A DNA stretch of 34,515 nucleotides. Source: an uncultured Chthonomonas sp. Its GTDB lineage: Bacteria > Armatimonadota > Chthonomonadetes > Chthonomonadales > CAJBBX01. A model generated the notes under the pieces. It was given only the letters and a program-made list of their open reading frames with translations. It was not told the origin of the DNA and made no database searches. The stretch covers positions 1-34,515 of the forward strand of contig CAJBBX010000162.1 of assembly GCA_903951425.1 (NCBI GenBank), given 5' to 3'. Positions 1 to 34,515 of the stretch are shown piece by piece. The position numbers and the translations under genes were made by a program. Every line of letters starts with the position of its first letter. Position 1 is the stretch's first letter.

Positions 1-53
1 GCCGACAATACTTGGGGCACAAGCCCCTGGGAAGATAGGACGCCGCCAGGATT
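1..53 (+). rRNA. rrf: 5S ribosomal RNA, 3' end (partial)
   Basis: The first ~53 bases match the 3' third of bacterial 5S rRNA. They contain the GCCGAC/TACT segment, a GGGGC...GCCCC helix with a short loop, the loop-E-like GGGAAGATAGG block, and the terminal CGCCGCCAGGATT strand that pairs with the 5' end of the molecule in helix I. The 5' two thirds lie outside the window. A strong hairpin follows 7 bases later, as expected at the end of an rRNA operon. The exact 3' end is uncertain by a few bases because the partner strand of helix I is not visible. Confidence 0.88.
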
Positions 54-60
54 ACCCGCC

Positions 61-94
61 AAACGGCCCCGCCAACATAACGGCGGGGCCGTTT
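61..94 (+). terminator. rRNA operon terminator hairpin
   Basis: AAACGGCCCCGCC (61-73) and GGCGGGGCCGTTT (82-94) are perfect 13-bp inverted repeats around an 8-base loop. The right arm ends in TTT followed by GACTTT, and the left arm begins with AAA. The hairpin follows the 5S rRNA end and precedes the first protein gene, so it most likely terminates the rRNA operon by a Rho-independent mechanism. Confidence 0.85.
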
Positions 95-167
95 GACTTT
101 GTGAGCCCTTCGGAGTACCATGCCGCCATAGTCGGGCGGCCCACCGTCCGTCACAGGGGCCCCTCCC

Positions 168-956
168 ATGACACACGTTCTCAGGATGTTGGCCGTCTTC
201 TACCGCACCAGCATCCAGACCGATATCGAGTACCGCGCGGACTTCTTCACGCGCATCGTCGCCAGTGTGCTCTCCATGTTCACCACGATCGGCGCGCTTG
301 CGGTGGCCTACAACTACACCTCCAATGTGCGGGGGTGGTCGTTCAGCCAGGCGTTGGTCCTCATTGCTGTCTACTACCTCATGGACGGCCTGGTGGAGAC
401 CTTTATCGGCCCCAACATGCGACAGGTGATGTCGCAGGTCCGTGAAGGCACGTTGGACTTTGTCCTCGTCAAACCTGTCAACGCCCAGTTCATGGCCACG
501 ATGCGCACACTCAACATCTGGCGCGCGGCCAACGCGCTCATCGGTCTGGGGCTCTGCGGCTACTCCACGCAGCGTCTGGCCATCCAGGTCGGGCCGCACG
601 AGGCACCGCTCTTCGTGGCTTCGATCGCGGCAGCCGTGGCGATTGTCTACTCGCTCTGGCTGGTGCTTGTCACGCTCACCTTCTGGTTCGTTCGCATCGA
701 CAACCTCGAGCAGGTGATGTGGCAGGCGTTCGAGGCCGGGCGCTACCCAATCGAGATCTACCCGCCGTGGTTGCGCGGCGCCCTCACGTATGTCATACCA
801 ATCGTGTTCATCATTGGCGTGCCCGCTGAGGCCCTGGCCGGTCGGGCCGGCTCGGCGTCCGTGCTGGGCGCCCTGGTGGTGGGCGGCGTATCGTTGGTGG
901 GCAGCAGCCTGTTCTGGCGGTTCGGCCTTCGGTTCTACAGTGGTGCCTCGTCGTAG
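168..956 (+). CDS. ABC-2 type transport permease (DUF990/ABC2_membrane_6-like)
   Basis: This 262-residue integral membrane protein has about six hydrophobic segments and resembles the ABC-2 permeases of the DUF990/ABC2_membrane_6 group. The family hallmark is visible near residues 86-105, where a REGTLDF stretch leads into LVKPVN. Members normally pair with a second permease and an ATPase to export an unidentified compound. Here neither partner is adjacent: an rRNA operon end lies upstream and an unrelated one-TM protein downstream. The ATG at 168 has an AGGGG Shine-Dalgarno 8 bases upstream. The family call is good; the substrate is unknown. Confidence 0.85.
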   Translation: MTHVLRMLAVFYRTSIQTDIEYRADFFTRIVASVLSMFTTIGALAVAYNYTSNVRGWSFSQALVLIAVYYLMDGLVETFIGPNMRQVMSQVREGTLDFVLVKPVNAQFMATMRTLNIWRAANALIGLGLCGYSTQRLAIQVGPHEAPLFVASIAAAVAIVYSLWLVLVTLTFWFVRIDNLEQVMWQAFEAGRYPIEIYPPWLRGALTYVIPIVFIIGVPAEALAGRAGSASVLGALVVGGVSLVGSSLFWRFGLRFYSGASS

Positions 957-989
957 GCTGGCTTGCAGATGGTGGGGGAGCGCAGCGTC

Positions 990-1685
990 ATGGGCGATGG
1001 CGGGCAGGCTGTCGAGCAAGCGCAAGGGCAGGCGTCGGCCAACCGGGTTCGATCCTGGCGTCGCCGGCTCGTGTTGCGCTGGTCGGCAATCATCGCCGTG
1101 GTGGGAGCGGGCATCACCGGGTACCTGGCCTGGACGCGCCGTCCTCCGGCAGGGCCCGAATTCGAGGCCTGGGAGCCGTCCACCGAGCAGATCGTCGCGG
1201 CGGTGGAGAGCCTCGGTGGGTCGGCGCTGGAAGCCGACCGCCGGCTTCTGTTTGAGCAGCTGTTCACCAGCCGGTTCCGCAGGCACGTAATGGCGGTTCG
1301 GCTGAAGTGGCGGTCCGAGCGCGAGGTGGACCTGCTCTGCGCCGCCGCAATACCCAAGTCCGAGATGGCGCGGATGGCCTTCATGGCCTATGCTGACGGC
1401 TACGTCGCGCTGGGCTACCCGCTACGCGTACACATCTACGAGTCGTACATCCTTGCGCCCAAGCGCCGCGTCGGGATCCTGGACCCGGTGGATATCCGCG
1501 CCAGACCCGTAGTCCGGTTCGATCCCTACGGCCTGGCTGAAGGGGGATGGCGGGAACGGCTCCAACGGGATGGAGTGATCCCGCCCGACAGCGAGGCGCC
1601 TGGGCCTGATCGTCCGGCCCCAGTACCGCGCGCCTCCGGCCTCAGCCGATCTGCTGGATCGCCGGCGGCTCATCCCAGCCGATGA
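990..1685 (+). CDS. Hypothetical protein with one N-terminal transmembrane segment
   Basis: This 231-residue protein was not recognised. A basic stretch at about residues 20-27 precedes one hydrophobic segment (about 29-47), so the rest is probably extracytoplasmic and membrane-anchored. The middle is charged and mixed alpha/beta in look, and the last ~40 residues are Pro/Ser/Arg-rich and low in complexity. I chose the ATG at 990 because GGGGGAG lies 10 bases upstream; in-frame starts at 963 (TTG) and 969 (ATG) have no comparable site. Its last 44 bases overlap the 3' end of a small minus-strand gene. It starts 33 bases after the ABC-2 permease and may be cotranscribed with it. Confidence 0.68.
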   Translation: MGDGGQAVEQAQGQASANRVRSWRRRLVLRWSAIIAVVGAGITGYLAWTRRPPAGPEFEAWEPSTEQIVAAVESLGGSALEADRRLLFEQLFTSRFRRHVMAVRLKWRSEREVDLLCAAAIPKSEMARMAFMAYADGYVALGYPLRVHIYESYILAPKRRVGILDPVDIRARPVVRFDPYGLAEGGWRERLQRDGVIPPDSEAPGPDRPAPVPRASGLSRSAGSPAAHPSR

Positions 1686-1839
1686 GGCACATGTTCGAGG
1701 CGGCCGTATGGTGCTTGTTGAACGCGATGAAGTGGACGATGTCGCCGTAGACGCTGATCTCGGCGTTCTCGTAGTACGTCCCGCGGTTATGCCCCGGCTC
1801 GGTCACGCTGATGGTGCCGCGGCCCTGGATCACGATCAT
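1642..1839 (-). CDS. Small conserved-looking protein of 65 residues
   Basis: The product has 65 residues and was not recognised. It is hydrophilic with alternating beta-like segments (MIVIQGRG..., ISVYGDIVHFIAF) and has neither signal peptide nor membrane segment. The longer reading frame continues to 1974, but the ATG at 1839 has a GGAGGAG Shine-Dalgarno five bases upstream and the residues before it look like random GC-rich translation. A TATAAT box on the same strand lies 53-58 bases upstream. Its amino-acid composition (few Arg/Ala/Pro) differs from shadow frames here, which supports a real gene. It overlaps the preceding convergent gene by 44 bases. Confidence 0.6.
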   Translation of the reverse strand: MIVIQGRGTISVTEPGHNRGTYYENAEISVYGDIVHFIAFNKHHTAASNMCLIGWDEPPAIQQIG

Positions 1840-1891
1840 TGGCGCTCCTCCACGTTCTGACTCGGCCGGCGTGCTACGCCGCACCGGGGCA

Positions 1892-1897
1892 ATTATA
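1892..1897 (-). promoter_or_regulatory. Candidate -10 box for the 65-residue gene
   Basis: A perfect TATAAT lies on the minus strand here, rare in such GC-rich DNA, and would give a leader of roughly 45 bases ahead of the ATG at 1839. No convincing -35 hexamer is visible at 16-18 bases. On the plus strand the same AT-rich patch reads TTATAC and could also serve the GH130-type gene starting at 1978. Confidence 0.42.
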
Positions 1898-1977
1898 CCG
1901 GAGGAAACAGGCCGCTGAGGGGCGAATCTCCACGGCGGACGGGCCGGACTGTATCGCCCGCCCACGGAGGGCACGCT

Positions 1978-2982
1978 ATGAAACTGACCCGCTATGTAGG
2001 CAATCCCATCCTCTCACCCAACCCGGCCAACCGCTGGGAGGCGCTGGTCACCACCAATCCCGGTGCGTGGCTCGACCCTGGAACCGGCAAGGTCACCATG
2101 CTCTACCGCGCGGCCGGGGCCGACGTGGAGCACCGCATCTATCTGGGCCTCGCCGAGAGCGACGATGGCAAGTCCTTCCGCCGTGTCTCAGATCAGCCCG
2201 CCTTCTCGCCCAGCGTGGACGGCTTCGACGCCGGTTGCGTCGAGGATCCGCGCATCGTCAAAATGGGCGAGTGGTTCTACGTCACCTACGCGTCGCGCCC
2301 CTTCCCGCCGGGCCAGTACTGGGAGTCGGGAGCCAAGCTGGGCCGTATCGCTGCGCCGCCCGAGTGGCCCTGGGCCCTGCGCGAGAATGCCACGGCTACC
2401 GGACTTGCGATCACAAAGGACTTCCGTACATGGATCCGCGCCGGCCGCATGACCAACCCCACGGTGGACGACCGCGATGTCATCCTCTTCCCGGAGAAGA
2501 TCAACGGCCGCTTCGCCATGCTCCACCGTCCCATGGACTGGGTCGGCCCGAAGTACGGCACCGAGTACCCGGCCATGTGGATCTCCTTCTCCGAGGACAT
2601 GCTGGACTGGCGCGATAGCCGCATGCTGGCTACCGCCGCGCTGCCCTGGGAGAACAAGAAGATCGGCGGCAACACGCCTCCCATGCGCACCGAGGCGGGC
2701 TGGCTCACGCTCTACCACGCCGTCGGCGCCGACCACCGCTACAGGCTGGGCGCCATGCTGCTGGACCTCCACGACCCATCGCGCATCGTGGCGCGCACAC
2801 CGGACTGGCTCCTGCAGCCCGAGGAGCCCTACGAGCTGGAAGGATACTACCCTGGCGTTTGCTTCCCATGCGGCAAGGTAGCCATCGGCGACGTGCTGCA
2901 CGTCTACTACGGCGCGGCCGACAAGTTCGTGGGGTTGGCGACCTGTTCATTGAGCGGCCTGCTGGACTACATGCTCAGCTAA
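1978..2982 (+). CDS. GH130-type beta-mannoside phosphorylase/hydrolase
   Basis: This 334-residue cytoplasmic protein has no signal peptide and shows the five-bladed propeller motifs of glycoside hydrolase family 130 in order: NPILSPNPANRWE (9-21), NPGAW (27-31), LYRAAG (42-47), VEDPRI (88-93), DRDVILFPEKING with LHRP about ten residues on, KIGGNTPP followed by LYHAV, and a C-terminal FPCGK...YYGAADK. Family members phosphorolyse or hydrolyse beta-1,2- or beta-1,4-linked mannosides; Asp90 in EDPR is the proposed general acid. The His of LYHAV fits phosphate-binding members, so a phosphorylase is slightly favoured. GGAGG precedes the ATG by 7 bases. It is divergent from the 65-residue gene. Confidence 0.9.
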   Translation: MKLTRYVGNPILSPNPANRWEALVTTNPGAWLDPGTGKVTMLYRAAGADVEHRIYLGLAESDDGKSFRRVSDQPAFSPSVDGFDAGCVEDPRIVKMGEWFYVTYASRPFPPGQYWESGAKLGRIAAPPEWPWALRENATATGLAITKDFRTWIRAGRMTNPTVDDRDVILFPEKINGRFAMLHRPMDWVGPKYGTEYPAMWISFSEDMLDWRDSRMLATAALPWENKKIGGNTPPMRTEAGWLTLYHAVGADHRYRLGAMLLDLHDPSRIVARTPDWLLQPEEPYELEGYYPGVCFPCGKVAIGDVLHVYYGAADKFVGLATCSLSGLLDYMLS

Positions 2983-2990
2983 CGCGCAAT

Positions 2991-3026
2991 CGGGCGCGCC
3001 GTAGCGTCACTGCTGCGGCGCGCCCG
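2991..3026. terminator. Bidirectional terminator hairpin between convergent genes
   Basis: CGGGCGCGCCGTAGC (2991-3005) pairs with GCTGCGGCGCGCCCG (3012-3026) over 15 positions with one G-U wobble and a 6-base loop. It lies 9 bases after the GH130-type stop and 9 bases before the stop of the convergent oxidoreductase gene. No long T tract follows on either side, so efficiency is uncertain. Confidence 0.65.
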
Positions 3027-3034
3027 GCTATCCC

Positions 3035-4213
3035 TCAGGCCTGACCTACCTGCCGGACGTTGACGAATTGCCCCGTCTCGGCGCTCTCCTTGGCCGCCAG
3101 ACAGGTGTATGCGCTCTGGATGCCCATCTCGATGGGCGTCCGGCTCTTTCGAGTGCCCGCCACCACGCCCAGGAAGTCCCGGATCAACTGCGTGTCGCCG
3201 CCCATGTGGCTACCCACATCCCCTGCCTTGATCTCGTCGCTGAATGGCTTGTGGTGCCGCACGCGCTTCAGCACGTTGGTGTACCAGTCGAAGGACACCG
3301 TGCCGTCGTACCCGCTGACGGTGGCGCCGCGCGCTCCCGCATCCCGCCGCGTGTAGAAGACCTGCGTGTAGGCCCCGTGCGCGCCGCTCTCGAACTCCAG
3401 CAGGGCGCTCGAGGAGTCCTCGTTCATCCCTGTCTCCGGCGTGCCGATGTCCTGACCGAAGACGCACGGGTGATCGCTTGTCAGGCCGCCGGAGCCGTTG
3501 TTGGCGCGGTTACCGGGGCTCTCCAGGCAGGCGAACGCCTCATCGCACTCCGAGCAGACCAGCCCGGCGCGCTTGTTGCCGCCGAAAACCTTGCCGAAGG
3601 TGCCCATGGCCGCCACCCGCGTGATCTTCATGCCCATCAGGTACATGAGGTAGTCGAAGTCATGCGTGGCCTTCTGGAGGAAGAGCCCCTGCGTGACAGG
3701 GTGGATCCGGTAGAACTGGTCGAAGTAGCAGGTGCCGTAGGGCACGTAGTTGTGCGCCAGCACATGGTCGGGTCGGCCCACGGCGCCCTCTTCGATGAGC
3801 TCCCGCGCCATGACGCAGAGCGGCGAGACCCTCAGCGGGAAGCTCACCACCACCGGGCATCGCGCGTTCTCGAAGGCGGCCTCCAGGGCGAGCGCCTGCT
3901 CCATGCTGTTGGCCACCGGCTTCTCGAGGAAGACCGGCAGGTCGTACTTCGCCGCCTGGATGGCGTAGGGCCCGTGTGTGTCGCACCGCGTGCCGATGGC
4001 CAGCGCATCGGGCTTGGCCTCGCGGACCAGCTCGTCCACGGAGCTGTAGAAGACCGCCTCATCGCGGTCCGGCTCTGGGATGCGCGATCGGGCGCCGACC
4101 TCGTCGTGGTCCAGCACGCCCACGACCTTCAGCGTCGGGTCCTGCTTCCGCATCTCCTCGTTGATCATCCAGCCCACGCGGCCCCCGTGGCCGATCACGC
4201 CCAGTCGCACCAT
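3035..4213 (-). CDS. Gfo/Idh/MocA family NAD(P)-dependent oxidoreductase
   Basis: The 392-residue protein begins with a Rossmann nucleotide-binding strand (VRLGVIGHGGRVG, residues 2-14) and carries the family EKP motif at 97-99, whose Lys is the usual catalytic residue. The C-terminal half is the alpha/beta substrate domain. An insertion at roughly residues 215-255 contains CSEC and further Cys residues. It lacks a Tat or Sec signal and should be cytoplasmic. These enzymes oxidise or reduce sugars and sugar acids. I chose the ATG at 4213 because GGAGGGAGA lies 8 bases upstream and the Rossmann motif starts at once; the longer frame to 4291 adds unlikely residues. It diverges from the GH29-like gene. 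Confidence 0.88.
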   Translation of the reverse strand: MVRLGVIGHGGRVGWMINEEMRKQDPTLKVVGVLDHDEVGARSRIPEPDRDEAVFYSSVDELVREAKPDALAIGTRCDTHGPYAIQAAKYDLPVFLEKPVANSMEQALALEAAFENARCPVVVSFPLRVSPLCVMARELIEEGAVGRPDHVLAHNYVPYGTCYFDQFYRIHPVTQGLFLQKATHDFDYLMYLMGMKITRVAAMGTFGKVFGGNKRAGLVCSECDEAFACLESPGNRANNGSGGLTSDHPCVFGQDIGTPETGMNEDSSSALLEFESGAHGAYTQVFYTRRDAGARGATVSGYDGTVSFDWYTNVLKRVRHHKPFSDEIKAGDVGSHMGGDTQLIRDFLGVVAGTRKSRTPIEMGIQSAYTCLAAKESAETGQFVNVRQVGQA

Positions 4214-4395
4214 TCGGTCGTCTCCCTCCGCTTGCGCCCGCGCTCCGGCGCTGGGCCACTCGCGCCAATATTCACCGCGGCGGTCCCGCACTCCTGTTCG
4301 GGCCGGCGCAACTCCCGGCGGCAGGTTAGCGTGACGACGCCGTCGAACCTATACCATGCGCCGCCACGCACAACGGCGCTCCCGGAGGATCGCCC
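4214..4395. promoter_or_regulatory. Divergent promoter region
   Basis: These 182 bases separate the oxidoreductase (leftward) from the GH29-like operon (rightward) and must hold promoters for both. A weak candidate -10, TATACC at 4350-4355, would give the rightward operon a leader of about 34 bases including GGAGG. I see no good -35 and no clear operator palindrome. Confidence 0.4.
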
Positions 4396-5862
4396 ATGCC
4401 CCGTCTGTGCTTGTTCGCCATCCTGGCCGCCTGTGCCTGCCTCGCAACCGCCGCCTCCGCCGCCGACAGGCCTGGCAACCCGAACACCGACTGGTTCTCG
4501 CGCGCCGGCTACGGCGTCTTCGTTCACTACCTCTCCGGTCTTCAGAACGTCGCAGAATCGTCCAACAGCCTGGGCAAGCAGACCTCTTGGGACGCCTGCG
4601 TCCGCGAGTTCAACGTGGAGGCCTTCGCAGGCCAGATGCGCGAGTGCGGCGCGGGTTACGTCATCTTCACAGTGATGCAGGTCAACCGCTTTATGATCGC
4701 CCCGAACGCCACCTATGACCGCCTCACGGGCTACAAGCCGGGGGAGGCATGCGCCAAGCGCGACTTAATAGAGGAGCTCTACCAGGCGCTGCAAAAGCGC
4801 GGCATCCCCCTGATGCTCTACTACACCGGCGACGGACCGCGCGGCGACGCCAAGGCCGCGGCAGGCATGAAGTGCCCGCCCGACGGCCAGGTGACCGAGG
4901 AGTTCGTGCGCAACTGGGCAGCAGTGGCCCGCGAGTATGGCGAGCGGTACAAGGGCAAGGTGACCGGCTACTGGTGCGACGGCTGCTACCCCTTCATCGG
5001 CTATGACGACAAGAAGCTGGGCATCCTGGCGCAGGGCCTTCGCGCCGGCAACCCCAAGCGCATCATTTCTATGAACAATGGCGTCAACCCCAAGGTGATC
5101 TCCTACACCCGCCACGAGGACTTCACCACGGGCGAGATGAACACGTTCACCGACGTGCCGCTCTCGCGCTGGATCGACGGCGAGCAGTGGCACCTCCTCT
5201 CGTTCCTGGGCGGCTGGTGGGGCGGGCCCGGTCTGCAGCTGAGCCGGCGGCAGCTCATCGACTACGTCCACACGGTCAACGCCGTCGGCGGCGTCGTCTC
5301 CATCGACGTGATGCTCTACCGCGACGGCCTCATCGAGCGCTCACAGCTGATGACCCTCAAGGGCCTCCGCGCCGGCCTCAAGGCCAAGCTGGGCGAGGGC
5401 GACGCCTGGAAGCGCGGCAAGGCTGTGCCTCCGCGCAACAAGGCCTGGCGCCGGATGGCCGCGCTCCTGAGCCTGGATGGCTCCCGCCGCCTGATTCCCA
5501 GCGTGGGTGAGAACGAGCACGGCGCCCGACTGGGTGTCGACGGCGACCCGAACACCTCGGCCGTGGGCGGCGGCGAGTACCCCTGGACCTACGAGGTCGA
5601 CTTGGCCTCGGCTGGCCCGCTTCGGCGCGTGGTGGTGACCTTCACGTGGCGCGGCTACGCGGTGGCCGGCGACATCAAGGTCTCGGCCGATGGAGCGCGA
5701 TGGGAGACGGTCCACTCCTGGGAGGATGGCACAGGCGGCAAGATCGATCTGGCCCTGCCGGGCAGCCCCGTTCGGTTCATCCGCGTCTGCGGTCGCAAGC
5801 CCGACGGTCCCGACCAGCCGGGCATCCAGATGGCCGTAACCGAGCTCGAGGCCTACGAGTAG
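4396..5862 (+). CDS. Exported GH29-like (alpha-L-fucosidase-like) protein with discoidin domain
   Basis: This 488-residue protein has an N-terminal Sec signal ending near ASAAD (residue 23); LAAC at 10-13 also resembles a lipobox, so lipidation is possible. Residues ~30-335 match the GH29 catalytic barrel: GVFVHY near 38, AKRDL near 120, LMLYYTGDGP, and YWCDG with Asp195 where fucosidases have the WFDG nucleophile. Residues ~360-488 look like an F5/8 type C (discoidin) carbohydrate-binding domain. GH29 enzymes release alpha-L-fucose by retention, but this branch lacks the usual HWG (it has HYL), so specificity is open. GGAGG precedes the ATG by 7 bases. It leads a three-gene run with gaps of 18 and -4 bases. 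Confidence 0.8.
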   Translation: MPRLCLFAILAACACLATAASAADRPGNPNTDWFSRAGYGVFVHYLSGLQNVAESSNSLGKQTSWDACVREFNVEAFAGQMRECGAGYVIFTVMQVNRFMIAPNATYDRLTGYKPGEACAKRDLIEELYQALQKRGIPLMLYYTGDGPRGDAKAAAGMKCPPDGQVTEEFVRNWAAVAREYGERYKGKVTGYWCDGCYPFIGYDDKKLGILAQGLRAGNPKRIISMNNGVNPKVISYTRHEDFTTGEMNTFTDVPLSRWIDGEQWHLLSFLGGWWGGPGLQLSRRQLIDYVHTVNAVGGVVSIDVMLYRDGLIERSQLMTLKGLRAGLKAKLGEGDAWKRGKAVPPRNKAWRRMAALLSLDGSRRLIPSVGENEHGARLGVDGDPNTSAVGGGEYPWTYEVDLASAGPLRRVVVTFTWRGYAVAGDIKVSADGARWETVHSWEDGTGGKIDLALPGSPVRFIRVCGRKPDGPDQPGIQMAVTELEAYE

Positions 5863-5880
5863 GGCGGGAGGGGGCAGACC

Positions 5881-8127
5881 ATGCCGACGTTGAGCCGCCG
5901 TGAGCTGGCCGGGGGAGCCGCCGCCGTGGCCGCGCAGCCCGCGTGGATGGCCGGCGGGCAATCCGCCCCAGCCGCTCCGCGCATGCCGGTCTGGATGATG
6001 CCTCCGCCTTGGACCGCCAACGGCCAGTGCCTCCGCGAACTGATTAACCGGCCCGACGAGTGGAGGCGGACCCGCGCGGCGATCGACGGCATGGGCTACT
6101 GGCCATGGCTCCTCAACGTCCACTTCAGCGACGCCGAGATTCGCAGCTTCTTTTCGCGCATGGCCGAGTGGAAGCTCCCCTGCAACATGGAGGTGCCGGT
6201 CCTGAAGAAGGAGGTCCCCACGGCGCGGGAGTCCTTCGCCCAGCTCGAGGGCTTCACCAAGCGCTTCCGGCCGCTGGGCTGGAAGGTGGACGCCTTCTCC
6301 TTCGATGAGCCCGCCTACGCCTCGCGTCACGTCCTCGGCTACACGCCGCAACGCTGCGCCGAGGAGACGGCGGCCTACGTCGGCATGCTCCGCGCCGTTG
6401 AGCCGAAGGTGTCGGTCTGCGCCATCGAGCCCTACCCGGCCCTGACCGTGGACGAACTTCGCGGCTTCGTCGACAACCTCCAGGCACGGTGCGCCGCCAC
6501 CGGCGTGAAGGGCATCGAGATGCTGCGGCTCGACGTTGACTGGGCCGGCATGGCCAACCAGCTGAGCGGCTCATGGAAGGACGTGAAGGCCGTCGAGGAG
6601 CACTGCCGGGCGGCAGGCGTCAAGTTCAGCCTCATCTGCTGGGCGTCCGACTACCCCTATCTGGCCGAGCAGGGAATGGCCCACGCCATGACCTGGTACA
6701 CCGGCGTCATGCATACCGCACAGGCCTACGCGCTGGCAGGCGGCCGGCCGGATCACTACATGGTCGAGAGCTGGGTCCACTGCCCCGAGCACGCCGTGCC
6801 CGAGGAGAGCCTGGAGAGCTTCAGCCGCTCCGTGCTGGACCTCGCCGCGCTGGTCCGGGGCCGCAAGGCCCCGAAGCCTGCCGCTGCGCCGACGCCCGCG
6901 CCGGTCGTGGCCGCGCCCGACTACGCCGCCGAGGCCGCGCGCCTCACGGACTTGACGCACCGCACCTTCTGGCGCCCCGCCGCCCGGCAGTACGCGGCCC
7001 CCGTGCGAAGCGCCGAGACCGTCGACAGCGAGGGCGTCCGCAACAACGCCTACGTCCTGTGGCCCGCCCTGGTCGCCCTCAGCGCCCTCACCGCCGGCGA
7101 GAAGGCCCGGCCGGGCAGCTACGCCCGCACGATCGCCGAGGTCTACGACGGCCTGGAGGCCTACTGGGACCCCGATACCAACGCCTACAACGCCTGGCTC
7201 ACATTCCCCGGCAACCGCGACCGCTACTACGACGACAACGCCTGGGCGATCATCACCCTTGTCGAGGCGTACGAGGCGACCCGCCAGACGCGCTACCGCG
7301 ACCGCGCGGCAGACGTCATGCGGCGCTTCATGCCCCAGGGATGGAGCGAGGGCAAGCCCGGCGGCATGACCTGGGGCGTCGATCCCACCAAGGCGGGCAC
7401 CGGCGACAAGGGCGCCTGCTCCACCTCCGGCGCCGCGCTGGCGGCCCTGTCGCTGGCCCGCGTGGGCATCGACAAGGAGGCCAACCTCGCCTTCGCGGGC
7501 AAGGCCGTTAACTGGGTGCTGCAGACCCTGAAGGACGGCGACGGCCTCATCCGCGACGGCCTGGGCGCGCCGGACTGGCACATGAACGCCACCAAGTGGA
7601 CCTACAACACCGGCGTGCCCATCCAGGTCTGCGTCGAGCTTCATGCGCTCACGGGCGATGCCGAGCGCCTGATGCAGGCGAAGGCCCTGGCCGAAGCCGT
7701 CATGGACCGGAGCAAGCGCCTTTACGACGGCTTGGTGCAGGACCCCGCCAAACGCCACTGGTACGATGCCTCCTTCTTCGTCCACTACCTCGTCGACGGC
7801 CTGCTGGCCCTCCATGGCGTAACCCGAGACGCCGCCATCCTCGCCGAGGTCCGCCGCAATGCCGACTACGCCGTGACCCACCTGAAGGACCCCACCGATG
7901 GCCTCTACTGGCGCAACTGGCGCCTCTGGATGGTCGGCCAGCCGCAGTACGAAGACTGGACCCGCATGACGGGCCAGACCCACTGCCTGGAGGCCGACGA
8001 ATCGGAGCGCTCCAAGGCTACGGACCAGATGGCCAAGCCCGTCGACCAGCGCCCACTCGTCAAGACGCTCCTCGCCAACGCGGCCATCGCGAGGATGATG
8101 TGGAGCCTGGCGGCGGCCACCCGATGA
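5881..8127 (+). CDS. Tat-exported fusion: TIM-barrel-like domain plus GH76-like domain
   Basis: This 748-residue protein starts with a twin-arginine signal (SRREL at 5-9, then a short Ala-rich core). Residues ~35-325 form an unrecognised, probably TIM-barrel domain with FDEP at 141-144 and a late SWVHCPEH segment, both typical of retaining glycosidase folds. A Pro/Ala linker (~330-347) leads to a C-terminal domain (~350-748) with GH76 alpha-1,6-mannanase features: YYDDNAW with the adjacent Asp pair 451-452, GGMTWG, KGACSTSGAALAALSLAR, and WTYNTGVPI followed by ELHALTGD. GH76 acts on alpha-1,6-mannan inside chains. A GGGAGGGGG site precedes the ATG. The stop overlaps the next start (ATGA). Confidence 0.8.
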   Translation: MPTLSRRELAGGAAAVAAQPAWMAGGQSAPAAPRMPVWMMPPPWTANGQCLRELINRPDEWRRTRAAIDGMGYWPWLLNVHFSDAEIRSFFSRMAEWKLPCNMEVPVLKKEVPTARESFAQLEGFTKRFRPLGWKVDAFSFDEPAYASRHVLGYTPQRCAEETAAYVGMLRAVEPKVSVCAIEPYPALTVDELRGFVDNLQARCAATGVKGIEMLRLDVDWAGMANQLSGSWKDVKAVEEHCRAAGVKFSLICWASDYPYLAEQGMAHAMTWYTGVMHTAQAYALAGGRPDHYMVESWVHCPEHAVPEESLESFSRSVLDLAALVRGRKAPKPAAAPTPAPVVAAPDYAAEAARLTDLTHRTFWRPAARQYAAPVRSAETVDSEGVRNNAYVLWPALVALSALTAGEKARPGSYARTIAEVYDGLEAYWDPDTNAYNAWLTFPGNRDRYYDDNAWAIITLVEAYEATRQTRYRDRAADVMRRFMPQGWSEGKPGGMTWGVDPTKAGTGDKGACSTSGAALAALSLARVGIDKEANLAFAGKAVNWVLQTLKDGDGLIRDGLGAPDWHMNATKWTYNTGVPIQVCVELHALTGDAERLMQAKALAEAVMDRSKRLYDGLVQDPAKRHWYDASFFVHYLVDGLLALHGVTRDAAILAEVRRNADYAVTHLKDPTDGLYWRNWRLWMVGQPQYEDWTRMTGQTHCLEADESERSKATDQMAKPVDQRPLVKTLLANAAIARMMWSLAAATR

Positions 8128-10430
8128 GGGCCTTGCTCCTCCTGTGCGGCCTGCTGCTCGGCGGCGTGGCCTTCGGGCAGCCGGCGGACGACGCGGGCGG
8201 CGTGCCGAACGGCGGATTCGCCCGGCGCGACGGCGCGCTCGCCCAGGGCTGGAGCCCCGTGGGCGCGTACGAGGTCCTGCCTCGTGGCGGGCCCGGCGGC
8301 GCTCCTTGCCTGGCCATGCGGAGCGACGGCGCCACTCCCGGCGGCGCGGTGCAGGTGCTGCGCTGGGCGCCGGCGCGCTCAGGCGCCTTCGCCGTGACGG
8401 CCCGCATGCAGGTCGGCGACGTGGCCGAGGGCGGCGACTGCTGCCTCTGGCTCGACGTGATCCAGGAGGATGGAACGCCGATCTGGGGCATGATGGGCCT
8501 GCCCGACCGAACCAGGCGCGGCTGGCAGACCGTGCGGGCCGAGGTCTGGCCCAGCAAGCCCGTGCGCGAGGTTCAGGTCTTCCTGCTGCTGCGCGGGACC
8601 CGCGGCGCGGTCCGGTTCGCCGACGTGCGTCTGGCCGCGGCCCAGCCCTCCATCCGCGAGATGCGCGCGTGGCGCGCCGCCGAAGCCGCGCTGGACGTGA
8701 CCGCCGAGTTGAGCCACGAGGTTGAGTGGACGCTGACCGGCTCGCCGTCGGGAGGCTCCTCGGTGGCGAAGTCGGGCCGGTCGACCTCCCCGCGTGCGCG
8801 GCTGCCGTGGCCGCAGGGCGCGTCCGGCATTCTGACGCTTCGGGCCGGGCCCACCGTGCGCACGTTGCGTGTGCCCACCGCGAACCGGGGCGGGCGGGCC
8901 TCGGTCTGGGCGGCGTCGCCCATGGTGCGCGTCTTCGAGGACGACCTGCCGCCGGCGGACGGCCGCGCCGATTGCGCGATGGAGGCCGCCCGCGGCGAGG
9001 CGGAGAGCGTGCAGCTATGCGTCCGCGCCCGCCGCCCGCTGCGGGATCTCCGCGTCGACGTGGCCACGCCGCCGTCCGGACCCGGCGCGGTGACTGTGGA
9101 CTGTCGCCGCGTCGGCTTCGTCTGGGTCGGCCAGTCGCTGCGGCACCCGCTGGCCGCCCGGCGCGAGGCCTGCTGGTGGCCGGACCCGTTGCTGGCGCCC
9201 ACGCCCGTCAGCCTCGAGGCCGACACCACGCAGCCCTTCTGGCTGACGCTTCGCGTGCCGCGCAACGCCCGGCCGGGCCTGCACGTCGTCAAGGTCGCCG
9301 TCCGCGATGCCGAGGGGCTTGTGGGCGAGGCGACGGTGCGGCTCCGCGTCCACAGCGTCGTACTGCCGGTGCGCGGGCACATGAGGACGGCCTTCGCGCT
9401 CATGGACGGCTTCATGCGGAAGCTCTACGGCACGGTCACTCCGGCCGTGCGCCGCGCCTACACGGACTACCTGCTGGACCACCGCATCAACCCGGACGAC
9501 ATCAGCCGGACGAGCACGCCCGACCTCGACGAGCTGAGCTACGCCCGCGACCGGGGGCTCAACGCCTTCAACATCCTCAACGCCGTGCCTGAGCCTGAGC
9601 GGCCCGTGACCTGGACCTGCTTCGCCGAACTCAAGGACTACACGCCCGAGTTCAAGGCGACCTTCCTGAATCGGCTCGACGCCGTCGCGCCCGAGCTGGA
9701 GCGCAGGGGCCTGCTCGACCTCGCCTACGTCTACGGTTTCGACGAGCGGCCGCCGGAGTTCATCCCGGTCATAACCGACCTCTTCGGGGCCATCAAGCGG
9801 CGGCACCCGCGCATCAAGACGGTCTCGACCTGCTGGCCGCCCGCCGGGACCGACCCGTTGGCCATGAACATCGACTGCTTCGTGCCGCTCAGCTCCAGCT
9901 ACGACCCGAAGGTGGCCGCGTCGGCCCGCGCCCGCGGCGGCGAGGTCTGGTGGTACGTCTGCATGGGGCCCGGCTTCCCCTACGCCAACTGGCTATTCGA
10001 CAACCCGCTCATCGAGGCGCGGGTCATCTGGTGGCAGGCCTTCGCGTACGACGTCGAGGGGTTCCTCTACTGGGGCCTGAACATCTGGGAGCGGGCGGGC
10101 AACGACCACCTCATCCCCGACGACTCGCCGCGCCGCATCGACTGGTCCGTCTCGTCAGGCGGCGACTACAGCTGGTTGCAGGGCGACGGGGAACTGATCT
10201 ACGCCGGCGCCAACGGCCCTATCGGCAGCCTCCGCATGGAGGCAATCCGCGACGGGCTGGAGGACTTCGAGCTCCTGCGCCTGGCCGCGCCGGCCGGCAA
10301 GCAGACGCCCGCTGAGGCAACCCGGCCCGTCACCGCCGACCGGAGCCACTACACCCGCGATCCGGCGGTCCTGTCCGCCGCCAGGCGAGCCCAGCTGAAG
10401 GCGGCCTCCCATCGTCAGCTTGGTCAATAA
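8124..10430 (+). CDS. Exported GH123-like protein with DUF4091 C-terminus
   Basis: This 768-residue protein has a Sec signal (MRALLLLCGLLLGGVAFG). Residues ~25-180 look like a jelly-roll carbohydrate-binding domain. A second beta domain near 260-420 carries the EAESVQL segment typical of GH123 N-terminal domains. The catalytic barrel follows, with YGFDERP where the Asp540-Glu541 pair matches the GH123 acidic pair. The C-terminus (GDGELIYAGANGP, SLRMEAIRDGLEDFELLRL) is the DUF4091 signature. GH123 members are beta-N-acetylgalactosaminidases using the substrate acetamido group, but most DUF4091 proteins are uncharacterised. The start ATG at 8124 overlaps the previous stop, implying translational coupling. 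The longer in-frame reading to 7596 is only the shadow of the upstream gene. Confidence 0.82.
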   Translation: MRALLLLCGLLLGGVAFGQPADDAGGVPNGGFARRDGALAQGWSPVGAYEVLPRGGPGGAPCLAMRSDGATPGGAVQVLRWAPARSGAFAVTARMQVGDVAEGGDCCLWLDVIQEDGTPIWGMMGLPDRTRRGWQTVRAEVWPSKPVREVQVFLLLRGTRGAVRFADVRLAAAQPSIREMRAWRAAEAALDVTAELSHEVEWTLTGSPSGGSSVAKSGRSTSPRARLPWPQGASGILTLRAGPTVRTLRVPTANRGGRASVWAASPMVRVFEDDLPPADGRADCAMEAARGEAESVQLCVRARRPLRDLRVDVATPPSGPGAVTVDCRRVGFVWVGQSLRHPLAARREACWWPDPLLAPTPVSLEADTTQPFWLTLRVPRNARPGLHVVKVAVRDAEGLVGEATVRLRVHSVVLPVRGHMRTAFALMDGFMRKLYGTVTPAVRRAYTDYLLDHRINPDDISRTSTPDLDELSYARDRGLNAFNILNAVPEPERPVTWTCFAELKDYTPEFKATFLNRLDAVAPELERRGLLDLAYVYGFDERPPEFIPVITDLFGAIKRRHPRIKTVSTCWPPAGTDPLAMNIDCFVPLSSSYDPKVAASARARGGEVWWYVCMGPGFPYANWLFDNPLIEARVIWWQAFAYDVEGFLYWGLNIWERAGNDHLIPDDSPRRIDWSVSSGGDYSWLQGDGELIYAGANGPIGSLRMEAIRDGLEDFELLRLAAPAGKQTPAEATRPVTADRSHYTRDPAVLSAARRAQLKAASHRQLGQ

Positions 10431-10464
10431 GGTCAACAACGTCAAGACCTTGACCTTATTGACC
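10422..10464. terminator. 15-bp inverted repeat spanning the DUF4091 stop codon
   Basis: GGTCAATAAGGTCAA (10422-10436) and TTGACCTTATTGACC (10450-10464) are perfect inverted repeats around a 13-base loop. The left arm contains the TAA stop (10428-10430). The left arm and loop also repeat GTCAA every nine bases. It probably ends the exported-hydrolase operon, but it is AT-richer than other terminators here and has no trailing T run. Confidence 0.6.
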
Positions 10465-10466
10465 CT

Positions 10467-10484
10467 GCGGACCGCACTGTCCGC
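10467..10484. terminator. Small GC hairpin before the aldo/keto reductase stop
   Basis: GCGGAC (10467-10472) and GTCCGC (10479-10484) pair around a 6-base loop. The hairpin sits 18 bases from the end of the minus-strand aldo/keto reductase gene and could terminate that transcript, alone or with the neighbouring 15-bp repeat. Confidence 0.4.
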
Positions 10485-10502
10485 CGGTCCGTAGCCCGTT
10501 GC

Positions 10503-11417
10503 CTACGCCTTCATCGCCTCCAGCGCTTGGCGTGTCAGGGCCGCGAAGTCGTCGATCTCCTCGGGTGTCTCGCAACCGACCACCATGGTATCCACCGCGC
10601 CGGTGGCCAGGGCGTAGCGCACCGAGGCGAGCCGCTTCTCGGGGGCGTTGCGGTACCGGCCCTCGCCGGCTAGCTTCATGCCGATGACGCCCTTGCCGGC
10701 CTTGTGCAGATCCCTGATCACCGGGACCACCTTCTCCGGGTCCCGATCGTCCATCGAGTCGCCGTAGGCGTTGATGCGGACGTGGCAGGCATCAACCCAG
10801 GCGGTACTGACCGCGGTCCGCATGGCGCCCAGGTTGTGGATGGAAATGCCGTGTGCGCGGATGACCTTCTGCCGCTTCAGCTCCTCGAGCCCCTCCATGT
10901 GTCGGGCCATGGGCTCTTGCCACTCCGGCGACTGCATGCAGTGGAGCTGCAGGACGTCGATGGTGTCGGTCTTCAGCTCCTTGAGGAAGCGCTCCACGAA
11001 GACGTGCGGCTCGGGTCGGTCGACCTCGGGGATGCCGCCCTGGTGGTACCAGATCTTGGTCGCGATGGCGTAGCTCTTACGCGGCACGCCCTGCAGGGCC
11101 TCGGCCAGGTAGCTGTGCGTCCCGTAGATGTCGGCGCAGTCGAAGAGGCGCACGCCCCGTTCGTAGGCGTGCTGCACGAGCCTGTTGAACTTCTCGCGGC
11201 CCATGCGGGTATGGTTTGACTGGCGGTTGAATCCGCTCATCCCGGTCCCGAGGCCGATGAGCGAGACCTTCACGCCGGTCTTGCCCAGCTTTCGCATCTG
11301 GAACGGGTCGGTCGAAGGCGGCGCGGCAGGTTGCGCCAGCGCCTCGAGGCCGCCGGTGGCCAGTAGGCCGGCTCCGGCCAGCGCACCGGTAACGAACTCG
11401 CGTCGGTCAAGGTTCAT
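10503..11417 (-). CDS. Tat-exported aldo/keto reductase
   Basis: This 304-residue protein carries a twin-arginine signal (DRREF at 4-8, hydrophobic core to ~28, cleavage probably after ALAQP). The mature part is an aldo/keto reductase barrel. The full catalytic tetrad is visible: Asp93 in FDCAD, Tyr98 in DIYG, Lys121 in ATKIW and His159 in LQLHC. Family members use NAD(P)H to reduce aldehydes or sugars. A Tat route implies that the cofactor is loaded before export, as in the many Tat-tagged oxidoreductases of such glycan-degrading bacteria. AGGGGA precedes the ATG by about 5 bases. It is convergent with the DUF4091 gene and divergent from the Met-rich exported protein. Confidence 0.88.
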   Translation of the reverse strand: MNLDRREFVTGALAGAGLLATGGLEALAQPAAPPSTDPFQMRKLGKTGVKVSLIGLGTGMSGFNRQSNHTRMGREKFNRLVQHAYERGVRLFDCADIYGTHSYLAEALQGVPRKSYAIATKIWYHQGGIPEVDRPEPHVFVERFLKELKTDTIDVLQLHCMQSPEWQEPMARHMEGLEELKRQKVIRAHGISIHNLGAMRTAVSTAWVDACHVRINAYGDSMDDRDPEKVVPVIRDLHKAGKGVIGMKLAGEGRYRNAPEKRLASVRYALATGAVDTMVVGCETPEEIDDFAALTRQALEAMKA

Positions 11418-11443
11418 CGGTCATCCCCTGTACTATATGGGTA

Positions 11444-11468
11444 GCCTCGGCGCTGAAACGGCCGAGGC
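11444..11468. promoter_or_regulatory. 8-bp inverted repeat in a divergent intergenic region
   Basis: GCCTCGGC (11444-11451) and GCCGAGGC (11461-11468) form a perfect palindrome around 9 bases, midway between the aldo/keto reductase and the Met-rich exported protein. It could be an operator for a dimeric regulator or a leader hairpin of the rightward transcript; nothing in the sequence decides between the two. Confidence 0.4.
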
Positions 11469-11525
11469 AGTCGGTTCGTAGATGCTACGGTCGATTCCGG
11501 CATTCGCAACAAGGAGGACTCACAC

Positions 11526-12560
11526 ATGCGCCGCATTCTGGTGGCCGCGCTGTTCGCCGTATGGAGCTTACCCGCCGTCGCCGCACCGGGAGATACGCCC
11601 AAAGACCCCAAGATCGCTCCCGCATCGTGGCGCGAACTGGGTCCCATGTCGTTCAAGCTCGCCAAGGGCGAGACCTTCCGCCTCGTCACCGTCGGCAAGA
11701 TGCAGGGCGAGACGTCTATGAGCATGAACGGCCAGGACATGAGCTTCGGCATGTCGGGCACGACCGTCTCCGGCGTCAAGACCGTCGTCGCATCCGACAC
11801 GGACGGCGAGTACAAGCTCGACATGCTCACCGATGAGCTGTCGATGAAGACCGAGATGGAGGTCATGGGTCAGGCCATGCTCATCTCGATTCTCAACGAC
11901 CAGATCAAGGTGGTGCAGGGCGATAACGTGCTCGTCGATACCGCCACCGGCAAGGGCGGCGATATGGTCAAGATGTTCCAGGGCCAGGGCGTGGGCTACA
12001 AAGCCAAGGGCTCGATGACCATCACCGCCGACGGCAAGGTCGTCGGCAAGGTGGAGGGCGATCCAGCCTTCATCAAGGCGCAGGGGATGACGCCTAGCGC
12101 CGGCCCATTCATGGTCGTGTTCGGCAAGGACTCGCTAAAGCAGGGCGCCACCTGGACCGTCGAGACCGACCTGACCGCGCTGCAGCAGCTTCAGCTCAAG
12201 ACGCCCACCAAGCTGATCAGCACGATGAAGGTCGAGGGGCTGGCCACGGTAGACGGCGTGGAGTGCCTCGACATCTCGTTGAGCATCCCCGTCAAGGTAG
12301 CCGGCGCCAAGGCGCAGATGGAGCAGCAGGGCGTCGAAGTGGCCTTTGACCTGAAGAACATGGCGGGCTCCACCACGGGCCATGCGTACTTTGACCCCAA
12401 GGCCGGCCGATTCGTCTACGCCTCGATGAACTCCGACATCCAGATGGAGGGCGACGTCGCCCTGCCCGGCGGCATGGGCCAGATGCCCATGAAGATGCAC
12501 ATGAAGATCAAGGCCGGTGTCTTCCGCGTCCCGGTCGCCGCAACCGCGGCGCCTAAGTAA
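11526..12560 (+). CDS. Exported Met-rich beta-type protein of unknown function
   Basis: The 344-residue product has a Sec signal (residues 1-20, ending AVAA). The remainder is beta-strand-like, with regular strands such as FRLVTVGKM and YKLDMLTDE, and a TWTVETDLT core reminiscent of DUF6263-type envelope proteins. That family link is a guess. Two clusters are unusually rich in methionine (about residues 57-80 and 313-331, MGQMPMKMHMK). There is no lipobox or membrane anchor, so the protein is probably periplasmic or secreted. AAGGAGG precedes the ATG by 8 bases, one of the best ribosome binding sites in the window. A hairpin follows its stop by 28 bases. Confidence 0.75.
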   Translation: MRRILVAALFAVWSLPAVAAPGDTPKDPKIAPASWRELGPMSFKLAKGETFRLVTVGKMQGETSMSMNGQDMSFGMSGTTVSGVKTVVASDTDGEYKLDMLTDELSMKTEMEVMGQAMLISILNDQIKVVQGDNVLVDTATGKGGDMVKMFQGQGVGYKAKGSMTITADGKVVGKVEGDPAFIKAQGMTPSAGPFMVVFGKDSLKQGATWTVETDLTALQQLQLKTPTKLISTMKVEGLATVDGVECLDISLSIPVKVAGAKAQMEQQGVEVAFDLKNMAGSTTGHAYFDPKAGRFVYASMNSDIQMEGDVALPGGMGQMPMKMHMKIKAGVFRVPVAATAAPK

Positions 12561-12588
12561 GCGCGTCCGGCATCACAGCAGTGCGATG

Positions 12589-12617
12589 GGCCCGCTCCGA
12601 TTGTCCAGAGCGGGGCC
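12589..12617 (+). terminator. Imperfect GC hairpin after the Met-rich protein gene
   Basis: GGCCCGCTC (12589-12597) pairs with GAGCGGGGCC (12608-12617), with one bulged G and a 10-base loop. It is followed by TCTCATTGGTCT and lies between two convergent genes. It is a plausible Rho-independent terminator for the upstream gene. Confidence 0.5.
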
Positions 12618-12660
12618 TCTCATTGGTCTACTTGCCGGTCGGTGTACGACGGTTGTAGCG

Positions 12661-13353
12661 CTACTTCGACTGCGGATCGATCTTGATCGCCTTCAGATGC
12701 TGCGCCAGCCACGGCTCGAGCGCCTTGGCGATCCCCAATGTGGCCGCCCGCTGCTCATGGGGCGTCTTCGGACCGCCGCTGACCATCGTGAAGAGCCCTG
12801 AGATGAAGACCGTGCCCAGCGCCTTGAGGGTGTCCTCCTTGGCCGTGCTGTCCATCTTCAGCTCCTTCACGTCCAGGGCCACCTCCTGCCGCTTCACGTC
12901 AACGATGCGCACCGTCACGGCGCACGTCGACTTGGTCTTCGGCCCGAGGCTGACCCAAACGCTGCGCGAGTGCCACGCTGCGCTACCGGCCATCACCCAG
13001 TCGACGCCCAGCTTCTGGCCCACGCGCAGCATCTGAGCCGCCGTGGGCATCTGCGTCGACGGAGCGAATTCCGCCTGGTTCGTCTCCTGCCAGGCGGCCA
13101 CCGTCTTCACATCCGACATCCGGTCGACCCGAACCTTCACCAGAATGTCCGTCAGGAAGTCCTTGGCCGTCTTGCGGGCGCCGTCCGTTCCGTCCACGAG
13201 GTGCCACGGGAGTACGGCGATCGTCTCCACGCGCACCGTGCCGTCGCCTTCCGCCTGCGACGGGCCTGCCTGCATTGCGGTGGCGACCGGTCCAACGGCT
13301 ACGGCGGCCGCACAGGCCGCACCCAACCAGATACGTCTACAGATCGACATCAT
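12661..13353 (-). CDS. Exported protein with CsgG/TolB-N-like fold (tentative)
   Basis: This 230-residue protein has a signal peptide (residues ~1-35, ending near ATAMQAG). The mature part begins ETIAVLPW, followed by helices and a LGVDWVMAGSA strand, the order seen in CsgG-, LpoB- and TolB-N-like envelope proteins, which bind partners or assemble outer-membrane complexes. No catalytic motif is visible, and the family call rests on pattern only. The start is one of two adjacent ATGs (13353 or 13350); GGAGG lies 3 or 6 bases upstream, which favours the second. The longer frame to 13446 has no ribosome site. The 224 bases between it and the next minus-strand gene show no gene or convincing promoter. 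Confidence 0.7.
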   Translation of the reverse strand: MMSICRRIWLGAACAAAVAVGPVATAMQAGPSQAEGDGTVRVETIAVLPWHLVDGTDGARKTAKDFLTDILVKVRVDRMSDVKTVAAWQETNQAEFAPSTQMPTAAQMLRVGQKLGVDWVMAGSAAWHSRSVWVSLGPKTKSTCAVTVRIVDVKRQEVALDVKELKMDSTAKEDTLKALGTVFISGLFTMVSGGPKTPHEQRAATLGIAKALEPWLAQHLKAIKIDPQSK

Positions 13354-13577
13354 CTTCCTCCATCGGTGCTCTTGGTCTGAGCGTCGCGCCGGGCAGGGCT
13401 CGGGCCTGCCGAGGCATGGGTAACGGAGGGTGATGAGGATGCCCATCGCCGCGCCCGGCGCAACGCTTCAGCGACGGAACTCTCGCAACCGTCGCCAAAC
13501 CGGAAAGCCCGGCGCGTAAAATCGCGGAATCTTGGCGCGCTACCGCGCGATGTCGGCTCATTGGGCGTCCGGCCGGA

Positions 13578-14030
13578 CTACAGGTGTGCGGCAGCCGCCT
13601 CGACCTCGGTGCTGGGGAGCGAGTAGTCGATGCCCTCGGCTTGCAGCCAGGCCTCCGCCACGGCGCGGTACGACTGGCACTCATGTAGGCGCCACGCGTC
13701 GACAATGTCGGGCCAAGTGTGCACGGAGTCCTTGAAGCGGTGGAATGGCGACCGGCCGTCCAGCGCTCGGCGCAGGGCCGGGCGGGCGTAGGGCGGCGCC
13801 ACATCCTCAGCGAACGTCTCGCGGATGCCCAGGGCATCCCGGTTGGAGACCGGCGGTATGGCCAGGTACCGGCTGGGTTCAGCGTCCACCATGCCCGCCA
13901 CATCGTCGTCGGCGCCCATCTCGAGGTTCCGCATCAGGACGGCGCCCGAGTGGAGGTCCAGGTAGTAGGCGACCTCTGGGATGTAGTTGTCGAGAGCTTG
14001 GAACAGCGACTCGGCGGAAATCTCGATCAT
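13578..14030 (-). CDS. UPF0158 family protein
   Basis: This 150-residue soluble protein matches UPF0158 in layout. An N-terminal EVAYYLDLHSGAV hairpin (17-29) is followed by RYLAIPP (53-59), a GIRETFAEDV helix, LRRALDGRSPFHRFKDSV near 84-101 and a C-terminal AEAWLQAEGID helix. The biochemical role of the family is unknown. I chose the ATG at 14030 because GGGGAGG lies 9 bases upstream; the ATG at 14039 abuts that site directly and the longer frame to 14249 has no support. It is divergent from the rhaT operon. A minus-strand TATGAT near 14091-14096 could be its -10 box, though no -35 is evident. Confidence 0.8.
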   Translation of the reverse strand: MIEISAESLFQALDNYIPEVAYYLDLHSGAVLMRNLEMGADDDVAGMVDAEPSRYLAIPPVSNRDALGIRETFAEDVAPPYARPALRRALDGRSPFHRFKDSVHTWPDIVDAWRLHECQSYRAVAEAWLQAEGIDYSLPSTEVEAAAAHL

Positions 14031-14238
14031 CGCGCCCATCCTCCCCGCGCCGGCTGACGCCCCCGGGCCAACCGGGAGTGCGCCTCGCACTACATCATAC
14101 GTCCGAATGAGGGCGCACGTATACCCGACCGGCAAGATCGTCGCGCCGTCAGGCAGGAGTCTGCCGCGCTTGTGCCTAAGCTGGAATGCAGGCGGGCCAT
14201 TCGGGTCCGCAACCCTTGACCACGGAGGCGCGATCGCC

Positions 14239-15354
14239 ATGACGCCCAACCCGCTACTCGGCGTGTTCTTGCATTCGGTCGGCGGACTGGCGGCGGCCAG
14301 TTTCTACGTGCCCTACCGCCGCGTGAAGGGGTGGGCCTGGGAGACCTTCTGGCTGGTCGGCGGCGTCTTCAGCTGGCTGATCGCGCCCTGGGTCGTGGCC
14401 TTGCTGACCGTGCCCGACGCCGTGGGCGTGTTGCGCGCAGCGCCGGCCTCGGCCATCCGCGGGGCCTTCGTCTTCGGCGTGCTCTGGGGCGTGGGCGGGC
14501 TCACCTTCGGCCTCAGCATGCGCTACCTGGGCATCGCCCTGGGCTACGCCATCGCCCTCGGCTTCTGTGCCGCCTTCGGCACGCTCGTGCCGCCCATCGT
14601 CGGGGGCAAGCTGCCCGACCTGATGGCCCACTCCTACGGCCACATGGCGCTGGGCGGCGTTGCGATCTGCCTGCTGGGCATCGCCATCAGCGGGGCGGCG
14701 GGCCGGTCCCGCGAGCGCGAGACGCCGGTCGATCCCGCCGACGCCGGCAAGTCGGAGTTCAACTTCGGCAAGGGGGTGATGGTCGCCATCTTCTCCGGCA
14801 TCCTCAGCGCCAGCATGTCCTACGCCATCAGTGCGGGCAAGCCCATCGCCGAGATCGCCGTGAAGCGTGGCGTGGGCGACCTGTGGCAGAACACCCCGAG
14901 CTTCATCGTCATCCTGGCCGGTGGCTTCCTTACCAACGCCGTCTGGTGCGCCTACCTCTCGGCCCGCAACAAGAGCTACACCGACTTCGCCAAGCTGGAC
15001 GTCCCTGCGGGCCTCAACGTGCTGCTCTGCGCCTTGGCCGGTGTCACTTGGTACCTGCAGTTCATGTTCTACGGCATGGGCACCACGCAGATGGGCAAGC
15101 TCGACTTCGCCAGCTGGACGCTGCACATGGCCTTCATCATCATCTTCAGCACCCTCTGGGGCATCGCCCTGAAGGAGTGGAAGGGGAGCAGCGTTCGCAC
15201 CAAGTGGCTGGTGGCGGCGGGGCTGGCCGTGCTGGTGCTCTCCACGGTGGTGGTGGGCCACAGCAGCAACATGCAGGCCGCCTACGAGAAGGCGCAGCGC
15301 GCCGCCGAGGCCGGCGCGATGATCAACTACCGAGGACCAGGAGCCTCGCGATGA
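14239..15354 (+). CDS. rhaT: RhaT-type L-rhamnose/proton symporter
   Basis: This 371-residue membrane protein has about ten hydrophobic segments and matches RhaT closely from the start: NPLLGVFLHSVGGLAAASFYVPYRRVKGWAWET is cut here as NPLLGVFLHSVGG (3-15), then FYVPYRRVK and WETFWLVGG. Later hallmarks include NAVWCAYL and the YLQFMFYGMG segment. RhaT imports L-rhamnose (or a related deoxysugar) with a proton across the inner membrane. GGAGG precedes the ATG by 10 bases. Its stop overlaps the next start (ATGA), followed by a dehydrogenase and a sulfatase, so the three genes form an operon. No rhamnose isomerase or kinase lies in the window, so the actual sugar may differ. Confidence 0.9.
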   Translation: MTPNPLLGVFLHSVGGLAAASFYVPYRRVKGWAWETFWLVGGVFSWLIAPWVVALLTVPDAVGVLRAAPASAIRGAFVFGVLWGVGGLTFGLSMRYLGIALGYAIALGFCAAFGTLVPPIVGGKLPDLMAHSYGHMALGGVAICLLGIAISGAAGRSRERETPVDPADAGKSEFNFGKGVMVAIFSGILSASMSYAISAGKPIAEIAVKRGVGDLWQNTPSFIVILAGGFLTNAVWCAYLSARNKSYTDFAKLDVPAGLNVLLCALAGVTWYLQFMFYGMGTTQMGKLDFASWTLHMAFIIIFSTLWGIALKEWKGSSVRTKWLVAAGLAVLVLSTVVVGHSSNMQAAYEKAQRAAEAGAMINYRGPGASR

Positions 15355-16427
15355 TATGCATTCCGGATACCATGCGCGCCGTCCGCTGCTACGGCCCCGG
15401 CGACTATCGGCTGGAGACGTTGCCCGTACCCGAGCCGGGCGCCGACGAGATCCTTGTCCAGGTGGAGGCCTGCGGCGTCTGCGCCTCCGACGGCAAGTGC
15501 TTCGGCGGCGCCCCGCTCTTCTGGGGCGACGCCACACGGCCGCAGTTCGTGCAGCCTCCCGTGACGCCCGGCCATGAGCTGATCGGCCGCGTGGTCGCCC
15601 TGGGGGCCGGCGCCGAGGCTCAGGGCCTCAGGGTGGGCGACCGGGCCATCTCCGAGCAGATCGTGCCCTGCTGGAAGTGCCGCTACTGCCGCAGGTCGAA
15701 CTACCACCTGTGCGTGGAGGCCGACGTCTACGGCTTCCGCCGGCGCGTGCAGGGCGCCATGGCGGACTACATGATCTTTCCGGCGGGCTCCCTGAACCAC
15801 AAGGTGCCCGAGGAGCTCCCGCGTGACCAGGCCGCCCTCATGGAGCCATTGGCCTGCTCCCTCCGCGCAGTGGAGCGCTCCCGGATGCAATTGGGCGACG
15901 TGGTCGTGGTGGCCGGAGCCGGCACACTGGGGTTGGGCATGGTCGCCTTCGCGCGGCTCCGGAACCCGGGGTTGCTCATCTCCATCGACCGCCTGGCTCC
16001 ACGCCTGGAGCTGGCCCGCGCTCTGGGTGCAGACCTGGCCATCGATCCCGGCGCAGAGAACGCCGTCCAGCGTGTGCTGGACCTGACCGAGGGCTACGGC
16101 TGCGACGTCTATATCGAGGCCACGGGCCATCCCGACGCCGTGAACCAGGGCCTGGCCATGATCCGCAAGGGCGGCAACTTCGTGGAGTTCTCCGTGATGC
16201 CGCGCGAGACGACGTGCGATTGGACCCTCATCGGCGACGCCAAGGAGATCAACATCTACGGCGCGCACCTGGGTCCGCACCTCTATCCCACGGTCATCGA
16301 CTATCTGGCGCGGGGCCTCGTGAAGGTCGACGGCATCGTCACCGACGCCTTGCCGCTGGAGGATTACGCCGAGGGCTTTGACCGCGTCCACCGCGGCATC
16401 GGGATCAAGACGCTGCTCGTGCCTTAG
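15351..16427 (+). CDS. Zinc-dependent medium-chain alcohol/polyol dehydrogenase
   Basis: The 358-residue protein is a medium-chain dehydrogenase. The catalytic zinc site is visible as GVCASD (Cys44) and GHE (His75-Glu76). The structural zinc loop has four cysteines, 107, 110, 113 and 121 (CWKCRYC...C). An NAD(P)-binding VVVAGAGTLGLGM motif follows near 181-193. The closest look-alikes are erythritol/threitol and L-threonine or sorbitol dehydrogenases, so a sugar or polyol substrate is likely. The start at 15351 overlaps the rhaT stop and has AGGAG 7 bases upstream. Coupling to a deoxysugar symporter suggests that it oxidises the imported sugar or a product of it. Confidence 0.9.
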   Translation: MICIPDTMRAVRCYGPGDYRLETLPVPEPGADEILVQVEACGVCASDGKCFGGAPLFWGDATRPQFVQPPVTPGHELIGRVVALGAGAEAQGLRVGDRAISEQIVPCWKCRYCRRSNYHLCVEADVYGFRRRVQGAMADYMIFPAGSLNHKVPEELPRDQAALMEPLACSLRAVERSRMQLGDVVVVAGAGTLGLGMVAFARLRNPGLLISIDRLAPRLELARALGADLAIDPGAENAVQRVLDLTEGYGCDVYIEATGHPDAVNQGLAMIRKGGNFVEFSVMPRETTCDWTLIGDAKEINIYGAHLGPHLYPTVIDYLARGLVKVDGIVTDALPLEDYAEGFDRVHRGIGIKTLLVP

Positions 16428-16451
16428 GCAGTCCGAGCGAAGGAGAGCGCT

Positions 16452-17930
16452 ATGAAGGCCATTGTGCTGATGTTCGACTCGCTGAACCGCAGGATGCTCT
16501 CGCCCTACGGCTGCGACTGGACCCGCACGCCCAACTTCGCACGCCTGGCCCGCCGCACGGCCACGTTCGACAACTCCTACGTCTGCTCCATGCCCTGCAT
16601 GCCCGCCCGGCGCGAACTCCATACCGCTCGGCCCAACTTCCTGCACCGCGCCTGGGGCCCGCTGGAGCCGTGGGACGACTCCGTGCCCGCCATGCTGCAG
16701 GCCGCCGGCGTCCGCACGCACCTCGCCAGCGACCACTACCACTACTGGGAGGATGGCGGCGCCACCTACCACACCCGCTACGGCTCCTGGGAGTTCTTCC
16801 GCGGGCAAGAGGGCGACCCATGGATGGGGCAGGTGGCCGACCCCGAGATGCCCCGCAATTCCTTGGGCCGGCACCAGAGCATGGAGTACCACTCGCGGCA
16901 GGACATGGTGAACCGGGGCTTCATGCGGCGGGAGGCCGACCACCCGCAGGCCCGAACTTTCGCAGCCGGCCTCGACTTCATCCGCCGCAACGCCGACCAG
17001 GACCAGTGGATGCTGCAGATCGAGACCTTCGACCCGCATGAGCCCTTCTTCTCGAATCGGCGCTACAAGGACCTCTACCCCTACGACCACGACGCCATGC
17101 ACTTCGACTGGCCCTTCTACCGCTTCGTGGACGAGACGCCGGAGCAGGTGCAGCATATCCGCTACGAGTACGCCGCCCTTCTGTCGCAGTGCGACGCCTA
17201 CCTGGGCGACCTGCTCGACATGATGGATGAGAAGAACCTGTGGGACGACACGATGCTCATCGTTTTCACCGACCACGGGTTCATGCTGGGCGAGCACAAC
17301 TGCTGGGCCAAGGTCTGGCAGCCCTTCTACCAGGAGATCGCCCACACGCCCTTCTTCGTCTGGGATCCGCGGTGCCGCGCGGCGGGGGAGCGCCGTTCCG
17401 CCCTGGTGCAGCCCGCGCTGGACACCGGCCCCACGCTACTCCGCTACTTCGGCTTGGAGCCCACCGGGGATATGCTGGGTTGCGACCTGGCCCAGACGGC
17501 TGCCGCCGACACCTCCGTGCGGGATGCGGCGATCTTCGGCATGCACGGCGCGCAGGTCAACGTCACCGATGGCCGGTACGTCTACATGCGGGCGCCGGCC
17601 ACGTCCGACGGCGGGCCGCTCTACAACTACACGCACATGCCCACGGCCATGCGGGGCTTCATCGCACTGGAGCAGCTTCGGCAGGCGGAGATGTCGCCGG
17701 CCTTCACCTTCACCAAGGGATGCCCCACCATGCGCATCCCTGCGCGCTTCTGGATCACGCCGACCGCCGACTGCATGCGCAATGCGCTCTACGACCTGGA
17801 GGCCGATCCCGGGCAGCAGGCGCCCGTCACCGAGCCGGCCGCCGAGGCGCGAATGGTCGACCACATGCAGCGGCTGATGCTGGAGTGCGACGCCCCCGGA
17901 GAGCAGTTCCTGAGGCTCGGGCTGGCGTAG
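16452..17930 (+). CDS. Cys-type (formylglycine) sulfatase
   Basis: This 492-residue protein is a type I sulfatase. The modification motif C-x-P-x-R is present as CMPAR (Cys49 to Arg53), so Cys49 would be converted to formylglycine by a separate maturase. The metal-binding Asp9 lies in MFDSLN, and the second metal cluster is TDHG (Asp274, His275) followed by LGEHNCWAK. No signal peptide is seen, so it probably acts in the cytoplasm on imported sulfated sugars, unless exported atypically. AAGGAG precedes the ATG by 6 bases, and the gene starts 24 bases after the dehydrogenase. Phosphodiesterase-type activity in this superfamily cannot be excluded, but CxPxR favours sulfatase. Confidence 0.9.
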   Translation: MKAIVLMFDSLNRRMLSPYGCDWTRTPNFARLARRTATFDNSYVCSMPCMPARRELHTARPNFLHRAWGPLEPWDDSVPAMLQAAGVRTHLASDHYHYWEDGGATYHTRYGSWEFFRGQEGDPWMGQVADPEMPRNSLGRHQSMEYHSRQDMVNRGFMRREADHPQARTFAAGLDFIRRNADQDQWMLQIETFDPHEPFFSNRRYKDLYPYDHDAMHFDWPFYRFVDETPEQVQHIRYEYAALLSQCDAYLGDLLDMMDEKNLWDDTMLIVFTDHGFMLGEHNCWAKVWQPFYQEIAHTPFFVWDPRCRAAGERRSALVQPALDTGPTLLRYFGLEPTGDMLGCDLAQTAAADTSVRDAAIFGMHGAQVNVTDGRYVYMRAPATSDGGPLYNYTHMPTAMRGFIALEQLRQAEMSPAFTFTKGCPTMRIPARFWITPTADCMRNALYDLEADPGQQAPVTEPAAEARMVDHMQRLMLECDAPGEQFLRLGLA

Positions 17931-17931
17931 G

Positions 17932-19071
17932 CTACCCGGAGCCGTACTCGATGCTCGCCTCGGTGACCGCCGCCAGGTTCTCCAGCGGAGTGCCGGGGCA
18001 GACGTTGGCGCCGTCGCCCAGCAGTAGGCCGCCGGACGGCGCCAAGGCCTCCAGACAGCGCAGGGCGGCGGCCTTCACTTGTTCAGCGTCGCCGTCCTTC
18101 ATCAGCATGGGGTCCAGGTTGCCCCAGAGGTAGGCGCTGCCGCCCAGTTCGCGTGCCACCAGCGCGGGATCGACCCGGTAGCCGAAGAGGTTGAAGCTGC
18201 TGATCCGCAGGTCGTCGCGCAGCGAGGCCAGCAGGTGCTTGCTGTCGCCGCACATATGCATGCCGCGCCCGTCCGGCAGCCCGGCCCCGAAGCGGTCGAA
18301 GAGGGCGGCGTCGTACGGTACGCAGAACTCGCGGAACATGGCCGCCGACATCACCTGGGCCGCGTCCTCGGCGAGGCCGTAGCCGCCGCGCGGGCGCGGG
18401 TCCAGTTCGCGGAAGCGCTCCTCTGCGGCCATCATGCCGCGGGTAATCGTGTCGAGCAGCTTGTGGCAGGTCTCCGGCCTCTCGGCCTGCCAGTAGTAGA
18501 GCTCCTCGCCGGCCAGGTCCACGGCCACCATGTGCGGCCCCTCGCCGCCGATGCCTGCCGGGGCGACATCGACGCGCCCCTCCTGTCCGCCGATGGTGAC
18601 TCGGGTCTCCTTGGCCAGCGCCCCGAAGGTGGCGCGCCACTCGTGCGCCTTGCCCCAGAGGCCCGACATGGCGTCCGGCATGGCGAGGCTTTCAGCGGCC
18701 TCGGGGGTCTTCAGTGTCGGGATCGCCCGGGGCGTCTCGTCGGAGCCCCAACCGATCTCGGCCCCGAACGCGCTGGCGTTGGTGACGTTGTCGAAGTAGG
18801 GCGCAATGGTGACCACCGGGGAGCACCAGACGTCCTCGGGCACCCGCTCCATGCGGTACTTGGCGAACTGGAGAAGCCAGTGGTACTGCGTCTCGGCGTC
18901 GCGGAACAACTCGGAATACGGCATCCCGAGGAGCGGCGCGAAGTAGCGCGGCACGACGCAGAAGCCCACGGGCACTCGGTCCGCGATGCGGAACGCGCCA
19001 CGCGCCTCCAGTCGCCGCCGGTTCTGCTCGAAGCGCTCCGTCGGGTAGTCGATGGTCAGCGTGTGGCGCAT
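17932..19071 (-). CDS. UroD-family protein, MtaA/MtbA-like (corrinoid methyltransferase type)
   Basis: The 379-residue protein belongs to the uroporphyrinogen decarboxylase superfamily but not to HemE. It carries the zinc motif H-x-C...C of methylcobamide:CoM methyltransferases (MtaA/MtbA): His272 and Cys274 in MHMCGDSKH, and Cys358 in NVCPGTPLENL. The family segment WGNLDP lies at 316-321. Such proteins move methyl groups to or from a corrinoid, but no corrinoid protein is encoded here. It follows a sugar ABC permease by 35 bases, so a sugar-linked job such as demethylation is inference. The ATG at 19071 has only a weak, distant AGGGG. Its stop is one base from the convergent sulfatase stop. 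Confidence 0.78.
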   Translation of the reverse strand: MRHTLTIDYPTERFEQNRRRLEARGAFRIADRVPVGFCVVPRYFAPLLGMPYSELFRDAETQYHWLLQFAKYRMERVPEDVWCSPVVTIAPYFDNVTNASAFGAEIGWGSDETPRAIPTLKTPEAAESLAMPDAMSGLWGKAHEWRATFGALAKETRVTIGGQEGRVDVAPAGIGGEGPHMVAVDLAGEELYYWQAERPETCHKLLDTITRGMMAAEERFRELDPRPRGGYGLAEDAAQVMSAAMFREFCVPYDAALFDRFGAGLPDGRGMHMCGDSKHLLASLRDDLRISSFNLFGYRVDPALVARELGGSAYLWGNLDPMLMKDGDAEQVKAAALRCLEALAPSGGLLLGDGANVCPGTPLENLAAVTEASIEYGSG

Positions 19072-19106
19072 GGTTGGTTCCGCCCCTTCTGGTTGTGCCC
19101 GGCCTC

Positions 19107-20015
19107 TCAGGTCCCCTGATAGTGGACGTGCTTCTCCGACAGGCGGAGCGCCAGCAGCGTGAGGCCCAGGATGATGACGAACATGATCCATCCCATGGCG
19201 CATGCGTAGCCCATCTTGTGGTAAAGGAATGCGTTGTCGAACAGGTACATGGTGTAGAAGTACGTGCTGCGCGCGGGCGCCCCGCCGGGGAACATTACGT
19301 AGGGCTCGGCGAAGACCTGCAGCGCCCCGATGATGCCCATGATGCCGTTGAAGAGGATCACCGGCGACAGCATCGGGATCGTCACGTGCCGGGTCCGGGC
19401 CCACCAGCGCGCCCCGTCCAGTTCAGCCGCTTCGTACATCTCCTGCGGCACGTCCTGCAGGCCTGCCAGGTAGATCACCATGGCGTTGCCGGCGCCCCAG
19501 AGGGCCATGAGGATCAGGGCAGGCTTGCTCCAGTTCACGTCGCTCAGCCAGTTGGGACCCTTCACGCCCACGGTGGCCAGTACCGTGTTCAGGACGCCGT
19601 GTTCGCCGTTGAAGACCCAGAGCCAGAGCACGGCCAGCGGGATCGTCGGCACCAGCGAGGGCAGGAAGAAGACCGTGCGGTAGACCGCCATGCCCCGCAC
19701 TTTGGTGTTGAGGAGCAGGGCCAGCGAGATCGCCACCACCATGCCGAATGGGATCGCCAGCGCCGCGTAGAAGCCCGTGTTGGCCAGGCTCTTCCAGAAG
19801 ACGTCGTCGGCCATGAGGCCCGTGTAGTTCATGGCGCCGATCCAGACAGGCGCCCGCAGAACGGAGTAGTCACAGAAGCTGTAGTAGGCAGCCATGGAGA
19901 GCGGGTAGACCTCGAAGAGGAGGAAGCCCACGATCCAGGGCGATACGAAGAGGAGCGCCGTCAGCCTCTCGGCACGGGCGGCCGCGCTCAGGCGTCGTCG
20001 CGCGGGTTGGCTCAT
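19107..20015 (-). CDS. Sugar ABC transporter permease, MalF/UgpA-like
   Basis: This 302-residue inner-membrane protein has six hydrophobic segments and the binding-protein-dependent permease EAA loop at about 194-215 (EAAELDG then the TIP motif), which docks the ATPase. It is the MalF-type half of a CUT1 sugar importer. Its ATG overlaps the stop of the upstream binding protein by 4 bases. Unusually, no MalG-type partner follows; the next gene is the UroD-family protein. It may pair with a permease elsewhere or with the MalG-like protein at 22911-23756. Confidence 0.92.
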   Translation of the reverse strand: MSQPARRRLSAAARAERLTALLFVSPWIVGFLLFEVYPLSMAAYYSFCDYSVLRAPVWIGAMNYTGLMADDVFWKSLANTGFYAALAIPFGMVVAISLALLLNTKVRGMAVYRTVFFLPSLVPTIPLAVLWLWVFNGEHGVLNTVLATVGVKGPNWLSDVNWSKPALILMALWGAGNAMVIYLAGLQDVPQEMYEAAELDGARWWARTRHVTIPMLSPVILFNGIMGIIGALQVFAEPYVMFPGGAPARSTYFYTMYLFDNAFLYHKMGYACAMGWIMFVIILGLTLLALRLSEKHVHYQGT

Positions 20016-21340
20016 TGCTCTTCTCCCCGGGCGCGCTGCACGGCCAGGAGCCGGTCGAGCTTCGGCTGCATCCTCGCCTGGACCTTGTCCAGCGCGGCCT
20101 GCGGCGTGGCCTTCAAGAGCGCCACTTCGTCGAATGCGTTGCCCATCTCAGCGTTGTACTCGGGCCATAGCGGCGTCCGGGCGGCCACCAGCGCGTTCTT
20201 GCTCCAGGCTAAGTCGGTGAAGAGCTTTATGTAGGGGTTCGGATGCGTCGTCATGAAGCGCCGGCTCACCTTGCGGAGGGGCGACTGCTTGCGGTGGCCC
20301 ATGCAGAGCAGTTCCATTCCCTCTTGTGACTGCACGTAGGCGATGAACTCGAACGCCTCGTTGGGGTGCTTGGCGCCTCGCGGGATCACCAGCACGTCCT
20401 CGCTGGTGTAGGTCGTGTTCGCCATGTCCGGTCGGTCGGCGGGATGCGGGAACGGCGCGGCCGCCCACTCCAGCTTCGGTGCGAACATGGTGATGAAGTT
20501 GTGCATCCAGACGCCCTGCAGCTCCATGGCCACCTTCTCGGATAGGAAGGCGTTCTGCGGCGACGAGAAGTTGCCGAAGCCGCTGCGGAAGGTCTGCAGG
20601 TCGTCGGCCCCGTACTTCCTCGAGTAGGATCGGACCCACTCGTAACCGCGGACCATCTCCGGGCTGTTGGCTGTGATCCTGGCCTTGCCGTCCCAGAACT
20701 TGCCGCCGAAGACGCAGCCCCAGCCCCAGTTCCACCATCCCGGCTCGGCGGGCATGAAGCCGGCGCGGATCAGTTTGCCGTCCTTGCCGCGCAGGAAGAG
20801 CTTGTCCGAGATGACGTCCATCTCCTCGATGGTGGCAGGCGGCTTGTTCGGGTCCAGCCCGGCGTCGCGTAGCATTCGCTTGTTGTAGTGGAGCGCAGTG
20901 GTCTCGGGAGTGCTGCAGAGGCCGTAGACGTGGCCCTTGTAGAGGCCGTTGTCCCAGTAGACGGGGATGTAGTCCTCGGCCTTGATCCCGTACTTGCGGC
21001 AGTAGTCGTCCAGCGGGATCACCGCGTTGTCTTCGGCATACTGCGGGATGTTGGGGCCGTAGAGGCCGGCCACGTCAGGCGGGTTGCCCCCGGCGGTGGC
21101 CATGAGGGTCTTGTCCTCGATCCCGCTCACCGTCAGCAGCTTCACATGGATGCGCTTCTGCTTGCGGTTGAAGGTATCGACGACGGCGCGCATGGCGTCG
21201 CCCTCAAAGCTCGTCCACTTCTCCCAGTAGGTGACCTCAACCGGCCCGCGGCTAACCGGGATGGCCGTGATCTTTTCGGTCCACCAGACCGCCCCGGCTA
21301 TCAGCAGGACGGCCGCCACGGATAAGATGCGTCTCAACAT
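20012..21340 (-). CDS. ABC transporter extracellular solute-binding protein, family 1
   Basis: This 442-residue protein has an N-terminal hydrophobic segment (about 5-20) and then the family 1 sugar-binding fold: VEVTYWEKW near 34, NRKQKRIHVKLLT, GNPPDVAGLYG, PLDDYC and the C-terminal hinge region. The N-terminus has no lipobox Cys, unlike the second binding protein in this window, so it may stay anchored by an uncleaved helix or be cleaved by signal peptidase I. It would deliver a mono- or oligosaccharide to the permease. GAGGG lies 6 bases before the ATG. The gene starts 46 bases after mscL on the same strand and overlaps the permease start by 4 bases. Confidence 0.9.
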   Translation of the reverse strand: MLRRILSVAAVLLIAGAVWWTEKITAIPVSRGPVEVTYWEKWTSFEGDAMRAVVDTFNRKQKRIHVKLLTVSGIEDKTLMATAGGNPPDVAGLYGPNIPQYAEDNAVIPLDDYCRKYGIKAEDYIPVYWDNGLYKGHVYGLCSTPETTALHYNKRMLRDAGLDPNKPPATIEEMDVISDKLFLRGKDGKLIRAGFMPAEPGWWNWGWGCVFGGKFWDGKARITANSPEMVRGYEWVRSYSRKYGADDLQTFRSGFGNFSSPQNAFLSEKVAMELQGVWMHNFITMFAPKLEWAAAPFPHPADRPDMANTTYTSEDVLVIPRGAKHPNEAFEFIAYVQSQEGMELLCMGHRKQSPLRKVSRRFMTTHPNPYIKLFTDLAWSKNALVAARTPLWPEYNAEMGNAFDEVALLKATPQAALDKVQARMQPKLDRLLAVQRARGEEQ

Positions 21341-21386
21341 GCTAGGCCCTCATGGTTCAACGCGAACGGTCGGTGCGGGCGACGCC

Positions 21387-21803
21387 TCACTCGGCGGGCT
21401 GGGGCGAGCCGCACGCTTTGCACTTGCCGGCCGCGGCGGGGATCGCCTCCAGGCATTCGGGGCAGGTCTTCGTGGCGGCGGGCGGCGGCGCGGGCTCTGG
21501 CCGGAGTAGCGCCTTGGTGACGACGAAGACCACGAACGCGATGATGACGAAATCGACCAGCGTCCCCAGGAAGTGCCCGTACTTAAGGATGATGGTCGTC
21601 TCTTTGCCGTCCAGCAGCTTCTTGCCCAGGATGAGGCCGCCCTCTTTCCAGTCCCCGGACGGGAGCAGGAGGGCGATGATGGGCATCAGCAGGTCCTCGA
21701 CGACCGAGGTCACCACCTTGCCTGTGGCCCCTCCGATGATGACGCCCACTGCCAGCGCCAGGGCGTTGGACTTGGTGAGGAAGCCCTTGAACTCCTTCAG
21801 CAT
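21387..21803 (-). CDS. mscL: Large-conductance mechanosensitive channel MscL with C-terminal zinc ribbon
   Basis: The 138-residue protein is MscL. It has the amphipathic N-terminus MLKEFKGFL, TM1 (about 14-47) with the ALAVGVIIGGA pore-lining run, a short periplasmic loop, and TM2 (about 77-100). It relieves osmotic downshock by opening under membrane tension. Instead of the usual C-terminal helix bundle, it ends in a Pro-rich linker and a zinc-ribbon-like CPEC...CKAC (Cys114, 117, 128, 131). I chose the ATG at 21803 because GGAGGG lies 7 bases upstream; an ATG at 21818 adds five unlikely residues. It is the first gene of a minus-strand run leading into the solute-binding protein. Confidence 0.93.
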   Translation of the reverse strand: MLKEFKGFLTKSNALALAVGVIIGGATGKVVTSVVEDLLMPIIALLLPSGDWKEGGLILGKKLLDGKETTIILKYGHFLGTLVDFVIIAFVVFVVTKALLRPEPAPPPAATKTCPECLEAIPAAAGKCKACGSPQPAE

Positions 21804-21868
21804 GGCGCAACCCTCCATGGCGGCCGGCTACGAGCCCTTTTGCTCTGCCGTTCAGCCGCTGCGAAGAG

Positions 21869-21900
21869 AGTATAGCCAATGGCGCACCGTAGCGCACCGT
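21869..21900 (-). promoter_or_regulatory. Candidate mscL promoter with tandem 10-bp repeats
   Basis: On the minus strand a TATACT -10 box (21869-21874) would give a leader of roughly 60 bases before mscL. In place of a -35 hexamer there are two adjacent 10-mers, ACGGTGCGCT and ACGGTGCGCC (21881-21900), identical in nine positions and covering about -19 to -38. One-turn phasing suits binding by an activator such as a response regulator. Confidence 0.45.
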
Positions 21901-21932
21901 CCGCGGGCGCGAAGCGTCGGACGGGCGCCGCG

Positions 21933-22871
21933 TCAGTCCTTGGGGTCGGCGGGCGGGATGGCCCTGCGCCGGGGCCTGCGGGCGGGTAGTCGGCGCAGGA
22001 CGCGGCCTGTGACCGCTCGGGCGTTGGACCAGGCCTCGCGGAAGAGCATGTTCATCTCGCGGCCCGTGGGAATATGGCCCAGCGCGTAGTAACGGCGCAT
22101 GCTCTCGCCCAGGGCCACGGTGCCCGCGTACGCCACTGCGCCCTTTGCTGCCATCCCGATGCCGCCGGGCACAAAGCCGACGACCTCGCGGGCGATGCCG
22201 CGCCAGCCGAAGGCGCTGCCCGCCAGCGGCGCAAGGTCGCCGGCCCGCGACTGCATGTCCAGCGGCAGATCGTGGGCGGCGGCCAGCTTCAGCATCATCA
22301 TTGCCTGGTTCTTGGCCAGCAGCAGCATGTCGCCGATGGCGCTGGTCGGCAGCAGCAGTCCCAGTAGCGGGATCACGCCCGGCAGCGCATTCAGCACGGC
22401 GAACTCGGCATTGGCTACTGCGGTCTCCTGGATTACCCGCCGCGACACCGCCGACCGCAACCCGGGGTAGCGGCGCGCCAGCGCCAGACGAAGGTCGGGG
22501 TGCTCATCGAGGATGCGCTCCACGGTGGGCTCCCAGCCCCCGATCTCCTCCACGGAGTAGAGGCCCGGCACGACCACGCAAGAACCCGCCCGCCCGCCGC
22601 CGGCATCGATGACGATATCGAAGGTGCGGGGCGCCTGCGGGAAGCCGTGGGCCTCGCCGACGCTCTCGTAGCCGCGCAGCAGCGGGCGAGGCTTGTCTGC
22701 CGCGGCTCCTGCGAAGAGGCGCCGCGCCACATCGGCCCGCGCGGCAACGGCGCCCACCAGCGCCACGCTGACGGGCCGGTTCGCCTCGGCGGCGATGTCG
22801 GCCGGGTTGAGGGTCTTGAACACCTTCCAGAAGGTCCTGGCGTGTCCTGCGGCGTTCTTGGCGTCTGTCAT
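21933..22871 (-). CDS. DUF697-like membrane protein with degenerate GTPase-like N-terminus
   Basis: This 312-residue protein starts with about 110 residues of alternating strands and helices. The first strand, VSVALVGAVAA, sits where GTPases have the P-loop, but no GK[ST] is present. FDIVIDAGGG could be a remnant of a later G-domain strand. Residues ~160-270 are hydrophobic and resemble DUF697 (YcjF-like), with VIPLLGLLLPTSAIGDM and VVGFVPGGIGMAAKG. The C-terminus is Arg-rich. The role is unknown; DUF697 proteins often associate with GTPases at the membrane. It begins 39 bases after the MalG-like permease on the same strand, with a weak ribosome site, and may be a rider on that operon. Confidence 0.72.
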   Translation of the reverse strand: MTDAKNAAGHARTFWKVFKTLNPADIAAEANRPVSVALVGAVAARADVARRLFAGAAADKPRPLLRGYESVGEAHGFPQAPRTFDIVIDAGGGRAGSCVVVPGLYSVEEIGGWEPTVERILDEHPDLRLALARRYPGLRSAVSRRVIQETAVANAEFAVLNALPGVIPLLGLLLPTSAIGDMLLLAKNQAMMMLKLAAAHDLPLDMQSRAGDLAPLAGSAFGWRGIAREVVGFVPGGIGMAAKGAVAYAGTVALGESMRRYYALGHIPTGREMNMLFREAWSNARAVTGRVLRRLPARRPRRRAIPPADPKD

Positions 22872-22910
22872 GTCTCGGATTACGGCCTCGGCGCCGCCAT
22901 GGTTTCCCGC

Positions 22911-23756
22911 CTACCCCTTCAGCGCTCCGGCCACCATCGTATCGTGGATTCGGTCGCGAAAGGCCCAGTAGACGGCGAGCACGGGGCCCATGACGATGAC
23001 GAGGCCCGCGAAGAGGGCGCCCCAGTCGCTCTGGTAGTGCTCGGTCATCATCAGATTGGCCACGCCCAGCGGCAACGTGCGGATCTCGTCGCTCACTACC
23101 AGCACAAGGGCGAGCGGGTACTCGTTCCAGAGGCCGATGGCGTTGAAGATGCCCACCACCAGCAGGCCTGGCCGGGCCAGCGGCAGCATCACTTTCCAGA
23201 AAGCCGTCACGTGCCCGCAGCCATCGATCATGGCGCTCTCGACCAGCTCCTGCGGGAGGGTCTGGAAGAAGCCGGTCATGACGAAGACGGTGAAAGGCAG
23301 GGAGTAAGCCACGTAGACCAGCGTCAGTCCCTCCAGGCTGTCGAAGAGGCCCAGCGCCTGCAGCAGGAAAAAGAGCGGCACGATAGTGAGGAAGAGCGGG
23401 AAGGTCATGCCGCCCAGGAAGGCGCCGAAGAGCGTGCGGGATCCGCGGAAGGGGTACCGCGCGAAGATATACGCCGCCATGGAGCCCACGGGCAGCAGGA
23501 TGGCCAGCGTGGCGAGTGTGACGATCAGGCTGTTCAGGGCGCACTGCCCGATGCCTGCTTCTCGCCACGCCCGCGCATAGTTATCCCACCGCGGCGAGCC
23601 GGGGAGCGACCAGGGCGACGCGAAGACCTCGGGGCTGGACTTCAGCGAGGTGACGAAGACCCAGACCAGCGGCAGCACCACCGTCAGCGCGAATGCCGCC
23701 AGCGCGGCCATGACCAGCCCGTCGCGCAGGAGCTTCCTCCACCTGGGCTGCCTCAT
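22911..23756 (-). CDS. Sugar ABC transporter permease, MalG/UgpE-like
   Basis: The 281-residue protein has six hydrophobic segments, the N-terminal SLKSSPEVF and YARAW elements typical of MalG-type CUT1 permeases, and the EAA loop at about 172-193 (ESAMIDGCG, then VMLPLARP). It forms the second half of the importer with the MalF-like protein directly upstream; the two genes overlap by 4 bases. The ATPase is not encoded in the window, so a shared MsmK/UgpC-type ATPase probably serves it. Confidence 0.93.
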   Translation of the reverse strand: MRQPRWRKLLRDGLVMAALAAFALTVVLPLVWVFVTSLKSSPEVFASPWSLPGSPRWDNYARAWREAGIGQCALNSLIVTLATLAILLPVGSMAAYIFARYPFRGSRTLFGAFLGGMTFPLFLTIVPLFFLLQALGLFDSLEGLTLVYVAYSLPFTVFVMTGFFQTLPQELVESAMIDGCGHVTAFWKVMLPLARPGLLVVGIFNAIGLWNEYPLALVLVVSDEIRTLPLGVANLMMTEHYQSDWGALFAGLVIVMGPVLAVYWAFRDRIHDTMVAGALKG

Positions 23757-24646
23757 GCCTTCGCCTCCGTCGGGTCGCGTCGCAGCAGGAGCATTGCGAG
23801 CCCGCTCAGGGCCATCACCACGGCGAGGTTGGCCACCGCCAGCGCCGTGCCGTAGCCGAAGTCACTGTGCTTGAAAGCCTGCTCATAGAGGTAGGTGAGC
23901 ATCACCTCGGTGCGCCGGTCCGGGCCGCCCACGGTCATCAGATAGACCAGCGCGAAGACGTTGAGGGCGCCGATGACCATGTAGACGATGGCCACGCGGA
24001 GCACCGGGAAGAGCATGGGCAGCGTCACCTGCCGGAATCGCAGCATGCCGTCGGCGCCATCCAGCGTGGCCGCCTCCTGCACCTCGGCGGGGATGGTCCG
24101 CAGCCCGGCGGAGAAGAGCATGATGTGGAAGCCCACCGCGTGCCAGACGAAGGTCACCAGCACCGCCGGAAGGGCCGTGCCCGGCGTTCCGAGCCAGTCC
24201 ATGGCGAAGCGTCCCAGCCCCACGCTCTGCAGCGATGCCTTTAGGATGCCGAACGAGGGGTTGTAGACGAACATCCAGAGCACCGCCACCACCACCATGG
24301 AGATGATCTGCGGGAAGAGGTAGACGCCGCGTATCACCCGTGCCCAGCGCCCGTTGCCGTGGATGGCGTGGGCGATGGCCATGGCCAGCCCCAGTGTCAG
24401 GGCGCCTCCGGCCAGCAGGAAGGCTAGGTTGTGTCCCAGCGCCTGCCGGAAGACCTCGTCGCCGGCCAGCCTCTGGAAGTTGGCAAGCCCAACGAAGGTC
24501 TTCTGCTCCGAGATGCCGCGCCACCGGTAGAGCGAGATTTGGAACGCCTGACAGACCGGCAGCACCACGAAGACGGCGTAGAGGAGCGTGGCCGGCGCCA
24601 GGAAGCCGGCCACGAACCACGCCCTGCCGCGGTTGTTCGTCCGCAC
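23753..24646 (-). CDS. Sugar ABC transporter permease, MalF/UgpA-like
   Basis: This 297-residue inner-membrane protein has six hydrophobic segments. An N-terminal FLAPATLLYAVFVVLPV helix is followed by SLYRWRG and the FVGLANFQRL element common to MalF-type proteins, and the EAA loop lies at about 190-211 (EAATLDGADG, then VTLPM). It lies between the binding protein (26-base gap) and the MalG-like permease (4-base overlap), giving a standard CUT1 operon without ATPase. Confidence 0.93.
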   Translation of the reverse strand: MRTNNRGRAWFVAGFLAPATLLYAVFVVLPVCQAFQISLYRWRGISEQKTFVGLANFQRLAGDEVFRQALGHNLAFLLAGGALTLGLAMAIAHAIHGNGRWARVIRGVYLFPQIISMVVVAVLWMFVYNPSFGILKASLQSVGLGRFAMDWLGTPGTALPAVLVTFVWHAVGFHIMLFSAGLRTIPAEVQEAATLDGADGMLRFRQVTLPMLFPVLRVAIVYMVIGALNVFALVYLMTVGGPDRRTEVMLTYLYEQAFKHSDFGYGTALAVANLAVVMALSGLAMLLLRRDPTEAKA

Positions 24647-24672
24647 GCCTCAGAGCCCGCCCGATGAGCGCA

Positions 24673-26001
24673 TCAGCGGGTTACGGTGTGCCGCGGCGTT
24701 TCCGTATCCTTGCGCGCCAGTTCGGCCGCCGCCTCCAGCCGCTCAGCGTACTCCTGCGGCGTCACGGTCCCCGCCAGGAGCGCCGCGGTGGCGTTCTGGC
24801 TGGCGGTGCCCAGCTTGGGATACCACTGGATGTACTCCACCGACCAGATGGCCTTGGAGGCGCGGAATGCCGCTGCCGGCTCGACGAGGAACGGCGGTAG
24901 CTTCACTTCGTCGCTCCCCTTGATGGCCGTGAGGGTTCCCTTCCGCTCCACGAACTGCTTGGCCTTGGGCAACGAGGTCATGTACTTGTAGAAGTCGATG
25001 GCGGTTCCGTGGTTCTTGCCTTTCGACGGCACCACCCATGGCTCGATGCCTATATCGATGTTCGTAGGGTCGCCGATGCCGGCGTCCAGCGTGGGCGGCA
25101 GGAAGAAGGCCATCTCGAAGCCCGACTTCGGTAGTTGCTCGCGCATCTCGGAGTTGAGCCATGTCCCGCACGGGATCATGGCCGCGCGGCCATTGACGAA
25201 CTCCATCTGCGACTCGGTGTGGCTCATGCCGTTGGAGCCGGACTGGAAGTAACCCTTGTCGGCCAGTTCGCGGATCATGCTCGCGGCTCGGATGACCGCC
25301 GCCGACTTCCACGCGCCGGGCTTCAGGTTCTGCATATCGTCGAACGCTTGGATGCCGCCGGCGCTGACCACCCACGGGAAGAGGAACCCGTGCAGGGCGT
25401 AGTAGGGGTACTTGCCCTGATAGGTGATCGGCGCGATGCCGGCTGCCTTGATCTTGGCGCAAAGGGCCAGTAGCTCAGACCAGGTCTTGGGCGGCGTCCA
25501 GCCATGCTTCGCGAAGAGGGCCTTGTCGTACCACCAGCCGTTGATATTGTAGAAGTAGGGGAGCATCCACTGCTTGCCGTCGTGCTGCCCGAGCTTCAGT
25601 AGCGCCGGCTCAAATGTGTCGGCCCACTTGCCATCGCCGCTCCATGGCTTGCCCGCCAGGGCCTCGTCGAGCGGCATCAGTTGGTTCTCGTAGACCAGCG
25701 GCCAGTGGTCCATGCCCCAGCCGGGGTAGGTCAGGTCCGGCGGCTTGCCTGCCACGAAGAGCGGCCGAAGCTGCTCCCAGACGCGGGGATTGCCCCAGAC
25801 CTTCACTCTGGTCCCGGGGCGCTCGGTCTCAAACTCCTTCGCGGCGTCCTCAAAGAAGTCAAGGCCGTATCCACCCTTGAACGCCGCGACGTTCAGTGCG
25901 CCTGCCTTCTCGGCCCCTCGCTTGCTTCCGCACGAAACTGCGCCAAGAGCGAGGTATACCGCAGATGCCGCCAGCGCCGCGTTCCGAATCCACCGTTGCA
26001 T
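24673..26001 (-). CDS. ABC transporter solute-binding lipoprotein, family 1
   Basis: This 442-residue protein has a lipoprotein signal: a hydrophobic core, then GAVSCGS with the lipidated Cys24. The mature part is a family 1 sugar-binding protein: VAAFKGGYGLDF, FETERPGTRVKVW, GKPPDLTYPGW, PLDEAL, then YFYNINGWWYDKALF in the ligand cleft, rich in aromatic residues suited to stacking on sugars. A perfect AGGAGG lies 5 bases before the ATG. It leads the second CUT1 operon and diverges from topA across a 185-base spacer. The ligand cannot be read from sequence. Confidence 0.92.
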   Translation of the reverse strand: MQRWIRNAALAASAVYLALGAVSCGSKRGAEKAGALNVAAFKGGYGLDFFEDAAKEFETERPGTRVKVWGNPRVWEQLRPLFVAGKPPDLTYPGWGMDHWPLVYENQLMPLDEALAGKPWSGDGKWADTFEPALLKLGQHDGKQWMLPYFYNINGWWYDKALFAKHGWTPPKTWSELLALCAKIKAAGIAPITYQGKYPYYALHGFLFPWVVSAGGIQAFDDMQNLKPGAWKSAAVIRAASMIRELADKGYFQSGSNGMSHTESQMEFVNGRAAMIPCGTWLNSEMREQLPKSGFEMAFFLPPTLDAGIGDPTNIDIGIEPWVVPSKGKNHGTAIDFYKYMTSLPKAKQFVERKGTLTAIKGSDEVKLPPFLVEPAAAFRASKAIWSVEYIQWYPKLGTASQNATAALLAGTVTPQEYAERLEAAAELARKDTETPRHTVTR

Positions 26002-26111
26002 GGTAGCCTCCTGTAAAGGGATGCCGGTCAGCCGCGCAGCGGCCGTCCCTCATTCTGCTCCAAAACGCGGCGAAGACGCAAAGCGGGCGCACCACCGACT
26101 GCGGGCCGGGC

Positions 26112-26141
26112 TTGACAAACGTTGATGGGCACGGCTACCAT
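26112..26141 (+). promoter_or_regulatory. topA promoter
   Basis: A perfect TTGACA -35 (26112-26117) is followed after 18 bases by TACCAT (26136-26141; four of six matches to TATAAT). Transcription would start near 26148, giving a leader of about 39 bases that includes the AAGGA site before topA. The rest of the divergent spacer shows no clear operator. Confidence 0.6.
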
Positions 26142-26186
26142 ACACGCCGGCCCGGCTGAAGACTTCGGATAAGGAATGTGGAAAAA

Positions 26187-28691
26187 ATGGGAAAACCCTT
26201 GATCATCGTGGAGTCGCCCACGAAGACGAAGACTCTGAAGAGCTTCCTCGGCGGCAGATTCGAGGTCGAGGCTTCCATGGGCCACGTCCGCGACCTGCCT
26301 GAGAAGGAGATCGGCGTCGACGTGGAGCAGGGCTTCAAGCCCAAGTATGTCAGCATCGCCAGCCGACGCTCGGTCATCAGCCGCCTGAGCGCTGCCGCCA
26401 AGTCCGCCGAGGCCGTCTACCTCGCCTCCGACCCCGACCGCGAGGGTGAGGCCATCGCGTGGCATCTGGCCGCCGCGCTGAAGCTCAAGTCGCCCAAGCG
26501 CGTGGTCTTCAACGAGCTCACCCGCTCGGCCGTCGAAGCCGCCATGGAAAACCCGCGCGAGGTGCTCGGCGACCTGGTGGAGGCGCAAGAGGCGCGCCGC
26601 ATCCTGGACCGCCTGGTGGGCTACCGTCTCTCGCCGCTCCTCTGGCGCAAGGTCCGCAAGGGCCTCTCCGCCGGCCGCGTGCAGTCTGTCGCTGTGCGCA
26701 TGGTCTGCGACCGCGAGCGCGAGATTCTGGGCTTCGTCACCGAGGAGTACTGGTCCCTCACTGCCCTGGTAAGCCCGCAGGAGCCGCAGCCGCACTTCCC
26801 GTTCGAGGCGCGTCTGGTGGCTGTCCCCGGCATGGCCGACGCCCCGGACGAGGCCGCTGACGAGAAGGCCCCGGCGAAGGAGAAGCGCCTCCTCAGCAAC
26901 CAGGCCGACGCCGACGCCGTGGTGGCCGCGGTTCGCGAGGCGGCGTTCGTCATCCGCACGGTCAAGCGGCAGGAGCGCAAGCGTAATGCCGCCGCGCCGT
27001 TCATCACCAGCACGCTGCAGCAAGAGGCCTCCCGCAAGCTCGGCTTCAGCAACCGGCGCACTATGTCCACCGCGCAGGAGCTATATGAAGGTATCGACGT
27101 GGGCGATGCGTCCGTCGTCGGCCTCATCACCTACATGAGAACGGACTCCACCCGCGTGGCCAACGAGGCGCAGGAAGAGGCCCGTGCCTTCATCACGGCC
27201 CAGTACGGCGCCGAGTACGTGCCGCCCAAGCCGCCGCGCCACCGCAAGAGCGCCGCCGCGCAGGACGCCCACGAGGCCGTGCGGCCCACCTCCGTGGAGC
27301 GGACGCCGGACAGCCTCGCCGGTCGGCTCAGCCCGGACCAGATGAAGCTTTACCGCCTGATCTGGCAGCGCTTCCTCGCCAGCCAGATGAACCCGGCCAT
27401 CTTCGACGTGACCACCGCGGATATCGACGCCAACGGCTACACCTTCCGCGCCACGGGCTCCGTGCGCCGCTTCGACGGCTTCATGCGCATCTACACCGAG
27501 GGCCGCGATACCGACGAGCGCACCGACGAAGAGCGTGATCCGTTGCCGCCGCTGGAGGCCGGCCAGCCGCTCGACATGGAGGAACTGAGCCCGCGCCAGC
27601 ACTTCACCGAGCCACCGCCCCGCTACACCGAGGCCACGCTGGTCCGAGCGCTGGAAGAGCGGCGCATCGGGCGGCCGAGCACCTTCGCGTCGATCATCTC
27701 CACCATTCAGGACCGCGAATACGTGCAGCTGGAGGAGAAGCGCTTCCGGCCCACAGAGCTGGGCTTCACGGTGAACGACCTGCTGGTGAAGCACTTCCCG
27801 CAGATCATGGATGTGGACTTCACCGCGGGCATGGAGGCCAAGCTGGACGAGGTCGAGGCGGGCCGCGCCGACAAGGTGCAGGTGCTGACCGACTTCTACG
27901 GCCCCTTTGACGCCATGATCAGCGAGGCCCACGAGACCATGGAGCGCCTGCGCCCGGTGGCCGTGGAGAGCGAGTTCGACTGCCCCAACTGCGGCCAGAA
28001 GATGATGATCCGCACCAGCGACCGCGGCGACTTCCTCGGCTGTTCCGCCTATCCTCGCTGCAAGACCGTGCTGAACATGGACGGCACGCCCATTGTCGCC
28101 GCCACCCGCGTCGTTTCCGAGCACAGGTGCCCGAAGTGCTCCAAGGACATGGTCGAGCGCGACAGCCGCTTCGGCAAGTTCCTGGGCTGCACGGGCTACC
28201 CGAAGTGCCGCGGCGTCCTGAACCTTGACGGCACCGAGCGCACGGCGGCCACCTCTGCCGACGCGCCGGACAGCGGCCAGGCCTGCCCCAAGTGCGGCAA
28301 GCCCCTTTTGGAGCGGTCGGGCCGCTTTGGCAAGTTCCTCGGCTGCAGCGCCTATCCCACCTGCAAGACGATCGTGAAGGTACCGAAGGACGCTTCGGCG
28401 CCCAAGGAGGCGCCCGCCGCGGCGCCGGCCAAGCTCCTGGGCATCCCGTGCCCCAAGGACGACGGCCAGATCGTGGAGAAGAAGAGCCGCCGCGGAACCA
28501 TGTTCTACGGTTGCTCCAACTACCCGTCCTGCGACTTCAGCACCTGGAACCGGCCCGTGGGCAGGCCCTGCACGCACTGCTCCTGGCCGCTCGGCGAGAA
28601 GAGCTACCGCGGCAAGCCCACCGGAGCCATCGTCTGCTCCAACCCGGCGTGCGGCCTGGAGGAAGGGGCCGAGCAGGCTGGCGTCGAGTAG
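26187..28691 (+). CDS. topA: DNA topoisomerase I (type IA)
   Basis: This 834-residue enzyme relaxes negative supercoils. The Toprim domain opens with LIIVESPTKTKTL and contains SDPDREGEAIAWHL. The active-site tyrosine is Tyr316 in LITYMRTDS, close to E. coli Tyr319. The C-terminus carries five successive zinc-ribbon modules beginning near residues 599, 648, 700, 755 and 795 (CPNC, CPKC, CPKC, CPKD, CTHC); the fourth lacks its second Cys. I chose the ATG at 26187 with AAGGA 11 bases upstream; a GTG at 26178 is too close to that site. trmFO follows after 7 bases, an order also known from Firmicutes. Confidence 0.97.
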   Translation: MGKPLIIVESPTKTKTLKSFLGGRFEVEASMGHVRDLPEKEIGVDVEQGFKPKYVSIASRRSVISRLSAAAKSAEAVYLASDPDREGEAIAWHLAAALKLKSPKRVVFNELTRSAVEAAMENPREVLGDLVEAQEARRILDRLVGYRLSPLLWRKVRKGLSAGRVQSVAVRMVCDREREILGFVTEEYWSLTALVSPQEPQPHFPFEARLVAVPGMADAPDEAADEKAPAKEKRLLSNQADADAVVAAVREAAFVIRTVKRQERKRNAAAPFITSTLQQEASRKLGFSNRRTMSTAQELYEGIDVGDASVVGLITYMRTDSTRVANEAQEEARAFITAQYGAEYVPPKPPRHRKSAAAQDAHEAVRPTSVERTPDSLAGRLSPDQMKLYRLIWQRFLASQMNPAIFDVTTADIDANGYTFRATGSVRRFDGFMRIYTEGRDTDERTDEERDPLPPLEAGQPLDMEELSPRQHFTEPPPRYTEATLVRALEERRIGRPSTFASIISTIQDREYVQLEEKRFRPTELGFTVNDLLVKHFPQIMDVDFTAGMEAKLDEVEAGRADKVQVLTDFYGPFDAMISEAHETMERLRPVAVESEFDCPNCGQKMMIRTSDRGDFLGCSAYPRCKTVLNMDGTPIVAATRVVSEHRCPKCSKDMVERDSRFGKFLGCTGYPKCRGVLNLDGTERTAATSADAPDSGQACPKCGKPLLERSGRFGKFLGCSAYPTCKTIVKVPKDASAPKEAPAAAPAKLLGIPCPKDDGQIVEKKSRRGTMFYGCSNYPSCDFSTWNRPVGRPCTHCSWPLGEKSYRGKPTGAIVCSNPACGLEEGAEQAGVE

Positions 28692-28698
28692 CCTAGCC

Positions 28699-30045
28699 AT
28701 GGAACCCGTGGTCACGATCGTTGGGGGCGGCTTCGCCGGCGCCGAGGCCGCCTGGGCCGCCGCGCAGCGGGGCGTTCGAGTGCGCCTATACGAGATGCGC
28801 CCCGGCACGCCTACGGCGGTGCATCGAACCGGCAACCTGGCCGAGCCGGTCTGCTCCAACTCGCTGAAGTCCAACCGCATCGAGAACGCCTCCGGCCTGC
28901 TGAAGGAGGAGATGCGCGGCCTGGGCTCGCTAATCCTGCCCTGCGCCGAGGTGCACCGCGTGCCCGCCGGCGAGGCGCTGGCCGTGGAGGCAGAGGCCTT
29001 CTCGCGCGAAGTGACGGAGCGGATCGCCGCCCGCCCGCTGATCGAGGTCATCCGCGAGGAGGTCACGTTGCTGCCGCCCGAGCGCCCGCTCATCCTAGCC
29101 ACCGGGCCGCTCACCTCGGAGCCCATGGCGGCTGTGCTGCGCGACCTCGTCGGCGGCGATTGCCTGGCCTTCTACGACGCGGTGGCGCCTACGGTGACAC
29201 TGGAGAGCCTCGACATGTCGCTGGTCTTTCGGGCGTCGCGCCGGGGCAAGGGCTTCGATAGCGACGAGCCGGACGAGGAAGGCCCCCCGGCCGACTACCT
29301 CAACTGCCCGCTCGACCGCGACCAGTACCTGGCTCTCCAGCAGGCCCTGGCCGAGGCCGAGGTGGTCGATCCCCACTTGCCCGGCGAAGAGCGCGCACCC
29401 TACTTCGACGCCTGCATGCCCGTGGAGGAGCTGGCCCGACGAGGCCCGCGCACGCTGGCATTCGGCCCCATGCGCCCAATCGGCCTTCGCGACCCACGCA
29501 CCGGCCGCCGTCCCTACGCCGCCGTGCAGCTCAGGCAGGAGAACCGCGCCGGGACGCTCTGGGGCCTGGTCGGCTTCCAGACCCGCCTCAAGTGGCCCGA
29601 GCAGCAACGCATCGTGCGGATGATCCCGGGCATGCAGGACGCGGAGATCGTGCGCTACGGCGTCATGCATCGTAACACCTATGTCTGCTCGCCGCACGTG
29701 CTTCTGCCCACCTTCGAGCTACTCGGGAAGCCCGGCATCTATCTGGCAGGTCAGATCACCGGGGTCGAGGGTTACGTGGAATCGGCGGCGTCGGGCATCC
29801 TGGCCGGCCTCAACGCCGCCCGCGCACTGGCCCATCTGCCCGGCGTCGTCCCGCCGGACGTCACGGTTCTCGGTTCGCTGGTGCGCTACCTCGTGGAGAC
29901 GCCCGCTAAGCGGTTTTCCCCCATGAACGCCAACTACGGCATCCTGCCGCCCCTGCCCGAACGAATCCGGGCGCGCCTCGAAAAGGCCCGCCGCTACGCC
30001 GACCGCGCGAAGCCGGCGTACGACGAGTTCCTGCGCGGCCTCTAG
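28699..30045 (+). CDS. trmFO: Methylenetetrahydrofolate--tRNA-(uracil-5-)-methyltransferase TrmFO
   Basis: This 448-residue flavoprotein makes 5-methyluridine at position 54 of tRNA, using methylene-tetrahydrofolate and FAD. The N-terminal FAD motif is VGGGFAGAEAAW (8-19). The two catalytic cysteines expected from B. subtilis (Cys53, Cys226) appear as Cys52 in EPVCSNSLKSN and Cys239 in FDACMPVEEL. The C-terminal GYVESAASG and SPMNANYGILPPLP are family signatures. It starts 7 bases after topA without a strong ribosome site, so translational coupling to topA is likely. Its presence suggests the folate-dependent route rather than TrmA. Confidence 0.97.
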   Translation: MEPVVTIVGGGFAGAEAAWAAAQRGVRVRLYEMRPGTPTAVHRTGNLAEPVCSNSLKSNRIENASGLLKEEMRGLGSLILPCAEVHRVPAGEALAVEAEAFSREVTERIAARPLIEVIREEVTLLPPERPLILATGPLTSEPMAAVLRDLVGGDCLAFYDAVAPTVTLESLDMSLVFRASRRGKGFDSDEPDEEGPPADYLNCPLDRDQYLALQQALAEAEVVDPHLPGEERAPYFDACMPVEELARRGPRTLAFGPMRPIGLRDPRTGRRPYAAVQLRQENRAGTLWGLVGFQTRLKWPEQQRIVRMIPGMQDAEIVRYGVMHRNTYVCSPHVLLPTFELLGKPGIYLAGQITGVEGYVESAASGILAGLNAARALAHLPGVVPPDVTVLGSLVRYLVETPAKRFSPMNANYGILPPLPERIRARLEKARRYADRAKPAYDEFLRGL

Positions 30046-30198
30046 CCGGTCCGGAGCCCCGATAGACAGCCATCGCCGTCCGGTGGGTATCCTCAATGAG
30101 GTCGCCCGCGGCGACATCGGCCCGCGCCGGAGCCCTTGCGGCTCGGCGTGCGTATGGGTGCGCCTACCCCGCGGACCTGGACTGGACTGGAGAAGAGC

Positions 30199-32706
30199 GT
30201 GCTGAGACTGCCGTGGCAGCGTACCCCCGGGCCCTGGATGTGGGAGCCGGCCAAGCGCCGCACAATGATGTTCCCCGCGAGTTGGTCGGAGCCGCGCCGC
30301 TTCGCCCAGGGCTGGGCGCTTCTGGGCTTCGCCACAGGCATGTCGCTGGTGGTCTTTTGTCGCGACGCCGTGCAGGCCTCCATGGGCATCGAGCTGGCCT
30401 GGGTTCCGGCCGTCGCGGCTTGGCTCCTGGGCGTGGCCGCCGGCGCGGCGCTCTCCTGCGTCGTGCCCGCGCTACTGATCGACTACGCCCGCGCCGCCAT
30501 GGGTCTCGTGGCGGCCTGCATGCCGCTCTACGCCCTCTACTTCATGCGCGCGGCCTGCTCCATGGCCGGCGTTCCTCCCGGGGGGCAGCTCGGCTTCGGC
30601 TGGGCGCTCTGGAACCTTGCCGTCACACTGGGCGCCACCGGGCTCTTCATTGGCTGCCATGTGAGCCTAACGGCCCGCGCGACTACTGGCCCGGTGCATG
30701 GCCACGTGGCCGCCTCGATCGGCATGGCCGGGTTGGCCGCGGCACTGCTGCTGGGTCCGCTTGGCCTCCAGCCTTTCGTCCTGATCAGCATCGCGGCCCT
30801 GGTCTATGTCGCCGGCGCGGCCCTGCTGCAGGGGCAGTGGCTGCCGGTCTACGCCTCGCTGGCGGCTCTGCTGGTCTGGGCGCCGGCCGTGGGCCTTATG
30901 CGCTCGCTGGATGTGATCACGTTGCTGCCGCGCCACGCGCTGCTGGCGCACCGAGGCGTGACGTACGGTGTCGACGGCCAGGTCGCGCTGGCCATCGTCT
31001 CCGGCAAGCCCACGCTCCTGGTCGATGGCCGGCCGCATCTGCGCCTCGGTGATACCGCGGCGGCGCAGGGCCTGGCGCATGCCGCCATGGTGCAGCATCC
31101 CGCCCCCGAGCAGCTACTCGTCGTGGGTGGCCTGGGCGGCGTCTTGGCTGAGGCGCTCAAGCACCCCGTGACCTCCGCCACTGATATCGAAGTCGAGCCC
31201 GGCGCCCGCGCCGTTGCGGAGCCGATCGTCAGCGACGCGGCCAAGGGCGCCCTCTATGAGCGCCGCGTCTCGGTGATCAGCGCCGACGCCCGCAGCACCA
31301 TCGAGTCCTCGACCGGACGCTGGGACGTGATCCTCATCGCCGCCTCCATGCCTCCCACTCTGGCCGGCGGACGCCTCCAGACGCTGGAGTTCTATCAGGC
31401 CGTTCGCCGGGCCCTGAAGCCCGGAGGCGTGGTCGGCGTCATGATCTCGCCCGTGGCCGATGGGCATACCTCGGCCGGCTGGCTCCGCGACAGCGCGATC
31501 ATGGACTCCGTGCGAGCCGCCTTCCCATACTTCATGGCCCTGCCGTTCTCATCCAACTGCGCCCTCGCATCGGAGAGGCCGTTGGAGGCCGACCCTGCAG
31601 TCTGGATGCGGATCGCTCAGGCGCGCGGCGTGCAGTCTCCGTTCCTCGATCCCCGGAACCTCGGGCTGAGCCTCCAGGTGGAGCGCTTGGCCGATGCAAC
31701 GGCCTCTATCATCACCCGAGCTCCGAGGCCCGCCCGCGACGGGCGTCCGCCGGCTTACCGCCTGGCCCCCACCTACGGCTCCGAGGCCGATCGGTCGCTG
31801 GCCGCCCGCCTGGTGATCGGACTCCGCGCTCCCGGGCCCTGGCTCCCGGCGTTGGTGGCGGCCCTGCTGACGCTGTTGGTGATCCTCGCCGCGGCCCGTC
31901 TGGCGCCCTATCATCAGGATCCGCCGCCGCGCGAGTTGGACAGTCCATGGTATGCCGACGAGGAGCCCGAAGAGTGGCCCGAACCGGAGCCGCGGCGCCC
32001 GTGGGGCCCCACCGTGCGCGCCCTGGGTGCACCTGCCGCCGCGGCCGTGCCCGTTGCGGTCTACGCTTCGCTGGTCGTGACGGAGTGCGCCCGCAGCATG
32101 GGTAGCGCCTACCTCATCCTCCCCGCCGCGCTGGCAGCCGCCCTCAGCGCCGCCGGCGCGGGCTCCATGCTCTCGGTGAAGGCTAGGTGGCCGGGCGTCC
32201 TCGCCGCCCTGTTCGCCATCGGGGCGCTTGCGGGCGTCGCCTTTGCGCCGCCGCTGCCGAGCCATGTGCCGCTACTGGTGCAATTGGCCGTCTGGATCGG
32301 CGGCATCGCGCTGCTGGGCTTCCTGGCGGGCCTCGCCGCTGCCGGTTGTCGTTCGGCCGCGCCGCGGTTCGAGGCCACGACGGCCGCTATCGCCTCATCG
32401 GCCGCTCTCGGCGCCTTCTTCTTTACCTACGCGTCCCTGCCCCGGTGGGGCGAGCGCTGGTCGCTGGTCTCAGTGGCCGGCGCCTGCTTGCTGGTCCTTG
32501 TGGCCTGCTGGGCCGCTCCGCGGTGCCGCCACGAAGCCAGCGAGGCGCCATCCGAATCTCCAGCCTCTGAACCGGACGCAGAGGCCCTTCCAGGAGCCGA
32601 CAACGGGGTCGCTCCCACGCCGTCCGACGAGAGCAAGGCGCCTGATGCGGCGCCGAGCCCGACCGATGAGCCGCGCTCCGACGTGGCCCAGGAGAACCCC
32701 GCATGA
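30199..32706 (+). CDS. Polytopic membrane protein with embedded spermidine-synthase-like domain
   Basis: This 835-residue protein has about seven or eight N-terminal hydrophobic segments, a soluble Rossmann domain near residues 250-500, then further membrane segments (about 545-760) and an acidic Pro/Ser/Glu-rich tail. The soluble part resembles spermidine synthase: VDGRPHLRLGD, LLVVGGLGG (306-314), an acidic DIEVEP, and LEFYQAVRRALKPGG. The usual catalytic DxPDP-type motif reads AASMPP (381-386), so aminopropyl transfer looks unlikely. I chose GTG at 30199 because GGAG lies 6 bases upstream; ATG 30154 and TTG 30136 are alternatives without such a site. Its stop overlaps the oligopeptidase start. 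Confidence 0.75.
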   Translation: MLRLPWQRTPGPWMWEPAKRRTMMFPASWSEPRRFAQGWALLGFATGMSLVVFCRDAVQASMGIELAWVPAVAAWLLGVAAGAALSCVVPALLIDYARAAMGLVAACMPLYALYFMRAACSMAGVPPGGQLGFGWALWNLAVTLGATGLFIGCHVSLTARATTGPVHGHVAASIGMAGLAAALLLGPLGLQPFVLISIAALVYVAGAALLQGQWLPVYASLAALLVWAPAVGLMRSLDVITLLPRHALLAHRGVTYGVDGQVALAIVSGKPTLLVDGRPHLRLGDTAAAQGLAHAAMVQHPAPEQLLVVGGLGGVLAEALKHPVTSATDIEVEPGARAVAEPIVSDAAKGALYERRVSVISADARSTIESSTGRWDVILIAASMPPTLAGGRLQTLEFYQAVRRALKPGGVVGVMISPVADGHTSAGWLRDSAIMDSVRAAFPYFMALPFSSNCALASERPLEADPAVWMRIAQARGVQSPFLDPRNLGLSLQVERLADATASIITRAPRPARDGRPPAYRLAPTYGSEADRSLAARLVIGLRAPGPWLPALVAALLTLLVILAAARLAPYHQDPPPRELDSPWYADEEPEEWPEPEPRRPWGPTVRALGAPAAAAVPVAVYASLVVTECARSMGSAYLILPAALAAALSAAGAGSMLSVKARWPGVLAALFAIGALAGVAFAPPLPSHVPLLVQLAVWIGGIALLGFLAGLAAAGCRSAAPRFEATTAAIASSAALGAFFFTYASLPRWGERWSLVSVAGACLLVLVACWAAPRCRHEASEAPSESPASEPDAEALPGADNGVAPTPSDESKAPDAAPSPTDEPRSDVAQENPA

Positions 32707-34499
32707 CCGAGACCGCCAACGCCGCGCCCCGCTGGGACGTGAGCGTCATCTTTCCTTCGCTCGATTCGCCCGAGTTCGCCGCCGCGTTCGACGGCGCCTG
32801 CGCCAGCATTGACGCGCTGGTCGAGCTGTACGACCGCCACAACGTGCGCAATCGCGCCGAGCCGACCGTAGACGCCGCCTTCGCCGCCGCGTTCGACGAG
32901 GTCGTCACGGCCACTGCGGCCCTATACGATACGCTTACCACGCTGGGCTCGTACCTGCTCTGCCTCACCACGACCAACGCCGCAGACGAGGCCGCGCAGG
33001 CTCGGATGTCCGAGCTCGATGTCCGCGAGGTGCCCCTGGGCAAGCTCTCCACGCGCCTCACGGCCTGGCTCGGCTCCACCGATGAGGAGGCCCTGAAGGC
33101 CGCATCGCCCGTGGCGCTGGAGCACGCCTACTTCCTGCGCAAGGCCACATACCGCGCCCAGCACCAGCTCTCCGAGGAGCTGGAGGCGCTGGCCACCGAC
33201 CTTGCGCCGTCGGCCATCACCGCCTGGTCCAGGCTCCACGGCACCGTGACGGCCCTGCTCACCGCCCGAGTGCCCGTGGACGGCGTGGAGCAGGAGCTGC
33301 CCATGAGCGCCGTGCGCGCACTGGCAAACCACCGCGACCGCCGCACGCGCCGCGCCGCCTACGAGGCCGAGATCGCGGCATGGAAGAGCGTGGAGGTACC
33401 CCTCGCAGCCGCTATGAACGGCGTGAAGGGCTACCAGCGCACCCTCCGCGAGCGGCGCGGTCACGTCACCGATGTGGAGCCGACCCTGTTCGGCAACGGG
33501 ATCGACCAGCAGACCCTCGACGCCATGCAGGAGGCCTGCGTCGCCTCCTTCCCGCAGTTCCGCCGCTACATGGCCGCCAAGGCGCAGGGCCTGGGCCTCG
33601 ACAAGCTGGCATGGTACGACCTGCAGGCGCCGGTGGGGCACAGCGAGCGCCGCTGGTCTTGGGCCGAGGCCGAGGAGTTCATCGTCAGCAAGTTCGGCGC
33701 CTACTCCCCGCGCCTGGCCGACTTCGCCGCCCGTAGCTTCCGCGAGCGCTGGGTCGACGCCGAGCCGCGGGTGGGCAAGGAGGGCGGCGCCTATTGCACC
33801 CGCGTCCGCCGCGACGAGAGCCGGATCATGATGAACTTCGACGGCTCCTTCGGCAGCGTCAGCACCCTGGCGCACGAGCTGGGCCACGCCTACCATAACC
33901 TGAACCTGGCCCCGCGCACCGCCCTGCTCCGCTCCACGCCCAGCACCGCCGCCGAGACGGCCAGCATCTTCTGCGAGACCCTGGCCTTCGAGGCCGCGCT
34001 GGAGGCCTCCTCCGCCGACGAGCGCGTGGCCCTGCTCGATAACAGCCTGGAGGGCTCGCTGCAGGTTGTGGTGGACATCCACTCCCGCTTCCTCTTCGAG
34101 CAGGCCGTCTTCGAGCGCCGCGGCAAGCGTGACCTGACGGTGACCGAGTTCAAGGAGCTGATGACCTGGGCCCAGTCGGAGACCTACGGCGACGGCGTGG
34201 AGCCGGTCCACCCCTATATGTGGGCCGTGAAGAGCCACTACTACGGACCCACCTTCTACAACTACCCCTACACGTTCGGCCTTCTCTTCGGGCTGGGCCT
34301 CTACAGCCTCTACCAGCGGGACCCCGAGGCTTTCCGGGGCAACTACGACGGCTTCCTCTCGGCCACAGGCATGGACGACGCCGTCTCGCTGGCGGCCCGC
34401 TTCGGCATCGACGTACGTGACACGGCCTTCTGGGCCGGCGGCCTCGGCGTCATCGGCGGCCAGGTTAACGAGTTCGTGGCGCTGGCCTCCTTGGGGTAG
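32703..34499 (+). CDS. pepF: Oligoendopeptidase F family zinc metallopeptidase (M3B)
   Basis: The 598-residue cytoplasmic enzyme cleaves short peptides. The zinc site HELGH is at 391-395, with the third ligand Glu418 in AAETASIFCE, at the spacing expected for family M3. The N-terminal ~190 residues form the helical PepF_N-like part, and the C-terminal motifs PHYYGPTFYNYPYTFG-type (here SHYYGPTFYNYPYTFG) and GLGLYSLY are typical of the M3B PepF branch. Length matches the family. AGGAG lies 8 bases before the ATG, which overlaps the preceding stop (ATGA), implying coupling to the membrane protein gene. Confidence 0.95.
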   Translation: MTETANAAPRWDVSVIFPSLDSPEFAAAFDGACASIDALVELYDRHNVRNRAEPTVDAAFAAAFDEVVTATAALYDTLTTLGSYLLCLTTTNAADEAAQARMSELDVREVPLGKLSTRLTAWLGSTDEEALKAASPVALEHAYFLRKATYRAQHQLSEELEALATDLAPSAITAWSRLHGTVTALLTARVPVDGVEQELPMSAVRALANHRDRRTRRAAYEAEIAAWKSVEVPLAAAMNGVKGYQRTLRERRGHVTDVEPTLFGNGIDQQTLDAMQEACVASFPQFRRYMAAKAQGLGLDKLAWYDLQAPVGHSERRWSWAEAEEFIVSKFGAYSPRLADFAARSFRERWVDAEPRVGKEGGAYCTRVRRDESRIMMNFDGSFGSVSTLAHELGHAYHNLNLAPRTALLRSTPSTAAETASIFCETLAFEAALEASSADERVALLDNSLEGSLQVVVDIHSRFLFEQAVFERRGKRDLTVTEFKELMTWAQSETYGDGVEPVHPYMWAVKSHYYGPTFYNYPYTFGLLFGLGLYSLYQRDPEAFRGNYDGFLSATGMDDAVSLAARFGIDVRDTAFWAGGLGVIGGQVNEFVALASLG

Positions 34500-34515
34500 C
34501 CGGAGCGGGTCGGCC

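Follow-up and report, generated by a model that had tools for sequence, protein, structure and literature searches.

The window, that is, the whole stretch of 34,515 nucleotides that was analysed, carries on its forward strand (5881-8127, coordinates and frame exact) a single open frame encoding a fusion protein of 748 amino acids. From its N-terminus, this protein comprises a Tat-like signal within a low-confidence N-terminal stretch (residues 1-34; 5881-5982), a (beta/alpha)8 barrel of an unnamed family (residues 35-328; 5983-6864), a Pro/Ala linker (residues 329-345; 6865-6915) and a GH76 domain (residues 346-748; 6916-8124). On the same strand, an alpha-L-fucosidase-like gene (PF01120, 41.9 bits) with an additional F5/8-type C domain occupies 4396-5862 and ends 18 bases upstream of the fusion start, while a gene for a GH123 catalytic-domain protein (PF13320; 8124-10430) starts inside the fusion stop codon, with a 4-bp ATGA overlap. 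A GH130 gene (PF04041, the mannoside phosphorylase family; 1978-2982, forward strand) lies nearby, upstream of the fusion. The order fucosidase-like, fusion, GH123 is conserved in a second genome (G002), and about 5.7 kb of extra genes stand between the fusion and the GH123 gene in a third (L095:1167-6845, G001:C181). Judged by the families they encode, these genes can reasonably be read as a putative operon for breaking down a glycan that bears mannose, fucose and hexosamine. At the far end of the insert in G001 the C-terminal ~25 residues of the fusion occur a second time. Further along the window are two predicted proteins (11526-12560 and 12664-13446) with no Pfam match at E<=0.001 and with starts that look secreted by eye, and, downstream of the glycosidase genes (13987-19404), a RhaT-like transporter, a sulfatase and URO-D-family genes.

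The fusion was seen only in the genus of the window, where it forms a single frame in three genomes, with lengths of 747-748 residues of which 673-676 are identical in pairwise comparisons. Among these three genomes dN/dS is 0.15-0.24 for the N-terminal domain and 0.16-0.26 for the GH76 domain, so that neither half is decaying and both are under purifying selection. A chance open reading frame is excluded, since two other genomes conserve it over its full length at ~90% identity, with dN/dS of 0.15-0.26 over both domains. At the N-terminus, the motif SRREL at residues 5-9 is a partial match to the Tat consensus; it is present in all three genus members, the same twin arginine being found in L005 and L006, and the genome of the window encodes TatC. 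From this motif and the genomic TatC the protein is predicted to be a Tat substrate and to be exported, in line with the Tat-type start proposed by the initial annotation. In a full-length AlphaFold2 model (pLDDT 81.5, pTM 0.55), 104 residues fall under pLDDT 50, including residues 1-30 and the linker at 329-343, which is also variable among the three genomes, and the relative placement of the two domains is unreliable. No HMM covering the whole fusion protein was found in Pfam or NCBIfam.

The C-terminal domain is a member of GH76 by sequence, fold and catalytic pair. PF03663 matches residues 382-705 (E 4.2e-30; 105.9 bits, with the cut-off at 25.9), in agreement with the fusion to a GH76-like domain proposed earlier. 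When the fusion protein was searched against PDB sequences, 15 chains were recovered besides a nanobody, all aligning from residue 361 onwards, and the C-terminal part alone matched 4mu9 (3.2e-20) and 4c1s (3.7e-17). The domain is helical in the full-length model and Foldseek ranks 1-31 read as GH76 entries (the title of the entry at rank 25, Lin0763, does not name GH76), which identifies the fold as an alpha/alpha toroid, with uneven confidence across the domain. The pair D451-D452 (7231-7236, forward strand), within YYDDNAW at 449-455, had been recognised with the correct numbering; it is invariant in all ten rows of an alignment of the three fusion proteins with seven sequences of further GH76 loci (A3), and it aligns with the DD of 4mu9 and 4c1s. 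A study of ShGH76 describes two adjacent aspartates as the nucleophile and the acid/base of a retaining mechanism; they are D136-D137 in that enzyme and D124-D125 in BcGH76, and BT2949, which has Glu at the second catalytic place, is an exception (PMC9213526). Family and residues together suggest endo-alpha-1,6-mannanase activity: the domain would be a retaining enzyme that cuts within alpha-1,6-mannan chains, with D451 and D452 presumably serving as nucleophile and acid/base. Known enzymes of this kind (ShGH76 of Salegentibacter, BcGH76/Aman6, BT3792 and BT_3782) share with it the alpha/alpha toroid and the adjacent D-D pair, and match the C-terminal domain in sequence as well as in fold; unlike them, the window protein bears an N-terminal TIM barrel of ~290 residues.

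The fold of this N-terminal domain is clear, its family is not. An AlphaFold2 model built on an alignment of 21 sequences (pLDDT 95.5, pTM 0.92) predicts with confidence eight strands alternating with helices, i.e., a TIM barrel, as the initial annotation had supposed. That annotation had also called the domain unknown, and this view stands: residues 1-330 drew no Pfam match at a threshold as loose as E<=1, and NCBIfam gave only a chance-level match on the fusion protein. Among relatives, no credible Pfam match was obtained for any of the 16 main-clade members (best E 0.0044), no Pfam model exceeded its cut-off on the barrel of ten distant members, and NCBIfam returned nothing credible for ten members. 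PDB searches with the profiles A1, A5, A6 and A9 gave weak partial matches only, the best with A9 being a beta-amylase (E 0.079 over ~75 positions). Structural comparison was equally generic. Foldseek against the PDB retrieved miscellaneous TIM barrels (best E 8.2e-6, TM 0.51), aldolases and sugar 3-epimerases among them, and the VIA fold search yielded 50 rows with Z from 15.8 to 14.3, of which 24 are glycosidases by title (GH53, GH20, PslG, GH10, GH51, MANEA and heparanase), alongside non-glycosidases at tied Z such as pyruvate kinase, isopropylmalate synthase and PdxJ. The attempt to name the barrel by its fold was given up, as no family stood out in Foldseek on the PDB, in VIA or among viral models; the likeness to GH53, GH20, GH39, GH51, GH79 and GH99 barrels is one of fold alone, at ~6-13% identity and with none above the others. 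Kinship with GH123, considered for the FDE motif that the domain has in common with its neighbour, was likewise rejected (no PF13320 match at E<=1; hhalign of A1 against ten GH123 domains gave a probability of 0.3 over 18 columns). A search of open-licence PMC papers found none on the N-terminal domain or on the fusion.

Relatives of the N-terminal domain were detected in 13 of 151 genomes with a single-sequence search and, with profile A1, in 23 of the 291 Armatimonadota genomes. Outside the phylum, none was found in viral contigs or plasmids, and a single-sequence scan of genome contigs returned two contigs only, both of the same genus (91-93% identity). The relatives are for the most part ~320-380 residues long, with one domain and a signal-like start; the stand-alone Armatimonadota sequences (L007-L011, L013, L019 and others) are 36-44% identical to the window protein over the domain and, in the main clade, have the same carboxylates, and they differ from it in lacking the GH76 fusion, while being likewise uncharacterised and unnamed. 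In profile comparisons the main clade (A1) is linked with three others, A5 (E 5e-27), A6 (4e-24) and A7 (1e-19). From these sequences, the domain appears to be part of an unnamed family, uncatalogued in Pfam and NCBIfam, whose members mostly stand alone and are secreted. One member is a 1319-residue protein in which the barrel is followed by a CBM6 (E 2.1e-16) and a weak FN3 match (L090:2014-5970, G141:C52; the same as L014). Other arrangements occur. In L012 (G025:C152) the barrel is the C-terminal half, the N-terminal half being an alpha/alpha domain that resembles squalene-hopene cyclase C-terminal repeats (PF13243, 1.1e-10). A distant clade (L094/L046 of G055 and L047 of G148) has DEP and DIEP but Q at 296, and in L047 the barrel is fused to DUF5648. 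Three barrel-domain paralogues lie close together, with other genes between them, in L085:6991-12184 (G091:C54), and the stand-alone relative L089 apparently lies next to an efflux pump.

Conservation within the domain was read from alignment A9, whose 24 rows were drawn from A2 (17 of 21 sequences), A6 (5 of 8) and A7 (2 of 3), other weak matches to profile A1 staying unaligned; L107 was left out of A8. Four residues are invariant in all 24 rows: W61, E104 on strand 3 (6190-6192), D218 of RLDVDW on strand 6 (6532-6534) and W298. D142, which ends strand 4 (D142-E143, 6304-6309), is kept in 23 rows, so that E104, D142 and D218 persist in 23-24 of the 24 rows though identity to the window domain drops to 16-20%. 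Three further carboxylates are clade-specific, namely E143, directly after strand 4 (17 of 24 rows), E183 of IEPYP on strand 5 (6427-6429; 19 of 24) and E296 of VESW at the end of strand 8 (E296-S297-W298, 6766-6774), where E is present in 13 rows and W in all; all these positions are on the forward strand. Of the two elements singled out by the initial annotation, FDEP (141-144) is a real clade feature, but its E143 is replaced by G or H in two distant clades that keep E104, D142 and D218. SWVHCPEH (297-304) holds up only in part: W298 and P302 occur in all 24 rows and E296-S297 in the main clade, while H300, C301, E303 and H304 vary, and the element was discarded as a catalytic motif, just SW and P being widely conserved.

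The predicted fold is not at odds with an active-site pocket, as conserved carboxylates lie where the strands of the barrel reach their C-terminal ends. Conservation is highest at the C-ends of strands (mean 3.20, compared with an overall mean of 2.49; P 0.0002 over 5000 random draws, with 4 near-identical rows of 21 left out) and strand N-ends are no more conserved than random sets (P 0.35), which fits an active site at the C-terminal face, an expected pattern that is no proof of catalysis; the loops of the two faces hardly differ (P 0.029 and 0.057). Canonical clan GH-A catalysis, suggested by the DEP on strand 4, was rejected: E143 sits at the acid/base position directly after strand 4, but two related clades have G or H there, and the nucleophile Glu was not found at the end of strand 7, which stops before W254 and has no conserved carboxylate (position 257 is D, N, E, V or P in the main clade). 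Enzymes of the clan GH-D type (GH27, GH31) use an Asp on strand 4 and an Asp on strand 6; D142 and D218 occupy the corresponding strands, which may be a lead, with no GH-D sequence or fold match among those listed. Candidate acting residues would be either D142 with D218, kept across clades, or, in the main clade, E143 with E183 or E296. The CBM6-bearing member L014 has Q at both 142 and 296, which counts against a simple catalytic account.

In the sister genus the two domains are separate genes. G011 has a stand-alone GH76 protein (55% identity) with its own Tat-like signal, whose homology to the fusion starts just behind the linker, and G009 has a stand-alone N-terminal domain (44% identity) and no GH76 match. 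In G011 there is also a fragment of the N-terminal domain, frame-broken and cut short (L084:7500-7732, C205), ~2.4 kb from a homologue (57%) of the fucosidase-like gene of the window. The simplest history, drawn from few genomes, would be that two genes were joined in the genus of the window.

Taking these observations together, we lean, with modest confidence, towards reading the whole protein as an exported enzyme in which a GH76 endo-alpha-1,6-mannanase is linked to what is probably another glycosidase, from an uncatalogued family of TIM barrels. In this second enzyme the active site would lie at the barrel's C-terminal end, E104, D142 and D218 being putative core carboxylates and the clade-specific E143, E183 and E296 possibly setting substrate or mechanism; it would most likely act on the same mannose-containing heteroglycan, taking off a side chain or else an adjacent sugar, and the fucosidase-like, GH123 and GH130 neighbours may also work on this glycan. 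That the N-terminal domain is an enzyme at all is argued from its conserved carboxylates, the barrel, the predicted export, the CBM6-bearing relative L090 and the gene order. Against a glycosidase stand the many reactions catalysed by TIM barrels and the non-glycosidases tied in VIA, the loss of the candidate glutamates E143 and E296 in homologous clades, the near-equal conservation of the loops on the two faces and the stand-alone relatives without evident sugar-gene context.

These objections leave room for other readings. Rather than an enzyme, the barrel could be a non-catalytic glycan-binding or targeting module that keeps GH76 on its substrate, as the clade-by-clade loss of candidate carboxylates and the different partners found elsewhere (CBM6 in L090, the squalene-hopene-cyclase-like alpha/alpha domain in L012, DUF5648 in L047) would suggest; we regard this as fairly unlikely, given that the barrel interior retains E104, D142 and D218 at such low identity, and that most members stand alone at ~320-380 residues, unusual for a pure targeting module. 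Barrels of the enolase and sugar-isomerase types hold metal sites with carboxylates on successive strands. The carboxylates on strands 3, 4, 5 and 6 resemble such sites and aldolases and sugar 3-epimerases are among the fold matches, so the domain might instead be a sugar isomerase or epimerase, a lyase, or a metal-dependent barrel with an acidic cluster on strands 3-6. An enzyme of that sort is an unlikely candidate for a protein predicted to be exported, fused to and adjoining polymer-degrading hydrolases, and with no histidine among the 45 most conserved positions of the domain. As for the other half of the protein, GH76 is described as including Dfg5-type glycosyltransferases (PMC12295086), and the GH76 domain could be a transglycosidase of this type rather than an endo-mannanase; this seems very unlikely, as bacterial GH76 proteins are nearest by sequence and fold, Dfg5 (6ry0) appears at rank 37, and the neighbouring genes encode degradative enzymes by family.

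A bolder form of the favoured two-glycosidase reading, which we put forward tentatively and hold to be possible rather than probable, is that the N-terminal domain represents a new superfamily of glycoside hydrolases, of which it would be the first branch to be recognised, with a common core formed by E104 (strand 3), D142 (strand 4) and D218 (strand 6) and with E143, E183 and E296 gained or lost along with mechanism or substrate, the fusion then being an alpha-mannan endo-cutter tethered to a debranching glycosidase.

On present evidence the protein joins an uncatalogued barrel family to a known one and is not categorically new. If the N-terminal domain is non-catalytic, it would be an ordinary modular GH76. 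If it is a glycosidase, it would open a barrel superfamily lying outside Pfam and NCBIfam, for which sequence searches found no solved relative, and the fusion would name both the partner activity and the likely substrate class, a mannose-containing heteroglycan. With the core fixed and E143, E183 and E296 exchanged between clades, the family provides a natural series for finding the carboxylates that bear the chemistry.
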